A stretch of 64,000 bases of DNA from Meinhardsimonia xiamenensis (GTDB lineage Bacteria > Pseudomonadota > Alphaproteobacteria > Rhodobacterales > Rhodobacteraceae). This document shows, piece after piece, positions 1 to 64,000 of the stretch. The notes under the pieces were generated by a model. That model saw only the letters and a list, made by a program, of their open reading frames with translations, was not told the origin of the DNA and ran no database searches. Where the stretch lies: contig NZ_FNFV01000001.1 of assembly GCF_900102905.1 (NCBI RefSeq), positions 69,501-133,500 on the forward strand, given 5' to 3'. Both the position numbers and the translations under genes were made by a program. How positions within the stretch are numbered: position 1 is the first letter of the stretch; every line of letters begins with the position of its first letter.

Positions 1-373
1 CGACCACCTCGACGCCGCCGAGTGCGCCTTCGGCCACCAGCATCGCCTCCTTCTCGCCGGTGGCCTTCTGCGCCGCCTTCAGCCGGTCGGGGTATCTCTT
101 CTGGTCGCGAAAATGCAGCGGGTCGTGCACGGGCTCGGGCACCTCGATCTCGACGAACGCGCCACCGTCGAAGAGCGCTCTGAGCCGGTCGCGCGGCGAG
201 ATCGCCATGTGATGGTCGCACTGCGTGCAGACGTTGAGGTTTTCCTTCACCTCGCGGTGAAACAGCATCGTCCCGCACTCGGGGCATTTGATCCACAGGT
301 TCTCGGGCACCTCGCGGCGCGTGCCGAAAAGCGAGCCGAGCTTCGGCCGGACATAGTTGGTGATCCAGTTCAT
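1..373 (-). CDS. accD: Acetyl-CoA carboxylase carboxyltransferase subunit beta, 5' part
   Basis: N-terminal 124 residues of AccD, cut by the left window edge. AccD forms the carboxyltransferase of acetyl-CoA carboxylase together with AccA and makes malonyl-CoA for fatty acid synthesis in the cytoplasm. The protein opens with MNWITNYVRPKLGSLF. It carries the four-cysteine zinc ribbon typical of AccD (C30 and C33 in KCPECG, C49 and C52 in CTQC), followed by the start of the crotonase-like fold (SPRDRLRALFDGG). The ATG at 371-373 fits the usual family N-terminus. The next gene on this strand ends at 437, so accD could be its downstream partner, but the products are unrelated. Confidence 0.95.
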   Translation of the reverse strand, partial: MNWITNYVRPKLGSLFGTRREVPENLWIKCPECGTMLFHREVKENLNVCTQCDHHMAISPRDRLRALFDGGAFVEIEVPEPVHDPLHFRDQKRYPDRLKAAQKATGEKEAMLVAEGALGGVEVV

Positions 374-436
374 CTCTCGGTGCCCTTGCGTGAAAGGATC
401 GCGCTGGCAGATAAGCGCGGCGGGCGCGAATTGCAA

Positions 437-1318
437 TCAGCGCGTCAGGAGAAGCCGCACCAGAAGCCACGCCGCCGCCATCGCCGCGAGATCGTGCAGC
501 ACCATCGGCCCCAGCGCGGCGATGTCGCGCGCCTCATAAGGCGTGAGCCACAGCGCAAGGCCCGGAATCGTGCCCTTGGTGGCCAGCACGAGAATCGCGA
601 AGACATTGTTGGCGAAGTGAAAGCCCCATGCCGCGCCAAGGCTGCCCGTGGCGGCGACGAGATCGGCGGCGATCAGCCCGAAGAGCGCGGCCGCGGCCAC
701 CACCAGAAGCGCCGAGGCGCCGCCCGCCGCCGGGTCGAAGTGAAGCGCGCCGAAGATCAGGCTCGGCAGCACCATCCAGGCGAGGCGGCGGCGAAAGCGC
801 ACGGCGAGCTGTTGCAACAGGTAGCCGCGGAACAGGACCTCCTCCGCGCCGGTCTGGATCAGCACGCCGAGAAGCGCGAGCGGCAGGAGGCGCAGCCACA
901 GATCGAAGGGCAGGCCGGGCTCGGGCGTGAAGCTCCTGCGCCAGAGCGCCACGGAAAGCCCGCTCATGATCGCCACAACCGCGGCCGCGACCAGGAAATG
1001 CAGAACGACACGCCCCGCCGGCCCGAAGAGCGTGGCCGCGCGCCGGCCATGCAGGAGGCGCACCGCGATCGCGGGGCCAAGCGCCATGCCCAGAAAGCTC
1101 AGAAGCAGCAGGAGCGCGCCCGTGGGCGTCGTCCCCCGCACCATGCCGGCGAGAATCGGGGGCGCCTCGGGCCCGGCCAGCCACGCCACCAGCCCGACGA
1201 GCGCCCCGACATAACCGGCATAGACGAGCGCGCAGAGGATCACGCCAAGGATCAGCCGCCAGAGCTCGGGGCGCGCGCGCGCCGGTGCGAGATAGGTTTC
1301 GAAGTCGGGGTTGAACAC
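437..1318 (-). CDS. CPBP family intramembrane glutamic endopeptidase
   Basis: A 293-residue polytopic membrane protein of the CPBP (CAAX protease and bacteriocin-processing, Abi) family. The conserved motifs are present: EEVLFR (E159, E160, R164), a histidine in GALHFDP (H193) and HFANN (H234, N237). These form the intramembrane active site in the family. About seven or eight hydrophobic segments surround them. I chose the GTG at 1318, reading [10 protein letters not shown], because a strong AGGGAGG ribosome site sits just upstream; the open frame extends further but its extra N-terminus is low-complexity and overlaps the leader of ilvD. The substrate is unknown. It is divergent from ilvD across an intergenic region with an 18-bp tandem repeat. 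Confidence 0.88.
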
Positions 1319-1390
1319 GGCCGCCTCCCTTGCTGCGAACCCGCCCGACACTAGGGCTGCCGCGGGCGGGCGTCCATTCCCGCGGTCCTG

Positions 1391-1426
1391 TCCCTCGTGC
1401 ATCCGGGGTCCCTTGTGCATCCGGGG
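1391..1426. promoter_or_regulatory. Tandem 18-bp direct repeat between divergent genes
   Basis: Two adjacent copies of TCCCTYGTGCATCCGGGG (1391-1408 and 1409-1426) differ at one position only. They sit 44 bp upstream of the ilvD start and 73 bp upstream of the CPBP protease start. A tandem near-identical repeat in a short divergent intergenic region is what a two-site operator would look like. It could instead be a chance slippage duplication. No regulator is identified. Confidence 0.45.
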
Positions 1427-1469
1427 AGGCTTCACTATTCCGAGGGCGCCGCTCAATGGGAGGTGCACG

Positions 1470-3203
1470 ATGCTCAAGCGCAACTTCGACAAGTCCCGTC
1501 TGCCCAGCCGTCACGCCACCGTCGGCCCCGAAAGGGCGCCGCACCGCTCTTACTACTACGCTATGGGGCTGTCGGATGAGGAAATCGCCCAGCCTTTCGT
1601 GGGCGTCGCCACCTGCTGGAACGAGGCCGCGCCCTGCAACATCGCGCTGAACCGCCAGGCGCAGGCGGTGAAGCTCGGCGTGAAGGCCGCGGGCGGCACC
1701 CCGCGCGAATTCACCACCATCACCGTTACCGACGGCATCGCCATGGGGCACGAGGGGATGCGCTCCTCGCTGGTGAGCCGCGAGGCGATTGCCGACAGCG
1801 TCGAGCTGACCATGCGCGGACACAGCTACGACGCGCTCGTCGGGCTTGCCGGCTGCGACAAGTCGCTGCCGGGGATGATGATGGCCATGGTGCGGCTCAA
1901 TGTGCCCTCCGTCTTCATCTATGGCGGGTCGATCCTGCCGGGCCGGCTCGACGGCCGCGACGTGACCGTTCAGGACGTGTTCGAGGCGGTGGGCCAGCAT
2001 CAGGCCGGCAATCTCTCCGACGAGGCACTGGCGGTGCTCGAGCGCGTCGCCTGCCCATCGGCCGGCGCCTGCGGCGGCCAGTTCACCGCCAACACCATGG
2101 CCTGCGTTTCCGAGGCGATCGGGCTGGCGCTGCCCAACTCCTCGGGCGCGCCGGCGCCCTACGAGAGCCGTGACCGCTACTGCGAAGCCTCGGGCGAGGC
2201 GGTGATGAACCTCATCGAGAAGAACATTCGCGCCCGCGACATCGTCACCCGCAAGAGCCTCGAGAATGCCGCGCGCGTGGTCGCCTGCACCGGCGGCTCC
2301 ACCAACGCCGGGCTGCACCTGCCGGCAATCGCCCATGAGGCGGGCATCGAGTTCTACCTCGATGACGTTTGCGAGATCTTCAAGGACACGCCTTATTTCG
2401 TCGATCTCAAGCCGGGCGGCAAATACGTCGCCAAGGATCTCTGGGAGGCCGGCGGCGTGCCGGTGGTGATGAAGGAGCTCCGCAAGGCGGGCCTCATCCA
2501 CGAGGACTGCCTCACCGTCACCGGCCGCACCATCGGCGAGGAACTCGACCTCATCGAGCGCGAGGCCGACGGCCGGGTGATCTACCCCATCGAGTCGCCG
2601 ATCACGAAAACCGGCGGCGTGGTGGGGCTGAAGGGCAACCTCGCGCCCGAAGGTGCCATCGTGAAAGTCGCCGGCATGAGCGAGGAGGAGCAGGTGTTCC
2701 GCGGCCCGGCGCGCGTCTTCGAATGCGAGGAGGATGCCTTCGCCGCCGTCAAGGCGCGGCAGTACAAGGAGGGCGAGGTGATCGTCATCCGCAACGAGGG
2801 GCCTGCAGGCGGGCCGGGGATGCGCGAGATGCTGGCCACCACCGCCGCGATCTCCGGTCAGGGCATGGGCAAGAAGGTGGCGCTGATCACCGATGGCCGC
2901 TTCTCGGGCGCCACGCGGGGCTTCTGCGTGGGTCACGTCGGCCCCGAGGCCTATCACGGCGGGCCGATCGCGCTCGTCCGCGACGGCGACATCATCACCA
3001 TCGACGCCATCAAGGGCGAGATCAGCGTTGATCTCTCCGACGAGGAGCTCGAGCGCCGCCGTGCCGAGTGGAAGGGCCCGCGCAAGACCATCTACACCTC
3101 CGGCGCGCTGTGGAAATACGCGCAGCTTGTCGGCCCGACCTACAAGGGCGCCGTCACTCATCCTGGCGGGGCTGCCGAAGGCCATTCCTACATGGACCTC
3201 TAG
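1470..3203 (+). CDS. ilvD: Dihydroxy-acid dehydratase
   Basis: A 577-residue IlvD, which dehydrates 2,3-dihydroxy-isovalerate and its methylvalerate homologue to 2-keto acids in valine, leucine, isoleucine and pantothenate synthesis. Signature segments are present: CWNEAAPC (C49, C56), [10 protein letters not shown] (D88), GCDKSLPGM (C129, with the lysine that is carbamylated in the family) and [10 protein letters not shown] (C201). The cysteines of these blocks hold the iron-sulfur cluster, and the length matches the family. The ATG at 1470 follows GGGAGGTG at a good distance; longer in-frame starts upstream would run into the repeat region. The next gene, a lipoprotein, starts 2 bp after the stop, so the two are co-transcribed. 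Confidence 0.97.
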
Positions 3204-3204
3204 C

Positions 3205-3906
3205 ATGGCCCTGCCGCTGCGCGCGGCCGCCCTCGCGGGCGGCCTTGCACTTGTCCTTGCCGGTTGCAGCGGCAGCGGCATGACCTCCTTCGGCCGTGCC
3301 GCGCCAACCGAAATGGCCGTGGCGCGCGGCGCCGTGATCGTCGTCGGTCCCGAGGGCTATTGCGTGGACCGCCGCGCCAGCCGCGGCGGTGAACCGGCAT
3401 TCGTCCTCCTGGCCAGCTGCGCTGCGATCACCGGTGATCCGGCGGCTCCCCGTCCGCTCGTGGCCGGTCTGCTGACCGCCTCGGTGACCGAAGCCAGGGT
3501 CGAGGGCGCCACGCCCGATATCATGCGCAGCTTCTTCGTCAGCCCGGCAGGGCGCGCGGCGCTGGCACGCGATGGGAAGCCTTCGTCCGTGCGCGTCCTC
3601 GACTCCTTCGTCGAGGGCGATGCGGTGATGATGTTCATCGAGGATACCGGCGCCGGCGCGCCGCCGGGCACCGTGCCGCTCTACTGGCGCGGCGTCTTCG
3701 CGCTCAACGGACAGCTGGTGACGCTGTCGGTACTGAGTTTCGCCAGCCGCCCCATGAGCCGCGACGCCGGCTTGGCAACCCTGCGCGCCTTCATCTCGCG
3801 CGTCGAGAGGCACAGCCCGCCGCCGCGTGCCGCCGAGGAGACCGAGGCGAAGGGCAGGCGCGGACCAGCGCCCCTTTCCAGCCTGCTTTCCCGTTTGCTA
3901 AGGTGA
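3205..3906 (+). CDS. Putative lipoprotein, unknown function
   Basis: A 233-residue protein with a type II signal peptide: MALPLRAAALAGGLALVLAGC, lipobox LAGC. It would be anchored in a membrane facing the periplasm. The mature part shows no motif I recognise. It has paired cysteines (C53 in EGYCVD, C71 in LASCAA), a conserved-looking core (YWRGVFALNGQLVTLSV) and a basic, proline-rich tail after the last strand. The start is 1 bp after the ilvD stop codon, and the stop overlaps the region just before the DUF6478 gene. Its function is unknown; linkage to ilvD looks like operon packing rather than pathway logic. Confidence 0.8.
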   Translation: MALPLRAAALAGGLALVLAGCSGSGMTSFGRAAPTEMAVARGAVIVVGPEGYCVDRRASRGGEPAFVLLASCAAITGDPAAPRPLVAGLLTASVTEARVEGATPDIMRSFFVSPAGRAALARDGKPSSVRVLDSFVEGDAVMMFIEDTGAGAPPGTVPLYWRGVFALNGQLVTLSVLSFASRPMSRDAGLATLRAFISRVERHSPPPRAAEETEAKGRRGPAPLSSLLSRLLR

Positions 3907-3974
3907 AACCGGGCGTTGGTATCCTGCGCGCGCGGCAGGCACGACGTTCATCGGCAGGGGGCACGAGGCAGGGC

Positions 3975-4748
3975 ATGTCGAGACTGATTGACGGCGCGCT
4001 TGGGCGGCTGCGGCATGCGGCCGAGCTTCGCCGGTGGCGCCGGGCCGAACGAAGGGCGGGCACGCTTGACCTCGCCCGGTTGCGCAGTCTTCGCGACCGC
4101 GCGCAGAGCCTGCGCCGCCAGATAGACCGTTTTCTCGACGTCGCCAATGACCGGCTCGCGCTGCCCGCCATCGGCTCCAATGCCATCCAGAAGCCCCTTT
4201 TCACCGACTGGGCGTGGCGGCCCGAGCTCTGGCGGCGGCCCGTATCCCCACCGGGAATGTCCTCGGTCGCCTCCAAGACGGATATCGGGCCGAAACTGAA
4301 GATCTTTCACGACTGCCGGGTGTCGGAGCTGACGATCCGCCAGGTGCGGAACCAGCGGGAAAGCGACCTTGCCCCCTTCGGTCTGCGCATGGACGTTTTC
4401 GCCTTCGACGGCAGCTTTCTCAGCCTCGTGCTCGAAGTTCCGAAGGAGGGCGTGGCCGGGTTGCAGCGCCGCCATCTGGTGCGTCTCGCCACGGTGCTGG
4501 AGATGGAACGGCCGCTCGAGATCTTCGCCCGCCTCAACATCCGCCACGGGCCCAACACCGAGCAGATCGTGCGCGAGTTGCCGCTGGACAAGCCGGAAGT
4601 GTCTGTCGATTTCGACCTCGCCTATACCGAGCTGAACGAGAAGCGGGTGGAGCACATGTGGCTCGACCTCATCTTCGAGGGCGCGGCGATGAACCAGATC
4701 ACCCTGCGCGACGTGGCGCTCACCCGGCGCCCGCGCGCCGAACTGTGA
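3975..4748 (+). CDS. DUF6478 family protein
   Basis: A 257-residue soluble protein that I recognise as DUF6478, a family I know only from Rhodobacterales and whose function is unknown. The N-terminus is a basic helical region (MSRLIDGALGRLRHAAELRR). A conserved core follows, with GSNAIQKPL, DWAWRPELWR, FHDCRVSELTIRQVRNQ, DVFAFDGSFLSLVLEVP, IFARLNIRHGPNTEQIVREL and EGAAMNQITLRDVALTRRPRAEL. The ATG at 3975 is preferred over the in-frame ATG at 3903, because the extra 24 residues overlap the previous gene and look non-conserved. The next gene begins 7 bp downstream and is probably co-transcribed. There are no membrane segments or known catalytic motifs. Confidence 0.85.
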   Translation: MSRLIDGALGRLRHAAELRRWRRAERRAGTLDLARLRSLRDRAQSLRRQIDRFLDVANDRLALPAIGSNAIQKPLFTDWAWRPELWRRPVSPPGMSSVASKTDIGPKLKIFHDCRVSELTIRQVRNQRESDLAPFGLRMDVFAFDGSFLSLVLEVPKEGVAGLQRRHLVRLATVLEMERPLEIFARLNIRHGPNTEQIVRELPLDKPEVSVDFDLAYTELNEKRVEHMWLDLIFEGAAMNQITLRDVALTRRPRAEL

Positions 4749-4755
4749 GGATCGC

Positions 4756-5166
4756 ATGAGCGCAAGGCCTGAAGCGGAAGATCGGGGGCTCACCCTGGTC
4801 AAGACCCAGCTCAGGGGCGGCGTCTGGGAAGGCGTCCTGAGCTGCGCGACCGGCGCGCCGACGCCGCCGGCGCTCGAGATCTTCCACCCCGGCGGCGCCA
4901 TCGAGGACTTCACGCTCGAGCCGGTGCCGGGCGAGGAGGTCGCCTTTCTCCTGCGCATTCCGCTGGGGCGCGAGCTGATCTCCGACGGCGTGCACCTCGT
5001 CACCATCGCAGAGCGCGAAACCGGCACCGTTCTGGGCCGCGTGACCATTGCAGCCGATGCCGACGAAACGGAAGACTTGCGGGCCGAAGTGCGGCTTCTT
5101 CGCGCCGAGCTCGACATGCTCAAGCGCGCCTTCCGCCGCCATTGCGTGGAAACCGGCGCCATGTGA
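4756..5166 (+). CDS. Conserved hypothetical protein with C-terminal coiled coil
   Basis: A 136-residue acidic protein that I cannot assign to a named family. The N-terminal 90 residues look like a small beta-rich domain (GGVWEGVLSC, PALEIFHPGG, EEVAFLLRIPLGRELISDGVH). The last 35 residues form a predicted coiled coil (DLRAEVRLLRAELDMLKRAF). It starts 7 bp after the DUF6478 gene stop, with a GAGGA site overlapping that stop, so the two are very likely translated from one mRNA. A partner relationship with the DUF6478 protein is my inference from this coupling. Confidence 0.8.
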   Translation: MSARPEAEDRGLTLVKTQLRGGVWEGVLSCATGAPTPPALEIFHPGGAIEDFTLEPVPGEEVAFLLRIPLGRELISDGVHLVTIAERETGTVLGRVTIAADADETEDLRAEVRLLRAELDMLKRAFRRHCVETGAM

Positions 5167-5238
5167 GCCGGCTGACGTCGCGTCCCGCGTGACAGCGGCG
5201 CGCGCCCGCGCCATTCTGCGCGCCTGAGCGGAGGCCCG

Positions 5239-7266
5239 ATGATGAGCGCATATCCCCATCTTCTCTCGCCCCTCGACCTCGGCCATGTCGTCCTGCCCAA
5301 CCGGGTTCTGATGGGCTCGATGCACACCAATCTCGAGGAGACGGGCGACTGGAACCGTGTGGCCGAGTTCTACGCCGCGCGCGCGCGCGGTGGTGCGGCT
5401 CTCATGGTCACCGGCGGAATGGCGCCAAACCCGGAGGGCGCGGTTTTTCCCGGTGCGGCGGGGCTTTTCACGCCGGAGGACATTGCCAATCATCGTATCG
5501 TCACCCGCCGCGTGCATGAGGAGGGTGGGCGCATCGCCATGCAGATCCTGCACGCCGGACGCTACGCCTACAGCCCCGACTGCGTGGCGCCCTCGCCGAT
5601 CAAGTCGCCGATCTCGCCCTTCCCGCCGAAGGAGCTCGACGAGGCGGGCATAAGAAAGCAGATCGCCGATTTCGCCACCGCCGCCGCCCGCGCCCGCGAG
5701 GCAGGCTATGACGGGGTCGAGGTGATGGGCTCGGAGGGCTACCTCATCAACGAGTTCCTCGTCACCCGCACCAACAAGCGCACCGATGACTGGGGCGGGA
5801 GCTACGAGAACCGCATGCGCTTTCCGCTCGAGGTTCTGCGGGCGGTGCGCGCGGCCGTGGGCGAGGACTTCATTGTCATCTATCGCCTCTCGATGATCGA
5901 CCTCGTGCCCGAGGGCTCGAGCTGGGACGAAGTGGTGCAACTCGCCCGCGAGGTGGAGAAGGCCGGCGTCAACCTCATCAACACCGGCATCGGCTGGCAC
6001 GAGGCGCGGGTGCCTACCATTGCCACCTCGGTGCCGCGCGGCGCCTTCACCTGGGTGACGAAGAAGCTGATGGGCCACGTCTCGGTGCCCGTCATCACCT
6101 CGAACCGCATCAACACGCCCGAGCTCGCCGAGCGCGTGCTCGCCGAGGGCTGCGCCGACATGGTCTCGCTTGCCCGCCCCTTCCTCGCCGACCCCGATTT
6201 CGTGGCCAAGGCGGCGGCGGGGCGGGCGCGCGAGATCGCCCCCTGCATCGCCTGCAATCAGGCCTGTCTCGACCACACCTTTCAGGGCAGGATCTCCACC
6301 TGCCTCGTCAACCCGCGCGCGGCCTACGAGACCGAGCTCGTCATCGAGCCCGCCGCGCGGCCGCGCCGCATTGCCGTGGTCGGCGCGGGGCCTGCCGGCA
6401 TGTCGGCGGCCATCACCGCCGCCCAGCGCGGGCATCTGGTGACGCTCTTCGAGAAGGACACGGTCATCGGCGGCCAGCTCAACATGGCGCGCGTCATCCC
6501 CGGCAAGGAGGAGTTTGACGGGCTCGTGGAATGGTTCGGGACCATGCTGGAGCAAACCGGCGTGGAGTTGGAACTGGGCGTGGAGGCCAGCCCCGCGCTT
6601 CTCGATGGGTTTGACGCCGTCGTGGTGGCCACCGGTGTGCGCCCCCGCGACCCGCGGATCCCCGGTCAGGATGCGCCGCATGTGCTCAGCTACATCGACG
6701 TGCTGCGCGGCGGCGCCGAGGTCGGCGATCGGGTCGCGATCATCGGCGCCGGAGGCATCGGCTTCGACGTGGCCGAATTCCTCGTCACCACCGAGAGCCC
6801 GACGCTCAACCTGCGTGAATGGCTCGAGGAGTGGGGCGTGGAAGACCCCGAGCGCGCCCGCGGCGGGCTTGACCCGAAAGGCCCCCACCCCGCGCCGCCC
6901 GCGCGCCGAGTGACGCTGATGCAGCGCTCGCCCGAACGCCCCGGCAAGCGGCTTGGCAAGACCACGGGCTGGATCCACCGCGCCCAGCTCAGGATGAAGG
7001 GTGTCGAGATGCTCTCGGGCGTCAACTACGAACGGATCGACGCCGACGGGCTGCACATATCCTTCGGGCCGGCGCGCGAGAGGCCGCGCGTGCTCGAGGT
7101 TGACAACATCGTCATCTGCGCCGGTCAGGAAAGCGAGCGCGGGCTTGCCGACGCGCTGGCAGCAGCGGGCGCCGAGGTGCATGTGATCGGCGGGGCCGAT
7201 GTCGCCGCCGAGCTCGACGCCAAGCGCGCGATCGGACAGGGCACGCGGCTCGCCGCCCGGCTCTGA
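5239..7266 (+). CDS. fadH: NADPH-dependent 2,4-dienoyl-CoA reductase
   Basis: A 675-residue flavoprotein closely resembling Escherichia coli FadH along its whole length (for example PNRVLMGSMHTNLEE, GYDGVEVMGSEGYLINEF, NTGIGWHEARVPTIA). It reduces 2,4-dienoyl-CoA intermediates during beta-oxidation of unsaturated fatty acids. Domain order: an FMN-binding TIM barrel (about 1-330); a [4Fe-4S] cluster motif CIACNQAC plus a later C (from about residue 335); an FAD-binding Rossmann segment VVGAGPAGMSAA (about 380); and an NADPH-binding segment IIGAGGIGFDVAEF (about 500). The start gives the E. coli-like N-terminus. It is followed by a LysR regulator on the same strand 151 bp downstream. Confidence 0.95.
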   Translation: MMSAYPHLLSPLDLGHVVLPNRVLMGSMHTNLEETGDWNRVAEFYAARARGGAALMVTGGMAPNPEGAVFPGAAGLFTPEDIANHRIVTRRVHEEGGRIAMQILHAGRYAYSPDCVAPSPIKSPISPFPPKELDEAGIRKQIADFATAAARAREAGYDGVEVMGSEGYLINEFLVTRTNKRTDDWGGSYENRMRFPLEVLRAVRAAVGEDFIVIYRLSMIDLVPEGSSWDEVVQLAREVEKAGVNLINTGIGWHEARVPTIATSVPRGAFTWVTKKLMGHVSVPVITSNRINTPELAERVLAEGCADMVSLARPFLADPDFVAKAAAGRAREIAPCIACNQACLDHTFQGRISTCLVNPRAAYETELVIEPAARPRRIAVVGAGPAGMSAAITAAQRGHLVTLFEKDTVIGGQLNMARVIPGKEEFDGLVEWFGTMLEQTGVELELGVEASPALLDGFDAVVVATGVRPRDPRIPGQDAPHVLSYIDVLRGGAEVGDRVAIIGAGGIGFDVAEFLVTTESPTLNLREWLEEWGVEDPERARGGLDPKGPHPAPPARRVTLMQRSPERPGKRLGKTTGWIHRAQLRMKGVEMLSGVNYERIDADGLHISFGPARERPRVLEVDNIVICAGQESERGLADALAAAGAEVHVIGGADVAAELDAKRAIGQGTRLAARL

Positions 7267-7329
7267 GCGCCGGCTGTTTCCATTGCGGCAACAGTCCGGT
7301 TTCCGGTCGGCCGACTTTCGGTCCGAATT

Positions 7330-7344
7330 CCCGATATTGTCGGG
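7330..7344. promoter_or_regulatory. Small inverted repeat upstream of the lysR gene
   Basis: CCCGATATTGTCGGG has two 5-bp arms around a 5-bp centre and lies 74 bp before the LysR start. LysR proteins often bind interrupted dyads near their own promoters, so this is a possible autoregulatory site. The match is short and could be chance. Confidence 0.25.
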
Positions 7345-7417
7345 GAGGTTCCGCAATCTCGCCGGAATTCGGCGGCATATCGTTTCGCCGTGGGGCCGAA
7401 ATGATGCGAGTGACGAG

Positions 7418-8323
7418 ATGGACCGTTTGACCGAGATGGAGGCCTTTGCGACCGTCGTTGACCAGGGCGGTTTCACCGATGCTGCCAAGAAGCTGGGAAT
7501 TTCAAAGTCCGCCGTGTCCAAGCATGTCTCCTCGCTGGAACAGCGGCTGGGCGCGCGGCTGCTCAACCGTACCACGCGGCGGGTAAGTCCGACGGAGATC
7601 GGGCTGATCTTCTACGACCGCGCGCGAAAGGTGCTCAACGATGCCGGCGAAGCCGAGGCGCTGGTCACCGCAATGCAGTCGGCGCCTTCGGGGCTTTTGC
7701 GCATTTCGGTGGCCACCGACTTCGGCGTGAACCACATCTCGCCGATACTGGGGGAGTTTCTTCAGACCTACCCCGAAATCAGCATCAACATGGTGCTCAA
7801 CAACCGCTTCGTCGAGCTGATTTCGGAGGGATTCGACATGGCCATCCGAATCGGCGAGCTGGAGGATTCATCGCTGCGGGCGCGCAAGCTGACCGAGACA
7901 ACGAAGCGGATGATCGCCTCGCCGTCCTATTTCCAGCGCTACGGCCGGCCGATGAAGATCGACGATCTCAACGAGCACAAGCTTCTGCATTATTCCAGCC
8001 AGGCCTCGGGCAGTGTCTGGAAGATCACCGCGCCCTCCGGCGAGAAGCGCCAGGTGCGCACCTCCGGCTGGCTCAGCGTCAATGACGGCCAATCGCTGCT
8101 GAACGCCGCAATCAGCGGGCTCGGCATCGCCTATCTGCCGAGCTACCTCTACCACGACGCCATGGCGAAGGGGCTTGTCGAGGAGGCGATTCCCGACCTG
8201 CCGCGGGAGACGCTGGGCATCTACGCCGTATATCCGCCCGGCCGCTTCACCCAGCCCAAGGTGCGCGCCTTCATCGACTTTCTTGTCGAGAAGTTCGCCG
8301 ACAAGGGGCCAGACCGCTGGTAA
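7418..8323 (+). CDS. LysR family transcriptional regulator
   Basis: A 301-residue LysR-type regulator. The N-terminal winged helix-turn-helix is clear (MEAFATVVDQGGFTDAAKKL, SKSAVSKHVSSLEQRLGARL, NRTTRRVSPTEIG). A periplasmic-binding-protein-like effector domain follows, from about residue 90, with SGLLRISVATDFGVNHISP at its start. It belongs to the common subgroup with segments such as MAIRIGELEDSSLRARKL. The ATG at 7418 gives the expected distance from the start to the helix-turn-helix; longer starts overlap the end of fadH. It lies downstream of fadH on the same strand. Its target genes cannot be read from the sequence. Confidence 0.92.
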   Translation: MDRLTEMEAFATVVDQGGFTDAAKKLGISKSAVSKHVSSLEQRLGARLLNRTTRRVSPTEIGLIFYDRARKVLNDAGEAEALVTAMQSAPSGLLRISVATDFGVNHISPILGEFLQTYPEISINMVLNNRFVELISEGFDMAIRIGELEDSSLRARKLTETTKRMIASPSYFQRYGRPMKIDDLNEHKLLHYSSQASGSVWKITAPSGEKRQVRTSGWLSVNDGQSLLNAAISGLGIAYLPSYLYHDAMAKGLVEEAIPDLPRETLGIYAVYPPGRFTQPKVRAFIDFLVEKFADKGPDRW

Positions 8324-8329
8324 AGGGGC

Positions 8330-8353
8330 GGGCGCGCTGGTGCTGGCGCGCCC
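8330..8353. terminator. GC-rich hairpin between convergent genes
   Basis: Eight-base arms (GGGCGCGC and GCGCGCCC) enclose an 8-nt loop, between the convergent LysR and OmpA-like genes. There is no clear T-run, so it is only a candidate terminator or a stabilising 3' hairpin. Confidence 0.35.
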
Positions 8354-8405
8354 CGTATGCAAGGCGCGGGGGGGCATCCTGCCGCCGGCTGCGGGCCGGG
8401 GCAGC

Positions 8406-9404
8406 TCACTCGGTGACGAGAACCGCCTCCACGCGGCGGTTGAGTGCGCGGCCCTCGGCCGTGTCATTGCGGGCGCGCGGCGCGAGATAACCCACGCCCT
8501 CGGCCGCAACCTGCTCCGGCGCCACGCCATAGACGGAAACGAGAAGGTCGGCCACCGCCTGGGCGCGCTTGCGCGACAGCGCGATATTGGCCTCGAGGGA
8601 ACCCGTGGCATCGGTGTGACCGACAAGCGTCACCCTGCGGGAGGGGTCGGCCTTCAGGAAGGCGGAAAGCGAATCGAGCGACTCGAAACGCTTGCTCTCC
8701 AGCGCGCTCGAGCCGGTGGCAAAACGCAGATCCTCGAGCGTCGCGCGCCCCTCGGCCGCGAGCACCTCGGCGAGCGCGCCACGTGGCGCGGGAAGTGCGA
8801 TGCCGGCCGCATCGGGCGACTTGGTCGCCACGGTCAGCTCCGGCACGGCAGCTGCCTGGCCGACGAGGGTGAGCTGCACGAAACCCGCTTCCGCGGACCG
8901 GCTGACAACGAGCGCCGCGTATTCCGGCCCGCCCTGCGTCTCGCGCCGGGCGGCGACGTAGCGGAAGTCGCCCAGATCGACATGCATCTCCGGTTCGGGC
9001 AGGATCTCGGCATTGAAGCGGAAGTCGAAACCGCCGCAGGCGCGATCGGCGCATTCGAAGAGCACCGTGAATCCCGCCGACGCAAGCTGGTCGCGCAACG
9101 GCGCCAGCAACTGCAGGGTGGTCATCCCCGGCGCAGCGACGCGCCAGGCACGGGTGACAACCGGACCTTCCGCCTGAATCTCTTCCATTCCCCCGTCACG
9201 GTAGGGAGAAACCGGCAGGCGGTAGCTTTCATGGCTCACCCGGATCTCGGCGGTCTGCCGCGCTGCCGCCGAAAACTCGAGCGTTATCGGTTGCGCCGTG
9301 GCCTGAGCCGCCATCGCCGATCCGGCACCGCTGGCAAGACAGGCCACGCAGGCGATGGTGGTCGCCGCGTGACGACGCAGAGCGCCGCCCACAAAGGAGC
9401 ACAT
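8406..9404 (-). CDS. DUF4892 and OmpA domain envelope protein
   Basis: A 332-residue secreted protein. It has a signal peptide with cleavage near SAMAAQA, then a DUF4892-like segment (ESYRLPVSPYRDGG, SAGFTVLFECADRACGGFDF), and a C-terminal OmpA peptidoglycan-binding domain (ALESKRFESL, VTLVGHTDATGSLEANIALS, KRAQAVADLLVS, LNRRVEAVLV). OmpA domains bind the meso-diaminopimelate of peptidoglycan, so the protein likely tethers outer membrane or periplasmic structures to the wall. I start at the ATG at 9404, preceded by AAGGGT, because it leaves a normal signal peptide. A GTG at 9452, 8 bp after the upstream gene stop, is a real alternative. It is the last gene of a three-gene operon with the GNAT and CinA-like genes. 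Confidence 0.88.
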   Translation of the reverse strand: MCSFVGGALRRHAATTIACVACLASGAGSAMAAQATAQPITLEFSAAARQTAEIRVSHESYRLPVSPYRDGGMEEIQAEGPVVTRAWRVAAPGMTTLQLLAPLRDQLASAGFTVLFECADRACGGFDFRFNAEILPEPEMHVDLGDFRYVAARRETQGGPEYAALVVSRSAEAGFVQLTLVGQAAAVPELTVATKSPDAAGIALPAPRGALAEVLAAEGRATLEDLRFATGSSALESKRFESLDSLSAFLKADPSRRVTLVGHTDATGSLEANIALSRKRAQAVADLLVSVYGVAPEQVAAEGVGYLAPRARNDTAEGRALNRRVEAVLVTE

Positions 9405-9459
9405 CCTCGCGACACCCTTGCGCAAGTTTTCCTCGAACAACTGCTCGTTCACGGGGCTT

Positions 9460-10200
9460 TCAACCGTCCCTCTTTGCCTTTCGGTAGTGGTACTCTCCCA
9501 CCACCTGCATTCCGAGGGAAGTGTATAGCGCATTTGCCGCCAGATTTGAGCGGGTTACCGCCAATGCAAGATATTTCGCCCCGCGATCCTGTGCCCAGCG
9601 CGCCGCAAGACGCATCATGTTGGTTGCCGAGCCGCCACGCCGATGCTCGCTCGGCACATACAGCGCGTGAATCATCGCGATTTCGCCGTCGATCGCGGCG
9701 AATCCCACCCCTGCGGGTCGGTCGTTGCTGCGCGCCAGAATGCCCGTGGCCGGACCGCGCACCCGCTCCATGACCGCGATTCGCGCCGCGCCCACACCAC
9801 CGGCGGCCCACAAGTCACGCATGATCGCGAGCGGCGGCCAAATGGCGAAGGCGCGGACCGGCGGCAGCGGCTGACGCGCCAGCTCCTCCACCGGCGCCGC
9901 GTAAAGGTTGACCGGATCGACGACCTCGTAGCCGCGTCCCCCGAGCGCCGCGTCAAGTGCCGAATCGGCCGTTGTGAGGATGAAGAGCGGAGTCTGGCCG
10001 AGCGCACGCATGGCCGCTTCGGCATCGGGAATGTCGGCCCCGCTCACGGGCGCTGCCGGCGAAGCCGCCGAAACCCGCTGTCCGCCGCCCGCACCTTCGC
10101 GAATGAGCCATGGCCCCACACGAAGCCTGCGCGCCGCCGGCCAGGTGGCATCGATCGCCGCCAGAAGGCGCCGCGTGTCCGGCAGTGCGGCCTCGCTCAC
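9460..10200 (-). CDS. GNAT family N-acetyltransferase
   Basis: A 246-residue protein with a C-terminal GNAT acetyltransferase fold. The acetyl-CoA binding region reads VPSEHRRGGSATNMMRLAARW, with the following ALAVTRSNLAANALYTSLGM typical of the family. The first 120 residues are a divergent extension with an alanine- and proline-rich N-terminus. The GTG start at 10200 overlaps the stop of the CinA-like gene by 4 bp (GTGA), the usual sign of translational coupling. A longer open frame to 11004 is just the antisense-phase shadow of the CinA-like gene. The substrate is unknown. Confidence 0.85.
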   Translation of the reverse strand: MSEAALPDTRRLLAAIDATWPAARRLRVGPWLIREGAGGGQRVSAASPAAPVSGADIPDAEAAMRALGQTPLFILTTADSALDAALGGRGYEVVDPVNLYAAPVEELARQPLPPVRAFAIWPPLAIMRDLWAAGGVGAARIAVMERVRGPATGILARSNDRPAGVGFAAIDGEIAMIHALYVPSEHRRGGSATNMMRLAARWAQDRGAKYLALAVTRSNLAANALYTSLGMQVVGEYHYRKAKRDG

Positions 10201-10928
10201 CTTGCCTCCCCGGGGAACATCTCGATAAGCCGCGCGCGGGCGGCCTCGACCGCCTCTGCATCGCTGCCACGGATGACCACATTGGCGCCGAAGCGGCCCT
10301 CGCGAATGTAGGGATAGCTGCCGATGGAGAGTTGCGGGAACTCCGCGGCGAGAGCCGCCAACGGGCCGGCGATGTCGCCTTCCGGGCGGGGAATGTCCAC
10401 CGAGGCGGAGGTCAGCGGCGCACCGCCCGTGAGCCGCGGCAGAAGGCTGGCCACCATCGCCTCGAACACCGCCGGAACGCCTGCCATGACATGCACGTTG
10501 CCAAGGCTGAAGCCCGGTGCCGCCGACACCGGGTTTTCGATGAGCGTCGCACCCTCTGGAATGCGCGCCATGCGCAGCCGCGCCGCGTTCATCTCGATGC
10601 CATTGCGGGCGTAATGTTCGGCGAGAATGGCGCGCGCATCCTCGCGCACGTCGATCGGCACGCCGAAGGCCGCCGCCACCGCATCGGCGGTGATGTCGTC
10701 GTGGGTGGGGCCGATGCCGCCCGAGGTGAACACATGGTCGTAGGCGTGGCGCAGGGCGTTGAGGGCGGCGATGATCGCCTCCGCCTCGTCGGGCACGAAG
10801 CGCACCTCCCGCAGGTCGATGCCCGCCTCGCTGAGCTTGCGGGCGAGATGGTGCATGTTCGAATCGCGGGTCCGGCCCGAGAGGATCTCGTCGCCGATCA
10901 CCAGCATTGCGGCGGTGGGGTTGGCCAT
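10197..10928 (-). CDS. Competence/damage-inducible protein A-type molybdopterin-binding domain protein
   Basis: A 243-residue protein made of the CinA N-terminal (MoCF_biosynth/COG1058) domain alone. Motifs: LVIGDEILSGRTRDSN, FTSGGIGPTHDDITADAVA and NVHVMAGVPAVFEAM. Full CinA proteins add a C-terminal nicotinamide-mononucleotide deamidase domain, which is absent here; stand-alone versions are common in alphaproteobacteria. In CinA-type enzymes this domain is associated with ADP-ribose pyrophosphatase activity, but the role here is not certain. It heads the operon with the GNAT and OmpA-like genes and is divergent from sfsA over 74 bp. Confidence 0.9.
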   Translation of the reverse strand: MANPTAAMLVIGDEILSGRTRDSNMHHLARKLSEAGIDLREVRFVPDEAEAIIAALNALRHAYDHVFTSGGIGPTHDDITADAVAAAFGVPIDVREDARAILAEHYARNGIEMNAARLRMARIPEGATLIENPVSAAPGFSLGNVHVMAGVPAVFEAMVASLLPRLTGGAPLTSASVDIPRPEGDIAGPLAALAAEFPQLSIGSYPYIREGRFGANVVIRGSDAEAVEAARARLIEMFPGEAR

Positions 10929-11002
10929 GGGCTTTCTGCCTTCCTCTGCGGCGTGGGGCTGCGCGGGGTTGCGCAGCCGCCTGCGATCTATAGAGGGGGG
11001 CC

Positions 11003-11713
11003 ATGCGCTTTCAAACCCCGCTCGTGCCGGCCCGGCTGATCCGCCGCTACAAGCGCTTCCTCGCCGATGTGGCGCTGGAGGCGGACGGGCGCGAGCTCAC
11101 GGTGCACTGCCCCAATCCGGGCGCGATGACGGGGCTTGCGGAGCCCGGCATGCGGGTGTGGCTCGAACCCGCCCGCGATGCGCGCCGCAAGCTGCCCTTC
11201 GCCTGGCGGCTGGTGGAGCTTGGCGGCGGCCACTGGGCGGGAATTGATGCGACGCTCGCCAACCGGGTGGTGCGCGAGGCGCTGGAGGCGGGTCAGATCG
11301 CGCCGCTTTCCGGCTACGAGCATCTTCGGGCCGAGGTTCGATACGGCGAGAAGAGCCGCATCGACTTTCTGCTCGCAGGCAACGGGCGGCCCGACACCTA
11401 TGTGGAGGTGAAGAACGTTCACCTTCGCCGCGAGGGCGACTGGGCGGAGTTTCCCGATTCGGTGACCGCGCGCGGCACGCGGCACCTGCGCGAGCTGGCG
11501 GCGGCGGTGGGCGAGGGGCACAGGGCGGTGATGCTTTATCTCGTCCAGCGCACCGATTGCACGCGCTTCCGCCTCGCCGCCGACATTGACCCGGCCTATG
11601 CCGCGGCCTTCGCAGAGGCGCGGGCGGCGGGCGTCGAGGCGCTTGCCTTCGGCACGCGCATCTCGCCCGAGGACGTGACGCTTGCCGAGCCCCTCCCCAT
11701 CGACGAGGGCTGA
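11003..11713 (+). CDS. sfsA: Sugar fermentation stimulation protein (DNA/RNA nuclease SfsA)
   Basis: A 236-residue SfsA. The family signature segments are present: an N-terminal OB-like region (LVPARLIRRYKRFLADV, HCPNPGAMTGL) and a PD-(D/E)XK-like nuclease core (KSRIDFLLAG, YVEVKNVHL, FPDSVTARGTRHLREL, VMLYLVQRTDC). The protein was first described as affecting maltose metabolism in E. coli and is annotated as a nucleic-acid-binding nuclease. Its length is normal. It starts 20 bp after a TATAGAG-like sequence in the short divergent region shared with the CinA-like gene, and map follows 54 bp downstream on the same strand. Confidence 0.94.
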   Translation: MRFQTPLVPARLIRRYKRFLADVALEADGRELTVHCPNPGAMTGLAEPGMRVWLEPARDARRKLPFAWRLVELGGGHWAGIDATLANRVVREALEAGQIAPLSGYEHLRAEVRYGEKSRIDFLLAGNGRPDTYVEVKNVHLRREGDWAEFPDSVTARGTRHLRELAAAVGEGHRAVMLYLVQRTDCTRFRLAADIDPAYAAAFAEARAAGVEALAFGTRISPEDVTLAEPLPIDEG

Positions 11714-11767
11714 GCCGCGCCTCTGGTTCTCGGCGCCCCGCTCGCCTATCTAGGGCGGGAACGGCAG

Positions 11768-12595
11768 ATGGAGATGAGTTTCTTGAAGGACCAGCATCGC
11801 GGGCGGCTGACGCGGGACGGGATCCGCATTCACGAGCCGCAGGATTTCGAAGGGATGCGCAAGGCCGGCCGTGTCGCGGCCGAGATCCTCGACGCGATCG
11901 GGGAGCATGTGTTTCCGGGCCAGACGACCGCGGCCATCGACGCCGAGATCGAGCGCATGGTGAAGGAGGCGGGGGCGGTTTCGGCCACCATCGGCTATCG
12001 CGGCTACCAGCACGCGAGCTGCATCAGCGTCAACCACGTGGTCTGCCACGGCATTCCGGGGCCGAAGGTGCTGAAGGAGGGCGATATCCTCAACATCGAC
12101 GTCACCGTGATCGTCGATGGCTGGTATGGCGACACGAGCCGCATGTATGTGGCCGGCAAGCCCAGCCGGAAGGCCGAGCGGCTGATACGCGTGACGCATG
12201 ACGCCCTCTTCAAGGGCATCGAGGCGGTCAGGCCCGGCAACACCTTCGGCGACATCGGCCACGCCATCCAGAGCTTCGTCGAGGCCCACCGCATGTCGGT
12301 GGTGCGGGACTTCTGCGGCCATGGGCTCGGCCGCGTCTTCCACGCCCCGCCCAACGTGCTCCACTACGGCCGGCCGGGCACCGGGCCGGTGCTGGAGGAG
12401 GGGATGTTCTTCACCATCGAACCGATGGTGAACCTCGGCCGGCCCGAGACCAAGGTGCTCGCCGATGACTGGACGGCCGTGACCCGCGACAAGTCGCTCT
12501 CTGCGCAGTTCGAGCACTCCATCGGGGTGACGGCGGACGGCTGCGAGATCTTCACCCTGTCGCCGGCGGGGAAGTTCTACCCGAGCTGGGACTGA
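11768..12595 (+). CDS. map: Type I methionine aminopeptidase
   Basis: A 275-residue MetAP that removes the initiator methionine from nascent proteins. All five metal ligands are in place with the same spacing as in E. coli Map: D111 (LNIDVTVI), D122 (GDTSRM), H185 (CGHGLG), E218 (TIEPM) and E249 (QFEHS). The substrate-pocket histidine H94 is in VCHGIPGP. The N-terminus is about 14 residues longer than in E. coli. The ATG at 11768 is used; an in-frame ATG at 11774 is also possible. An sfsA-map order is common in this order of bacteria. Confidence 0.97.
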   Translation: MEMSFLKDQHRGRLTRDGIRIHEPQDFEGMRKAGRVAAEILDAIGEHVFPGQTTAAIDAEIERMVKEAGAVSATIGYRGYQHASCISVNHVVCHGIPGPKVLKEGDILNIDVTVIVDGWYGDTSRMYVAGKPSRKAERLIRVTHDALFKGIEAVRPGNTFGDIGHAIQSFVEAHRMSVVRDFCGHGLGRVFHAPPNVLHYGRPGTGPVLEEGMFFTIEPMVNLGRPETKVLADDWTAVTRDKSLSAQFEHSIGVTADGCEIFTLSPAGKFYPSWD

Positions 12596-12645
12596 GCCGC
12601 ACCGGTCTCGGCCCGCGCATTCTCGCCCGGTGCGCGAAGCGGCCC

Positions 12646-12684
12646 GGGCATGCGCCCGCCCGCCCCCTTGGCGGGCGCATGCCC
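12646..12684. repeat. Short palindromic repeat copy, possible terminator
   Basis: Perfect 15-bp inverted repeat (arms 12646-12660 and 12670-12684, GGGCATGCGCCCGCC and its complement) with a 9-nt C-rich loop, between convergent map and rsmD. It lacks a T-run. Its sequence resembles the central part of the two longer repeats at 13292 and 24939, so it may be a shortened member of the same family. Confidence 0.6.
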
Positions 12685-12700
12685 TTCGCTATGCCAACCT

Positions 12701-13267
12701 TCACGCCGGGTTCCGACGCAAGAAGGTGACATGCGCCTCGCCCCAGCGGCGGCGGTCGAGAAGGGTGAAGCCCTGGGGCGGCTCCTGGGGCCCTGACTCT
12801 TCCCACACCACCACCGCGCCGGGAGCGATCGCGCCCGAGGCCAGCGCAGCGCCGAGGGCGCGCGCCCCGAGCCCCTTGCCGTAGGGCGGGTCGAGAAACA
12901 CGAGCGTCGCCGGCGGGCGTGCCCAGGGGAAGGGGCGGGTGGCGTCGCGGCGCAGCACGGTCGCGCGGTCGCCCATCCGCGCGCGGGCGATGTTCTCGGC
13001 CAGAAGCGCAAGCGCCTTGCGCCCCTGCTCGACGAAGGTCGCATGCGCCGCCCCGCGCGAGAGCGCCTCGAGCCCGAGCGCACCGGTGCCGGCAAAGAGG
13101 TCGAGCACTTCGGCGCCCTCGATCTCCACCTCGAATGCGCCGCCGCCGAGCACGTTGAAGATCGCCTCGCGCACCCGGTCGGCGGTGGGGCGCAGACGCG
13201 CGGCCGGGTCGCCGCGACCCACCGCAGCCAGCCGCAGCCCCTTCAGCGCGCCGCCGATGATGCGCAT
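12701..13267 (-). CDS. rsmD: 16S rRNA (guanine(966)-N(2))-methyltransferase
   Basis: A 188-residue RsmD, which methylates G966 of 16S rRNA on the assembling 30S subunit using S-adenosylmethionine. The N-terminus MRIIGGALKGLRL and the RPTADRVREAIFNVL segment are diagnostic. The SAM-binding motif is VLDLFAGTGALGLEALSRGA, and the catalytic motif is DPPYG at 126-130. The ATG at 13267 gives the family N-terminus exactly. The neighbouring minus-strand flavoprotein gene ends 168 bp upstream, with a palindromic repeat in between, so rsmD probably has its own promoter. Confidence 0.95.
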   Translation of the reverse strand: MRIIGGALKGLRLAAVGRGDPAARLRPTADRVREAIFNVLGGGAFEVEIEGAEVLDLFAGTGALGLEALSRGAAHATFVEQGRKALALLAENIARARMGDRATVLRRDATRPFPWARPPATLVFLDPPYGKGLGARALGAALASGAIAPGAVVVWEESGPQEPPQGFTLLDRRRWGEAHVTFLRRNPA

Positions 13268-13291
13268 GGTTCAGGGTTCCGAAAGCAGGCA

Positions 13292-13379
13292 CGCCCGGCC
13301 GAAAGGCCGGGCAGCGCCCGACCCGCCCCCCACGGGGCGGGCGCTTCACGCCCACCCCGCCGTGCCGGGCGCTGCCCTT
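13292..13379 (+). repeat. Dispersed GC-rich palindromic repeat, copy 1
   Basis: An 88-bp intergenic element of nested hairpins. It opens with CCCGGCC-GAAA-GGCCGGG, followed by a second GC-rich dyad and the end GGGCGCTGCCCTT. It matches, in the opposite orientation, the element at 24939-25028 at roughly nine positions in ten by hand alignment, with only small indels. In the first hairpin the loop varies (GAAA versus GTCA) while the stem is kept, which suggests selection on structure. It lies between rsmD and the upstream flavoprotein gene, outside any coding sequence. Confidence 0.75.
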
Positions 13380-13435
13380 CTCGAAGGAAACAGACGTTGT
13401 CACGCCGCGCGCGAGATCCACCCGACGCCGCCATG

Positions 13436-14653
13436 CTAGAGCAGCGCCTTCAACTCGGTTCCGGTGTCCGCGACCGCCTCCGGGTGGGGCGACTTTCCCG
13501 CCTCGATCAGCCGCTTGCCCACCATGTAGGCCCGTGGGTCGTTGATCGCGTCCACCGCCAGAAGCTCGGCACCCGCGTAATACCAGAAGCTCACCGGTGC
13601 TCCCTGCCCAGCCTCCGGGTCGCCACGGGTCACGACCCGGTCATAGCCGGTGCTGAGCCCGGCGATCTGCAGCTTCACGTCATACTGATCGGACCAGAAC
13701 CAGGGCTTTGCCACATAGGGCGTGCTCTGCCCGAGCATGTTCGCCGCCGCCGCCTCGCCCATGTCGATGGCGTTGCCCACGCTCTCGAGCCGCACCCGCC
13801 GCCCGCGCCAGGGAAAGGAGGCGCAATCGCCCGCCGCCCAGATCAAAGGGTCGGAGGCGCGGCAGAACTCGCCCACCGCGATGCCGTTGTCGATGGCAAG
13901 CCCCGCCGCCTCGGCAAGGCGCGTGTCGGGGACCACGCCGATGCCGACGATCACGAAATCCGCCGTGACCGTCTCGCCGCCGGCAAGCGCAGCGCCGGTG
14001 ACCCGCCCAGCCTCCCCGGTGAGCCGCTCAAGCGTCACACCCTCGCGCAGATCGACCCCATGCGCGCGATGAAGCGCGGCGAACCAGGCGGCCGTCTCGG
14101 TGCAGGCGACGCGCGCGAGAATGCGCGGTGCGGCCTCGACAAGCGTCACCTCGAGCCCCTTTTTGCGCGCCACCGCCGCCGCCTCGAGCCCGATATAGCC
14201 CCCGCCCACGATCAGCACCCGCCGCCCCGCAGCAAACTCGGGCGCCATCGCATCGACATCGGCCAAGGTCCGCACCGTGTAGACGCCGGCGAGATCGCCG
14301 CCGATCGCGGCCGGCAGGCGGCGCGGGACCGCGCCCGTGGTCAGCGCGAGCCGGTCGTAGGGGATCTCGCGGCCGCTGGCGGCAACCGTCCTTGCAGCGC
14401 GGTCGATGGCCGTCACCGGCGTGCCGGTGAGAAGCGCGATGTCCTGCTCGTCATACCAGCTCTCGGGGCGCAGATAGAGCCGCTCGCGCTCCATCTCGCC
14501 CAGGAGATAGGCCTTGGAAAGCGGCGGGCGCTGATAGGGCGGCACCGGCTCCTCGCCAATGAGCGTGATCGGCCCCGCGTGGCCGAGCGCCCTGAGCTTG
14601 GCCGCCAGCGACTGCGCCGCCTGACCCGCGCCGACGATGACGATGCGCTCCAT
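13436..14653 (-). CDS. FAD-dependent ferredoxin/rhodocoxin reductase-type oxidoreductase
   Basis: A 405-residue flavoprotein of the pyridine nucleotide-disulfide reductase class, closest to ferredoxin/putidaredoxin/rhodocoxin reductases. It has an FAD-binding GAGQAA motif at the N-terminus (IVIVGAGQAAQSLAAKLR), the PPYQRPPLSKAYL segment of this subfamily, a second Rossmann motif for NAD(P)H (VLIVGGGYIGLEAAAVA), the FAD-contacting IWAAGDCASF, and a C-terminal reductase dimerisation domain (FWSDQYDVKLQIAGL). There is no redox-active CxxxxC. It would pass electrons from NADH to a small iron-sulfur protein; none is adjacent. It is divergent from a peroxiredoxin gene 86 bp away. Confidence 0.92.
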   Translation of the reverse strand: MERIVIVGAGQAAQSLAAKLRALGHAGPITLIGEEPVPPYQRPPLSKAYLLGEMERERLYLRPESWYDEQDIALLTGTPVTAIDRAARTVAASGREIPYDRLALTTGAVPRRLPAAIGGDLAGVYTVRTLADVDAMAPEFAAGRRVLIVGGGYIGLEAAAVARKKGLEVTLVEAAPRILARVACTETAAWFAALHRAHGVDLREGVTLERLTGEAGRVTGAALAGGETVTADFVIVGIGVVPDTRLAEAAGLAIDNGIAVGEFCRASDPLIWAAGDCASFPWRGRRVRLESVGNAIDMGEAAAANMLGQSTPYVAKPWFWSDQYDVKLQIAGLSTGYDRVVTRGDPEAGQGAPVSFWYYAGAELLAVDAINDPRAYMVGKRLIEAGKSPHPEAVADTGTELKALL

Positions 14654-14739
14654 GCCCGTTGCCCCCTCTGGCAGCTTTCGGGGCGAGACCCTATAAGCTT
14701 GGGCAAGAGAATGGCAATCGCATCAGCGGAGGAATGGCG

Positions 14740-15225
14740 ATGACGTTCAAGGTGGGTGACCGGCTGCCGGACGCGAAGCTCCTGCGGCTGGGCGAGAACG
14801 GGCCCGAGGCGGTGGAGCTGGCGCCGAAGCTCGCCGGCCGCAAGGTGGTGATCTTCGCCGTGCCGGGAGCCTTCACGCCAACCTGCTCCAATGCCCATGT
14901 GCCGAGCTTCATCCGCACCGCCGACAGGCTGCGCGAGAAGGGCGTTGACGAGATCATCTGCATCTCGGTCAACGATCCCTTCGTGATGAAGGCGTGGGAC
15001 GAGGCCACCGGCGCCGGCAAGGCGGGCATCACCATGCTGGGCGATGCCGATTCGAGCTTCACCGAGGCGCTCGGGCTCGCATTCGATGCGCCCGCGGCAG
15101 GGCTTTACCGCCGCTCGCGCCGCTATGCGATGGTGGCCGATGACGGTGTGGTGACGGTGTTCAACCTCGAGCCCGACACCGACTGCTCGGTTTCCGCCGG
15201 CGAGGCAATCCTCGAGGCGCTCTGA
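14740..15225 (+). CDS. Peroxiredoxin of the Prx5 type
   Basis: A 161-residue thiol peroxidase. The peroxidatic cysteine is C49 in PGAFTPTCSNAHVP. A second cysteine, C149 in the C-terminal DTDCSVSAGEAIL, is placed as the resolving cysteine of Prx5-type enzymes. It reduces hydrogen peroxide and organic hydroperoxides, often with glutathione/glutaredoxin as donor. The GGAGGA ribosome site is 1 nt before the ATG at 14734 and 7 nt before the ATG at 14740, so the second start is chosen. It is divergent from a flavoprotein reductase; a shared redox role is plausible but unproven. Confidence 0.94.
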   Translation: MTFKVGDRLPDAKLLRLGENGPEAVELAPKLAGRKVVIFAVPGAFTPTCSNAHVPSFIRTADRLREKGVDEIICISVNDPFVMKAWDEATGAGKAGITMLGDADSSFTEALGLAFDAPAAGLYRRSRRYAMVADDGVVTVFNLEPDTDCSVSAGEAILEAL

Positions 15226-15231
15226 CGCGCC

Positions 15232-15531
15232 TTACAGTCCTGCCAGTTCATCCATCTTGCGGGCGAGCCTGACGTCGAGCATGGTCAGGCCCCCCGCGTC
15301 ATGGGTGGAAAGCGTCACTTCAACCGTGCGGTAGACATTCGACCACTCGGGGTGATGGTTCAGCTTCTCCGCCCAGAGTGCCACGCGCGTCATCCAGCCG
15401 AAAGCCTCGACGAAATTGGCGAAGCTGTAGTTCTTCGCGATGGCGTCGCGGCCCTCGACCAAGCGCCACCCAGCCTCGAGCAGCGGCTGAAGTTCGCGCG
15501 CGCGCTCCTCCCCGGTCAGCTTCTCGGCCAT
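15232..15531 (-). CDS. 4a-hydroxytetrahydrobiopterin dehydratase (pterin-4a-carbinolamine dehydratase)
   Basis: A 99-residue PCD/PhhB family protein with the signature [13 protein letters not shown] and the following [15 protein letters not shown]. It dehydrates 4a-hydroxytetrahydropterin to regenerate the pterin cofactor of aromatic amino acid hydroxylases; in bacteria lacking such a hydroxylase it may serve molybdopterin or other pterin metabolism. The start codon ATG overlaps the stop of the upstream DUF482 gene as TGATG (15529-15533); a GTG one codon earlier is an alternative. It is the last gene of a four-gene minus-strand operon. Confidence 0.93.
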
Positions 15532-16739
15532 CACTCTTCCTCCTTCACCTTTCGGAACGGCCCGTAATCGGTGAGCACCTCGATTTCCTCCTCCACCGCC
15601 TCGGCCTCGGCGGCGAGATACTGCTCCACCGCCCGCCGGAAGCCCGGATCGGCGATCCAGTGCAGCGAGTGGCAGGCCACCGGCAGATAGCCGCGCGCAA
15701 GCTTGTGCGGCCCCTGCGCGCCGGCCTCCACGCGCCTGAGCCCATGCGCGATGGCCCAGTCAATGGCCTGATAATAGCACAACTCGAAGTGCAGGCAGGA
15801 GTGGTCCTCCACACAGCCCCAGTAGCGGCCGTAGAGCGTGTCGCGCCCGATGAAGTTGAGCGCGCCGGCCACAGGACGCCCATCGCGCTCGGCGAGGAAG
15901 AGAAGCACGTCATCGCGCAGATGCGCCTGCAGCTCGTCGAAGAAGGCGCGGGTGAGATAGGGGCGGCCCCATTTGCGCGCGCCGGTGTCCTGATAGAAGC
16001 GCCAGAAGGCATCCCAGTGCTCGGGGCGCAGATCGTCTCCGGTCAGCGCAAGGATGCGCCCGCCAAAGCCTTGCGCGGTGGCGCGCTCCTTTCGGATGTT
16101 CTTGCGCTTGCGCGAGGACAGCGCGGCGAGGAAGTCATCGAAACTCCCGTAGCCGCGATTTTCCCAGTGGAATTGCTCGGTGATGCGCGGCAGAAGCCCC
16201 ATGCGCGTGCCCGCCTCCGCCTCTCCAGCGGTGCAGAAGGTGACATGCACGGAGCTCAGCCCGTTCTTCGCCGCCACCTGAACCGCGCCCTGCACCAGTG
16301 CCGCGCGGCCCGTGTCCTCAAGCCCCGGCCGGGTCAGAAAGCGCCGCCCCGTCGCCGGGGTGAAGGGCACCGCGATCTGCAGCTTGGGGTAATAGCGCCC
16401 GCCGGCATTCTCATAGGCGTGCGCCCAGCCGTGGTCGAAGATGTATTCGCCCTGGCTGTGGGCCTTGGCATAGCAGGGGGCAACGGCAATCACCTCGCCG
16501 TCGATGCGCGCCACCAGATGGCGCGGCTGCCAGCCGGTGCCGGGGCCGACCGAGCCCGAGGCCTCGAGCGCATGGAGAAAGCGCCACGTCGTGAATGGGT
16601 CACGCGGCTGCCCGCCGTCGGCCGCCTCGGGGCAGGCGCAGGCGTCCCACTCGGCCGGGGCAATCTCGGACAGCCCGGCCAGCATGGAAATCTCGATCCG
16701 GGTCTCGCGCATGGGCCGAAAGGTGGGCGCGCCTGCCAT
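15531..16739 (-). CDS. DUF482/COG3146 GNAT-like acyltransferase family protein
   Basis: A 402-residue member of the DUF482 (peptidogalycan biosynthesis/FemAB-like) family, built from GNAT-like folds. Recognisable segments are [84 protein letters not shown], and [18 protein letters not shown] near the end. Family members resemble peptidyl transferases, but the substrate is unknown. Length is normal. It starts 4 bp after the stop of the glycerophosphodiesterase gene and overlaps the pterin dehydratase start, so it sits in the middle of a tightly coupled operon. An in-frame ATG at residue 10 is a possible start. Confidence 0.88.
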
Positions 16740-16743
16740 GCGG

Positions 16744-17523
16744 TCAAGCCGGAATGGCGGGAAGATAGCCCTCGAAGGTAATGTTGTCAGCGATCCGCCG
16801 CGCTTCCGCCCCCTCTTCGGGCAAGTGCACCGTCCAGCACAGAACGGGCACGCCGCGCGCCTTCAGGCGGGCGACGGCCGGATTGCCGAGATCACCCTTG
16901 TCGTGGGAAATGAAGCTCGCGCCCACCGCCTCGAAATCGGCTATATCGCGCAGATGTGCGCGCCGGTCCTCGGGCAGCGGACCGAATTCATCATCGTCAA
17001 AGGCACAGGTGACGAGCCCGAGCGCGGGCATGCCGCCCCGCGCGCCGAGCCAACCGATGCTGTGCGGATTGAAGGACATCACCGCAACCGGCCCCGCATA
17101 GCCCTTGATGGCCTCGGCAACCGCCGCCTCGAGCGCGCCCACATCGGGCCCGAGGGCGCCGTCCTGATCCTTGACCTCGATCAGCAGCGGCACCCGCCCG
17201 GCGACGAGCGCAATGATGTCCTCGAGCATGGGCACGCCCTCGGCGCCGCCGGTGAGCCCGAGCCGGCCGAGTTCCGCAGCCGATCGCTGGCGCAGCGGCC
17301 CCGTCTCGCCGGTCAGCCGGCCGAGGTGATAGTCATGGAACACCGCCGCGCGCCCGTCGGCGGTGAGCTGCACGTCGATCTCGATGCCATAGCCCGCCGC
17401 CACGGCCGCCGCCACCGCCGCGCGGGAATTCTCGGGCCGCCCGGCGGCGAGGTCATGCAACCCGCGATGCGCAATGGGCGCACGCAGGAAAGCCGGGTGC
17501 AGGGGCGGCGACTGCGGTGCCAT
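16744..17523 (-). CDS. Glycerophosphodiester phosphodiesterase
   Basis: A 259-residue cytoplasmic GDPD-family TIM barrel that hydrolyses glycerophosphodiesters to glycerol-3-phosphate and an alcohol. Catalytic and metal-binding motifs: the first histidine in IAHRGLHD, the EIDVQLTADG block, the second histidine in AVFHDYHLGR, and the late LIEVKDQDG. There is no signal peptide, so it acts inside the cell. The ATG overlaps the stop of the RidA-like gene as TGATG (17521-17525), indicating translational coupling. A GTG one codon earlier is possible. Confidence 0.94.
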   Translation of the reverse strand: MAPQSPPLHPAFLRAPIAHRGLHDLAAGRPENSRAAVAAAVAAGYGIEIDVQLTADGRAAVFHDYHLGRLTGETGPLRQRSAAELGRLGLTGGAEGVPMLEDIIALVAGRVPLLIEVKDQDGALGPDVGALEAAVAEAIKGYAGPVAVMSFNPHSIGWLGARGGMPALGLVTCAFDDDEFGPLPEDRRAHLRDIADFEAVGASFISHDKGDLGNPAVARLKARGVPVLCWTVHLPEEGAEARRIADNITFEGYLPAIPA

Positions 17524-17987
17524 CACGCGATCTCGAAGATGCCCTCGATCTCCACCGCCACGCCCAGGGGCAGCGCGGCGGCCGAGACGGCCGAGCGCGC
17601 ATGCCGTCCCGCATCGCCCAGCACCTCGACGAAAAAGTCGGACGCGCCATTGATGACCTTGGGCTGATCGGTGAAATCGGCGGTGGAGTTGACAAAGCCG
17701 GTCAGCTTCAGGACCCGACGCAGCCGATCGAGATCGCCATCGCAGGCGGCCTTCACCTGGGCAAGCAGGTTGATCGCGCAGATGCGCGCGGCGGCAGCCC
17801 CGGCGGGAACGTCCATGTCGGCGCCGAGCTTGCCGACGATCAGCCCCCCGGGCCCCTGCGAAATCTGACCGGAGACATAAACGGTGTTGCCCGACCGCAC
17901 GAAGGGAACGTAATTGGCGGCCGGGGCCGGCGCCTGCGGCAGCGTCACACCGAGTTCGGCGAGCCGCGTTTCGATCTTTCCTGCCAT
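17523..17987 (-). CDS. RidA (YjgF/YER057c/UK114) family protein
   Basis: A 154-residue RidA-family protein. Conserved features include NTVYVSGQISQGPGG near the N-terminus, the NLLAQVKAACDGDLDRL helix, and the ARSAVSAAALPLGVAVEIEG end, with the arginine used by imine deaminases. RidA enzymes remove reactive enamine/imine intermediates from pyridoxal-phosphate enzymes. This longer subgroup, with VNSTADFTDQPKVINGAS, is frequent in alphaproteobacteria and its substrate is not established. It is the first gene of the operon that continues with glycerophosphodiesterase, DUF482 and pterin dehydratase. A 198-bp divergent region separates it from mlaA. Confidence 0.9.
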   Translation of the reverse strand: MAGKIETRLAELGVTLPQAPAPAANYVPFVRSGNTVYVSGQISQGPGGLIVGKLGADMDVPAGAAAARICAINLLAQVKAACDGDLDRLRRVLKLTGFVNSTADFTDQPKVINGASDFFVEVLGDAGRHARSAVSAAALPLGVAVEIEGIFEIA

Positions 17988-18185
17988 GTGGGGTGCTCCG
18001 TGCATCGTTCTGTCGCGCGTCAAGCTAGCGTGCGCACGGTGCGGCGCAAGCGGGAAACCGCGCGACCATCGCGCGCGGCGGCGCGTTCGCGCAACACGTC
18101 CTGCCCGAGGCCGCGCGAAGGTTGGTTGCAACCGGCCCCGGCTTATCTCTAGGGTTGGGTGTATCTTGAGATCCGCGGAGCTCGC

Positions 18186-18944
18186 ATGAGATTGGCATGG
18201 CCGGCGCGATGGGTGGTTGTTGTGGCGGCCGTGCTGCTTGCGGGCTGCGCGCGCGGGCCGGACGTCGCGCAGGGGCTGAACGATCCCTACGAGGAGCGCA
18301 ACCGGCGTGTGCACGAGGCGAACCTGAAACTCGACCGCGCCTTCCTTAAACCGGTGGCGGAAGGCTACACGCAGCTGCCCCAGCCGGTGCGCCGGACGCT
18401 CGGCAACGTTGCCGGTTTCCTCGCGCTGCCGCGCAGCATCGTCAACGACGTGCTGCAGCTGCGGCTTGACGATGCAGCTCACAACTCGATGCGCCTGCTG
18501 GTAAACGCCACCTTCGGGTTGGGCGGGCTGCTCGACCCGGCGACCGAGATGGGGCTTGAGCATCGCGCCACCGACTTCGGCGTGACGCTGGGCGTCTGGG
18601 GCGTGCCCGAGGGCAATTTCGTGATGCACCCCCTCATCGGCCCCTCCACCGAGCGCGATACGGTCGGCATGGTCGTTGATCTGGCGCTCGATCCGCTGGC
18701 CTGGGCGGTGCCGGACGAATACCCCTACATCGTGCTTGGCGCGAAGGCCGCGGCGGCTCTCGGCCAGCGCAGCGCCTACGGCGAAACCGTGGATGCGTTT
18801 CTGTACGGATCGGCCGACTCATATGCCCAGGCGCGGCTGATCTATCTGGAGAACCGCCGCTTCGAGATTCGCGGGCGCAAGGTTCTCGGCGAAGAGGAAC
18901 AGGACCCCTATGCAGAGCTTTTCGAGCTTCCCTATGCGGAGTGA
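18186..18944 (+). CDS. mlaA: MlaA (VacJ) family outer membrane lipoprotein
   Basis: A 252-residue lipoprotein with lipobox LLAGC (C21) and the characteristic MlaA core: NDPYEERNRRVHEANLKLDR, LPRSIVNDVLQLRLDDAAH, LLVNATFGLGGLLDPATEMG, DFGVTLGVWGVPEGNFVMHP and a C-terminal tyrosine-rich helix. MlaA removes mislocalised phospholipids from the outer leaflet of the outer membrane and hands them to the periplasmic carrier MlaC. The ATG at 18186 follows GGAG at a good distance; an upstream ATG at 18159 would spoil the signal peptide. The mlaC-like gene overlaps its 3' end. Confidence 0.94.
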   Translation: MRLAWPARWVVVVAAVLLAGCARGPDVAQGLNDPYEERNRRVHEANLKLDRAFLKPVAEGYTQLPQPVRRTLGNVAGFLALPRSIVNDVLQLRLDDAAHNSMRLLVNATFGLGGLLDPATEMGLEHRATDFGVTLGVWGVPEGNFVMHPLIGPSTERDTVGMVVDLALDPLAWAVPDEYPYIVLGAKAAAALGQRSAYGETVDAFLYGSADSYAQARLIYLENRRFEIRGRKVLGEEEQDPYAELFELPYAE

Positions 18945-19539
18945 TCTCACCCGCCGCGGATTTCTCGCCGCGGCACTTGGCGCGGGCGCGCTGGTGGCTC
19001 TGCCCGCACCCGCAACCGCGCTGACACAAGGCGAGGCGCGCGCGCTCATTGACCGCGCGATCGCCGAGATCAACGAGGTCATCAACTCGGGGCGCTCGCG
19101 GGAATGGATGTTTGCCCGCTTCGAGGAGATCTTCCGGGAATATGCCGATGTGCCGCGCATTGCCGCCGCGGCGCTGGGGCCGGCGGCCCGCACGGCAAGC
19201 CCGGCCGAGCTCAGGGCCTACACCGACGCCTTCGCGCGCTACATGGCGCGCAAGTATGGCGCGCGCTTTCGCGAATTCGTCGGCGGGCGCGTCGAGGTGC
19301 GGGGCGTCCGCTCGGCCGGCCGCTACGTCGAGGTCGTCACCACCACCGTGCTCCCGGGCCGCGAACCCTTCGAGGTGGTGTTCATCGTCTCCGACCGGGG
19401 CGGTTCGACGAAATTCATCGACATGGTGATCGAAGGCGTGAGCCTGCTGAAGAGCGAGGCGGTGGAGATCCGCGCCATGCTCGACCGCAACCGCGGCTCG
19501 ATCGCCGGGTTGATCGGCGATCTGGAGAAGGCCGCCTGA
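18910..19539 (+). CDS. mlaC: MlaC/Ttg2D family phospholipid-binding protein
   Basis: A 209-residue periplasmic carrier of the MlaC (Tgt2/Ttg2D) family. It has a twin-arginine signal (TRRGFLAAALGAGALVAL) with cleavage near PATALTQG. The family fold follows: RFEEIFREYADVPRIAAAAL, ELRAYTDAFARYMARKYGAR, then the beta-rich lipid-binding part ending VIEGVSLLKSEAVEIRAML. It should shuttle phospholipids between MlaA and an inner membrane MlaFEDB transporter, which is not in this window. Tat export is less usual than Sec for MlaC. The ATG at 18910 overlaps mlaA by 35 bp and has an AGGA site; an ATG at 18934 is equally consistent with the signal peptide. Confidence 0.92.
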   Translation: MQSFSSFPMRSDLTRRGFLAAALGAGALVALPAPATALTQGEARALIDRAIAEINEVINSGRSREWMFARFEEIFREYADVPRIAAAALGPAARTASPAELRAYTDAFARYMARKYGARFREFVGGRVEVRGVRSAGRYVEVVTTTVLPGREPFEVVFIVSDRGGSTKFIDMVIEGVSLLKSEAVEIRAMLDRNRGSIAGLIGDLEKAA

Positions 19540-19680
19540 GGCGGGCGGTTCCGACGCAAGACGCTTACAGAGCCACCCTTGCCGTGGCGCGCGACCGGCG
19601 GGGCGGGCTGCTCACGGGCGTTAAGGCTCCATTCACCAGACGTTGGCCAGGATGGCGCGAACGCACGGGAGAGGACGTTC

Positions 19681-21951
<2,271 letters not shown>

Positions 21952-21958
21952 TCCTTCT

Positions 21959-22753
21959 TCAGGCGGCCGCGCTTTCGCGCGCCGCCTCCTCGCCGCGCAC
22001 GAAGACGAGCCTCTCGCCCTCGCTCATCTCGGGGCGGAAGCGGTAGCCGCCACTGTCGAAATCCTTCAACCCCTCTGGGTCGGTGATCCGCCGCTCGAGG
22101 ATGAAGCGCGCCATCGCCCCCCGCGCGCGCTTGGCGAACAGGCTGACAATCTTCGGCGTGCCGCCGCGGTCTTCCATGAACACCGGCTCGATCACCCGCA
22201 GCTTCAGCCGTGCGCGATCGACGGCGGCGAAGTACTCGCGGCTCGCGCAATTGACGAGAATAGCCGTGCCTGCCTCCTCGGCGGCGGCGTTGAGCGCGCG
22301 CGCGGGCAGATCGCGCCAGTAGTCATAGAGGTTGCGCCCGCGTCGCGTCTTCAGCCTTGTGCCCATCTCCAGCCGGTGCGGCTGAATCGCGTCAAGCGGG
22401 CGCAGCACACCGTAAAGCCCGGAGAGGATGCGCAAGTGCCGCTGGGCATAGTCGAGCGTCTCGGGCTCAAGGCTCTTCGCCTCGAGCCCCACATAGGTAT
22501 CGCCGGCAAAGGCGAAGACGGCGGCGCGAGTGCTCTGAGGCGCGGGGTCATCCTCCCAGGCGCGAAAGCGGTCGCGGTTGAGCCGCGCGAGGCTGTCGGA
22601 AAGCCCCATCAGCGCCTTGAGCTCGGTGAGCGTCAGCCGCTTGGCGCGGGCGGCAAGGCGGTTCGCCTCGGCCAGAAACTCCGGCTTGCTCCGGGCAAGC
22701 GCGGGGTCGGAGGAAAGGTCAAGCCGCTTGGCCGGTGAGACAACGACGAGCAT
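21959..22753 (-). CDS. yaaA: Peroxide stress protein YaaA
   Basis: A 264-residue YaaA (UPF0246/DUF328) protein. It begins MLVVVSPAKRLD and carries the family motifs LTELKALMGLSDSLARLNRDRF, AVFAFAGDTYVGLEA, LSGLYGVLRPLDAIQPHRLEMG and VFMEDRGGTPKIVSLFAKRARGAMARF (given here in separate blocks of the same region). In E. coli YaaA lowers free iron during peroxide stress and binds DNA. The ATG at 22753 overlaps a good GGGGAGATG site. It lies 28 bp downstream of recQ on the same strand and is convergent with the kinase gene, with only 7 bp between the stops. Confidence 0.93.
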   Translation of the reverse strand: MLVVVSPAKRLDLSSDPALARSKPEFLAEANRLAARAKRLTLTELKALMGLSDSLARLNRDRFRAWEDDPAPQSTRAAVFAFAGDTYVGLEAKSLEPETLDYAQRHLRILSGLYGVLRPLDAIQPHRLEMGTRLKTRRGRNLYDYWRDLPARALNAAAEEAGTAILVNCASREYFAAVDRARLKLRVIEPVFMEDRGGTPKIVSLFAKRARGAMARFILERRITDPEGLKDFDSGGYRFRPEMSEGERLVFVRGEEAARESAAA

Positions 22754-22781
22754 CTCATCTCCCCTTGATGGCGCCGCCAGA

Positions 22782-24827
22782 CTAGCACGCCTCGCGCAGC
22801 ACTTCGAGAAACGCCTCGGCAAAGCGCTCCGCGCGCCGTTCGCCCAGAATGGCCGCCAGCGTGCCGGCATCGCGCGGGCGCAGCTCGGCAAGCTTTGCGA
22901 GCTGCGAGGCCGAACAGCTCAGCGGCTTTTCCGTGCCACAGGCGCCGCGCGAGAGCCGCGCCTGCACCTCGAGAAGCCGGTCATAGAGCGTGCCCGCCGC
23001 GCGGCCGGCAAGCCGCCTGCGCGCGGGATGCGCGGTGGCCGCCGCCTCGCCGGTGATCACGGCGAGAAAGGCCGGCCCGTAACGCTCGAGCTTCTTCGCG
23101 CCCACGCCCGAGATGCGCGCCATCTCGTCAAGCGTGACGGGGCGCTTCTCGGCCATCTCGATCAGCGTGCGGTCGGGAAAGATCACATAGGCCGGCACGC
23201 CCTGGGCCTCGGCGAGTGCCCGGCGTTTGGCCTTCAGCGCCGAAAGGAGCGGCGCATCTTCCTCGGCCACCAGCGCCCGCGCCACGGGCCGGCGCCACGC
23301 CGCCGCCACGCTGTCCCGCCTGAGGGTGATTGCCGCCTCCCCCTTCAGCACCGCCCGCGCGCCTCCGCACATGACGAGCGCCCCGTGCCGCTCGGGGTCG
23401 GGGCGGATGAGGTCATGGCCCAGCATCTGCCGGATCACCGCCTGCCAGCCGCGCCGGTCGAACTCTCGCCCCACCCCGAAGGTGGGCAGCCGGTCATGGC
23501 CGCGCGCCGCCACCTTGTCGGTCAGCGTGCCGGTGAGAATGTCAACGACATGCCCCGCGCCGAAGCTCTGGCCGGTGCGGAGGATAGCCGAGAGCACCTT
23601 CTGCACCGCTTCCGTGCCGTCGAAGGTCGCGGGCGGCGCGTCGCACAGGTCGCAGTTGCCGCAGGGCTCCGCCTCGGCCTCGCCGAAATAGGCCAGAAGC
23701 CGGCGGCGGCGACACTCGACCGCCTCGGCGAGCCCCAGAAGCGCGTTGAGGCGCATGTGATCGGCAGCCTTGCGCTCGGGGGGCGCGAGGCTTTCGTCGA
23801 TCTGCGCGCGGCGCAGGCGGATGTCGTCGGGGCCAAAGAGCGTCAGCGTCTCGGCAGGCGCCCCATCGCGGCCCGCGCGGCCGATCTCCTGATAATAGGC
23901 CTCGATGGACTTGGGCAGATCGGCATGCGCCACCCAGCGGATGTCGGGCTTGTCCACCCCCATGCCGAAGGCCACCGTGGCCACCACGATGAGCCCGTCC
24001 TCGCGCTGAAACCGCGCCTCGACCTCCCGCCGCGCCTCGGCCTCCATGCCGCCGTGATAGGCCGCCGCCGCGTGGCCTTCCTCGGTCAGAGCACGCGCCA
24101 GCGTCTCGGTCCTGGCCCGCGTGGCGCAATAGACGATGCCCGACTGCCCGCGCCGGGCGTCAGCGAAGGCGAGGATCTGCGCGCGGGGGCGGTCCTTCGG
24201 CGCGAAGGCGAGGTGGATGTTGGGCCGGTCGAAGCCGTGGATGAAGGTCTGCGGCGCGCGACCCTCGAAGAGGCGGGCGACGATCTCCTGTCGCGTCTCG
24301 GCATCGGCCGTGGCGGTGAAGGCGGCAAGAGGCACGCCGAGGCGGCGGCGCAATTCGCCGATGCGCAGGTAATCGGGGCGGAAGTCATGGCCCCATTGGC
24401 TCACGCAATGGGCCTCGTCCACGGCGATGGCGCTGGTGCCGATGCGCCTGAGCATCGCCGCCGTGGCGGTGGAGGCGAGCCGCTCGGGCGCCATGTAGAG
24501 AAGCTTCAGCCGCCCCGCCTCCAGCGCGGAAAAGACGGCCTCGGTCTCCTCCTCGGTGTTGCCGGAGGTGAGCGCGCCCGCCTCCACGCCGGCCTCCCTG
24601 AGCGCGCGCACCTGGTCGCGCATCAGTGCGATCAGCGGCGAGATCACCACCGTGACGCCCTCGCGCATGAGCGCCGGCAGCTGGTAGCACAGCGACTTGC
24701 CCCCGCCCGTGGGCATGATCGCCAGCACATCGCGCCCCGCGGCCACGGCCTCCACGATCTCGCGCTGGCCGGGGCGGAAGCTGTCAAACCCGAAGATGTC
24801 GGAAAGGATCGCCTCTGCGCGGCTCAT
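22782..24827 (-). CDS. recQ: ATP-dependent DNA helicase RecQ
   Basis: A 681-residue RecQ, a 3'-5' superfamily 2 helicase used in recombinational repair and stalled fork processing. Walker A is PTGGGKSLCYQLPAL (K44), motif II is DEAHCVSQWGHDFRPDY (137-140), motif III TATAD, and motif VI QEIGRAGRDG. The zinc site is formed by C372, C389, C392 and C395 (PCGNCDLC). A winged-helix RQC region follows, then an HRDC domain (YVIFPDRTLIEMAEKRPVT). The last 90 residues (SASQLAKLAELRPRDAGTL) look like a second HRDC unit, which E. coli RecQ lacks. The start MSRAEAILSDIFG fits the family, and an ATG upstream at 24893 is less likely. Confidence 0.96.
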   Translation of the reverse strand: MSRAEAILSDIFGFDSFRPGQREIVEAVAAGRDVLAIMPTGGGKSLCYQLPALMREGVTVVISPLIALMRDQVRALREAGVEAGALTSGNTEEETEAVFSALEAGRLKLLYMAPERLASTATAAMLRRIGTSAIAVDEAHCVSQWGHDFRPDYLRIGELRRRLGVPLAAFTATADAETRQEIVARLFEGRAPQTFIHGFDRPNIHLAFAPKDRPRAQILAFADARRGQSGIVYCATRARTETLARALTEEGHAAAAYHGGMEAEARREVEARFQREDGLIVVATVAFGMGVDKPDIRWVAHADLPKSIEAYYQEIGRAGRDGAPAETLTLFGPDDIRLRRAQIDESLAPPERKAADHMRLNALLGLAEAVECRRRRLLAYFGEAEAEPCGNCDLCDAPPATFDGTEAVQKVLSAILRTGQSFGAGHVVDILTGTLTDKVAARGHDRLPTFGVGREFDRRGWQAVIRQMLGHDLIRPDPERHGALVMCGGARAVLKGEAAITLRRDSVAAAWRRPVARALVAEEDAPLLSALKAKRRALAEAQGVPAYVIFPDRTLIEMAEKRPVTLDEMARISGVGAKKLERYGPAFLAVITGEAAATAHPARRRLAGRAAGTLYDRLLEVQARLSRGACGTEKPLSCSASQLAKLAELRPRDAGTLAAILGERRAERFAEAFLEVLREAC

Positions 24828-24938
24828 GGTCCCTCGTTCATGCGCACTGCTCGCCTCGAGCGGAACAGTTTCACATGAACGAATCGCCAACAAGACCCGA
24901 TCTCAGGCGCTCTGCGCGCCTTGACCTGAACACGCACG

Positions 24939-25028
24939 AAGGGCAGCGGCCGGCCCGGCGGGGTGGGCAGCGAAGCGCCCGCCCAGTGGGGGGGCGGGTC
25001 GGGCGCTGCCCGGCCTGACGGCCGGGCG
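24939..25028 (-). repeat. Dispersed GC-rich palindromic repeat, copy 2
   Basis: A 90-bp intergenic element whose reverse complement aligns end to end with copy 1 at 13292-13379. Read on the minus strand it opens CCCGGCC-GTCA-GGCCGGG, continues through the same central dyad, and ends CGCTGCCCTT. It sits in the 267-bp gap between yggT and recQ, downstream of the yggT stop. The rest of this gap (24828-24938 and 25029-25094) shows no other feature that I can support. Dispersal, strong dyad symmetry and intergenic placement resemble REP/BIME-type elements. Confidence 0.75.
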
Positions 25029-25094
25029 AAACATAAGCGCTACGGGAACCGGCACCCCGCGGCAGGGGATGTCAAAACCTCGAGTGTGCCTCCG

Positions 25095-25382
25095 TCACAT
25101 GAACGCGTGCATGTTGTTCACGAGGATGATGCGGATGGCATAGACGCCAATGAGCGCCACCAGCGGCGCAAGGTCGAGCCCACCCATCGGCGGCAGCACC
25201 CGGCGGATGGGGCGATAGATCGGCTCGAGAAGGCTGTTCAGCCCGTGCCAGATCTGCGCCACCAGCGGCTGGCGCAGGTTGAGCACCTGAAAGGAGATCA
25301 GCCAGCTCATGATGATGTGGGCGATCATGATGAACCACACCACGTCGAGCACGAGCATCAGGATCTGAAAGAGCGAGGTCAT
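25095..25382 (-). CDS. YggT family integral membrane protein
   Basis: A 95-residue protein of the YggT/YlmG family, with two hydrophobic segments (ILMLVLDVVWFIMIAHIIMS near the start, and LVALIGVYAIRIILVNNM at the end) joined by the conserved LLEPIYRPIRRVLPPMGGLD loop. Family members take part in membrane protein distribution, osmotic tolerance and, in plastids and some bacteria, cytochrome or septum-related functions; a precise role here is unknown. The ATG at 25382 is preceded by AGGGACG. A longer open frame in the same phase comes from antisense coding and is ignored. It is divergent from the thioesterase gene. Confidence 0.9.
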   Translation of the reverse strand: MTSLFQILMLVLDVVWFIMIAHIIMSWLISFQVLNLRQPLVAQIWHGLNSLLEPIYRPIRRVLPPMGGLDLAPLVALIGVYAIRIILVNNMHAFM

Positions 25383-25523
25383 GGGATGCGTCCCTGCATT
25401 GCGGGTTTCGCGCAGAGGTAAGGCGCGCGCCCGCACATGACAACCCGCTGCCGCCGCGTCACGGCTTGACGTTCGGGCAGCCTGCCCGCAATCGGTCGTC
25501 ATCACGGCAGGAGAGCGTGCCCG

Positions 25524-26057
25524 ATGTATCCCTTCATCCGCATGGCCAAGGAGCTCATCCGCCACCGCAAGGCCCCACCCCTGCCGGTGGACGGAACCCA
25601 TGTGACGACGCTGACCTGCTGGCCGTGGGACATCGACATGTGGGCCGAGCTCAACAACGGCCGCTCGCTCACGCTCTATGACCTCGGCCGCATCCCGCTG
25701 GCCATGCGCATCGGTCTTGTGCGCGTCTTGCGCGCGCGCGGCTGGGGGCTGACGATGGCGGGCGCCGTGGTGCGCTGGCGCCGGCGCGTGCGCGCCTTCG
25801 AGACGGTGGAGATTCACAGCCGTTGCGTGGGCTGGGACGAGCGCTTCATCTACATCGAGCAGTCGATGTGGAAGAAGAACGGCGAATGCGCCAGCCAGGT
25901 GCATTACCGCAGCGCCATCACCGGGCCGTCGGGCATCGTGCCGACCGCCGAAGTCGCCGCCGCACTCGGTGTCGAGGGCAACGCCCCGAAGCTGCCAGAC
26001 TGGGTCGCCGGCTGGGTCGAACTCGAAAACCGTCGCCCCTGGCCACCGGAACGCTGA
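25524..26057 (+). CDS. Acyl-CoA thioesterase-like hotdog protein
   Basis: A 177-residue protein of the 4HBT_2 hotdog thioesterase family, similar to the THEM6-like group. Typical segments are WPWDIDMWAELNNGRSLTLYD (the D and N of the active-site helix), VVRWRRRVRAFETVEIHSRC and FIYIEQSMWKKNGECASQ. It is expected to hydrolyse acyl-CoA or a related thioester, but the substrate is not known. The ATG at 25524 has an AGGAGAG site. It is followed 86 bp downstream by an MFS transporter on the same strand; a functional link is not evident. Confidence 0.87.
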   Translation: MYPFIRMAKELIRHRKAPPLPVDGTHVTTLTCWPWDIDMWAELNNGRSLTLYDLGRIPLAMRIGLVRVLRARGWGLTMAGAVVRWRRRVRAFETVEIHSRCVGWDERFIYIEQSMWKKNGECASQVHYRSAITGPSGIVPTAEVAAALGVEGNAPKLPDWVAGWVELENRRPWPPER

Positions 26058-26143
26058 AGCCTCAGGCAAGGATCAGCCCCCGTTTCCCGTTGCCAAGCGC
26101 CGGTTTTGACCGTTTGATCGGGCCGGGACGGGGGAGACGCGCC

Positions 26144-27511
26144 ATGGACGAGCGCCGCAAGCGCATTTTCGGCTGGATGATGTTCGACTGGGCAAGCCAG
26201 CCCTACAACACGCTGCTTCTCACATTCATCTTCGGCCCCTATTTCGCCGAAATCGTCATCGCCCGGCTCGAGGGCGAAGGTGTGCCCCATGAGGCGGCGC
26301 GCGCCGAGGCGCAGGCCTGGTGGGGCTACGGGCTGACCACGGCGGGGCTTCTCATCGCCTTTCTCGCGCCCGTTCTCGGCGCGATCGCCGATTCCGCCGG
26401 GCGCCGCATGCCGTGGATCCGGGCCTTCTCGGTGCTCTACGTGGTGGGCGCGGGCGCGCTGTGGTTCTCCGCGCCGGGGCAGTTCAGCGTCGTCTTCCTG
26501 CTTGTCGCCTTCGGCATCGGCCTCATCGGCATGGAATTCGCCACCATCTTCACCAACGCGCTTCTGCCCGCGTTGGGCCAAGACCCGGAGATCGGGCGCA
26601 TCTCCGGCTCGGGCTGGGCCTGGGGCTATGTCGGCGGCGTGCTATCGCTCGTCATCATGCTCGCCTTCTTCGCCGAAAACGCCCAGGGCGTGACCATGCT
26701 CGGCACCCCGCCCGCGCTCGGGCTCGACCCGGCGGCGCGCGAGGGCACGCGCTTTGTCGGCCCCTTCACGGCGCTCTGGTATGCCGTCTTCATGATCCCC
26801 TTCTTCGCCTGGGTGAAGGAGCCGCGCGCGGAGGTCGTGCGCGGGCCCAGCGTGGCGCAGGGGCTGCGGGATCTGTGGGCCACGCTCAGGCGGCTGCCGC
26901 GGAATGTCTCGCTCTCGGCCTATCTCGGCTCGTCGATGTTCTACCGCGACGCGCTCAACGGCATGTACACCTTCGGCGGCATCTATGCGCTGGGCGTGCT
27001 GGGCTGGAGCGTGATCGACATCGGCATCTTCGGCATCATGGCCGCGCTCACCGGCGCGCTCTTCGCCTGGCTGGGCGGCAAGGCCGATGCCCGCTTCGGC
27101 CCGAAACCGGTGATCGTTGCCTCGATCCTCGCGCTCACGCTGACGGCTATCGTCATTGTCGGCATCTCGCGCGAGGCGGTGTTCGGGCTGCCGCTTGCGC
27201 AGAGCTCGGCGCTGCCCGACATCCTGTTCTACATCTGCGGCGGGGTGATCGGCGGGGCGGGCGGCACGCTGCAGGCGGCGAGCCGCACCATGATGGTGCG
27301 CCAGGCCAACCCCGCGCGCATGACCGAGGCCTTCGGGCTCTATGCGCTTGCCGGCAAGGCCACCACCTTCCTCGCCCCCGCGGCCATCGCCGTCACCACC
27401 GATCTGAGCGGCAGCCAGCGCATGGGCGTCACCCCGCTCATCGCGCTCTTCCTTCTGGGGCTTGTCCTGCTACTGTGGGTCCGCCCCGAGGGACACCGCG
27501 AAACCCCATGA
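26144..27511 (+). CDS. MFS transporter of the UMF1/Atg22-like family
   Basis: A 455-residue membrane transporter with about 12 helices. The opening KRIFGWMMFDWASQPYNTLLLTF is the hallmark of UMF1 (unknown major facilitator 1) proteins related to vacuolar Atg22, which exports amino acids in yeast; here the block is quoted only as FGWMMFDWASQPYNT. Other marks are GAIADSAGRRMPWI between helices 2 and 3, and GGTLQAASRTMMVRQANPAR in the C-terminal half. The bacterial substrate is unknown. The ATG at 26144 follows GGGGGAGACG. Its stop overlaps the start of mepA by 4 bp (ATGA), so the two genes are translationally coupled. Confidence 0.91.
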   Translation: MDERRKRIFGWMMFDWASQPYNTLLLTFIFGPYFAEIVIARLEGEGVPHEAARAEAQAWWGYGLTTAGLLIAFLAPVLGAIADSAGRRMPWIRAFSVLYVVGAGALWFSAPGQFSVVFLLVAFGIGLIGMEFATIFTNALLPALGQDPEIGRISGSGWAWGYVGGVLSLVIMLAFFAENAQGVTMLGTPPALGLDPAAREGTRFVGPFTALWYAVFMIPFFAWVKEPRAEVVRGPSVAQGLRDLWATLRRLPRNVSLSAYLGSSMFYRDALNGMYTFGGIYALGVLGWSVIDIGIFGIMAALTGALFAWLGGKADARFGPKPVIVASILALTLTAIVIVGISREAVFGLPLAQSSALPDILFYICGGVIGGAGGTLQAASRTMMVRQANPARMTEAFGLYALAGKATTFLAPAAIAVTTDLSGSQRMGVTPLIALFLLGLVLLLWVRPEGHRETP

Positions 27512-28422
27512 TCCGCCCCGTTCTCACCTCACTCGCCCTACTCGCCGCCCTTGCCGGCTGCGGCAGCGGCAACGAGGCCGCGCGCATCGTCGTCAGCCAC
27601 AGCGCGGCGAACTTCGATCTCGCTGCCGTTGCAAAGCAGCTCTTCGGCCGGCTCTCCACCCCCTCGCCCGAGCCGCCCGCCGCCATCGGCAGCTACGCGC
27701 GCGGCTGCCTCGCCGGCGCCGAGCGCCTGCCCGAGACCGGCCCGACCTGGGCGGCGATGCGGCTTTCACGCAACCGCAACTGGGGCCATCCCGAGCTCAT
27801 CGCCTTCGTCAGGCGCCTCTCCGCCTTCGCCGCGACCCAGCCCGGCTGGGCAGGGCTCTATGTGGGCGACATGTCCCAGCCGCGCGGCGGGCCGATGCTG
27901 ACGGGCCACCGCTCGCACCAGATCGGGCTTGACGTGGACATCTGGATGCTGCCGCCGAAACGGCTCGACCTCTCGGCCGAGGAGCGCGAAACGCTCAGCT
28001 CCATCTCCACCCGCCGGGCGGCCGGCGCCTATGTCAACGAGAACTGGACGGCGCAGCACCACGCCATCATCCGCGCGGCGGCGCGCGATCCGGCGGTGGC
28101 GCGCATCTTCGTCTTTCCCGGCGCCAAGGTGCAGATGTGCCGCGACGAAACCGGCGACAGGCGCTGGCTGAGAAAGGTGCGGCCGTGGTGGGGACATCAC
28201 TATCACTTCCATGTACGCCTGAAATGCCCCGAGGGCTCGACCGCCTGCACCGATCAGCCGCCACCCCCGCCCGGCGACGGCTGCGCCGAAGCCGAAGGCT
28301 GGGTCGAGCGCATCCTCAACCCGCCGCCGCCCGACCCTGACGCGCCGCCGCCGAAACCCCGGCCGCAACTGACGCTCGCCGATCTGCCCGCGCAATGCCT
28401 CGCCACGCTCTCGGCGCGCTGA
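27508..28422 (+). CDS. mepA: Penicillin-insensitive murein endopeptidase (LAS metallopeptidase)
   Basis: A 304-residue MepA that cleaves D-alanyl-meso-diaminopimelyl cross-links in peptidoglycan. It has a signal with a lipobox-like LAALAGC (C18), so it may be a lipoprotein; E. coli MepA is a soluble periplasmic enzyme. Zinc and active-site motifs are present: GHRSHQIGLDVDIWMLPP and the late WWGHHYHFHVRLKCP. Paired cysteines occur at CLAG, QMCRDE, KCP and TACT. The tail is proline-rich (PPPPDPDAPPPKPRPQ) and contains two more cysteines. The start overlaps the MFS stop (ATGA) and the 3' end overlaps the next gene by 28 bp. Confidence 0.94.
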   Translation: MIRPVLTSLALLAALAGCGSGNEAARIVVSHSAANFDLAAVAKQLFGRLSTPSPEPPAAIGSYARGCLAGAERLPETGPTWAAMRLSRNRNWGHPELIAFVRRLSAFAATQPGWAGLYVGDMSQPRGGPMLTGHRSHQIGLDVDIWMLPPKRLDLSAEERETLSSISTRRAAGAYVNENWTAQHHAIIRAAARDPAVARIFVFPGAKVQMCRDETGDRRWLRKVRPWWGHHYHFHVRLKCPEGSTACTDQPPPPPGDGCAEAEGWVERILNPPPPDPDAPPPKPRPQLTLADLPAQCLATLSAR

Positions 28423-29288
28423 TCACCGCGCTTCTTCTCGCCCTGACCGCGCCCGCCGCTGCCGAGGCGGTGTTTCTCGGTGCCTGGCGCTGGACGGAGA
28501 GCGTGCGCGGCTTCGGCGGCTTCTCGGGCCTCGAGGTCTCGGCGGACGGCACACGCTTTGCCGCCAACGCCGACAAAGGCGCGCGCTTCGTCGAAGGCCG
28601 CTTTCGGCGCGACGGCGAAGGGCGCATCATCGGCGTCGAGGCCGGCCCGATCCTCCGCCTGCCCGATACCAATGGCCAGCCCATGCACGGCCTCGGCGGG
28701 GATGCCGAGGGGCTGGCCATCGGCCCCGATGGCACGATCTACGTCTCCTTCGAGCATGGCCACCGCATCTGGGCCTATGCAACCCCCACCGCGCCCGCAC
28801 GCCCCTTGCGCCTGCACATCGACTTCACCCGGCTCCAGCGCAACTCCGGCATCGAGGCGCTGGCGATGGGACCGGATGGCGCGCTTTATGCCATCCCCGA
28901 GCGCTCCGGCGCGCTCGACCGGCCCTACAAGCTCTACCGCGCGAAGCCCGGCGCGCGCTGGCGCACCTTCGCCCGCATCCCGCGGCGCGGGGCGTTTCTC
29001 GTGGTCGGCGCGGATTTCGGGCCGGACGGGCGGCTCTATGTGCTCGAGCGCCGCTTCGGCGGCTTCTTCGGTTTCGCCACCCGCGTGCGCAGCTTTGCCG
29101 TCACGTCAGGCGGGCTCGAGGGCGAGCGCGTGGAGCTTGAGACGGAAATCGGCCGACACGACAACCTCGAAGGCATCGCCGTGTGGCGCGACGGGGCGGG
29201 GCGCATCCGCCTCACGATGATCTCCGATGACAACAACAACCCGCTGCTGCAGCGCACCGAATTCGTCGAATACGCCATTGAGGAATGA
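28395..29288 (+). CDS. Esterase-like activity of phytase family protein, secreted
   Basis: A 297-residue secreted protein with a signal peptide (cleavage near PAAAEAV) and a beta-propeller-like body of the phytase-like esterase family (PF13449). Indicators are GGFSGLEVSADGTRFAANAD, GGDAEGLAIGPDGTIYVSFE, NSGIEALAMGPDGALYAIPE and HDNLEGIAVWRDGAGRIRL. The repeated GxxA-G-DG pattern marks propeller blades. Its substrate is unknown. It overlaps mepA by 28 bp, so it is probably the third gene of the MFS-mepA operon. Confidence 0.87.
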   Translation: MPRHALGALITALLLALTAPAAAEAVFLGAWRWTESVRGFGGFSGLEVSADGTRFAANADKGARFVEGRFRRDGEGRIIGVEAGPILRLPDTNGQPMHGLGGDAEGLAIGPDGTIYVSFEHGHRIWAYATPTAPARPLRLHIDFTRLQRNSGIEALAMGPDGALYAIPERSGALDRPYKLYRAKPGARWRTFARIPRRGAFLVVGADFGPDGRLYVLERRFGGFFGFATRVRSFAVTSGGLEGERVELETEIGRHDNLEGIAVWRDGAGRIRLTMISDDNNNPLLQRTEFVEYAIEE

Positions 29289-29387
29289 CTTGCCGGAAGC
29301 CTCACCAGGCGCTATGTGACCGCGTCCCGCGCGGCATGCCAGCCCAGGCGGGGCCAAGTCTCCGCAACCTTGTCAAAACGGAACACC

Positions 29388-30014
29388 ATGAACATGCAGC
29401 GCCTTCTTCCCGGCATCATCGCCATGGCCGCCGTCGTCGTGGCCTCGAACATCCTCGTGCAATATCTCGTCGGCCAGTGGCTGACCTGGGGGGCCTTCAC
29501 CTATCCCTTCGCCTTTCTCGTCACCGACGTGATGAACCGTGTCTATGGCGCGGCCACCGCCCGCAAGGTGGTGCTTGCAGGCTTCGTCACCGGCGTGATC
29601 TGCTCGCTGATCGGCAGCCAGATTCAAGGCGAATTCGGCCCCCTCGTGACGCTCCGCGTGGCCATCGGCTCGGGCACGGCCTTCCTCGTGGCCCAGCTGG
29701 TTGACGTCTTCGTCTTCGACCGGCTGCGCAAGGGCGTCTGGTGGCGCGCGCCCTTCGTCTCCACCCTCGTCGGATCCACGCTCGATACGGCGATCTTCTT
29801 CTCCATCGCTTTCGCCGCCGCCTTCAGCTGGATCGAGCCCTCCAACGATGTGAGCTGGGCAAACGAGGTGCTGCCGCTGCTCGGGGTTGGGCCGGAGTCG
29901 CCGCTGTGGGTGTCGCTCGCCGTCGCCGACTGGATGGTCAAGCTCTCGCTTGCCCTGGTCGCGCTGGTGCCCTTCCGCCTCATCATCGGCTGGCTGCGGC
30001 CACAGGCTGTGTAA
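29388..30014 (+). CDS. Queuosine precursor transporter (YhhQ/VUT family)
   Basis: A 208-residue inner membrane protein of the YhhQ (DUF165, VUT_1) family, which imports queuosine precursors such as preQ0/preQ1 for tRNA modification. Six hydrophobic helices are visible. The family blocks are TYPFAFLVTDVMNRVYGAATA, GSGTAFLVAQLVDVFVFDRLR and VSTLVGSTLDTAIFFSIAF. The ATG at 29388 (MNMQRLL) is used; the ATG two codons later is possible. I looked for a preQ1 riboswitch in the 99-bp leader and saw none. The stop codon is directly followed by a promoter-like TTGACA of the next transcript. Confidence 0.93.
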   Translation: MNMQRLLPGIIAMAAVVVASNILVQYLVGQWLTWGAFTYPFAFLVTDVMNRVYGAATARKVVLAGFVTGVICSLIGSQIQGEFGPLVTLRVAIGSGTAFLVAQLVDVFVFDRLRKGVWWRAPFVSTLVGSTLDTAIFFSIAFAAAFSWIEPSNDVSWANEVLPLLGVGPESPLWVSLAVADWMVKLSLALVALVPFRLIIGWLRPQAV

Positions 30015-30020
30015 AAATCT

Positions 30021-30049
30021 TTGACATCCCCAAGATCTGTGCCAACCTT
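30021..30049 (+). promoter_or_regulatory. Candidate sigma-70 promoter of the arfB leader transcript
   Basis: A perfect TTGACA (30021-30026) begins 7 bp after the queuosine transporter stop. With 17-bp spacing the -10 would be AACCTT (30044-30049), a weak match. Transcription would begin near 30056 and run into the leader upstream of arfB. Confidence 0.45.
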
Positions 30050-30085
30050 GCCTTCAGCAGCAACCAGAAGAAAGGAGGTGGTCCA

Positions 30086-30142
30086 GTGTCGAGAGGGATG
30101 TTGGAGAGAGGTGCCGGAACAGTCGGAGGGCCGGTTGCCTGA
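30086..30142 (+). CDS. Possible 18-residue leader peptide upstream of arfB
   Basis: A tiny open frame, VSRGMLERGAGTVGGPVA, starts with GTG 7 nt after a textbook ribosome site (AAAGGAGGTG, 30071-30080), the strongest Shine-Dalgarno match in this part of the window. It has no family I recognise. Its 3' half covers one arm of a downstream hairpin (30123-30129), the geometry of transcription attenuation leaders. It is not enriched in one amino acid as biosynthetic leaders are. It could also be the coding part of a small independent RNA. Confidence 0.45.
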   Translation: MSRGMLERGAGTVGGPVA

Positions 30143-30171
30143 GGGCAGCCCCGAAGGCAGAACGCCTCCGA
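30123..30171 (+). promoter_or_regulatory. Attenuator-like hairpin in the arfB leader
   Basis: The outer stem pairs TCGGAGG (30123-30129) with CCTCCGA (30165-30171). Inside it, a 7-bp stem at 30133-30139/30144-30150 closes a TGAG loop. The second arm (CCTCCG) is also complementary to CGGAGG at 30211-30216, which is the foot of the terminator hairpin further on. It could therefore form an alternative antiterminator, giving two mutually exclusive folds. This is read by eye and has not been energy-tested. Confidence 0.45.
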
Positions 30172-30214
30172 TTGGGCCGAGGCTCTAACTGGCCCATCTC
30201 CGCGAGAACTCGGA

Positions 30215-30237
30215 GGGCCGCCTGAGGGCGGCCCTTT
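30215..30237 (+). terminator. Rho-independent terminator upstream of arfB
   Basis: An 8-bp GC stem (GGGCCGCC at 30215-30222 with GGCGGCCC at 30227-30234), a TGAG tetraloop and a short T-run. It ends 20 bp before the arfB start, so arfB needs either read-through or a promoter overlapping this site. The sequence CGGAGGGCCG...CCTGAGGGC.GCCC also occurs in the hairpin 80 bp upstream. Confidence 0.65.
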
Positions 30238-30257
30238 CCGCATTGTGGAGCGCGCGC

Positions 30258-30677
30258 ATGTTGCGCATCACCGACGACATCGCCATCGCCGACTGGGAGC
30301 TCACAGAGCAGTTCACCCGCGCCTCGGGCCCCGGCGGGCAGAACGTGAACAAGGTTTCCACCGCGGTGGAGCTGCGCTTCGCCGCCGAACGCTCCCCGCA
30401 CCTGCCCGAGCCGGTGAAACGGCGCCTGAAGCGCTTTGCCGGGCGGCGCTGGACCGACAGCGGCGAGATCGTCATCCGCGTCGAGGACACGCGCAGCCAG
30501 ACGCGCAACCGCGAGATCGCCCGCGAGCGGCTTGCCGAGCTGATCCGCAAGGCGCTGGAAAAGCCCAAGCGCCGCGTGCCGACGCGCCCCACCAAGGGCA
30601 GCATCGAGCGGCGGATTGCCGCCAAGAAGCGGCGCGCGGCCGTGAAGGCCCAACGCGGGCGCATCGAGGAGGAATAG
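30258..30677 (+). CDS. arfB: Alternative ribosome-rescue factor, aminoacyl-tRNA hydrolase ArfB
   Basis: A 139-residue ArfB (YaeJ/ICT1) protein. It releases nascent chains from ribosomes stalled on mRNAs without a stop codon. The catalytic GGQ is in ASGPGGQNVNK (G26-G27-Q28). The C-terminal 45 residues are a lysine/arginine-rich tail (RRVPTRPTKGSIERRIAAKK) that enters the empty mRNA channel. The ATG at 30258 gives the family N-terminus (MLRITDDIAI). It is preceded by an unusual leader with a tiny ORF, alternative hairpins and a terminator, and is followed by a clear symmetrical terminator. Confidence 0.95.
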   Translation: MLRITDDIAIADWELTEQFTRASGPGGQNVNKVSTAVELRFAAERSPHLPEPVKRRLKRFAGRRWTDSGEIVIRVEDTRSQTRNREIARERLAELIRKALEKPKRRVPTRPTKGSIERRIAAKKRRAAVKAQRGRIEEE

Positions 30678-30688
30678 CCGCACAACGA

Positions 30689-30717
30689 AAACGCCCCGCC
30701 GCGAGGGCGGGGCGTTT
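30689..30717. terminator. Bidirectional Rho-independent terminator
   Basis: A symmetrical 12-bp stem (AAACGCCCCGCC at 30689-30700 and GGCGGGGCGTTT at 30706-30717) with a 5-nt loop. There are A/T runs at both feet, so it can stop transcription of arfB on the plus strand and of the convergent peptide-transporter operon on the minus strand. Confidence 0.85.
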
Positions 30718-30737
30718 GGCATTTCAGGCCGTGGAGA

Positions 30738-32291
30738 TCAGGCGAACCACCAGCGCTCCGCCATCCGCGCGTTGTCCATCTGCCAGAGATTGCCGATGAT
30801 CTCGGGCGTGGCGATCTGGTTGCTCACCCCCTGCACGTAGTTGGCGAACATCGGGATGATTACGCCGCCGTCGGTGCGCAGGATGTCCTGCATCTCGCGA
30901 TACATCGCCCGCCGCTTCTCACTGTCGAGTTCGGCGCGGGCGAGCTTCAGGAGCTCCTGGAAGCGGGCGCTGTCCTTGCTGTCCCACTGGCTGTCGTTCC
31001 AGGGCGCGCCCTCCTCATAGGCGGTGGAGAACATCCAGTCCTCCGTGGCCCGGCCCGACCAGTAGACGGCGCAGAAGGGCTTCTTCAGCCACACGTTCGA
31101 CCAGTAGCCATCCGCGGGCTCCTGGATGACGTTGATGTTGATCCCGCACTCCTTCGCCGAAGCCTGGTAGAGGAGCGCCGCATCCACCGCGCCCTCGAAG
31201 GCGGCGTTCGAGGCGCTCAGGTCGATGTCGAGCGAGTCGAGCCCGGCCTGCTTGAGGTAATACCGCGACTTGTCAGGGTCGAATTCGAGCTGCGGCAGGT
31301 CGGCGGCGAAATACTGGTTGGCCGGCCCGATCGGGTGGTCGTTGCCCACCATCCCGTGGCCGAGCAGGATCTTGTCGACCATCTCCTGCCGCTTGATGGC
31401 GTATTTCAGCGCCCGCCGCACGTTCACGTCATTGAACGGCGGCACATCCGTCAGCATCGCGAAGGTGTAGTGCTGGTTGCCCGTCACCTCCTGGATGCGC
31501 ACCGCCGGGTTGGCCTTCAGAAGCGCCTCGGTCTTGAAGTCGATGCGGTTGATCGCGTGCACCTGCCCGGTGAGGAGCGCGTTCATCCGCGCGGTGTTGT
31601 CGTTGATGGCGATGTATTCGATCGAGTCGAAGAAGCCCGCGCTGTCACCCTTGTAGTGGTTCGGGTAGCGCTTGGCGACCATCCGCACGCCGGGGTCGAA
31701 GCTTTCGACCTGATAGAGGCCGGTGCCGATGCCCTTGGCGATGGCCTCCTCGATCATCCCCGCCGGATAGATCAGGATGTGATAGTCCGACATCAGGTAG
31801 GGGAAGTCGGCGTTGCCCGACTGAAGCGTGAACTGCACCTGATGCTCGCCCAGCTTCTTCATCTCGGCGATCGCCGAGACAATGGGCTTCGCTGCCGACT
31901 TGGCGCCCTCGGCCACATGCATCTGCAGCGACTCGATCACGTCATCGGCGCCAAAGGACTTGCCGTTGTGGAAGGTCACGCCCTTGCGCAGGTTGAAGGT
32001 CCACACCTTGGCGTCCGGCGAGGCTTCCCAGCTTTCGGCGAGCTCGCCCACCAGCGTGCCGTCGGCGGCAACCATGGTGAGGCTGTCGAAGACCGCGCCC
32101 TGTGCGGAGGCGATCATGAACAGGTCGGAGTGCGTCCGCCCATCCCAGCTGTCGGAGGTGTTGGCGCCGGAAAGCCCGGCCTTGAAATGCCCGCCGCGCT
32201 TCGCCTGCGCGAAGACCGGCACCCCGGTGGCGGCAAGAACGCCCGCGGCAACCGAGCTGCCGAGAAGTCCGCGTCTGCTGATACGTGTCAT
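30738..32291 (-). CDS. Peptide/nickel-type ABC transporter substrate-binding protein
   Basis: A 517-residue periplasmic binding protein of the SBP_bac_5 family (DppA/OppA/NikA type). It has a twin-arginine signal (SRRGLLGSSVAAGVLAATG, cleavage near VFAQA). Family blocks: LAESWEASPDAKVWTFNLRKG, VTFHNGKSFGADDVIESLQ, PPFNDVNVRRALKYAIKRQ and the C-terminal RAMYREMQDILRTDGGVIIP. It delivers an oligopeptide or similar ligand to the permeases encoded upstream. It is the last gene of a four-gene operon, 81 bp after the ATPase gene; in most related operons the binding protein comes first. Two small hairpins lie in that gap (around 32323-32338 and 32348-32366). Confidence 0.95.
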   Translation of the reverse strand: MTRISRRGLLGSSVAAGVLAATGVPVFAQAKRGGHFKAGLSGANTSDSWDGRTHSDLFMIASAQGAVFDSLTMVAADGTLVGELAESWEASPDAKVWTFNLRKGVTFHNGKSFGADDVIESLQMHVAEGAKSAAKPIVSAIAEMKKLGEHQVQFTLQSGNADFPYLMSDYHILIYPAGMIEEAIAKGIGTGLYQVESFDPGVRMVAKRYPNHYKGDSAGFFDSIEYIAINDNTARMNALLTGQVHAINRIDFKTEALLKANPAVRIQEVTGNQHYTFAMLTDVPPFNDVNVRRALKYAIKRQEMVDKILLGHGMVGNDHPIGPANQYFAADLPQLEFDPDKSRYYLKQAGLDSLDIDLSASNAAFEGAVDAALLYQASAKECGININVIQEPADGYWSNVWLKKPFCAVYWSGRATEDWMFSTAYEEGAPWNDSQWDSKDSARFQELLKLARAELDSEKRRAMYREMQDILRTDGGVIIPMFANYVQGVSNQIATPEIIGNLWQMDNARMAERWWFA

Positions 32292-32372
32292 TCAGTCTCT
32301 CCCTGATCGGTTCAAGATTTGGGCGGCACATGCCGCCGGTTGATCTCCCGGCCCCTCGCCCGGGTGATTCGC

Positions 32373-34016
32373 CTACATTCTACCAGCCGCAGCATCGCCG
32401 ATGTTCTCAACTCCGCGCTCGGCGAGAAGATTTGTCAGCCAGTCCGGATCCATCTCCGGCACCGAGCTCAAGAGAAGATCGGTATAGGGATGGTGCGGCG
32501 GGGTGAACATCTCGTCCTTCGGCCCCGACTCGACCACACGCCCGTCCTTCATCACCACCACCTCGTCGGCGATCGCGCGCACCGTGGCAAGGTCATGGGT
32601 GATGAACATGTAGCTCAGCCCGAGCTCGTCCTGCAGGCGTGCGAGAAGCCGCAGGATGCCCTCGGCCACGAGCTGGTCGAGCGCGCTCGTCACCTCGTCG
32701 CAGATGATGAACTCGGGCTCGGCGGCGAGCGCGCGGGCAATGCCGATGCGCTGCTTCTGCCCGCCGGAAAGTTCGCCGGGCAGCCGGTCGATGAACTCGT
32801 CGGGCTCAAGCTCGATGGCGTCGAGAAGCGCGCGCACGCGCTCGCGCTTCTTCGTTCCCTTGAGGCCGAGGTAGAATTCCACCGGACGGCCGATGATCTC
32901 GCCCACCGTCTTGCGCGGGTTCAGCGCGGTGTCGGCCATCTGATAGATCATCTGCACCTGGCGCAGCTGGTCCTTCGTGCGGTGGCGGTAGTCGGCGGGC
33001 AGCGGCTCGCCCTTGAAGAAGACCTGTCCCTGACGCGGCGGCAGAAGCCCGGTAATGACCCGCGCCGCGGTGGACTTGCCCGAGCCCGACTCGCCCACCA
33101 CCGCCACGGTGCGGCCGGCGTGGATGTCGAAGGAGACGTCGAACAGCACCGGCACCTTGCCATAGGCGGCAGTGACGTGATCGACCCGGATCACCGGGGT
33201 GGCATCGGGGGGCGCGGGCGGCTTCTGCGGCCGCTGGAAGCTGCGCACCGCCCAGAGCGACTTGGTGTAATCCTCCTTCGGATGCGCCAGCATTTCGCGC
33301 GTGGGCGCCTCCTCCACCTCGTCACCCTTCAAGAGCACCTTGATGCGGTCGGCCATCTGGGCGACCACCGCAAGGTCATGGGTGATGTAGATCGCCGCGG
33401 TGTCGAACTGCTCGACGATGTCGCGGATCGCCGCCAGCACCTCGATCTGCGTGGTCACGTCGAGCGCCGTCGTCGGCTCGTCGAAGATGATGAGATCGGG
33501 CCGGCACGACATCGCCATTGCCGTCATCGCCCGCTGCAGCTGCCCGCCCGAGACCTGATGCGGGTAGCGAAAGCCGATCTCCTCGGGGTTGGGCAGGCGC
33601 AGGCGTCGGTAAAGCTCGATGCCATCGCGCATCGCCTCCTCACGGCTCATCACCTTGTGGACGACGGGCGCCTCCACATGCTGGTCGATCAGCCGATGCG
33701 CGGGGTTGAAGCTCGCCGCCGCCGACTGCGCCACATAGGCGATGCGCCGGCCGAGAAGATCGCGCTTCACCCTCGCCGGGGCGGTGGTGAGCTCGATGCC
33801 GTCAAAGACGACGCTGCCCTTGCTGATCCGCACACCGTCGCGGGTGTAGCCCATCGCCGCCAGCCCCAGCGTCGACTTGCCGGCACCGGATTCGCCGATC
33901 AGCCCCAGCACCTCGCCCTTGTCGAGCGTCAGGTCGACGCCGTTGATGATCGGAATCCACTCCTCGTCGGTGCGGCCCTCGATCCAGATATCCCGCATTT
34001 CGAGAAGCCGGCTCAT
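32373..34016 (-). CDS. Fused dual-ATPase subunit of a peptide ABC transporter (DppD-DppF type)
   Basis: A 547-residue protein containing two ABC ATPase domains in one chain, equivalent to DppD and DppF or to E. coli GsiA/YejF. The first domain has Walker A GESGAGKS (42-48 region), signature VSGGQLQR and Walker B LIIFDEPTTALD. The second has GESGSGKS (about residue 310), signature LSGGQKQR and FIICDEVTSALD. Each ends with an OppD/F-type extension (EDYTKSLWAV and HHPYTDLLLSSVPEMDP). It energises peptide import together with the two permeases. The start ATG overlaps the upstream permease stop by 4 bp. Confidence 0.96.
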   Translation of the reverse strand: MSRLLEMRDIWIEGRTDEEWIPIINGVDLTLDKGEVLGLIGESGAGKSTLGLAAMGYTRDGVRISKGSVVFDGIELTTAPARVKRDLLGRRIAYVAQSAAASFNPAHRLIDQHVEAPVVHKVMSREEAMRDGIELYRRLRLPNPEEIGFRYPHQVSGGQLQRAMTAMAMSCRPDLIIFDEPTTALDVTTQIEVLAAIRDIVEQFDTAAIYITHDLAVVAQMADRIKVLLKGDEVEEAPTREMLAHPKEDYTKSLWAVRSFQRPQKPPAPPDATPVIRVDHVTAAYGKVPVLFDVSFDIHAGRTVAVVGESGSGKSTAARVITGLLPPRQGQVFFKGEPLPADYRHRTKDQLRQVQMIYQMADTALNPRKTVGEIIGRPVEFYLGLKGTKKRERVRALLDAIELEPDEFIDRLPGELSGGQKQRIGIARALAAEPEFIICDEVTSALDQLVAEGILRLLARLQDELGLSYMFITHDLATVRAIADEVVVMKDGRVVESGPKDEMFTPPHHPYTDLLLSSVPEMDPDWLTNLLAERGVENIGDAAAGRM

Positions 34017-35212
34017 TCCTTCAGCCCCGAGGATTTCTGCAGCATCCAGTCGACGACGAAATTGACCGCCACGGTCAGAAGCGCGATGGCGCCTGCCGCC
34101 AGCAGCGGTGCCACGGCCACCTGCGGCGCGAAGGCGGCGAAATTGATGAACTGAGCGAGATCCCGCACCATCGTCCCCCAGTCGGCAAGCGGCGGCTGGA
34201 TGCCGACGCCAAGGAAGCTGAGCGAGGCGATGGTGAGAAAGACGAAGCAGAACCTCAGCCCGAACTCCGCCAGAAGCGGCGCATAGGCGTTGGGCAGGAT
34301 CTCGCGGAAGATGAGGTATCCCAGCCCCTCGCCCCTGAGCTTCGCCGCCTCGATATAGTCCATCACCACGATGTTGAGCCCCACCGCCCGGGCCAGCCGA
34401 AAGACGCGGGTGGAATCGATCACCGCGATGATGATGACCATGAAGACGGTGAGCGGAATGCCGAGCTTCGGCGCCCAGACGGTGGCGATGGTCATCAGGA
34501 GAAGCGCGAAGATGAGCGCGGGAATGGCCATCAGCACATCGACAAAGCGGCTCAGGAGCTGATCGAGCCAGCCACCCAGCGTGGCGGCGAGAAAGCCGAA
34601 GCTGCCGCCGAGGAAGAAGGCCAGCGCGGTGGTGACAAAGGCGATGCCCACGGTGTTCTGCGCCCCGTAGATGAGGCGCGAGAGAATGTCGCGGCCGATC
34701 TGGTCGGTGCCGAGCGGGAAGCGCGGATCACCACCGATCGCCGGGTCGCCGCCGGGCACGACATTGGCCGCGCCCAGAACCTCCTCCTGGCCATAGGGCG
34801 CGAGCCACCCGGCGAAGATGGCCACAAAGGCGTAGGCGAGGATGATCATGATGCCGAAGGCGGCGGTCAGCGGCATCTGGCGGAAGAGCTTGCGGGATGC
34901 CTGCGTGCCGATCCGCCGGCCGGCCGCGCGAAAGAGCCAGGCGGCGATGGAAAAGCCGATGAAGCCCTCCACCGCGAGGCGGAAGAAGAAATACTTGTTC
35001 GCCTCCGCCGGCGGCAGGGTGCGCGCCAGCACATAAAGGTGGACGACGCCCGCAAGCGCCACCGCGCCGAATACATAACCGAAGGCCACGCCAAACGGCA
35101 TGTCGCGGAAGAAGGGGCGGTTGTTCGTCAGCTTCTGACCCCCCCAGCGAAACACCCATGCCGCCACGGCAATCGCGGCCAGGCTCAGAAGGATCGTCGC
35201 CCAGAAGCTCAT
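34013..35212 (-). CDS. Peptide ABC transporter permease, DppC type, with extended N-terminus
   Basis: A 399-residue inner membrane permease. The C-terminal 290 residues are a normal DppC/OppC permease: an OppC-type N segment (MPLTAAFGIMIILAYAFVAI), then GTDQIGRDILSRLIYGAQNT and the EAA loop (YIEAAKLRGEGLGYLIFREI). The first 105 residues add about three extra transmembrane helices. Within that extension the motif FFRDMPFGVAFG (34-45) recurs as LFRQMPLTAAFG (109-120), suggesting an internal duplication. The DppB-type gene upstream overlaps it by 4 bp, and its own stop overlaps the ATPase start. Confidence 0.94.
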   Translation of the reverse strand: MSFWATILLSLAAIAVAAWVFRWGGQKLTNNRPFFRDMPFGVAFGYVFGAVALAGVVHLYVLARTLPPAEANKYFFFRLAVEGFIGFSIAAWLFRAAGRRIGTQASRKLFRQMPLTAAFGIMIILAYAFVAIFAGWLAPYGQEEVLGAANVVPGGDPAIGGDPRFPLGTDQIGRDILSRLIYGAQNTVGIAFVTTALAFFLGGSFGFLAATLGGWLDQLLSRFVDVLMAIPALIFALLLMTIATVWAPKLGIPLTVFMVIIIAVIDSTRVFRLARAVGLNIVVMDYIEAAKLRGEGLGYLIFREILPNAYAPLLAEFGLRFCFVFLTIASLSFLGVGIQPPLADWGTMVRDLAQFINFAAFAPQVAVAPLLAAGAIALLTVAVNFVVDWMLQKSSGLKE

Positions 35213-36198
35213 TTCGGGTGCCTCAGCCGCGGGTTCGACAGGATCGACAGGATGTCGGCCGTCAGGTTGAGGAGGATGTACGCCCCCGCGAAGATCAGGC
35301 AGCAGGCCTGCACCACCGGGATGTCACGGATCTTCACGCTGTCCACGAAGAGCTGGCCGATGCCGGGATAGACGAACACCACCTCCACCACCACCACGCC
35401 GGTGATGAGATAGGCGAGGTTGAGGGCGATGACGTTGATGATCGGCGCCAGCGCATTGGGCAGCGCGTGCACCACGATCACCCGCATCGGGGAAAGCCCC
35501 TTGAGCCGCGCCATCTCGATGTAGGGGCTGGCGAGCAGGTTGATGATCGCCGCGCGGGTCATGCGCATCATGTGGGCGGTCACCACCAGCGTCAGCGTCA
35601 GCGCGGGCAGCATGGTGCGCTCGAGCCGGTCGAAAAAGCTCATCCCCTCGTAGATGTTCGACAGCGAGGGAAACACCGGGTTCAGCACCGCAAGGAACAG
35701 GATCAGGATGTAGGCGAGGAAGAATTCCGGGCTCGAGATCGAGGTGAGCGTGAAGATGTTCGCGGCACGGTCGAAGATCGAGCCACGATAGAGCGCGGCG
35801 AGAACGCCCAGCATCAGCGACACCGGCACCGCGATGGCGGCAGTCACGCCAGCGAGGAAGATGGTGTTGGCAAAGCGCGGGGCGATCTGCTCGGCCACGG
35901 TCTTGAGTTGCGTGCCGCCAAGGTTGGACTGGAAGTTGAGCTGCGCGAAGCTGACCCCCAGGTCGCCCTGAAGCATGCGCGCGAGCCACACGAGGTAGCG
36001 TTCCCACAGCGGCCGGTCGAGGCCGAGGTCGCGGCGGATCGCCTCGATCGCCTCCGGCGTGGCGCCTTGCCCGAGGATCGCTTCGGCGAAATCGCCCGGA
36101 AGCGCGTTGACCGCGAGAAAGATGACCAGCGACACAACCAGCAGCGTGACACCCCCGAGCACCAGCCGCTGCGCTATGATCTTCAGGATTGCTCCCAA
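35209..36198 (-). CDS. Peptide ABC transporter permease, DppB type
   Basis: A 329-residue six-helix permease of the DppB/OppB family and first gene of the peptide importer operon. Blocks: IIAQRLVLGGVTLLVVSLVI at the start, LGLDRPLWERYLVWLARMLQ, the GDLGVSF motif, YIEMARLKGLSPMRVIVVHA (EAA loop) and VFVYPGIGQLFVDSVKIRDI. No ATG gives the normal N-terminus. The TTG at 36198 (LGAILKIIAQRL) does, with a purine-rich AGAAAGAG just upstream, so a TTG start is proposed. A frame open to 36432 would overlap the iminopeptidase gene. The operon promoter should lie in 36199-36299. Confidence 0.92.
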   Translation of the reverse strand: MGAILKIIAQRLVLGGVTLLVVSLVIFLAVNALPGDFAEAILGQGATPEAIEAIRRDLGLDRPLWERYLVWLARMLQGDLGVSFAQLNFQSNLGGTQLKTVAEQIAPRFANTIFLAGVTAAIAVPVSLMLGVLAALYRGSIFDRAANIFTLTSISSPEFFLAYILILFLAVLNPVFPSLSNIYEGMSFFDRLERTMLPALTLTLVVTAHMMRMTRAAIINLLASPYIEMARLKGLSPMRVIVVHALPNALAPIINVIALNLAYLITGVVVVEVVFVYPGIGQLFVDSVKIRDIPVVQACCLIFAGAYILLNLTADILSILSNPRLRHPK

Positions 36199-36256
36199 GG
36201 CTCTTTCTGCCCCCTCCCCGTATGTGCGCAACGTTAACGGCTGACACGCGAGTGTA

Positions 36257-36275
36257 AAGGCAAGAATCTTGCCTT
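36257..36275. promoter_or_regulatory. Perfect 9-bp-arm palindrome upstream of the peptide importer operon
   Basis: AAGGCAAGA-A-TCTTGCCTT (36257-36275) lies 59 bp upstream of the TTG start of the first permease gene and 25 bp after the iminopeptidase stop. A near-perfect dyad with a 1-bp centre suits a dimeric repressor. Read on the minus strand it is followed by TTTACAC, so it could alternatively be a weak terminator for the iminopeptidase gene. Confidence 0.5.
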
Positions 36276-36299
36276 GGCATCGCGGCAAGGAGGGTGACG

Positions 36300-37295
36300 T
36301 CAGGTAAGGCCCGGCCGGGCCAGCGGCCCGTATGAGAGCCGGTCCATCACCCGCACGAGCTCCTGCGTTATCCCCGGCTCCGAGAGCGCATGGCCTGCGC
36401 GCGCCACCATCCGCAGTTCCGCCGCGGGCCATCTCTGCTTGAGGCGCCAGGCCGACACGGGCGGGCAGATCATGTCATACCGGCCCTGCACGATGACGCC
36501 GGGGATGTGGGCGATGCGCGGCATGTCCTCGAGAATCTGGCCGTCGCGCTCCAGAAATCCGCCGTTGATGAAATAGTGGTTTTCGAGCCGGGCAAAGGCG
36601 CGGGCGTAGTCGGCGGGGCTCTCGCCGGCGTGGCCGTTGCTGTCGATCGAGGCGAGCGCGTTTTCCCAAGCGGCCCAGGCGCGGGCAAAGCGCGTCTCGA
36701 GCATCAGATCGCCCGAAAACAGCCGCCGGTGATAGGCCGCGATCAGATCGCCCTGCTCGCTTTCGGGTATCTGGCTCTTGAAGCGCGCCCAGAGCTCGGG
36801 CCAGAACTGCCCCGCCCCGCCGCCGTAGAACCAGTCAAGCTCGGCGCGGGTCATCAGGAACACCCCGCGCAGGATCAGCGCACGCACCCTTTCGGGGTGG
36901 GTCTGGGCATAGACGAGCGCCAGCGTCGCCCCCCAGCTGCCGCCGAAGACGGCCCAGGCGGTGATGCCCAGCGCCTGCCGGATCGCCTCGATGTCGGCGA
37001 CAAGATGCCAGGTGGTGTTGGCCTCCACGCTTGCATGCGGGCGCGAGCGGCCGCAACCACGCTGGTCGAACAGCACCACGCGGTAATGCCGCGGGTCGAA
37101 ATAGCGCCGCATCGCCGGGCTGCAGCCGCCGCCGGGCCCGCCATGCAGCACCACCACCGGCACGCCATCGGGGTTGCCGCATTGCTCGACATAGATCACA
37201 TGACCATCGCCCACCGGCAGCATGCGCTGGTCAAACGGATCGAGCGGCGGATAGAGCCCGTGACCCGCTTGCCTGCCGCCTCTGTTCCGATCCAT
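36300..37295 (-). CDS. pip: Prolyl aminopeptidase (proline iminopeptidase)
   Basis: A 331-residue alpha/beta hydrolase of peptidase family S33 that removes N-terminal proline from peptides. The oxyanion segment is LHGGPGGGCSPAM (51-), the nucleophile elbow is FGGSWG with S120, and the catalytic histidine is in RAGHALSEPG near the C-terminus. Other family blocks are FDQRGCGRSRPHA, ENHYFINGGFL and GRYDMICPP. There is no signal peptide, so it acts in the cytoplasm. It is encoded just upstream of, and on the same strand as, the peptide ABC importer, which suggests it processes the imported peptides. The ATG at 37295 is used. Confidence 0.94.
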   Translation of the reverse strand: MDRNRGGRQAGHGLYPPLDPFDQRMLPVGDGHVIYVEQCGNPDGVPVVVLHGGPGGGCSPAMRRYFDPRHYRVVLFDQRGCGRSRPHASVEANTTWHLVADIEAIRQALGITAWAVFGGSWGATLALVYAQTHPERVRALILRGVFLMTRAELDWFYGGGAGQFWPELWARFKSQIPESEQGDLIAAYHRRLFSGDLMLETRFARAWAAWENALASIDSNGHAGESPADYARAFARLENHYFINGGFLERDGQILEDMPRIAHIPGVIVQGRYDMICPPVSAWRLKQRWPAAELRMVARAGHALSEPGITQELVRVMDRLSYGPLARPGLT

Positions 37296-37370
37296 CACCG
37301 CGCGCCCTGCGTAACACCTTGCACCCGGACCGATCCGGGCGCATGACGAGCATGCAGCAGGAGCGCCGGA

Positions 37371-38114
37371 ATGCAAGCCAGTCAGACCAGCATCGACCCC
37401 GCCGAGATCGCCAAGTTCGAGGCCATGGCCGCCGAGTGGTGGGATCCGCACGGCAAGTTCAAGCCGCTGCACATGCTCAACCCCTGCCGGCTTGACTACA
37501 TCACCCGCCAGATCGAGGCCGAGTTCGAACGCGACCTGCGCGAGGAGGCGCCGTTCAAGGGCCTGCGGCTTCTCGACATCGGCTGCGGCGGCGGACTGCT
37601 TTCCGAGCCCATGGCCCGGCTCGGCGCCGAAGTCGTGGGCGCCGATGCCGCCGAGGGCAACATCCATGTCGCCCGCATCCATGCCGAGCAGTCGGGGCTT
37701 GCCATCGACTACCGCCACACCACCGCCGAGGCGCTGGCCGAGGCGGGCGAGCGCTTCGACGTGGTGCTGAACATGGAGGTGGTCGAGCATGTCGCCGACC
37801 CGCGCGCCTTTCTCGCCACCTGCCGGGAGCTGCTGAAGCCCGGCGGGCTGATGATCTGCTCCACCATCAACCGCACGGCAAGGAGCTTCGCGCTGGCCAT
37901 CGTCGGGGCGGAATGGGTGATGCGCTGGCTGCCGCGCGGCACCCATGACTGGCGGCGTTTCATCACACCCGATGAGCTGCGCGCCATGAGCAAGGCTGCG
38001 GGGCTCGAGCCGCTCGATGCCAAGGGCTTCGTCTTCAACCCTCTCACCTGGAGCTGGTCGATTTCGGAGCGCGACCTGTCGGTCAACTACGTCACGGCCG
38101 CCCGCAGGCCCTGA
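37371..38114 (+). CDS. ubiG: Ubiquinone biosynthesis O-methyltransferase
   Basis: A 247-residue UbiG, a SAM-dependent enzyme that performs both O-methylation steps of ubiquinone synthesis. It shows the N-terminal [24 protein letters not shown] motif [37 protein letters not shown], and the membrane-associated segment [16 protein letters not shown]. The length is normal. The ATG at 37371 follows AGGAGCGCCGGA. It is divergent from pip, with 75 bp between the starts, and convergent with marR. Confidence 0.96.
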
Positions 38115-38164
38115 GATGCCCACCGGGCCGGGCACATGCCCTCCGTTCCGTCCGTGAGAGCAGG

Positions 38165-38608
38165 CTACTCTTCCCGCTCAAGCCTGATGCGCAGCTCGCG
38201 CAAGACGGGCAGCACCGCGCGCACCCGCTCGGGCCCGACCGCCTGCACCACCTCGCCCAGAATCGGCGCGATCGAGTCGATCGCGGCATCGCGCGCCCGC
38301 CGCCCCGCCGGGGTGATCGAGACGAACTTGCGGCGGGCATCTTCCCAGTCGGGGCGGACATGAACGTAACCCGCCCATTCCAATCGGTTGAGCGTGTTGG
38401 TCATCGCACCGCGCGTGACGTGGAAGGCGCGGGCAAGCTGCGCCGGGGTCTTTTCGGCGCCCGATCCGGCCAGATGATTGAGCACCGCGAAATGGCTCAG
38501 CTCCATCCCCTTCGGCAACGCCTTGGCCAGCCGGCTGCGCGCCAGCTGATCGGCCATCAGGAGCTCGCCGAACAGCGCAATGGACAGGCTGTCAATCGTC
38601 TCGGCCAT
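38165..38608 (-). CDS. MarR family transcriptional regulator
   Basis: A 147-residue winged helix-turn-helix regulator of the MarR family. The helix-turn-helix region reads KTPAQLARAFHVTRGAMTNT, and the wing is GYVHVRPDWEDARRKFVSIT, followed by PAGRRARDAAID. The ATG at 38608 is preceded by GGAGG and overlaps the 3' end of the nitrilase gene by 17 bp, so it is the distal gene of a grx-nitrilase-marR operon. Its targets and ligand are unknown, though co-transcription suggests a link to thiol or amide metabolism. Confidence 0.93.
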   Translation of the reverse strand: MAETIDSLSIALFGELLMADQLARSRLAKALPKGMELSHFAVLNHLAGSGAEKTPAQLARAFHVTRGAMTNTLNRLEWAGYVHVRPDWEDARRKFVSITPAGRRARDAAIDSIAPILGEVVQAVGPERVRAVLPVLRELRIRLEREE

Positions 38609-39443
38609 CCGGTCCTCCAAAGGGGCGGTCATGGAAGAGTGAAGGGACGCGCCGGCGCGCCTTCGCCACCTTCTCCCGGTCGATCTCGGCAAAGACCACG
38701 CCCGGCGCCGCGCCCGCGTCCACCAGCACCTCGCCCCAGGGCCCGACCGCGAGGCTGTGCCCCCAGGTGCGCCGCTGCCGCCCCTCGCGCGCGGGATGCA
38801 GCCCGCACTGCGCCGGAGCAAGCACGAAACAGCCATTCTCGATGGCACGCGCGCGCACAAGAACTTCCCAGTGCGCCGCACCCGTCACCGGCGAAAACGC
38901 CGCCGGCACGGTCAGGATTTCAGCCCCCGCCTTGGCAAGTGCCCGGTAGAGCGCCGGAAAGCGCAGGTCATAGCAGATGCTGAGCCCCACCCGGCCAAAG
39001 GGCGTCTCGGCCAGCACCGCGCGGTCACCGGGGCGGAAGCCTTCCGATTCGCGGAAGTTCTCGGTCCCGCCGATCTCCACGTCGAACATGTGGATCTTGT
39101 CATAGCGCGCGGCAATCTCGCCCGAAGGCGCGATGAGGAAGGAGCGGTTGACAAAGCGGCCGTCCGCCTCGTCCTCGCCCTTGAGCGCGAGCGAGCCGAT
39201 CAGAAGCCAGAGCCCCCGCCGCGCCGCCTCCTCGCGCATGGCGGCAAGCGTGGGGTCATCGGCCTCGCGGCGGAGCACCTCGCGCTGGCGCGCCCGGCTG
39301 AGCGAGACGCAATTCGTCACCTCAGGCGTCAGCACGAATTCCGCGCCCCCCGCCGCCGCCTCGCCGAGCATGGCGCGCAGCGTCTCGAGGTTCTCCGACG
39401 GCGTGTCGGAGCTTGTCATCTGGATGAGGGCAATGCGGCTCAC
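38592..39443 (-). CDS. Carbon-nitrogen hydrolase (nitrilase superfamily, Nit1/deaminated glutathione amidase-like)
   Basis: A 283-residue amidase with the catalytic triad of the superfamily: E41 (LTPEVTNC), K116 (RYDKIHMFD) and C157 (SICYDLRFP). It is closest to the Nit1/NitFhit group, which includes deaminated glutathione amidase, as shown by KIHMFDVEIGGTENFRESEG, VPAAFSPVTGAAHWEVLVRA and ENGCFVLAPAQCGLH. The start overlaps the glutaredoxin stop by 4 bp (ATGA). Placement next to glutaredoxin supports a glutathione-repair role, which I infer. Confidence 0.93.
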   Translation of the reverse strand: MSRIALIQMTSSDTPSENLETLRAMLGEAAAGGAEFVLTPEVTNCVSLSRARQREVLRREADDPTLAAMREEAARRGLWLLIGSLALKGEDEADGRFVNRSFLIAPSGEIAARYDKIHMFDVEIGGTENFRESEGFRPGDRAVLAETPFGRVGLSICYDLRFPALYRALAKAGAEILTVPAAFSPVTGAAHWEVLVRARAIENGCFVLAPAQCGLHPAREGRQRRTWGHSLAVGPWGEVLVDAGAAPGVVFAEIDREKVAKARRRVPSLFHDRPFGGPDGRDD

Positions 39444-39703
39444 GCGCCCTCCAGAAGCGGATCAAGCTTGCCCGCCTGTTCGAGCGCGTAGAGGTCGTCG
39501 CAACCGCCCACATGCGTCTCGCCGATGAAGATCTGCGGCACGGTGTAGCCGCCGGCAGCACGGCGCACCATCTCCTCGCGCCTATGCGGCTCGCGCATCA
39601 CGTCGATCTCGTGAAACGCGACGCCTTTTTGCGTCAGAAGCCGCTTGGCCATGTGGCAGTAGCCGCAAAACGGCGAGGTATAGATCTCGACCTTCTTCAT
39701 CAT
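39440..39703 (-). CDS. grxC: Glutaredoxin 3
   Basis: An 87-residue class I glutaredoxin. The active site is FCGYC (C13, C16), a variant of the usual CPYC. GGYTVPQIFIGETHVGGCDD carries the cis-proline and glutathione-binding residues. It reduces disulfides and glutathionylated proteins using glutathione. Two start codons are adjacent (39703 and 39700); the first is listed. It heads an operon with the nitrilase and MarR genes and lies 37 bp after comF on the same strand. Confidence 0.94.
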   Translation of the reverse strand: MMKKVEIYTSPFCGYCHMAKRLLTQKGVAFHEIDVMREPHRREEMVRRAAGGYTVPQIFIGETHVGGCDDLYALEQAGKLDPLLEGA

Positions 39704-39740
39704 TTGCCCATTGCACCGGAACGCCGCGATGATGGGGGAT

Positions 39741-40496
39741 TTAGGGCGCCTTCGCAACGCGCGCCAGAACCAGCGCGAAAACCTCCCTTGCACCGGATGC
39801 ACGCGCCGCTTCCGCCGCCGCCGAAAGCGTGGCGCCCGATGTCATCACGTCATCGACGATGAGCACCGTGCGGCCCGCGAGGCGCTCGCGCGCGCGGCGG
39901 CCCGGCACGATCGCTCCGGCGAGATTGGCGAAGCGCGCGTCATGCCCCCGGCCCTCCTGCTCCGCGGTGTGGCGGATGCGGCGCAGTGCCGCGGGAGCGC
40001 AGGCGATGCCAAGCCGCCGCGCCACCCCGCGGGCAAGAAGCGCGGACTGGTTGAAGCGCCGCGCCATGAGCCGCCGCCAGTGCAAGGGTACCGGCACCGC
40101 CACCACCTCCCCGCTTGCGCCCTGCAGAAGCGGCCGCGCCGCCTGTGCCATCCAGTGCGCCATCGGCGCGACCAGATCGTGCCGGTCCTCATGCTTGAGC
40201 TTCAGCACCAGCCGCCGCCCCTGCCCGGCATAGACAAGAGCCGCCCGCCCCCGCGACCACGGGCGCAGGACGCCGAGGCAGTCATCGCAATATTCCGCCA
40301 CCCCCTCCTCTGCCGCACCGATGAGCGGCACGCCGCAGAGGTCGCACACAAGGCCCGTAATGAAGGGCGTCTGCCGCCAGCACGGCCCGCACAGCCCGCC
40401 CTCGTCAAGCACCTGCTCGCCGCAGGCCACGCAGCGGGGCGGATACACGAGGCTGATGAGCTCCTTCATGAGCGGGCCTTGCATCCCTCCTTCCAT
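39741..40496 (-). CDS. comF: ComF family phosphoribosyltransferase-like protein
   Basis: A 251-residue ComF-family protein. The N-terminal double zinc ribbon has cysteines in RCVACGEQV, LCGPC, VCDLCGVPL and YCDDCLG. The phosphoribosyltransferase domain carries the PRPP-binding loop TVLIVDDVMTSGATL, and the RRFNQSALLARGVARRLG block is typical. In competent bacteria ComF helps DNA uptake; in non-competent alphaproteobacteria its role is unclear. In-frame ATGs at residues 5 and 10 are alternative starts. Only 18 bp separate its start from that of the divergent methyltransferase gene. Confidence 0.92.
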   Translation of the reverse strand: MEGGMQGPLMKELISLVYPPRCVACGEQVLDEGGLCGPCWRQTPFITGLVCDLCGVPLIGAAEEGVAEYCDDCLGVLRPWSRGRAALVYAGQGRRLVLKLKHEDRHDLVAPMAHWMAQAARPLLQGASGEVVAVPVPLHWRRLMARRFNQSALLARGVARRLGIACAPAALRRIRHTAEQEGRGHDARFANLAGAIVPGRRARERLAGRTVLIVDDVMTSGATLSAAAEAARASGAREVFALVLARVAKAP

Positions 40497-40514
40497 CGGC
40501 TAGAGAGACGGGAA

Positions 40515-41357
40515 ATGACGCACTCCCCGCCCCAGCTCGTCGACCGCGCGGCGCTTGCCCGCCACCGCGCCCGCGCCGCCGCCATGGCCGAGCCGGCGCT
40601 GTTTCTGCACGACTACGCCGCGGGCGAGATCAAGGAGAGACTGGCTCTGGTTAACAGGGCCTTTACGGCGCCCGCGGTGGTGACGGGCTTTCCCGCGCCG
40701 TGGTCGGCGCGCTTTCCCGCCGCACGGGTGGTGCCTGACGATGAGATCCTCACGCTGGAGCCCGCGGCGCATGATCTCGTCATCCACGGGCTGGCGCTGC
40801 ACTGGGCCAACGACCCGGTGGGCCAGCTCATCCAGTGCCTGCGTGCGCTGAAGCCCGACGGCCTGTTTCTCGGCATCCTCTTTGGCGGGCGCACGCTCAC
40901 CGAGCTGCGCGCGGCCCTGTTGCAAGCGGAGATCGCGCTGACGGGGGGCGCCTCCCCCCGCGTCGCCCCGATGGGCGAGATCCGCGACCTCGGCACGCTC
41001 CTGCAGCGGGCGGGGTTCGCCCTGCCCGTGGCCGACGCCATCGACGTGACGGTGGAATACCCCGACGCGCTTGCGCTGATGCGCGACCTGCGCGCCATGG
41101 GCGAGACCAACGCGCTCGCCCAGCGCCATCGCCGCACGCCGCCGCGCGCCCTGTTCACCACCGCCGCCGAGCTCTATGCCAGGGCCCACGCCCGCCCGGG
41201 CGGGCGCATTCCGGCAACCTTCGAGATGGTGGTGCTCACCGGCTGGGCGCCGCACCCCTCGCAGCAAAAGCCGCTCCGCCCCGGCTCGGCGGCGCAAAGG
41301 CTTGCCGATGCGCTCGGCACCGTCGAACGGCGCCCCGGCGACATGCCGACCGATTGA
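40515..41357 (+). CDS. SAM-dependent methyltransferase, BioC/NDUFAF5-like
   Basis: A 280-residue class I methyltransferase-like protein related to NDUFAF5 and BioC. Characteristic blocks: RALFLHDYAA-type N-terminus (here ALFLHDYAAGEIKERL), LVIHGLALHWANDPVGQLIQ, ALKPDGLFLGILFGGRTLTE, LRAALLQAEIALTGGASPRV and FATFEMVVLTGW-like end (TFEMVVLTGWAPHPSQQKPL). The usual glycine-rich SAM loop is weakly conserved (AVVTGFPAPWSARFPAARVV), as often seen in this subgroup. NDUFAF5 acts in complex I assembly in mitochondria; the bacterial role is not defined. hemH follows 53 bp downstream. Confidence 0.86.
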   Translation: MTHSPPQLVDRAALARHRARAAAMAEPALFLHDYAAGEIKERLALVNRAFTAPAVVTGFPAPWSARFPAARVVPDDEILTLEPAAHDLVIHGLALHWANDPVGQLIQCLRALKPDGLFLGILFGGRTLTELRAALLQAEIALTGGASPRVAPMGEIRDLGTLLQRAGFALPVADAIDVTVEYPDALALMRDLRAMGETNALAQRHRRTPPRALFTTAAELYARAHARPGGRIPATFEMVVLTGWAPHPSQQKPLRPGSAAQRLADALGTVERRPGDMPTD

Positions 41358-41410
41358 CCGCCCTGCCTCAGCCGCTATCTCACCCCGGACTCCAGAGAGG
41401 GACCGCCGCC

Positions 41411-42460
41411 ATGACCGAAGCCGCAAGGCCCGAACATGCCCCCGCCGATCATCCGCCGATCCCGCCCCAGAAGGTCGGCGTGCTCATCGCCAATCTCGGC
41501 ACGCCGGATGGCACCGACTACTGGTCCATGCGCCGGTATCTCAACGAGTTCCTGTCCGACCGGCGGGTGATCGACTATTCGCCGTGGTTCTGGCAGCCGC
41601 TCTTGCAACTCGTGATCCTCACCAAGCGCCCCTTCACCTCCGGCGCGGCCTACCGCTCGATCTGGAACGAGGAGCGCGACGAGAGCCCCTTGCTGACGAT
41701 CACCCGCGCGCAGACCGAGAAGCTGCGCGCCGCGCTCACCGAGCGTTTCGGCGATGCGGTCGAGGTGGATTTCTGCATGCGCTACGGCAACCCCTCCACC
41801 GCCTCGCGCCTGCGCGCGTTGCGCGAGAAGGGCTGCACGCGCATCCTCTTCTTTCCGCTCTATCCGCAGTATTCGGCCACCACCACGGCCACGGCGAATG
41901 ACCAGTTCTTCCGCGCGCTGATGGAGGAGAAGTGGCAGCCCGCCATCCGCACCGTGCCGGCCTATTACGACGAACCCGCCTATATCGACGCGCTTGCCGC
42001 TTCCGTGCGCCGCTCGGTCGCGGAGACGGGCGCCGAGCCGGACGTGCTCGTCGCCTCCTACCACGGCCTGCCCGAGCGCTACCTGACCGAGGGCGACCCC
42101 TACTACTGCCACTGCGTGAAAACGACGCGGCTTCTGCGCGAGCGCCTCGGGTGGGAGGAGGGCCGCGTCGTGCCCGCCTTCCAGTCGCGCTTCGGCTCGG
42201 AGGAGTGGCTCAAGCCCTACACGGTGGAGGAGGTCGCCCGCCTCGCCACGGCCGGGAAGAAGCGCATCTCGGTGATCGCGCCCGCCTTCTCGGCCGACTG
42301 CATCGAGACGCTGGAGGAGATCAACGAGGAGATCCGCGACGCCTTTCTCGAGGCCGGCGGCGAGAGCTTCACCTACATCCCCTGCCTCAACGACGACGAG
42401 GCGCACATCGCGCTTCTGGCCGATGTGGCGGCGCGCAACCTCGCCGGCTGGCTTGACTGA
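41411..42460 (+). CDS. hemH: Ferrochelatase
   Basis: A 349-residue HemH, the terminal enzyme of protoheme synthesis that inserts Fe2+ into protoporphyrin IX. Conserved blocks are VGVLIANLGTPDGTDYWSMR, FCMRYGNPS, LFFPLYPQYSATTTA, the metal-binding histidine H218 in ASYHGLPERYL, CHCVKTTRLL, FQSRFGSEEWLKPYT and SADCIETLEEINEE, with the second catalytic acidic residue. The ATG at 41411 has a weak GAGAGGGA site. It is convergent with an L,D-transpeptidase gene 21 bp away. Confidence 0.97.
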   Translation: MTEAARPEHAPADHPPIPPQKVGVLIANLGTPDGTDYWSMRRYLNEFLSDRRVIDYSPWFWQPLLQLVILTKRPFTSGAAYRSIWNEERDESPLLTITRAQTEKLRAALTERFGDAVEVDFCMRYGNPSTASRLRALREKGCTRILFFPLYPQYSATTTATANDQFFRALMEEKWQPAIRTVPAYYDEPAYIDALAASVRRSVAETGAEPDVLVASYHGLPERYLTEGDPYYCHCVKTTRLLRERLGWEEGRVVPAFQSRFGSEEWLKPYTVEEVARLATAGKKRISVIAPAFSADCIETLEEINEEIRDAFLEAGGESFTYIPCLNDDEAHIALLADVAARNLAGWLD

Positions 42461-42481
42461 AGCCAGCCGCGCGCGGTCGTC

Positions 42482-43078
42482 TCAGATCAGAAGCACCTGC
42501 GTGCCGACCTTGGCGAGATTGAACAGCTCCTGGATGTGCTCGTTGTAAAGGCCGATGCAGCCGTTCGACGAGCGCCGCCCGATCTTGCGCGTGTCGTGCG
42601 TGCCGTGGATCCGGTAGTACTGCCACGACAGATACAGCGCATGCGTGCCGAGCGGGTTGTCGGGCCCCGGCGGCACGTAGTCGGGCCAGTCGGGGTAGCG
42701 CTTCTTCATCGAGGGCGTCGGCCGCCAGCTCGGCCCCTCGACCTTGCGCACTACCCGCGTGCGGCCGCGGCGGGTGAGCTCCTCGCTGAGCGGCACGCTG
42801 GTGGGATAGAGCTTGTATGTCTGCCCGTCCTCCGACCAGAAGTGCAGCGCGCGGGAGATCGTGTCGACAAGGATCGCGCCGTTCTTCAGATCGTCGAAAT
42901 AGGGCTGCCAGTGCAGCATGCGGAAGGCCGATATGTTGCGCCGCACCGTGCCCGGATTCACCTGTTTCTCGAATTCGATGGTCTGGGCAAGCGCCGGGGA
43001 CGCCGCCGCGCCGAGCGCCGCGGCACCTGTCACCAGGAGTGCCCGCCGGCTCATGCCGGTCTTTGTCCTGTCCGTCAT
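42482..43078 (-). CDS. L,D-transpeptidase (YkuD domain), Tat-exported
   Basis: A 198-residue periplasmic L,D-transpeptidase. It has a twin-arginine signal (MSRRALLVTGAAALGAAA, cleavage near PALAQ) and a C-terminal YkuD domain with H158 (YRIHGTH) and the catalytic C174 in SSNGCIGLYNEHI. Such enzymes make 3-3 peptidoglycan cross-links or attach lipoproteins to the wall. The segment PPGPDNPLGTHALYLSW matches the ErfK/YbiS group. The ATG at 43078 follows AAGGGAAACAGG. It is divergent from a CAP lipoprotein gene over 181 bp, and a second transpeptidase gene lies just beyond. Confidence 0.94.
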   Translation of the reverse strand: MTDRTKTGMSRRALLVTGAAALGAAASPALAQTIEFEKQVNPGTVRRNISAFRMLHWQPYFDDLKNGAILVDTISRALHFWSEDGQTYKLYPTSVPLSEELTRRGRTRVVRKVEGPSWRPTPSMKKRYPDWPDYVPPGPDNPLGTHALYLSWQYYRIHGTHDTRKIGRRSSNGCIGLYNEHIQELFNLAKVGTQVLLI

Positions 43079-43117
43079 CGCCTGTTTCCCTTGCACGAAG
43101 CCATCATGGTCATCGCC

Positions 43118-43145
43118 CTTATACCCGACAGGCGCGCGCCTGCAA
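43118..43145 (-). promoter_or_regulatory. Candidate promoter of the Tat-exported L,D-transpeptidase gene
   Basis: On the minus strand, TTGCAG (43145-43140) and TATAAG (43123-43118) are separated by 16 bp. The -10 lies 40 bp upstream of the start codon. A TATAGT at 43221-43226 is a possible -10 for the divergent CAP gene, but its -35 is poor. Confidence 0.4.
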
Positions 43146-43259
43146 TTCACGCGCCCGTGCAATCCCGCGCGATATCGGCAAACGGGCGCCGATGGGGCTT
43201 TCATTGCCCGTCCTCCCACGTATAGTGCGCGCGCCATTCGCCAAGGGATCGGACCTCGC

Positions 43260-43904
43260 ATGACACGTCTACTGGGCCTTCTTTTCGCCAGCCTCCTGGC
43301 GCTCGCCGCCTGCGCGCCTGCGACAACCTCGACGATGGGGCCCTCCTCCTCCGGCTTCCGGCCCTACAATCTCGACGGCCAGTCGCCATCCCGCGTGCGT
43401 TTCCGGATGCTGGACGGCATCAATGCCCTTCGCCAGGCCGAAGGCCTGCCGCCCCTGACACTCGACGAGCGCCTCAACCGCGCCGCCGAGCTTCACTCCG
43501 AAGACATGTACCGCCAGCAGCGCCCCTGGCACTTCGGCCACGACGGCTCCTCGCCGGTGCAGCGCGTCCAGCGCGTTGGCTATGACAAGGAGCTTGTCGG
43601 AGAGAACATCGCCGAGACCTACGAGACCGAGCTCGAAGTTCTCGCCGCCTGGATGGAGGAGCCCACGACCCGCCAGCCGATCATGGATCCGCAGGCCGAG
43701 GAAATGGGGCTTGGCTGGTTTCAGGAGCAGGGCGGCAAGATCTGGTGGACGCTGATCATCGGCGGCGGCCCGCTGCAGACCCCGCCCGTGGTCACGCCGC
43801 CGGCCAACACCGCACCTCCGGGCGCGCCGCCCACCGTGCCGGTCGGCGAAGACGAGCTCACCGACCCCACGGTTGAAGAATCAGCCCCGCCCGCCACCAG
43901 CTGA
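43260..43904 (+). CDS. CAP (SCP/PR1) domain lipoprotein
   Basis: A 214-residue lipoprotein with lipobox LAAC (C18) and a CAP domain: MLDGINALRQAEGLPPLTLD, LNRAAELHSEDMYRQQ, WHFGHDGSSPVQRVQRVGY, GENIAETYE, and the closing QPIMDPQAEEMGLGW. The histidine and glutamate pairs of CAP domains are seen in H79/E83-type positions (ELHSEDM) and HFGHDG. The C-terminal 45 residues are proline- and acid-rich (TPPANTAPPGAPP). Bacterial CAP proteins often act at the cell envelope; the activity is not known. It lies between two L,D-transpeptidase genes, with 4 bp separating it from the second. Confidence 0.91.
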   Translation: MTRLLGLLFASLLALAACAPATTSTMGPSSSGFRPYNLDGQSPSRVRFRMLDGINALRQAEGLPPLTLDERLNRAAELHSEDMYRQQRPWHFGHDGSSPVQRVQRVGYDKELVGENIAETYETELEVLAAWMEEPTTRQPIMDPQAEEMGLGWFQEQGGKIWWTLIIGGGPLQTPPVVTPPANTAPPGAPPTVPVGEDELTDPTVEESAPPATS

Positions 43905-43908
43905 TGCC

Positions 43909-44403
43909 TCAAGGGTAGATGTCGATCGGCGTGCCGAGCTTCACCATCGCGTAGATGTCGCGCATCTCGCGGTTGGTGACGGCGATGCACCCCCATGTCC
44001 AGTCCTCGCGCGCCCAGGGAAACGGGCTGGCCTTGCCGTGGATGAAGATGTCACCCCCCGGCGAGGCGCCTGCCGCCCGCGCCACCTGAATGTCGCGCGC
44101 ATTGGGGTAGGAGATGCCGAGCGAGAGATAGTAACGGCTCCGCGGGTTGCGCCGGTCGATGTAATAACGCCCCTCGGGCGTGCGCCCGTCGCCCTCCGCC
44201 CGCTTGGCGCCCTCGGGCGCGAAGCCGAGGTCGATCCGGTGACGTGTCAGCACCTGATCGTGGTGCATCAGATACATCACGCGCGCGCTCTTGTGCACGA
44301 CGATGCGTGTGACCTCGGGGCCGTCATAGCTCTTGAACTTCGAAGCGCAGCCGGTAAGCGCCAGCACCAGCGCCGCCGCCGCAACTACCCGCAGGATGCC
44401 CAT
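43909..44403 (-). CDS. L,D-transpeptidase (YkuD domain) lipoprotein
   Basis: A 164-residue minimal L,D-transpeptidase. It has a lipoprotein signal (LALTGC, C19) and a YkuD domain with H122 (IFIHGKAS) and catalytic C139 (DWTWGCIAVTN). The DGRTPEGRYYIDRRNPRSRY block is typical of YafK/ErfK-like enzymes. It would act at the inner face of the outer membrane or outer face of the inner membrane. Its stop is 4 bp from that of the convergent CAP lipoprotein. Two transpeptidases of different anchoring (Tat-exported and lipoprotein) in one locus is notable. Confidence 0.93.
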   Translation of the reverse strand: MGILRVVAAAALVLALTGCASKFKSYDGPEVTRIVVHKSARVMYLMHHDQVLTRHRIDLGFAPEGAKRAEGDGRTPEGRYYIDRRNPRSRYYLSLGISYPNARDIQVARAAGASPGGDIFIHGKASPFPWAREDWTWGCIAVTNREMRDIYAMVKLGTPIDIYP

Positions 44404-44439
44404 CTGACTGCCCGTTTCGACTGCTTTTCCGGCAGGCTA

Positions 44440-45675
44440 TCACGAACGGCCTTGTCGCGACAGCCTGGCCACAAGCTCCACATGCGGCGACCAACGGAAC
44501 TGGTCCACAACCTCGATCCAGTCGAGGGAAAATCCGCCCGCCACCAGAATCCGCGCATCGCGCGCGAATGTGACCGGGTTGCAGGACACCGCCGCCACCG
44601 CCTGCACGGGGCTTTCGGCCAGCGCCCGGGCCTGTGCCTCGGCACCCGCGCGCGGGGGGTCGATCACCACCGCCTCGAAGCGCGCCAGCTCCGGCGGCGT
44701 CAGCGGACGGCGAAAGAGATCGCGCCGCACCACCGTGACCGGCCTGAGCGCCCCGCCCGCTCCGCGCCAGCCCGCCTCGAGCGCCGCCACGAGCGCCGGG
44801 TCGCCCTCCACCGCGAGCACCTCGGCCCGCCGCGCGAGCGGCAAGGCGAAGGTGCCGCAGCCGGCGAAGAGATCGGCCACGCGCCGGGCCTCTCCCACCG
44901 CCGCGGCCACGCACGCGCGCAACGCCGCCTCGCCCTCCGCGGTGGCCTGAAGGAAAGCGCCCGGCGGCGGCTCGACGGCGATGCCGTCGAAGCGCACAAG
45001 CGGCGCGCGCGCCATGGCGAGCGGCTCGCCCTCCCATGACAGCCGGGCAAGGCCGGCCTCCATCGCCAGCCCCGCAAGCCGCGCGCGGCGCGCAGCATCG
45101 AGCACGCCGCCCCCGGTGACGGCCACATCAAGCCCGCTCTCGCTCGCGATCACCGCGATGTCGAGCCGCGCCCGGCGCGAGGCGCCCGCCTCGACCAGCG
45201 CCGCGAGCGCGCGCAGCGCGGCAACGATGCGCGGGTCGAGCACGCGGCACTCGGGCACGGCTGTGATCACATCAGAGGCGCGTCCGTGAAACCCCACCGT
45301 GGCGCCGCGCTTGGTGCGCCGGCCGTGCAGCACCGCCCGCCGCCGGCTCGCGGGCAGGGAGACATGCACCGCGCGGATCGGCGCCGCGAGCCCCTGCGCG
45401 GCGAGCGCGCCCCTCACCACCTCCGCCTTCCACGCGCGCAGGAAGGCGTCGCTTGCGTGCTGCAGCGCGCAACCGCCACATGCCTTGGCGTGCGGGCAGG
45501 GCGGGCGCACGCGCATGGGCGCGGGCGCAAGGATGCGCGGCGCGCTCATGCGCCCCTTCTCTACCTCGCCCTCGACCTGCTCGCCCGGCAGCGAGCCGGG
45601 CACGAACACGTCACCGGCCACACCGTCACCGCGATGGCCGAGCCGCTCGACCGTCAGCCGCCGCACCTCGCCCAT
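44440..45675 (-). CDS. Class I SAM-dependent RNA methyltransferase of the RlmD/RumA type
   Basis: A 411-residue TrmA/RlmD-family enzyme that would methylate uridine at C5 in 23S rRNA. It has an N-terminal TRAM domain (RLTVERLGHRGDGVAGDVFV, PGSLPGEQVEGEVEKGR), a cysteine cluster for an iron-sulfur centre (PPCPHAKACGGCALQHA and later PECRVLDP), SAM-binding VADLFAGCGTFALPLA, and catalytic VVIDPPRAGAEAQ with the nucleophile in VSCNPVTFARDA. The precise target uridine is not certain. It ends a minus-strand operon with the two ABC exporters, starting 3 bp after the second exporter stop. Confidence 0.92.
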   Translation of the reverse strand: MGEVRRLTVERLGHRGDGVAGDVFVPGSLPGEQVEGEVEKGRMSAPRILAPAPMRVRPPCPHAKACGGCALQHASDAFLRAWKAEVVRGALAAQGLAAPIRAVHVSLPASRRRAVLHGRRTKRGATVGFHGRASDVITAVPECRVLDPRIVAALRALAALVEAGASRRARLDIAVIASESGLDVAVTGGGVLDAARRARLAGLAMEAGLARLSWEGEPLAMARAPLVRFDGIAVEPPPGAFLQATAEGEAALRACVAAAVGEARRVADLFAGCGTFALPLARRAEVLAVEGDPALVAALEAGWRGAGGALRPVTVVRRDLFRRPLTPPELARFEAVVIDPPRAGAEAQARALAESPVQAVAAVSCNPVTFARDARILVAGGFSLDWIEVVDQFRWSPHVELVARLSRQGRS

Positions 45676-45678
45676 CGC

Positions 45679-47529
45679 CTACTCCGCCGCTGCATCGAGT
45701 CCGATGAAACCGCCGGACTGCCGCGCCCAGAAACGCGCGTAAATCCCGCCGCGCGCCAGAAGCTCGGCATGGGTGCCCTCTTCGACGATTCGACCCTGAT
45801 CCAGCACGATGATGCGGTCCATCCGCGCGATGGTCGAAAGCCGGTGGGCAATGGCGAGCACCGTCTTGCCCTCCATCACCTCGTCGAGCGCGGCCTGAAT
45901 CTCGGCCTCCACCTCCGAGTCGAGCGCGCTCGTCGCCTCGTCGAGCACGAGAATCGGCGCGTCCTTCAGGATCGCCCGGGCAAGCGCGATGCGCTGGCGC
46001 TGCCCGCCCGAAAGCTTCACCCCCCGCTCGCCGAGATGCGCGTCATATCCCTTGCGGCCCGCGTGATCGCGCAGCCCGAGGATGAAGTCATGCGCCCGCG
46101 CCCGCTTCGCCGCCGCGATCATCTCCTCTTCGCTGGCATCGGGCCGGCCATAGAGGATGTTCTCCCGCGCCGACCGGTTGAACATCGCGGTCTCCTGCGT
46201 GACCATGCCGATCTGGCGGCGCAGGCTCTCCTGGCTGACCTCGCGCACGTCGCGGCCATCGACCAGAACCGCGCCCTTCTCGGTGTCATAGAGCCGCAAC
46301 AGAAGCGACACGAGCGTGGACTTGCCCGCCCCCGAAGCGCCCACGATGGCAATCTTCTCGCCCGGCGCGATCTTCAGGTTGATCCCGTCCACCCCGCCCG
46401 TGCGCTGGCCGTAGGCGAAGCTCACGTCGCGAAACTCGATGGCCGAGGCATGGGGCAGCTCGCGCGCATCCTTGGCATCGGTGAGCTGATGCGGCGGGGT
46501 CAGGGTGCGGATGCCGTCCTCCACCTCGCCGAGATTGGCGTAGATGTTCATCAGCGTGAAGCTTACCCAGCCGGTCATCTGGGCGATGCGGATGGTCACC
46601 GTGCCGGCCGCGGCAATGTCGCCCGCCCCGGCCATGCCCTTCGTCCAGAGCCACAGAACCGTGCCGACGACCGCCACCGGCAGCACCCCCGCAAGCGTCA
46701 TCAAGACCAGCCGGAAGCTCGCCGACATGCGCCCGAAGCCCACCGCCGCATCGCGATAGCCGCGCATCGCCGAGAGCGCGGCGCGATCCTCATGCTCATC
46801 ATGGGCGAAGAGCTTGACCATCTTGATGTTGGTGATGGTGTCAACGACCTGCCCCGTCACCATCGCGCGTGCCCCGGCCCGTTCGGCGCTGCGGGCGCGG
46901 ATGCGCGGCAGAAAGGCGCGGATCGCGGCGAGATAGAGACAGAACCAGAGCGCCAGCACCACCATCGCCCGCCAGTCGATGGCCAGAAGAAGCGTTGCCG
47001 CACCCGCCACGGTGGCAAGCGCGAAGAAGAGCGTGTTGACGCTCTCCACCACCACCTCGGTGAGCGCGCGGGCGGTCTGCATCTGCTTCTGGGCGATGCG
47101 GCCGGCAAAGTCGTTGTCGAAGAAGGTCACCGCCTGACCGAGCGTCCAGCGGTGCAGCCGCGCCAGAACGAGGTTGTTGAGGTTCGGTTGCAGCGTCAGG
47201 CTCTGAAAGGCCGAGGACAGCCCGAAGGAAAGGGGTCTCAGCACCAGCATGAACACAAGCGCCGCGCCGATGAGCCCGGCGTTGTCGGCAAGGAAGCTCT
47301 CCGGCCGGCCCGCAACCGCCGCGTCGATCACCCGGCCGAGGATGAGCGCGGTGACGACCTCGAGCGCGCCCGCGACCATCGAGGCCAGCGCCGCCGCCGC
47401 CAGCACGCCCCAGGCGCCCTCGAGCACCCAGGCGAAGAAGCGCGCGCGGCTCCGAGGCGGCGGGCCGGGGGCCGGGCGCTCGGGGTCGATGAGCCCGGCG
47501 AAGAAGCGTGCGATCGCCCCGCCCATCAC
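45679..47529 (-). CDS. ABC exporter, fused permease and ATPase (second of a tandem pair)
   Basis: A 616-residue half transporter of the MsbA/MDR type, with an ABC_membrane domain (about residues 35-330, six helices) and an ABC ATPase (about 365-600). ATPase motifs: Walker A VGASGAGKSTLVSLLL, Q-loop MVTQETAMFNRSA, signature VKLSGGQRQRIALARA, Walker B ILVLDEATSALDSEVEAE and AIAHRLSTIARMD. The start overlaps the stop of the preceding exporter by 4 bp. With that close paralogue it probably forms a heterodimer. The substrate (lipid, drug or peptide) cannot be told. Confidence 0.94.
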   Translation of the reverse strand: MMGGAIARFFAGLIDPERPAPGPPPRSRARFFAWVLEGAWGVLAAAALASMVAGALEVVTALILGRVIDAAVAGRPESFLADNAGLIGAALVFMLVLRPLSFGLSSAFQSLTLQPNLNNLVLARLHRWTLGQAVTFFDNDFAGRIAQKQMQTARALTEVVVESVNTLFFALATVAGAATLLLAIDWRAMVVLALWFCLYLAAIRAFLPRIRARSAERAGARAMVTGQVVDTITNIKMVKLFAHDEHEDRAALSAMRGYRDAAVGFGRMSASFRLVLMTLAGVLPVAVVGTVLWLWTKGMAGAGDIAAAGTVTIRIAQMTGWVSFTLMNIYANLGEVEDGIRTLTPPHQLTDAKDARELPHASAIEFRDVSFAYGQRTGGVDGINLKIAPGEKIAIVGASGAGKSTLVSLLLRLYDTEKGAVLVDGRDVREVSQESLRRQIGMVTQETAMFNRSARENILYGRPDASEEEMIAAAKRARAHDFILGLRDHAGRKGYDAHLGERGVKLSGGQRQRIALARAILKDAPILVLDEATSALDSEVEAEIQAALDEVMEGKTVLAIAHRLSTIARMDRIIVLDQGRIVEEGTHAELLARGGIYARFWARQSGGFIGLDAAAE

Positions 47530-49370
47530 TCCGCCGCCTCCTCGAGCCCCAGAAACCCGCCCGACTGCCGCGCCCAGAACTGCGCGTAGAGCCCGCCTCG
47601 GGCGATCAGCTCGGCATGGCTGCCGTCCTCCACGATGCGGCCCTGGTCGAGCACCACGATGCGGTCGAGATGGGCGATGGTGGAGAGCCGGTGCGCAATC
47701 GCGATCACCGTCTTGCCCTCCATGATGTCCGCAAGGGTTTCCTGAATCGCCGCCTCGACCTCCGAGTCGAGCGCGCTGGTGGCCTCGTCGAGGATGAGGA
47801 TCGGCGCGTTCTTCAGTATGACCCGCGCCAGCGCGATACGCTGCCGCTGCCCGCCCGAAAGCTTCACGCCACGCTCGCCGACAAGCGCGTCATAGCCGCT
47901 GCGCCCCTGCGCATCGCGCAGCCCCATGATGAAGTCATGCGCATGCGCCCGCCGCGCGGCGGCGATCATCTCCGCCTCGCTCGCCTCGGGCCTGCCGTAG
48001 AGGATGTTCTCCCGCACCGAGCGGTGCAGCAGCGTGCTTTCCTGCTGCACCATGCCGATGGCGGCGCGCAAGGAATCCTGGGTGACGGCGGTGATGTCCT
48101 GCCCGTCGATGCGGATCACGCCCGATTCAGGGTCGTAGAAGCGCAACAGCAGCTTTACGAGGGTCGATTTGCCGGCGCCCGAGCGGCCGACGAGGCCCAG
48201 CTTCTGCCCCGGCTCCACGGTGAGCGAGAGCCGGTCGAGCCCGCCGGCGCCGCGCCCGTAATGGTGGCTCACGCGGTCGAACTCGATCCGCCCCTCGCTC
48301 ACCTTCAGCGCCGGCGCGCCGGGCCTGTCGGTCAGCGTGATCGGCTGGGCGATGGTCTCCATCCCCTCCGCGATCACGCCGAGATTGCGGAAGAAGGAGG
48401 AGAGCGACCAGATCACCCAGTCGGTCATGGCGTTGATGCGCAGCGCCAGCGCCGTGGCCGCCGCCACCACGCCCACGCTGGCGCTGCCCGCCGACCAGAG
48501 CGCGATCGCCCAGCCCACGACGCCCAGGATCAGGAGCCCGTTCAGAAGGGCGAGCGTCACATCCATGACGGTGTAGAGCCGCATCTCGCGCTGGAAGGCC
48601 TGCCGCGCCGTCTCGATGGCGTCGCGGGCGTGCTCAAGCTCCTGGTCCTGCCGGGCGAAGAGCTTGACGGCGTGGATGTTGGTGTAGGCGTCCACCACCC
48701 GGCCCGTCACCGCGCTGCGCGCATCCGAGGCCGCCTTGGAGGCCGGGCCGATGCGCCGGATCACCCAGACGACGAGCGCGCCATAGAGCACGAGCCAGCC
48801 CAGAAGCGGCAGCACCAGCCGCGGGTCGGACTGGGTGAGCAGAACCGCCGCGCCCACGAAATAGGCAAGCGAGAAGGTGATCGCGTCGAACACCTGATAG
48901 GCCGCCTCGCCGGCGGCGGGCGGGGTCTGCATGATGCGGTTGGCGATGCGGCCGGCGAGATCGTTCTCGAACCAGCCCACCGACTGGCGCAGCACATGGC
49001 CGTGCGCGCGCCAGCGGATCAGCGTGCCGAAATTGGGGATGATCGTGTTGTTGAGAAGCGCCACATCGAGAAACTGCACGAGCGGGCGCAGAAGCAGCAC
49101 GAAGGCCGCCGCGCCGAGAAGCTCGAGCCCGTGGCGCTCCCACAGCTCGGCGGGCGCGGTGCCCGAAAGCAGGTCCACCACGCGCCCCATGTACCAGATC
49201 AGCCCGATTTCCACCGCCGCCACCAGCACCGAGAGCACCGCCGCAGCCGCGAAGACGCGGCGGAACGGGCGGGCATAGAGCCGCATCATCCCCCAGACGG
49301 AGGCCGGGGGGCGGTCCATCCGCTCGTGATCGGCGTAGGGATCGACGAGGTTTTCGAAGAAACGGAACAT
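47526..49370 (-). CDS. ABC exporter, fused permease and ATPase (first of a tandem pair)
   Basis: A 614-residue half transporter paralogous to the next gene. The membrane domain spans about residues 40-330 (LSVLVAAVEIGLIWYMGRVV and later helices), and the ATPase about 365-600. Motifs: Walker A VGRSGAGKSTLVKLLL, signature VKLSGGQRQRIALARV, and Walker B ILILDEATSALDSEVEAA. Both halves keep the catalytic glutamate after Walker B (DEATSALD), so neither ATP site is obviously degenerate. I start at the ATG at 49370 (MFRFFENLVDPYADHE), the usual N-terminus in this family; the open frame extends upstream only as shadow coding. Confidence 0.94.
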   Translation of the reverse strand: MFRFFENLVDPYADHERMDRPPASVWGMMRLYARPFRRVFAAAAVLSVLVAAVEIGLIWYMGRVVDLLSGTAPAELWERHGLELLGAAAFVLLLRPLVQFLDVALLNNTIIPNFGTLIRWRAHGHVLRQSVGWFENDLAGRIANRIMQTPPAAGEAAYQVFDAITFSLAYFVGAAVLLTQSDPRLVLPLLGWLVLYGALVVWVIRRIGPASKAASDARSAVTGRVVDAYTNIHAVKLFARQDQELEHARDAIETARQAFQREMRLYTVMDVTLALLNGLLILGVVGWAIALWSAGSASVGVVAAATALALRINAMTDWVIWSLSSFFRNLGVIAEGMETIAQPITLTDRPGAPALKVSEGRIEFDRVSHHYGRGAGGLDRLSLTVEPGQKLGLVGRSGAGKSTLVKLLLRFYDPESGVIRIDGQDITAVTQDSLRAAIGMVQQESTLLHRSVRENILYGRPEASEAEMIAAARRAHAHDFIMGLRDAQGRSGYDALVGERGVKLSGGQRQRIALARVILKNAPILILDEATSALDSEVEAAIQETLADIMEGKTVIAIAHRLSTIAHLDRIVVLDQGRIVEDGSHAELIARGGLYAQFWARQSGGFLGLEEAAE

Positions 49371-49417
49371 GGGGGTATGCGCCTTCGGCAATCCCCCGAG
49401 ATATAGCCGCGCGCGGC

Positions 49418-50002
49418 TCAGAGGAAAACCAGCGCCGCCGAAACCGCGAGCGCCGCCGCCATCACCCGCAGGAAGATCGCCCATGCCCGCGCGGTCACGA
49501 GCAGCCGCGCGGCGAAGGCGCCGGCGCTCGTCCAGAACAGGCAGACGAAAAGGTTGATGCCCGAGAAGGCCGAGGCAAGGCGCCACGCCTCCGCCTCCGG
49601 CGCGAGCCCCAGCCCGTAGCCCGCCGCGGCCGCCATGGCCACCGCCCAGACCTTCGGGTTCACCCACTGAAACAGCACCGCCTCGACGAAGGTGAAGGGC
49701 CGGTCGCGGCCGGGATCGCTCGGGCGCGTGGCGGCACGAACGAGCTTGAAGGCCATCCACAGGATCCAGCCCGCCGCCGCGATCTTCAGCACCAGCATCA
49801 GCGCGGGCTGCGCCAGCAGAAGCGCGCCAAGCCCGAAGCCCGTGAGCCCCGACGTCACGCCCACCCCCGCCGCCACGCCGAGCACATGCGGCAGCGTGGC
49901 CGCAAAGCCGAACCGCGCCCCCGAGGCGGTGAGCAGGATCACGTTCGGCCCCGGCGAGAACAGCCCGGCAAAGACGAAGAGATAGAGCGGGTCGAGACTC
50001 AC
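49418..50002 (-). CDS. LysE family translocator
   Basis: A 194-residue six-helix membrane protein of the LysE/RhtB amino-acid exporter family. It opens with LYLFVFAGLFSPGPNVILLT, containing the family SPGPN motif, and continues with SGARFGFAATLPHVLGVAAG and the FQWVNPKVWAVAMAAAAGYG block. The exported amino acid or derivative is unknown. It lies 16 bp after cca on the same strand, so it may be the last gene of the hslO-nudix-cca operon. Confidence 0.92.
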   Translation of the reverse strand: MSLDPLYLFVFAGLFSPGPNVILLTASGARFGFAATLPHVLGVAAGVGVTSGLTGFGLGALLLAQPALMLVLKIAAAGWILWMAFKLVRAATRPSDPGRDRPFTFVEAVLFQWVNPKVWAVAMAAAAGYGLGLAPEAEAWRLASAFSGINLFVCLFWTSAGAFAARLLVTARAWAIFLRVMAAALAVSAALVFL

Positions 50003-50018
50003 CGCAAAAGGCTCCCTC

Positions 50019-51173
50019 TCATGAGGCCAGCAACTCCGCCCGCGTAAGGGTGAACCCCGAGGCGATCCAGCGCGCCTCGAGCTCCTTGAGCTTCGCGCCG
50101 AGCGCCGGACCCTCGTATCGCGGCATCAGGTCGGCCGGCTTCACCGGAAACTCCGCCGCCGCGCCGCGCGCGACCTCGTCCTCCCAGCCCTCCGGCAGCG
50201 GCTGGCCGGTGAGGGCAGCGCGCAGCAGGAGCGCATCGCGCGCCTCGGCCGCCCCCAGCCGGTAGCCAAGCTCGCCCGGCCCCGCCTCGCTTAAAGCCGC
50301 CTCGCGCAGCCGCGCGAGCCGCCTCGCCTCCGCGCGCGAAAGCCGCAGGTTGCCGACCGGATCCTCCCCGCCCAGCGCCGCCAGCCGCAGGATCGGGTCA
50401 GGCGCGCGGGCAACCTCGCCCTCGAGATGGACGAGCACCGCAAGCGGGGCGGGGTCGGCGCCAGGCAGGATCGGCTGCAGGCACCCCGCCGCCGCCATCG
50501 CTGCCACCGAAGGCGAAGGGTCGGGCGCGGCGAGAAGCTTCTTCATCTCGTGCCCGATCCGCTCCTTCGACAGCCGCCTGAGCCCCTCGGCATTGGCCGC
50601 GCAGGCGGCAAGCCCCTCGGGGTCAAGCCCGTTCTCGGGGTCGCCATACCAGGCGTGAAAGCGGAAGAAGCGCAGGATGCGCAGGTAATCCTCGCGAATG
50701 CGCCTGTCGGCATCCTCGATGAAGCGCACCCGCCCCGCGCGAAGGTCTTCAAGCCCGCCGACCGGGTCGATGATGGTGCCGTCAGGCCGCGCATAGAGCG
50801 CGTTCATGGTGAAGTCGCGCCTCAGCGCATCCTCCTCCAGCCGGTCGGTATAGGCCACCACCGCGCGCCGCCCGTCGGTGGCCACGTCGCGGCGGAGGGT
50901 CGTCACCTCATGCGGGATGCCACCCGAGACAACCGTGACCGTGCCGTGATCGATCCCGGTCGGCACGGGCTTGAGCCCGGCGGCCCGGGCGAGCTCCATC
51001 ACCCGTTCGGGGCGCGCATCGGTGGCAATGTCGATGTCATCCACCGGGCGGCCGAGCAGCGTGTTGCGCACGCAGCCGCCAACGAACCAGGCCTGATGCC
51101 CGGCCTCGGTGAGCATGTCGGTCACCGCCCGCGTCTCGGGCCGGTGCAGCCATTCGGCCGAAAGCCGGGTCAC
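50019..51173 (-). CDS. cca: CCA tRNA nucleotidyltransferase/poly(A) polymerase family protein
   Basis: A 384-residue class II nucleotidyltransferase that adds or repairs the tRNA 3'-CCA end. The head domain has GHQAWFVGGCVRNTLLGRPV and the metal-binding DDIDIATDA (D46, D48), then RRDFTMNALYARPDG and REDYLRILRFFRFHAWYG, typical of CCA-adding enzymes. The GTG start at 51173 overlaps the Nudix stop by 4 bp (GTGA). The alphaproteobacterial GGCVRN variant replaces the more common GGCVRD. The C-terminal half is a helical tRNA-binding body. Confidence 0.93.
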   Translation of the reverse strand: MTRLSAEWLHRPETRAVTDMLTEAGHQAWFVGGCVRNTLLGRPVDDIDIATDARPERVMELARAAGLKPVPTGIDHGTVTVVSGGIPHEVTTLRRDVATDGRRAVVAYTDRLEEDALRRDFTMNALYARPDGTIIDPVGGLEDLRAGRVRFIEDADRRIREDYLRILRFFRFHAWYGDPENGLDPEGLAACAANAEGLRRLSKERIGHEMKKLLAAPDPSPSVAAMAAAGCLQPILPGADPAPLAVLVHLEGEVARAPDPILRLAALGGEDPVGNLRLSRAEARRLARLREAALSEAGPGELGYRLGAAEARDALLLRAALTGQPLPEGWEDEVARGAAAEFPVKPADLMPRYEGPALGAKLKELEARWIASGFTLTRAELLAS

Positions 51174-51778
51174 CGCGCGAGCCTCTCGGCGAGCGCCCGC
51201 AGGATGCGTGCGGTCGCACCCCAGATGTAATAGGGCCCCCACGGCACGGTGTAGTAGCTGCGCATCCGTCCCCGCCAGCGTCGCGACTGGATGGAATAGC
51301 GCGCCGGATCGGCAACATGGGCCAGCGGCACGGTGAAGGCCTCCTCCACCTCGCCCGCTTCGGGGCGAAGCTCGAAGCGCTCGGGCACATGCGCCACCAC
51401 CGGCGTCACCGAAAAGCCGGTGACGGTGCGGTGCGGCGCCATCAGCCCGAGGATGCGCGCCCGCCCCGCCGGCAGACCCACCTCCTCGCGCGCCTCGCGC
51501 AGGGCGGCGGCCACGGCGTCGGCGTCGCCCGCGTCGATCTTGCCGCCGGGAAAGGCGATCTGCCCGGGGTGGTGGCGCAGCGCCGATGAGCGCTTGGTCA
51601 GCACCACATCGAGCCCGCCCCTCTGCCCCGGCACCAGCGCAATCAGCACCGCCGCCGGGCGCAGGGGCGCGTCTTCGGGCGGCGTCACCTCCGGCGACAG
51701 GTCGAAATCGGAGGAGGGGTCAAGCGGCGGGCCGAGCCGCCGAGCGATCTCCTCGGGGTCGTCAATGGCGCTTGTCAC
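51170..51778 (-). CDS. Nudix hydrolase, coenzyme A pyrophosphatase-like
   Basis: A 202-residue Nudix protein of the CoA pyrophosphatase (NudL/YeaB) group, shown by VVLTKRSSALRHHPGQIAFP before the Nudix box GGKIDAGDADAVAAALREAR, which ends EEVGL. The box has an aspartate where the consensus has glutamate at position 6. It would hydrolyse CoA or related dinucleotides. The GTG start at 51778 has a GGAGGACGAG site and overlaps hslO by 17 bp; its stop overlaps cca by 4 bp. It is the middle gene of an hslO-nudix-cca operon. Confidence 0.91.
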   Translation of the reverse strand: MTSAIDDPEEIARRLGPPLDPSSDFDLSPEVTPPEDAPLRPAAVLIALVPGQRGGLDVVLTKRSSALRHHPGQIAFPGGKIDAGDADAVAAALREAREEVGLPAGRARILGLMAPHRTVTGFSVTPVVAHVPERFELRPEAGEVEEAFTVPLAHVADPARYSIQSRRWRGRMRSYYTVPWGPYYIWGATARILRALAERLAR

Positions 51779-52781
51779 CCTCGTCCTCCGCCTTCCGGGC
51801 TTCCTCCGATGCTTCGAACCCCAGCGTCGCGGGGTCAAGCTCGTAATGGGCGCCGCAGAACTGGCAGTCGGCGGTGACGATGCCTTGCTCGGTGGTCATG
51901 GTGCCGATGTCGCGCGCCGAGTAGATCGACAGGCTTTGGCGCACCTTCTCTTCGCTGCAGGTGCAGCCGAAGGCAACGGGCTGGGCATCGAACACCCGCG
52001 GCTCCTCCTCGTGGAACAGCCGAACCAGAAGATCGGTGGGCGTCACGCCGGGGCCGACGAGTTCCAGCGCATCGACGGTGTCGAGCAGGATGTTGGCACG
52101 GTTCCAGTCCTCCGCCGCATCACCGGAGAGGATGTCGGCCGCCTGCAGAAGTCCGCCTTCGCCCGAGCCGCCCTCGCGGGCCACGAGTTGAGATTGCGGC
52201 ATGTGCTGCAGCATCACGCCGCCCGCGCGCCAGCCCGAGGCCTCGCCGGGCGTGACGCTTTCTCCGAAGGCAAGGGCAAAGCGCGTGGGCAGCTGCTCGG
52301 ACTGGGCAAAATACGTCTCTGCGCAGGCCGAAAGCGAGCCGCCGGCAATCGGCGTGATGCCCTGATAGGGCATGGTGCCGGGGCCCTGGTCGATGAGTAT
52401 CGCGAAATAGCCTTCGCCAAGCTGCTCGAAGGGAGGCTTGCTTTCGTCAAGCCGCTCGGCATCGAAACTCGCCCAGGCGCGTATGCGGGCCGGCTCGCCC
52501 TCCTCGCGCGGCGCGAAGTAGTCGGTGGCGATGATGCGCACCGGCCCGTTGCCGCGAACCTGCAGGCTGAGCTTCCAGCGCAGCTTGATCGCCTGACCGA
52601 TCATCGCGGTCAGAAGCGTCGCCTCGGCCACCAGCGCCTCGATCGCGGGCGGGTAGTCATGCTGGGCAAGAACGTTGTCGAGCACCCCGTCGAGCCGCGC
52701 GACGCGGCCGCGGATGTCCGAGCGGTCAAGCTGGAACGGCAGCACGGTGTCGTCCCATGCGATGCGTCGAATCAGCGACAT
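51762..52781 (-). CDS. hslO: Redox-regulated chaperone Hsp33
   Basis: A 339-residue Hsp33, which becomes an active holdase when its zinc centre is oxidised. The N-terminal domain opens MSLIRRIAWDDTVLPFQLD, followed by DNVLAQHDYPPAIEALVAEA and FAILIDQGPGTMPYQGITP. The zinc-binding cysteines are in FGCTCSEEKV and DCQFCGAHYEL near the C-terminus. The ATG at 52781 has an AAGGAA site at 6 nt. It is divergent from a Nudix gene over 95 bp, a likely promoter region for the operon. Confidence 0.96.
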   Translation of the reverse strand: MSLIRRIAWDDTVLPFQLDRSDIRGRVARLDGVLDNVLAQHDYPPAIEALVAEATLLTAMIGQAIKLRWKLSLQVRGNGPVRIIATDYFAPREEGEPARIRAWASFDAERLDESKPPFEQLGEGYFAILIDQGPGTMPYQGITPIAGGSLSACAETYFAQSEQLPTRFALAFGESVTPGEASGWRAGGVMLQHMPQSQLVAREGGSGEGGLLQAADILSGDAAEDWNRANILLDTVDALELVGPGVTPTDLLVRLFHEEEPRVFDAQPVAFGCTCSEEKVRQSLSIYSARDIGTMTTEQGIVTADCQFCGAHYELDPATLGFEASEEARKAEDEGDKRH

Positions 52782-52876
52782 TGGGGATTCCTTGTCAGGG
52801 GGATTGAGCATACGCAACGCATATAGGAAGCGATCAAGCCGACCGGAAGAACCAGCCGCAAGGCAAGGGGCACGCG

Positions 52877-53401
52877 ATGACCAGACGATTCGGCCAACCA
52901 CCCGAGAGCGCGCGCCGCTACCGCCGCCGCCCCGGCGTCTATGCGGTCATCAGCGACGGCCGCGACGTTCTGATGACATGGCAGGCCGAGCCCGTTCCCG
53001 AGTTCCAGCTGCCGGGCGGCGGGATCGATCCGGGCGAGTCTCCCGTCGCCGCGCTGCACCGTGAAGTGCTGGAAGAAACCGGCTGGCGCATCGGCAGGAT
53101 ACGGCGCCTCGGCGCCTACCGCCGCTTCACCTACATGCCCGAATACGACCTCTGGGCCGAGAAGCTGTGCATGATCTACCTCGCCCGGCCGGTCTGCCGT
53201 CACGGACCGCCGCTCGAGCCCGGACACGCTGCCGTGTGGTTCACACCCGAGCTTGCCGTCGAGGCGCTCGCCTCGGACGGTGACCGCCATTTCCTGCGCC
53301 GCGCCCTGGAGGTCGCGACCCGCCGCGATGCCGCCGCCCCGTTGCGCCGGATCAGGCGGCCCTCGCGTGGGCAATGGCCGAGGGGGTCAGCCGGCCGTTG
53401 A
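52877..53401 (+). CDS. Nudix hydrolase
   Basis: A 174-residue Nudix protein with the box GGGIDPGESPVAALHREVLE plus the closing ETGW, and the preceding LMTWQAEPVPEFQLP. The substrate is unknown, with nucleotide diphosphate derivatives as the family norm. The N-terminal RRYRRRPGVYAVISDGRDVL is typical of the small Nudix group near MutT. Its C-terminal end is rich in arginine, and its 3' 50 bp overlap the end of the convergent NAD-binding protein gene, which is unusual for this otherwise non-overlapping region. Confidence 0.9.
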   Translation: MTRRFGQPPESARRYRRRPGVYAVISDGRDVLMTWQAEPVPEFQLPGGGIDPGESPVAALHREVLEETGWRIGRIRRLGAYRRFTYMPEYDLWAEKLCMIYLARPVCRHGPPLEPGHAAVWFTPELAVEALASDGDRHFLRRALEVATRRDAAAPLRRIRRPSRGQWPRGSAGR

Positions 53402-54050
53402 TCGCCGGGGCCTCGCGGATCAGCGCGTCGTTCTCGAGCGCCTCGACCATGAACAGCGCAAAATCGATGCGCCGGGTGCGGTTGCTGGCAAGGATCGGGT
53501 CGCCGACATGTCGGCTCCAGACGGGCAGGCCCTGGCTTTCGCCCTCCTCCAGATCGCTGCCGCGCACCACCGTCCAGTCGCGGTCGCTGTCGAAGATCAT
53601 GCACGTGGCGCGCAGCTGGTCGGAGATGTCGGCAAACCGCAGCGCGCGGGCAATCGCCCCGAAGACGGCCACGAAGGCGCGCAGTTTGAGCGAATAGCGG
53701 TCCTTTCCGTCACGACTGACGTGCCAGCCGCAGGAAAAGACGAGCCGCGCCTTGGGCTCGGCGTGCTCCAGCACCGCCCGCGCGGTGCCGCTGGCATAGT
53801 CGTCCACCCCCCAGGGCACGAGCACCGTTAGCACGCCATCACACCCCTGCAACGCGCGCGCAATCACCGCCGCGTCGTCGGTGCGGCCGGGAAACACCGT
53901 GATCCGGTCACCGAAGCGGGCGAGCTTGCCCACGCTCTCGGGGCGGCAGACGCCCCGCACCTCCCAGCCGCGGGCAAGGGCGTGCTCGGCCATGTACTGC
54001 CCGAGCTTGCCGGAAATCCCGATGATGCAGATGCGTCTGTTGCGGGCCAT
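53352..54050 (-). CDS. NAD(P)-binding protein of the NmrA/SDR-like type
   Basis: A 232-residue Rossmann-fold protein. It opens RICIIGISGKLGQYMAEHAL, a GxxGxxG nucleotide-binding motif, and continues with GRTDDAAVIARALQGCDGVL and KARLVFSCGWHVSRDGKDRY. It resembles NAD(P)H-binding NmrA-like and atypical SDR proteins, which often act as redox sensors or reductases; the catalytic Tyr-x-x-x-Lys is not clear. A strong AAAGGAGG site precedes the ATG at 54050. Two palindromes lie between it and the divergent tetR gene, so it is the likely target of that regulator. Confidence 0.86.
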   Translation of the reverse strand: MARNRRICIIGISGKLGQYMAEHALARGWEVRGVCRPESVGKLARFGDRITVFPGRTDDAAVIARALQGCDGVLTVLVPWGVDDYASGTARAVLEHAEPKARLVFSCGWHVSRDGKDRYSLKLRAFVAVFGAIARALRFADISDQLRATCMIFDSDRDWTVVRGSDLEEGESQGLPVWSRHVGDPILASNRTRRIDFALFMVEALENDALIREAPAINGRLTPSAIAHARAA

Positions 54051-54065
54051 GACGGCCTCCTTTCG

Positions 54066-54078
54066 CTTACGCTGTAAG
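54066..54078. promoter_or_regulatory. Operator palindrome 1 between tetR and the NAD-binding protein gene
   Basis: CTTACGCTGTAAG, a dyad with CTTAC/GTAAG arms and a 3-bp centre. It lies 15 bp upstream of the NAD-binding protein start and matches the second site 21 bp further on in 12 of 13 positions. Confidence 0.75.
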
Positions 54079-54099
54079 TTGCTTTCCGCGGCTGTTAGA

Positions 54100-54112
54100 C
54101 TTACGCCGTAAG
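54100..54112. promoter_or_regulatory. Operator palindrome 2 between tetR and the NAD-binding protein gene
   Basis: CTTACGCCGTAAG, the same dyad as at 54066-54078, 28 bp upstream of the tetR start. The centres are 34 bp apart, about three helical turns, so two TetR dimers could bind on one face and control both divergent genes. Confidence 0.75.
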
Positions 54113-54140
54113 CGAGTCAAGGAAATTCGGCGGGCATGGG

Positions 54141-54815
54141 ATGGCGGAGGCAGCCAAAGAGGGGCGGCGGGCGCGGCTGACGCGCGAGCGGGTGGTGGCC
54201 GAGGCGGTGGCGCTCGCGGATGCGGAGGGGCTCGAGGCGCTCAGCATGCGGCGGCTGGCCAAACGGCTCGGGGTCGAGGCGATGTCGCTCTACAACCACG
54301 TGTCGGGCAAGGAGGATCTCCTTGGCGCCATGGTCGATGCCGTGGCGGGGGAAATCCGCCGGCCCTCGGCGCAAGGCGACTGGAAGGCGGAAATGCGCGC
54401 GCGCGCGGTCTCGGCGCATGAGGTGTTCCTCCGTCACCCCTGGGCGCCGATGCTCTTTGTCTCGCGCGTCAATGCAGGGCCGAAGATGCTGGAGTGGGTT
54501 GATGCCACCATCGGCTGCCTGCGCGCGGCGGGCTTCGATCTGGCCATGGCGGATCACGCCTGGAACGCCATTGATTCGCACATCTACGGCTTCACCCTGC
54601 AGGAGCTGAACTTTCCCTTCGCCAAGGGCGAATACGCCGCGCAGGCGCGCGCCTGGTTGCCGCACATCCCGGCCGATCGGCTGCCCAACCTGCACGCCAT
54701 GGCTGACGCGGTGGCGAGCGGTCGGCATGATGGGGTTCACGATTTCTGCTTCGGGCTTGAGCTGATCCTTGACGGGCTGGAGGCGCTTATCGGAGCCCGG
54801 CAACAAACAGGCTGA
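54141..54815 (+). CDS. TetR family transcriptional regulator
   Basis: A 224-residue TetR-type repressor with a C-terminal domain of the TetR_C (tetracycline repressor-like) class. The helix-turn-helix is ERVVAEAVALADAEGLEALS, MRRLAKRLGVEAMSLYNHVS and GKEDLLGAMVDAV. The ligand domain includes LRHPWAPMLFVSRVNAGPKM and DSHIYGFTLQELNF. The ATG at 54141 is preceded by a weak ribosome site (GGAA), and an out-of-frame ATG lies 5 bp before it. It probably represses itself and the divergent NAD-binding protein gene through the two operators in between. Confidence 0.92.
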   Translation: MAEAAKEGRRARLTRERVVAEAVALADAEGLEALSMRRLAKRLGVEAMSLYNHVSGKEDLLGAMVDAVAGEIRRPSAQGDWKAEMRARAVSAHEVFLRHPWAPMLFVSRVNAGPKMLEWVDATIGCLRAAGFDLAMADHAWNAIDSHIYGFTLQELNFPFAKGEYAAQARAWLPHIPADRLPNLHAMADAVASGRHDGVHDFCFGLELILDGLEALIGARQQTG

Positions 54816-54856
54816 GGTACGACGCGAAATACTAGCACCGCGCGCGCTCAGAGTGG

Positions 54857-54883
54857 TTGCCGCTCATGCAAATTGGTTATATT
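54857..54883 (+). promoter_or_regulatory. Weak candidate promoter of glcDEF
   Basis: TTGCCG (54857-54862) and TATATT (54878-54883) with 15-bp spacing. An AT-rich dyad-like stretch (ATTGGT ... ACCAGAT) overlaps the -10 and loosely recalls FadR/GlcC-type half sites. The spacing is short and no glcC gene is present. Confidence 0.3.
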
Positions 54884-54907
54884 TTCTGACCAGATTTGGA
54901 GGTTCCC

Positions 54908-56344
54908 ATGGAAATGCCGCGCCCGGACCCGCGCCGCCTTGAGGCGAAGGCTCGTATCGTCGCCCGTCTGCGCGAGGTCGTTTCCCGCGAAGACGCGGTG
55001 ATCGACGAGGAGCACGAGACGCGCGCCTACGAGTGCGATGCGCTCACCGCCTATCGCTGCCCGCCGATGGCGGTGGTGCTGCCCTCCTCCACCGAAGAGG
55101 TCTCCGCCGTTCTGAAGATCTGCCATGAGGAAGGCGTGCCGGTGGTGCCCCGCGGCTCGGGCACCTCGCTTGCCGGAGGCGCGCTGCCGGTGGCCGACGG
55201 CATCATTCTCGGCGTCTCGCGCCTCAACCGCGTGCTCGAGATCGACACCGACAACCGCTTCATCCGGGTTGAATCGGGGCGCACCAACCTCTCGGTTACC
55301 GGCGCGGTGGAGGAAGAGGGTTTCTTCTACGCTCCCGACCCCTCCTCGCAGCTCGCCTGCGCCATCGCCGGCAACATCGCCATGAATTCCGGCGGCGCGC
55401 ATTGCCTCAAGTACGGGGTGACCACCAACAACCTGATGGGCGTGAAGATGGTGCTGATGGATGGCACCATCGTCGAGCTGGGCGGGCCGTATCTCGATGC
55501 CGGCGGGCTCGATCTTCTGGGCCTTGTCTGCGGCTCGGAAGGGCAGCTTGGCGTGGTGACGGAAGCGGTATTGCGCATCCTGCCCAAGCCCGAGGGCGCG
55601 CGGCCGATCCTGATGGGGTTCGACTCGAACGAGGTTGCCGGCGCCTGCGTCTCCGACATCATCCGCGCCGGCATCCTGCCGGTGGCGATCGAGTTCATGG
55701 ACCGGCCCTGCATCGAGGCGACCGAGGCCTTCGCCCATGCCGGCTATCCCGATTGCGAGGCGCTGCTGATCGTCGAGGTGGAAGGTTCCGACGCCGAGAT
55801 CGACGAGCAACTCAACCTCATCAAGCAGATCGCCCGTCGCCACAACCCGGTGGCCCTGCGCGAGGCGAAGGATGCCGACGAGGCCGCGCGCATCTGGGCC
55901 GGCCGCAAGGCCGCCTTCGGCGCGATGGGGCAGATCAACGACTACATGTGCCTCGATGGCACGATCCCGGTCTCGGAGCTTCCCTTCGTGCTGCGCCGCA
56001 TCGGCGAGATGTCGAAGGAGTTCGGGCTCGAGGTGGGCAATGTCTTTCACGCCGGTGACGGCAACATGCATCCGCTGATCCTCTATGATGCCAACAAGCC
56101 TGGCGATCTGGAGCGGGCCGAGGCGTTTGGCGCCGAAATTCTCAAGCTCTGCGTCGAGGTCGGCGGCTGCCTCACCGGCGAGCATGGCGTGGGCGTGGAG
56201 AAGCGCGATCTGATGGGCGTCCAGTTCAGCCGCGCTGATCTCGAGGCGCAGATGCGCCTGAAGGACGTGTTCGATCCGGCCTGGCTGCTGAACCCCGGCA
56301 AGGTCTTCCCGCTCGATGTGACCGAGGCGCGCCGTGCAGCGTGA
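54908..56344 (+). CDS. glcD: Glycolate oxidase subunit GlcD, FAD-linked
   Basis: A 478-residue FAD-linked oxidase, the catalytic subunit that oxidises glycolate to glyoxylate. It has the PCMH-type FAD domain (VVPRGSGTSLAGGALPVADG, YAPDPSSQLACAIAGNIAMN, GGAHCLKYGVTTNNL) and the C-terminal oxidase cap ending GNVFHAGDGNMHPLILYD, CLTGEHGVGVEKRDLMG and DPAWLLNPGKVFP. The ATG at 54908 (MEMPRPD) has a GGAGG site; the ATG four codons upstream is unlikely. glcE begins before its stop, so the three glc genes are co-translated. Confidence 0.96.
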   Translation: MEMPRPDPRRLEAKARIVARLREVVSREDAVIDEEHETRAYECDALTAYRCPPMAVVLPSSTEEVSAVLKICHEEGVPVVPRGSGTSLAGGALPVADGIILGVSRLNRVLEIDTDNRFIRVESGRTNLSVTGAVEEEGFFYAPDPSSQLACAIAGNIAMNSGGAHCLKYGVTTNNLMGVKMVLMDGTIVELGGPYLDAGGLDLLGLVCGSEGQLGVVTEAVLRILPKPEGARPILMGFDSNEVAGACVSDIIRAGILPVAIEFMDRPCIEATEAFAHAGYPDCEALLIVEVEGSDAEIDEQLNLIKQIARRHNPVALREAKDADEAARIWAGRKAAFGAMGQINDYMCLDGTIPVSELPFVLRRIGEMSKEFGLEVGNVFHAGDGNMHPLILYDANKPGDLERAEAFGAEILKLCVEVGGCLTGEHGVGVEKRDLMGVQFSRADLEAQMRLKDVFDPAWLLNPGKVFPLDVTEARRAA

Positions 56345-57491
56345 GGTTACCGCGAGCAAGGCGCTCTGCCCGGCCAGCGAGGCAGAACTTGCCGAGGCCA
56401 TCGCTTCGGCTGAAGGGCCGCTGAGGATCCTCGGCGGCGGCACGCGCGCCTATGGCCGCCCGGTCGAGGGCCGGCCGCTCACCACCGCCGCCCTTACGGG
56501 AATTACCCTCTACGAGCCCGGCGCGCTGACGCTGGTGGTGCGCGCCGGCACGCCGCTGGCGGATGTGGAGGCCGCGCTTGCCGAGCATGGCCAGCGCCTG
56601 CCCTTCGAGCCGATGGACATGCGCGGCCTTCTCGGCACCGAGGGCGCGCCGACCATCGGCGGGGTGGCGGCCGCCAACGTCTCCGGGCCCCGGCGCGTGC
56701 AGGTGGGCGCCTGCCGCGACTACATGCTCGGCGTGCGCCTCATTGACGGGCGCGGCGAGATCATCAAGAGCGGCGGGCGGGTGATGAAGAACGTCACCGG
56801 CTATGACCTCGTGAAGCTCATGGCCGGTAGCCACGGCACGCTCGGGGTGCTCACGGAGATTTCCTTCAAGGTCCTGCCGGAGCCCGAGGCGCGCGCCGTG
56901 CTGCTCGTCGAGGGGCTCGACGATGCCACCGCCCAGCGCGCCATGACCGCCGCGCTCAACTCGCCGTTCGAGGTGTCGGGCGCGGCCCATGCCCCGCGCG
57001 GGGTCGATGGCGCACCGGTCACGATGATCCGCATCGAGGGTTTTGCCGGCTCGGTGCGCTATCGCACCGAAAGGCTGAAGGAGATCCTCAGCCGCTTCGG
57101 CGAGGTGGCGGTGGAGACCGACCCCGAGCGCACCGCCGCCGGCTGGCGCTGGGTGCGCGATGTGGAGGCCTTCCACGACCGCCCCGGCGATGTCTGGCGA
57201 CTTTCGCTCAAGCCCTCCGAGGCGCCCGAGGTTGCCGCCCGCGCCGAGCCGGAAGGCGCGCTTTACGACTGGGGCGGCGGCCGGCTTTGGCTCCTCATGC
57301 CGGAAGGGACCGATCTGCGCGCGCGGCTCGGCCCTTTCTCCGGTCATGCCACGCTGATCCGCGCCTCGGAGCCGACGCGCCGCGCGATTGCGAGCTTCCC
57401 GCCCCAGCCTGCGCCGGTGGCCGCGCTCGAGGCCGGGATCAGGCGGCAGTTCGACCCGCGCGGCATTCTCAACCCCGGGCTGATGGGCTAG
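56334..57491 (+). CDS. glcE: Glycolate oxidase FAD-binding subunit GlcE
   Basis: A 385-residue second FAD-binding subunit of glycolate oxidase, paralogous to GlcD. It shows LRILGGGTRAYGRPVEGRPL, LLGTEGAPTIGGVAAANVSG, KSGGRVMKNVTGYDLVKLMA, SHGTLGVLTEISFKVLPEPE and the end FDPRGILNPGLMG. The GTG start at 56334 overlaps glcD by 11 bp. GlcE and GlcD work with the iron-sulfur subunit GlcF to pass electrons to the quinone pool. Confidence 0.95.
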   Translation: MQREVTASKALCPASEAELAEAIASAEGPLRILGGGTRAYGRPVEGRPLTTAALTGITLYEPGALTLVVRAGTPLADVEAALAEHGQRLPFEPMDMRGLLGTEGAPTIGGVAAANVSGPRRVQVGACRDYMLGVRLIDGRGEIIKSGGRVMKNVTGYDLVKLMAGSHGTLGVLTEISFKVLPEPEARAVLLVEGLDDATAQRAMTAALNSPFEVSGAAHAPRGVDGAPVTMIRIEGFAGSVRYRTERLKEILSRFGEVAVETDPERTAAGWRWVRDVEAFHDRPGDVWRLSLKPSEAPEVAARAEPEGALYDWGGGRLWLLMPEGTDLRARLGPFSGHATLIRASEPTRRAIASFPPQPAPVAALEAGIRRQFDPRGILNPGLMG

Positions 57492-57494
57492 GCC

Positions 57495-58790
57495 ATGCAG
57501 ACGAATTTCACCGCCGAGCAGCTCAAGGATCCGGGCATCGCGCGCGCCAACGAGATCCTGCGCGCCTGCGTGCACTGCGGCTTTTGCACCGCCACCTGCC
57601 CCACCTATCAGGTGCTGGGCGACGAGGCCGACAGCCCGCGCGGGCGCATCTACCTCATCAAGGACATGCTCGAATCGGGCCGGCCGGCCGATGAGCGCAC
57701 CGTGCGCCACATCGACCGCTGCCTGTCCTGCCTTGCCTGCATGACCACCTGCCCCTCGGGCGTGCACTACATGCATCTGGTGGACCACGCCCGCGCCTAT
57801 ATCGAGAAGACCTACCGCCGCCCCTGGGCCGACCGGGCGCTGCGCTGGCTTCTCGCGCGCATCATCCCCTACCCCACGCGCTTCCGCCTTGCGCTTCTCG
57901 GCGCCAAGATCGGCCGGCCCTTCCGCTGGCTGATGCCCGACGCGCGGCTGAGGGCGATGCTGGAGATGGCGCCGAAGAACATCCCGCCCGTGAGCCCCAA
58001 TGACGCGCCGCAGGTGTTTCCGGCGATCGGCGAGCGGCGGGCGCGGGTGGCGCTGATGACGGGCTGCGCCCAGCGCGCGCTCAACACCGACATCAACGAC
58101 GCCACCATCCGCCTTCTGCGCCGGCTCGGGGCGGAGGTGGTGGTCGCGCGCGGCGCGGGCTGCTGCGGGGCGCTCACCCATCACATGGGCCGCGAGGCCG
58201 AGGCGCATCACTTCGCCGCCCGCAACATCCGCGCGTGGATGGCGGAGGTGCGCGGCGAAGGGCTCGATGCCATCGTCATCAACACCTCCGGCTGCGGCAC
58301 CACGGTGAAGGACTACGGCCACATGTTCCGCACCGACCCTTTGGCCGAGGAAGCGGCACAGGTGGCCGCGCTCGCCCGCGACGTGACCGAGGTCATCAAG
58401 GAGCTCGGCCTGCCCGAGGGAGCGCCCAAGGGCTTGCGCGTGGCCTATCACGCCGCCTGTTCGCTGCAGCATGGCCAGAAGATCCGCGAGGCGCCCAAGG
58501 CGCTCTTGAGACGCGCGGGCTTCGAGGTGGTGGAACCGGCCGACAGTCACCTCTGCTGCGGCTCGGCCGGCACCTACAACCTGCTGCAGCCCGAGATCTC
58601 CGCCGAGCTCAAGCGGCGCAAGGTGGCAACGCTCGAGGCGCGCGCGCCGGATGTCATCGCGGCGGGCAACATCGGCTGCATGGTGCAGATCGGCGGCGGC
58701 ACCGACATTCCGGTCGTGCACACCGTCGAGCTGCTCGACTGGGCCACGGGAGGCCCGAAACCGCCGGCATTGTCCACGATCAGGCCATAA
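57495..58790 (+). CDS. glcF: Glycolate oxidase iron-sulfur subunit GlcF
   Basis: A 431-residue iron-sulfur protein with two 4Fe-4S ferredoxin motifs (CVHCGFCTATCPTY and CLSCLACMTTCPSG) and two CCG domains (GAGCCGALTHHMGREAEAHH and HLCCGSAGTYNLLQPEIS). It completes the glycolate oxidase complex, transferring electrons from GlcDE to the membrane. It starts 3 bp after the glcE stop. No transmembrane segment is seen, as in its homologues. Confidence 0.96.
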   Translation: MQTNFTAEQLKDPGIARANEILRACVHCGFCTATCPTYQVLGDEADSPRGRIYLIKDMLESGRPADERTVRHIDRCLSCLACMTTCPSGVHYMHLVDHARAYIEKTYRRPWADRALRWLLARIIPYPTRFRLALLGAKIGRPFRWLMPDARLRAMLEMAPKNIPPVSPNDAPQVFPAIGERRARVALMTGCAQRALNTDINDATIRLLRRLGAEVVVARGAGCCGALTHHMGREAEAHHFAARNIRAWMAEVRGEGLDAIVINTSGCGTTVKDYGHMFRTDPLAEEAAQVAALARDVTEVIKELGLPEGAPKGLRVAYHAACSLQHGQKIREAPKALLRRAGFEVVEPADSHLCCGSAGTYNLLQPEISAELKRRKVATLEARAPDVIAAGNIGCMVQIGGGTDIPVVHTVELLDWATGGPKPPALSTIRP

Positions 58791-58840
58791 ATCCGCCCAA
58801 GCCCTCCCCTATCCCTTCTCGCGGGGCTGGAGGGATGGAC

Positions 58841-59662
58841 ATGTGGAAGTGGATTGCGATTTTCCTGGCCCTTGTGCTGATCAAGACCGAGGTACGCGCC
58901 AGCGAAAGCGACGGCTTGCAGGCGCTCCTCACCGGCGATGACGCCCGCGGCTGGCGCGCTGTCGGCCGGGTCGAGTTTGCCGGCCGCGCCTTCTGCACCG
59001 GGTCGCTCATCGAGGAAGATCTGGTGCTCACGGCGGCACACTGCCTGCGCGACAAGGAGACGGGGCGGCGATTCGCACCGGAGGAGATCCGCTTTCTCGC
59101 CGACTGGCGCGCCGGGCGCGCTTCGGCCTATCGCGGCGTGCGGGCCGTGGCCATTCATCCGGGATTTGCGCCCGGCGCCGACACCGCCCTCGGCCGCGCC
59201 GCCCATGACATCGCGCTGCTGCGGCTCGATCAGCCGATCCGCAACGGCACGATCAAGCCCTTCGCCACCGGGCGGCGGCCGGGCAAGGGCGCGCGGGTGG
59301 GCGTCGTCTCCTACGCCCACGACCGCGCCGAAAGCCCCTCGCTCGAGCGCGATTGCGGCGTGCTCGCTCGCTCGGGCGGGGCGCTCATCCTGTCTTGTCA
59401 GGTCGATTTCGGCTCGTCGGGCGCGCCCGTGTTCAGCTTCGAGGATGGCGCCGCGCGCATCGTGTCGGTGATCTCCGCCAAGGCCGAGGCGCGGGGGCGC
59501 AAGGTCTCCGTCGCTTCCGCCGTTGAGGGTTCGCTCGAGGAGGTGATGGCGCTGATCGGGCCGAGTCCGAACCGGGCCCCAACCGCGAATGGCCCGCGGA
59601 TCCTGCGCCTTGGCAACGGCATGCCCCGACACGAGACCGGCGCGCGTTTCCTGCGGCCCTGA
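58841..59662 (+). CDS. Secreted trypsin-like serine protease
   Basis: A 273-residue S1-family protease with an N-terminal signal or membrane anchor (IAIFLALVLIKTEVRAS). The triad is H67 (LTAAHC), D123 (HDIALLRL) and S193 (DFGSSGAPVF). Cysteines C52/C68 and C172/C186 are placed for the usual disulfides. The segment before the serine is GSSG instead of GDSG, common in the V8-like/glutamyl endopeptidase branch. The ATG at 58841 is 7 nt after GGAGG; the ATG at 58835 is too close. It follows glcF by 50 bp and is unrelated to it. The C-terminus beyond the fold is basic. Confidence 0.9.
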   Translation: MWKWIAIFLALVLIKTEVRASESDGLQALLTGDDARGWRAVGRVEFAGRAFCTGSLIEEDLVLTAAHCLRDKETGRRFAPEEIRFLADWRAGRASAYRGVRAVAIHPGFAPGADTALGRAAHDIALLRLDQPIRNGTIKPFATGRRPGKGARVGVVSYAHDRAESPSLERDCGVLARSGGALILSCQVDFGSSGAPVFSFEDGAARIVSVISAKAEARGRKVSVASAVEGSLEEVMALIGPSPNRAPTANGPRILRLGNGMPRHETGARFLRP

Positions 59663-59666
59663 CCCT

Positions 59667-59695
59667 CTTGAACGGCGGCCGCGAATTACCCACAT
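59667..59695 (+). promoter_or_regulatory. Sigma-32 (RpoH)-like promoter of the hsp20 gene
   Basis: CTTGAA (59667-59672) and CCCACAT (59689-59695) with a 16-bp spacer approximate the heat-shock consensus CTTGAA-N(13-17)-CCCCAT. It starts 5 bp after the protease stop and gives an hsp20 leader of about 85 nt. The leader contains two hairpins (GCCGGG/CCCGGC, and TCCCC/GGGGA). Confidence 0.5.
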
Positions 59696-59787
59696 CTTGA
59701 TTGCCGGGTGCCGCAAAGGGCCCGGCGACCCGCCTGTCCCCGTGGGGGAAGGCACAGGATTGGCTATCGCTCAAAGGAGGATGACCA

Positions 59788-60291
59788 ATGCGCAACTTTG
59801 ATCTTGCTCCGCTTTATCGTGCGACCGTCGGCTTCGATCAGCTTGCCGACCTGATCGATCGTGTCTTCACCAGCGACGTCAGCCAGCCCGGCTATCCGCC
59901 CTACAACATCGAGAAGACGGCGGACGACGCCTACCGCATCTCGATCGCCGTGGCCGGCTTCAGCGAGGATGAGCTCGCCGTCGAGGTGAAGGACAACACC
60001 CTGATCGTGACCGGCCGCAAGACCGAAACCGAGGAGGAGAAGAACCGCACCTTCCTGCATCGTGGCATCGCCACCCGCGCCTTCGAGCGGCGTTTCACGC
60101 TCGCCGACCATGTGCGGGTGATCGGCGCGACGCTGGAAAACGGCATGCTCCACATCGATCTGCGCCGTGAGATCCCCGAAGCGCTGAAGCCTCGGCGCAT
60201 CGAGATCAACACCGGCAAGACGGTGGAGATGAAGGCCGTGGAGGAGGCGGAAACGGTCGAAGAGGAAAAATCCGCCAAGGCGAAGAACTGA
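59788..60291 (+). CDS. Small heat shock protein, Hsp20/alpha-crystallin family
   Basis: A 167-residue IbpA-like holdase. It begins with MRNFDLAPLYRATVGFDQLA, an N-terminus shared with IbpA. The alpha-crystallin domain is present (AVAGFSEDELAVEVKDNTLI, TFLHRGIATRAFERRFTLAD) and ends with LENGMLHIDLRREIPEALKP. It is about 25-30 residues longer than E. coli IbpA, due to an acidic glutamate-rich tail (EEAETVEEEKSAKAKN) after the KPRRIEI segment, where IxI-type motifs are usual. Its strong AAAGGAGG site and upstream RpoH-like promoter fit heat-shock control. Confidence 0.94.
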   Translation: MRNFDLAPLYRATVGFDQLADLIDRVFTSDVSQPGYPPYNIEKTADDAYRISIAVAGFSEDELAVEVKDNTLIVTGRKTETEEEKNRTFLHRGIATRAFERRFTLADHVRVIGATLENGMLHIDLRREIPEALKPRRIEINTGKTVEMKAVEEAETVEEEKSAKAKN

Positions 60292-60314
60292 TCGCCTGAC
60301 GGAGGTCGTTTCCG

Positions 60315-60345
60315 GGCGCGCATGTGTAGCATGCGCGCCTTTTTT
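60315..60345. terminator. Rho-independent terminator after hsp20
   Basis: A 10-bp perfect stem (GGCGCGCATG at 60315-60324, CATGCGCGCC at 60330-60339), a 5-nt loop and a run of six T (60340-60345). It separates hsp20 from the convergent gene ending at 60351. Confidence 0.85.
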
Positions 60346-60350
60346 GCGCG

Positions 60351-62429
60351 CTACCGCCGACCCTCGCGCAGCCACGCCCCCACGGTCAGAAGCCCCGCCA
60401 GCATCAGGAAGATCCACGGCGAGACGAGCGGCAGCAGCGTGACATCGGCCGTCACATAGGCGCCGCGCGGGGTGATGCCGAGCCAGCCGCGCCCGGCTGC
60501 GGCCCGCCCTGCCCGCACCTGCCTGAGGTCAGGCATGCCTTCCTCGAGCCGCGCCACGCCGCCGCGCGTCGCTTCCACCAGCGGGGCAAGCGCGGACGGC
60601 TCGGCAATCGTCGCCTCGAACTCGCGCGGCGCGGCGGGGCCCACCGCAATCACCGCGTCAAGCTCGCCGTCCGTGAGCCGGTACAGCCCCATCTCGGGCG
60701 CCTGCCAGACGGCCTCGAGACGGCCCGGCGCGACTTCCTCGAGCGTCAGCGTCACCTTGCTGCCGTCCGGGGCGGTCACGGTAACCTCGCGCGCGCCCTC
60801 GCCCAGCGTGCGCCGGACGATGGTGACGGTCGCACCCTCTGCTGTTGCCTGCAGCGCCTCCTCCTCGAGCTCGGGCTCCTTCATCATCCAGTGCGCCAGC
60901 CGCCGCAGAAGCTCGAGCTGCGGCCCGCCGCCCTCGAAGCCCCGGCTCCACAGCCAGGTGTGATCGGAGGCCATGAGCGCGATGCGCCCCTCGCCGACGC
61001 GGTCGAGAATGAGCAAGGGGCGGCCCTCGATGCCCGCCATCACCGTATTGCCCGAGACCGGCTCCACCTCCACCTGCCGGAACCACCGCCCCCAGGCCGG
61101 GCTTTCGCCGCCCTCGCCCTGCGGAGCAAAGTCCTCGAGCCCGGAAGTGACCGGGTGGCGGCGACCGAGCTCGGTGATCGCCGGGCGGAAGCCCTGCTCG
61201 ATCACCCTTCCTGTGGGCACCCCCGGCATCGCTTCGCCAAGCGGCGAGCGGTAGAGGCTCGCGGCGGAGGCGAAATCGGGCCCCGCGGCCACCAGCACCG
61301 CCCCGCCCGCCTCGACATAGCGGCGGACGTTGTCGAGATAGAGCGCGGGCAGGATGCCGCGCAGCTTGTAGCGGTCGAAGACGATGAGATCGAACTCGTC
61401 GATCTTCTCCAGGAACAGCTCGCGGGTCGGGAAGGCGATCAATGACAGCTCGTTGACCGGCACGCCGTCCTGCTTCTCGGGCGGGCGCAGGATGGTGAAA
61501 TGCACCAGATCCACCGCGCTGTCGGATTTCAAGAGGTTGCGCCACACCCGCTCGCCCATGTGCGGCTCGCCGGAGACGAGGAGCACACGCAGCCTGTCGC
61601 GCACGCCGTTGATCTGCACCACGGCGGCATTGTTGCGGTCGGTGAGCTCCCCCTCGGCGGGCGGCACGGCAAAGCGGATCACGTTGATCCCGCCATGCGG
61701 CAGCTCGAGCGGCAGCTCGAGATCCTCCCCCACCGGCACGACAAAGGTCATCTCCTCGCCGCCATCGACCGAGATGTTGAGCTCCGCCCGATCGGCCGGC
61801 GGGGCGGCGCCCTGATCCTCGATGCGCAGGGTGAGCGTGACCGTCTCGCCGAGAATCGCGAATGCGGGCGCATTCTTCACGATGAGCCGCCTGTCCCAAT
61901 CGCCTTCGCGCCCGGTCAGCAGCACATGCAGCGGCGCGGGCAGCGACGGGGCGCGGTCGATGTCATGGAGCTGGCCATCGGTGACGAGCACCGCGCCCGC
62001 AAGCCGCGCGCGCGGCTCCTCGGCCAGCGCCTCGGCAAGACGGCTCATCAGAAGCGTGCCCTCGTTGCCCTCGCCATCGCCCAGCCGGAACACCCTCAGC
62101 TCGGTGTTCGGCAATCGGGCAACTGCCGCCTCGAGCGCTTCTACCGCCGCCGCCGTCTGCGCGGGGCGGTCGGCGAGCTTCTGGCTCGCGCTCTCGTCGA
62201 TGACGGCGATGACGATGTCGCTCAGCGCCTCGCGCTCCTCGCGCTGGAAGGAGGGGTTGGCGAGCGCGGCCAGCACCACCGCTGCGGCCATCGCCCTCAG
62301 CCACCAGCCCGAAAGCCCGCGCCACAGCGCAAGGGCGAGAAACGCGGCCAGCGCCATGCCGAGCCCGGCGACGAAGGCCCAGGGCAGGAGCGGGTCGAAG
62401 ATCACCGATCCGGTCCCTGATCCGATCAC
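60351..62429 (-). CDS. Membrane protein, BatA/glutamine amidotransferase-like type, unknown function
   Basis: A 692-residue protein with hydrophobic helices at both ends (PWAFVAGLGMALAAFLALAL, then RAMAAAVVLAALANPSF, and LVSPWIFLMLAGLLTVGAWL at the C-terminus) and a large extracytoplasmic middle. The middle includes a von Willebrand A-like stretch (DIVIAVIDESASQKLADR) and glutamine amidotransferase-like folds (GILPALYLDNVRRYVEAGGA, VLVAAGPDF, RIALMASDHTWLWSRGFEGG). It resembles the large membrane proteins found with MoxR/DUF58/BatA genes in alphaproteobacteria. Its ATG overlaps the stop of the adjacent DUF4159 gene by 4 bp. Confidence 0.82.
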   Translation of the reverse strand: MIGSGTGSVIFDPLLPWAFVAGLGMALAAFLALALWRGLSGWWLRAMAAAVVLAALANPSFQREEREALSDIVIAVIDESASQKLADRPAQTAAAVEALEAAVARLPNTELRVFRLGDGEGNEGTLLMSRLAEALAEEPRARLAGAVLVTDGQLHDIDRAPSLPAPLHVLLTGREGDWDRRLIVKNAPAFAILGETVTLTLRIEDQGAAPPADRAELNISVDGGEEMTFVVPVGEDLELPLELPHGGINVIRFAVPPAEGELTDRNNAAVVQINGVRDRLRVLLVSGEPHMGERVWRNLLKSDSAVDLVHFTILRPPEKQDGVPVNELSLIAFPTRELFLEKIDEFDLIVFDRYKLRGILPALYLDNVRRYVEAGGAVLVAAGPDFASAASLYRSPLGEAMPGVPTGRVIEQGFRPAITELGRRHPVTSGLEDFAPQGEGGESPAWGRWFRQVEVEPVSGNTVMAGIEGRPLLILDRVGEGRIALMASDHTWLWSRGFEGGGPQLELLRRLAHWMMKEPELEEEALQATAEGATVTIVRRTLGEGAREVTVTAPDGSKVTLTLEEVAPGRLEAVWQAPEMGLYRLTDGELDAVIAVGPAAPREFEATIAEPSALAPLVEATRGGVARLEEGMPDLRQVRAGRAAAGRGWLGITPRGAYVTADVTLLPLVSPWIFLMLAGLLTVGAWLREGRR

Positions 62430-64000
62430 TGGCCGAGCCTCTCCAGAAGGGCGGGCACATGCACCTGATCGGACTTGTAGTTGCCGGTCAGCACATGCAT
62501 CACGAGGTTGACACCGAAGCGATAGGCAAGTTCGCGCTGCCGCTCGCCGCCGAAGCCGCGGCCGACGGGAAACATCGGGTTGCCCGCAGGATCGATCGCC
62601 CAGGCCGCCGCCCAGTCATTGCCGCCGATCACCACGGGCGTGACGTTGTCGTTGAGGTTGCGGAAGGGCATGCCCTCCACCTTCTCCGCATCGGGTGGCG
62701 CCGCCTCCACCCACACATCGCGGGAGGCGTGGCGGCCTGGGAAATCCTGCAAGAGGTAGAAGGTGCGCGTCAGCACATGGTCGGCCGGCACCGGCTCGAG
62801 CGGGGGAATGTCGAGTGCCGCCGCAAGCCGCTGCAGGGCCCGGCCATTGGGGCTTGAGGCGCCGAAACGGGCAATGTCGGCATCGCGCGTGTCGAAGACG
62901 ATCATGCCGCCCGTGCGCAGGAACTGGTTGAGCCTGGCATAGGCCGCCGCCGAGGGCAGCGGCTGGTCGGGCGTCACCGGCCAGTAGAGAAGCGGGTAGA
63001 AGGCAAGCTCGTCACGCTCCAGATCCACCGCCATCGGCTCGGCCGGCTCCACCGAGGTGCGCTGGAAGAGCACGCGGCTGAGCCCGCGCAGCCCGGCCGC
63101 GGCCACCTCATCCACCCGCGCGTTGCCGGTGAGCACATGGGCAAGCGTCACCTCGCGCGTGGCGGCGATGGCGCGCGCGTCGGCCTCGCTCTCTTGCGCG
63201 CGGGCGGCTTCGGGGGCGGGCAGGGCGAGGGCGAGGGCGGCGAGCGCCACCGTTGCCGCCGGGCGCAGGCCGAGCCGGCCCGAGAGCCAGAGCGAGGCGA
63301 GGATGTCGAGCATCAGCATCATCAGCGCGGCGGCGAAGAGGGGACCCGCAAGCATCATCTCGCGCTGGGCGCCCATCCCCTCCACCGGCACCGAAGCAGG
63401 CCAGCGCGCGGGCGCAAGCACGGTGTCGGCGCGCGCGACGTTGACGGCGAGCCGCCGCTCCTCGCCGGCATAAAGGCCGGGGGGCAGGTCGGGGCCAAGC
63501 CGCGCCTCGGCCAGCCGCTCGCCCGGCACGCCGGGAAGCGTGCCTGCATCCTCGATCCGGCCGAAGGCGTCGAGCACCTTCTCGGGCGACCAGACGGTGC
63601 CCGCGAGCTCCTCGGCCGAGGGCTGCGGCGGGCGGGAGGAGACGGCGAGCCGCTCCAGCATCTGCACGAAGAGGCCCGAGAGCGGCAGGCTCGACCATTC
63701 GGCATTGGCGGTGACGTGAAACAGCACGACCTGCCCCGCGCCCATGCGCTTGCGGGTGACAAGCGGCGTGCCGTCGGCGAGCGTGGCGATGACGCGCCCG
63801 GCAAGCTCGGGGTCGGGCTGGGCCAGCACCTGCGCGCGCACGGTCACATCGTCGGGCACAGCAAGGCCGTAGAAGGGCGAGCCCTCGGCGAAGGGGCGCA
63901 GGCGCTTGGGCTCTCCCCAGCTCATGGCACCCCCCACCGTGCGCCCGCCCGCGCGCAGCCGCACCGGCATCAGCGGATCCTCCTCGGCGCGCGAGACATC
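62426..64000 (-). CDS. DUF4159 domain membrane protein, 3' part
   Basis: The last 524 residues of a protein whose 5' end lies beyond the right edge. The visible part has a segment like GATase-type domains (ATLADGTPLVTRKRMGAGQV, VLFHVTANAEWSSLPLSGLF), a transmembrane pair (LAGPLFAAALMMLMLDILAS, LRPAATVALAALALALPAPE), and a C-terminal DUF4159 domain (YARLNQFLRTGGMIVFDTRD, RHASRDVWVEAA, YRFGVNLVMHVLTGNYKSDQ). It sits with the partner above in an operon typical of MoxR-type AAA ATPase/DUF58 loci, whose other genes would be outside the window. Confidence 0.85.
   Translation of the reverse strand, partial: DVSRAEEDPLMPVRLRAGGRTVGGAMSWGEPKRLRPFAEGSPFYGLAVPDDVTVRAQVLAQPDPELAGRVIATLADGTPLVTRKRMGAGQVVLFHVTANAEWSSLPLSGLFVQMLERLAVSSRPPQPSAEELAGTVWSPEKVLDAFGRIEDAGTLPGVPGERLAEARLGPDLPPGLYAGEERRLAVNVARADTVLAPARWPASVPVEGMGAQREMMLAGPLFAAALMMLMLDILASLWLSGRLGLRPAATVALAALALALPAPEAARAQESEADARAIAATREVTLAHVLTGNARVDEVAAAGLRGLSRVLFQRTSVEPAEPMAVDLERDELAFYPLLYWPVTPDQPLPSAAAYARLNQFLRTGGMIVFDTRDADIARFGASSPNGRALQRLAAALDIPPLEPVPADHVLTRTFYLLQDFPGRHASRDVWVEAAPPDAEKVEGMPFRNLNDNVTPVVIGGNDWAAAWAIDPAGNPMFPVGRGFGGERQRELAYRFGVNLVMHVLTGNYKSDQVHVPALLERLGQ

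Follow-up and report, generated by a model that had tools for sequence, protein, structure and literature searches.

A probable small RNA gene ahead of arfB in Meinhardsimonia xiamenensis, with a conserved 18-codon ORF and a 3' part predicted to mask the ORF's own start

The window analysed here, the whole 64,000-nucleotide stretch of Meinhardsimonia xiamenensis DNA, contains on its plus strand a short interval flanked by a queuosine precursor transporter gene upstream (29388..30014; TIGR00697, E 4.5e-27) and by arfB downstream (30258..30677, ATG at 30258; NF006718, E 1.1e-53), which adjoins the RNA gene described below and lies outside it. Further on, a terminator-like hairpin on the minus strand (30692-30709) lies between arfB and a convergent long ORF (30738-32291). 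A first-pass annotation had described the interval as a leader of arfB. Direct reading finds everything it listed in place: the TTGACA, the Shine-Dalgarno (SD) sequence, the 18-codon ORF, the two hairpin arms (TCGGAGG, 30123-30129, and CCTCCGA, 30165-30171), the terminator hairpin with its foot (CGGAGG, 30211-30216) and arfB itself. The features of the interval are as follows.

30056..30239, plus strand: the whole RNA gene, ~185 nt, with a predicted 5' end; covariance model R1 matches at 30070-30241; fold z -4.44
30021..30049, plus strand: sigma-70-like promoter element, TTGACA at 30021-30026 and a weak -10, AACCTT, at 30044-30049
30071-30078, plus strand: SD core, AAAGGAGG, by direct reading
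30071..30085, plus strand: extended SD, AAAGGAGGTGGTCCA, complementary to the 16S 3' tail
30086..30142, plus strand: 18-codon ORF from GTG (30086) to TGA (30142), peptide MSRGMLERGAGTVGGPVA
30074..30081, plus strand: 5' arm of helix P1 (the SD), paired with 30194-30201 in the minimum free energy (MFE) fold
30083-30087 with 30188-30192, plus strand: extension of P1, CCAGT with ACTGG, in the MFE fold
30194..30201, plus strand: 3' arm of P1, CCATCTCC, resembling the 16S anti-SD
30082..30105, plus strand: hairpin P2, TCCAGTGTC / GATGTTGGA, surrounding the start codon; alternative to the P1 extension; from RNAalifold on sets A1 and A2
30120..30174, plus strand: hairpin P4, CAGTCGGAGG / CCTCCGATTG, the hairpin of the first-pass annotation; both partners vary in 7 of 10 pairs across 26 sequences
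~30137-30158, plus strand: P5, nested in P4 and holding the stop codon; both partners vary in 6 of 8 pairs across 26 sequences
30213..30239, plus strand: terminator hairpin (hairpin ~30213-30236), GAGGGCCGCC TGAG GGCGGCCCTT, with a short run of T; both partners vary in 9 of 13 pairs

The region looks like a separate, autonomous RNA gene with its own TTGACA element and terminator hairpin, and its transcription probably starts near 30056. We compared it with 104 loci of its family, probably the Rhodobacteraceae, obtained from 109 hits by merging those with identical first 200 nt (7 of 116 sequences gave no hit). TTGAC occurs at -80 to -30 of the SD in 71 of them, against 4.2 expected under base shuffling, and in 68 of these 71 it lies at -48 to -51. 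In the window, the consensus scan did not call a sigma-70-type promoter at this place under its rule because the -10 is weak. The strict scan likewise called no plus-strand terminator in the window, because only TTTCC (three T, then CC) follows the stem; T runs are longer in most relatives, and the strict rule is satisfied in 97/104 family loci. The fold of the region is far more stable than chance (MFE -92.8 vs a shuffle mean of -73.7, sd 4.3, giving the z of -4.44; 0/200 shuffles as good). The promoter spacer (30027-30043) recurs in a AACACAAAATCTGTG-like form in many of the 25 family loci printed, and the window copy has diverged; this recurrent spacer might be an operator.

The SD is very strong: AAAGGAGGTGGTCCAG, absent from the first-pass list, can base-pair with the 16S 3' end CTGGATCACCTCCTTT, one of the pairs being G-U; that end was taken from two of the eight relatives searched (a match of this kind was not obtained from the window's own assembly). 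GGAGGTG is invariant in all 90 family loci whose ORF has 18 codons, the search pattern having itself included it with up to 2 mismatches. Exactly 18 codons are found in 90 of the 104 loci, and the start codon is GTG in 98 and ATG in 6; the pattern was biased to GTG starts and left the stop untouched. Codon 19 is TGA in 40 loci, TAG in 35, TAA in 15 and TGG in only 1, where independent columns would give 16.2 TGG (Fisher p 6e-12, uncorrected for shared ancestry). Termination of translation therefore appears to be under selection, since TGG is depleted although the stem alone would tolerate it. The claim that the tiny ORF matters is supported by the conservation of both its start and its stop.

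The peptide is another matter. It is quite unlikely, in our view, that the RNA merely encodes a functional 18-residue peptide as a plain small mRNA, with a structure that serves stability only. Such an mRNA would account for the start, the stop and the N-terminal residues VSR..LE.GVGT that recur within the family, and for a synonymous fraction of 0.50 in codons 2-11 of the family ORFs vs 0.19 and 0.17 in the other frames. However, that excess comes mostly from codons 2 (TCN) and 11 (GGR), with none in codons 12-18, and we rejected selection at the peptide level on this ground; per-codon synonymous counts gave no clear sign of amino-acid selection. Also against it, ORFs of other lineages have 14 to 31 codons and encode different peptides, which diverge past the first two residues. 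In 15 Sphingomonadales-type ORFs the synonymous fraction is lower in frame 0 (0.19) than in the other frames (0.38 and 0.45).

The strongest long-range pairing in the MFE fold, unlisted in the first-pass annotation, joins the SD (30074-30081) to 30194-30201, so that the RNA is predicted to mask its own initiation region. A full 7-bp partner of the SD is present at 85-165 in 91/104 family loci, compared with a mean of 39.7 and a maximum of 49 in 30 shuffled sets; partner places, like the base-10 counts, are approximate, because the best-scoring partner in the window was the P4 arm and not the pre-terminator arm. The commonest partners are CATCTCC (31), CACCTCC (27) and CGCCTCC (23). On A2, a set of 26 sequences picked for a CATCTCC/CGTCTCC-type arm, 93.4% of cells pair, vs 37-56% with the partners displaced by 1 to 3 columns; double changes are seen in 23/55 pairs vs 12.0 in shuffles, distributed as 9 in the terminator, 7 in P4, 6 in P5 and 1 in P1. 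Counts for P1 on A2 lean towards pairing because the set was selected on that arm; the test of P1 is the one on all 104 loci. P2 pairs in 99.1% of A2 cells, with zero pairs changed on both sides. Set A1 comprises the window and 75/83 loci, the odd-looking L032, L035, L055, L062, L077, L080, L091 and L093 being excluded; its consensus fold lost P1 because the aligner set the CCTCC block in the wrong register. Beside the stop codon, the apex of P5 (30137-30158) shows a recurrent motif like GGGCAGCCC/GGGCAACCC, and a similar motif, GAGCAGCCTC, occurs in some Rhizobiales-type loci.

The strand that would mask the SD resembles the 16S anti-SD, and its action in trans is plausible. Our second choice, a possibility well short of even odds, is a trans-acting dual-function sRNA in which the 16S-like CCATCTCC or another segment pairs with the SDs of targets, the ORF being incidental or modulating exposure. 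The anti-SD-like strand is present, as are the promoter element and terminator hairpin of a putative autonomous unit, both conserved, and Pos19 of R. sphaeroides, an sRNA with an sORF, provides a precedent in the available text of its report (PMC5036791). Yet in the predicted fold this strand is paired to the SD, the U tail is short, and conservation of the stop suggests that translation matters.

The proposal of the first-pass annotation was that a ribosome stalled on the ORF frees the second hairpin arm, which then pairs with the terminator foot, opens the terminator and allows transcription of arfB. Within the family the neighbourhood is stable, since arfB lies within 1 kb downstream in 82/104 loci and the transporter upstream on the same strand in 94/104; the distance from terminator to arfB is at most 40 nt in 29/71 loci (start extrapolated, with an ATG in 53/71). 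AGA and ACA are among the codons of the ORF that the window's genes seldom use, a point in favour of the attenuator, though this may be no more than constraint on the RNA. We nevertheless rejected attenuation of arfB as the main function, and hold such an attenuator to be very improbable, for the following reasons: (i), across 84 loci the switching pair between second arm and terminator foot does no better than chance (mean z 0.09, with 4% under -2); the arm hairpin itself does (mean z -1.47). Of the conservation expected in relatives, the ORF is kept, at 18 codons in 90/104, and the alternative pairing, the antiterminator of this scheme, is not. (ii), the RNA persists without adjacent arfB. 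In 22 family loci the search of the first kilobase downstream did not reveal arfB (in 4 it is 1.7-2.8 kb away); there the 18-codon ORF is present in 16/22, the masking helix in 16/22 and the strict terminator in 19/22, vs 78/82 for the terminator where arfB is near. This retention favours the other suggestion of that annotation, an independent small RNA. (iii), in the stretch that corresponds to 30234-30258, TANNNT lies at exactly -12 of arfB in 16/89 loci, vs a maximum of 6 at any offset in 200 shuffles, and an SD-like tetramer precedes arfB in only 21/89. As -12 is the position expected for a leaderless message, this suggests leaderless arfB mRNAs from an own promoter in part of the loci. 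Some read-through into arfB could still occur in this lineage.

Beyond the family, the neighbours of the RNA vary by lineage, a further point against the attenuator. No arfB was found in the ~1.5 kb flanks of 29 loci from other families of the class (28 of the 29, one flank being too short), and among the 80 named-genome loci taken from the matches listed, arfB lies within 1 kb in 14, every one with a window-type ORF. At one Hoeflea locus, the best match of the upstream neighbour is an acetate-CoA ligase, and at one Bosea locus, that of the downstream neighbour is RNase R, both with scores below the model cut-offs because 400 residues were supplied. Four Rhizobiales-type loci (L157, L179, L195, L224) share an upstream acetate-CoA ligase cluster, and loci of Bosea and Methylobacterium (L173, L181, L223) share a downstream RNase R cluster, each cluster being named from one of its pieces.

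Covariance model R1, built from 26 sequences including the window, matches 257/295 family genomes at E<=0.001 (227/260 of those of good quality), once in 238 and twice in 19; 38/295 gave no match. A 20-base pattern with up to 2 mismatches is found in 236/295 family genomes, mostly once, with few matches to the reversed pattern. A DNA search matched 18/41 genomes, in some of which (G005, G010, G023) the arfB part is on another contig. In the class, R1 matches 27/387 genomes, 6 of them from the window's family, and among 85 preselected loci from elsewhere its best matches fall on the element (L142, E 2.9e-7; L211 and L124, ~1e-5). A scan of named genomes for AAAGGAGGTGNTCNNRTGTC gave at least 118 stretches (80 of the matches listed were used first, and 38 were added for a repeat test); those listed are mostly from alphaproteobacteria, including Rhodobacterales, Hyphomicrobiales, Sphingomonadales, Caulobacterales, Acetobacterales and others. 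Some look like chance: L154, L162, L168 and L218, which are outside the class or unassigned and run into long frames, L191 (a Gemmatimonadota record, 21-codon frame) and L260 (Azospirillum, 59 codons). For L014, L264, L265 and L266 the approximate search yielded no position for the element, and for L267 it gave one on the wrong strand; AAAGGAGGTG and a GTG start can nonetheless be made out by inspection in L264, L265 and L267. L116 is absent from the later sets, 29 of 30 loci being kept.

In other orders, codons 2-5 pair with the pre-terminator segment. After removal of the window type, this helix scores a mean of 16.09 vs 13.21 permuted (sd 0.30, maximum of 300 permutations 14.09; n=76). In previously unused loci the score is 16.03 vs 13.46 (sd 0.47, maximum 14.83; n=29, one of them, L261, of window type). 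At one helix position in 42 CATNGTY loci, the bases are compensatory in most (T-A 20, G-C 13, C-G 1), against C-A in 1 and T-G in 1, with the partner not found in 6. Inside the window's own family the codon 2-5 helix gives a null result (11.60 vs 11.44). Complementarity to the SD, measured by shuffles, has a mean z of -1.9 in the family set and of -1.3 and -1.1 in two wider sets, which still include window-type and control loci. By peptide-prefix groups, four groups lie above shuffles (z 3.4 to 5.4), and there is no excess in the Sphingomonadales type (z -1.8, n=14) or in 5 controls (z -0.6). A predicted fold-back theme is thus shared across lineages, in a register that differs; since the masking helix differs, the function may differ too.

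Among named families, Rfam CC2171 (RF01867), a Caulobacter sRNA, comes closest; its model matches the window RNA over its full length with 28.6 bits, below the gathering cut-off of 75 bits (E 0.0029 against the window, 4.2e-4 in the whole genome). The model finds 61/289 class genomes at E<=0.001, 9 of them above the cut-off, and among 14 control genomes Caulobacter vibrioides only. Nine genomes are hit by both CC2171 and R1: four of the family together with G539, G380 and G456 at the same place, and G036 and G440 at different places. We regard the element as related to CC2171 without being a member, because the window is below the cut-off, only 2/18 loci from other orders pass it, and the two models fall on the same place in 3/5 outside genomes.

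Based on these data, we propose that the locus carries a translated RNA whose 3' part folds back and masks its own start, encoded by an autonomous gene that forms a family branch of a CC2171-related type; we give this reading a probability of about 0.7. Comparison brings out the promoter element, the very strong SD, selection on the start and stop of the ORF, the hairpins, the terminator hairpin and the long-range helix; we infer that this organism transcribes and translates the RNA, that the clamp shuts off translation, and that something downstream follows when the clamp opens. We consider masking of the start by the 3' part the likeliest mechanism. During transcription, 30S subunits would load on the long SD and translate the ORF; the 3' part, once made, would fold back onto the translation start, and the finished RNA would be locked against translation unless held open by a ribosome, by a processing event or by a partner. 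Opening would expose the anti-SD-like strand, free to pair in trans. Unless this RNA is an exception, ribosome profiling in Caulobacter counts against translation of the ORF, the available text reporting no translation of ncRNA regions (PMC4117421). In S. meliloti, some sORFs are reported to fall within annotated sRNAs (PMC10117765).

It is tempting to extend the proposal to an RNA switch, class-wide and mostly single-copy, for sensing free ribosomes and restraining initiation on other mRNAs or holding ribosomes back: an SD that can pair with most of the 16S 3' tail would, when loaded with a 30S subunit, keep the RNA open and expose a mimic of that tail, and when ribosomes are scarce the RNA would close on itself. 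This extension is, however, a long shot. The self-masking RNA itself is a structured RNA present in 257/295 sampled family genomes, with apparent relatives in several orders of the class, and it is nearly unstudied, going by the literature searched. Should the ORF be translated and the 3' part mask its start, the RNA would lend itself as a compact and tractable system for studying how RNA folding is coupled to translation, and would go unannotated in many genomes.

Several known systems resemble the window RNA in part. Hok and aapA1 are fold-back-inhibited mini-mRNAs, in which the 3' part folds back on the initiation region. The window RNA shares this arrangement, comparative evidence pointing to a long-range helix with predicted masking of the initiation region, as in fold-back type I toxin mRNAs. 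Unlike in hok and aapA1, its peptides look charged and polar, and inspection of the translations revealed no short hydrophobic toxic peptide. As in trp-type ribosome-mediated attenuators, a gene is preceded here by a short ORF, by hairpins and by a terminator hairpin; the conserved start and stop of the ORF are an indirect sign that it may be translated. Unlike in those attenuators, the antiterminator pairing proposed for the locus is not conserved, and the downstream gene is not constant. Like CC2171, the window RNA has a 5' AAAGGAGGTGATCCAGTGTC block and a terminator hairpin; it differs in its middle hairpins and in an SD-masking helix in place of the codon 2-5 helix, and no ORF is mentioned for CC2171 in the accessible parts of the literature found. 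Our searches on CC2171/RF01867 returned, in those parts, two table rows only, one in the Rfam 15 paper (PMC11701678) and one for the Mesorhizobium candidate MH_s33 (PMC5596092), and the RNA could not be placed among the published sRNAs of the order in the literature searched. Finally, according to the available text of its report, Pos19 has ORFs of 150 or 135 nt and an RpoE promoter and was detected in R. sphaeroides strains only (PMC5036791); the window RNA, like Pos19, carries an sORF, with a predicted promoter and terminator of its own, but, unlike it, has a TTGACA element and is widespread.
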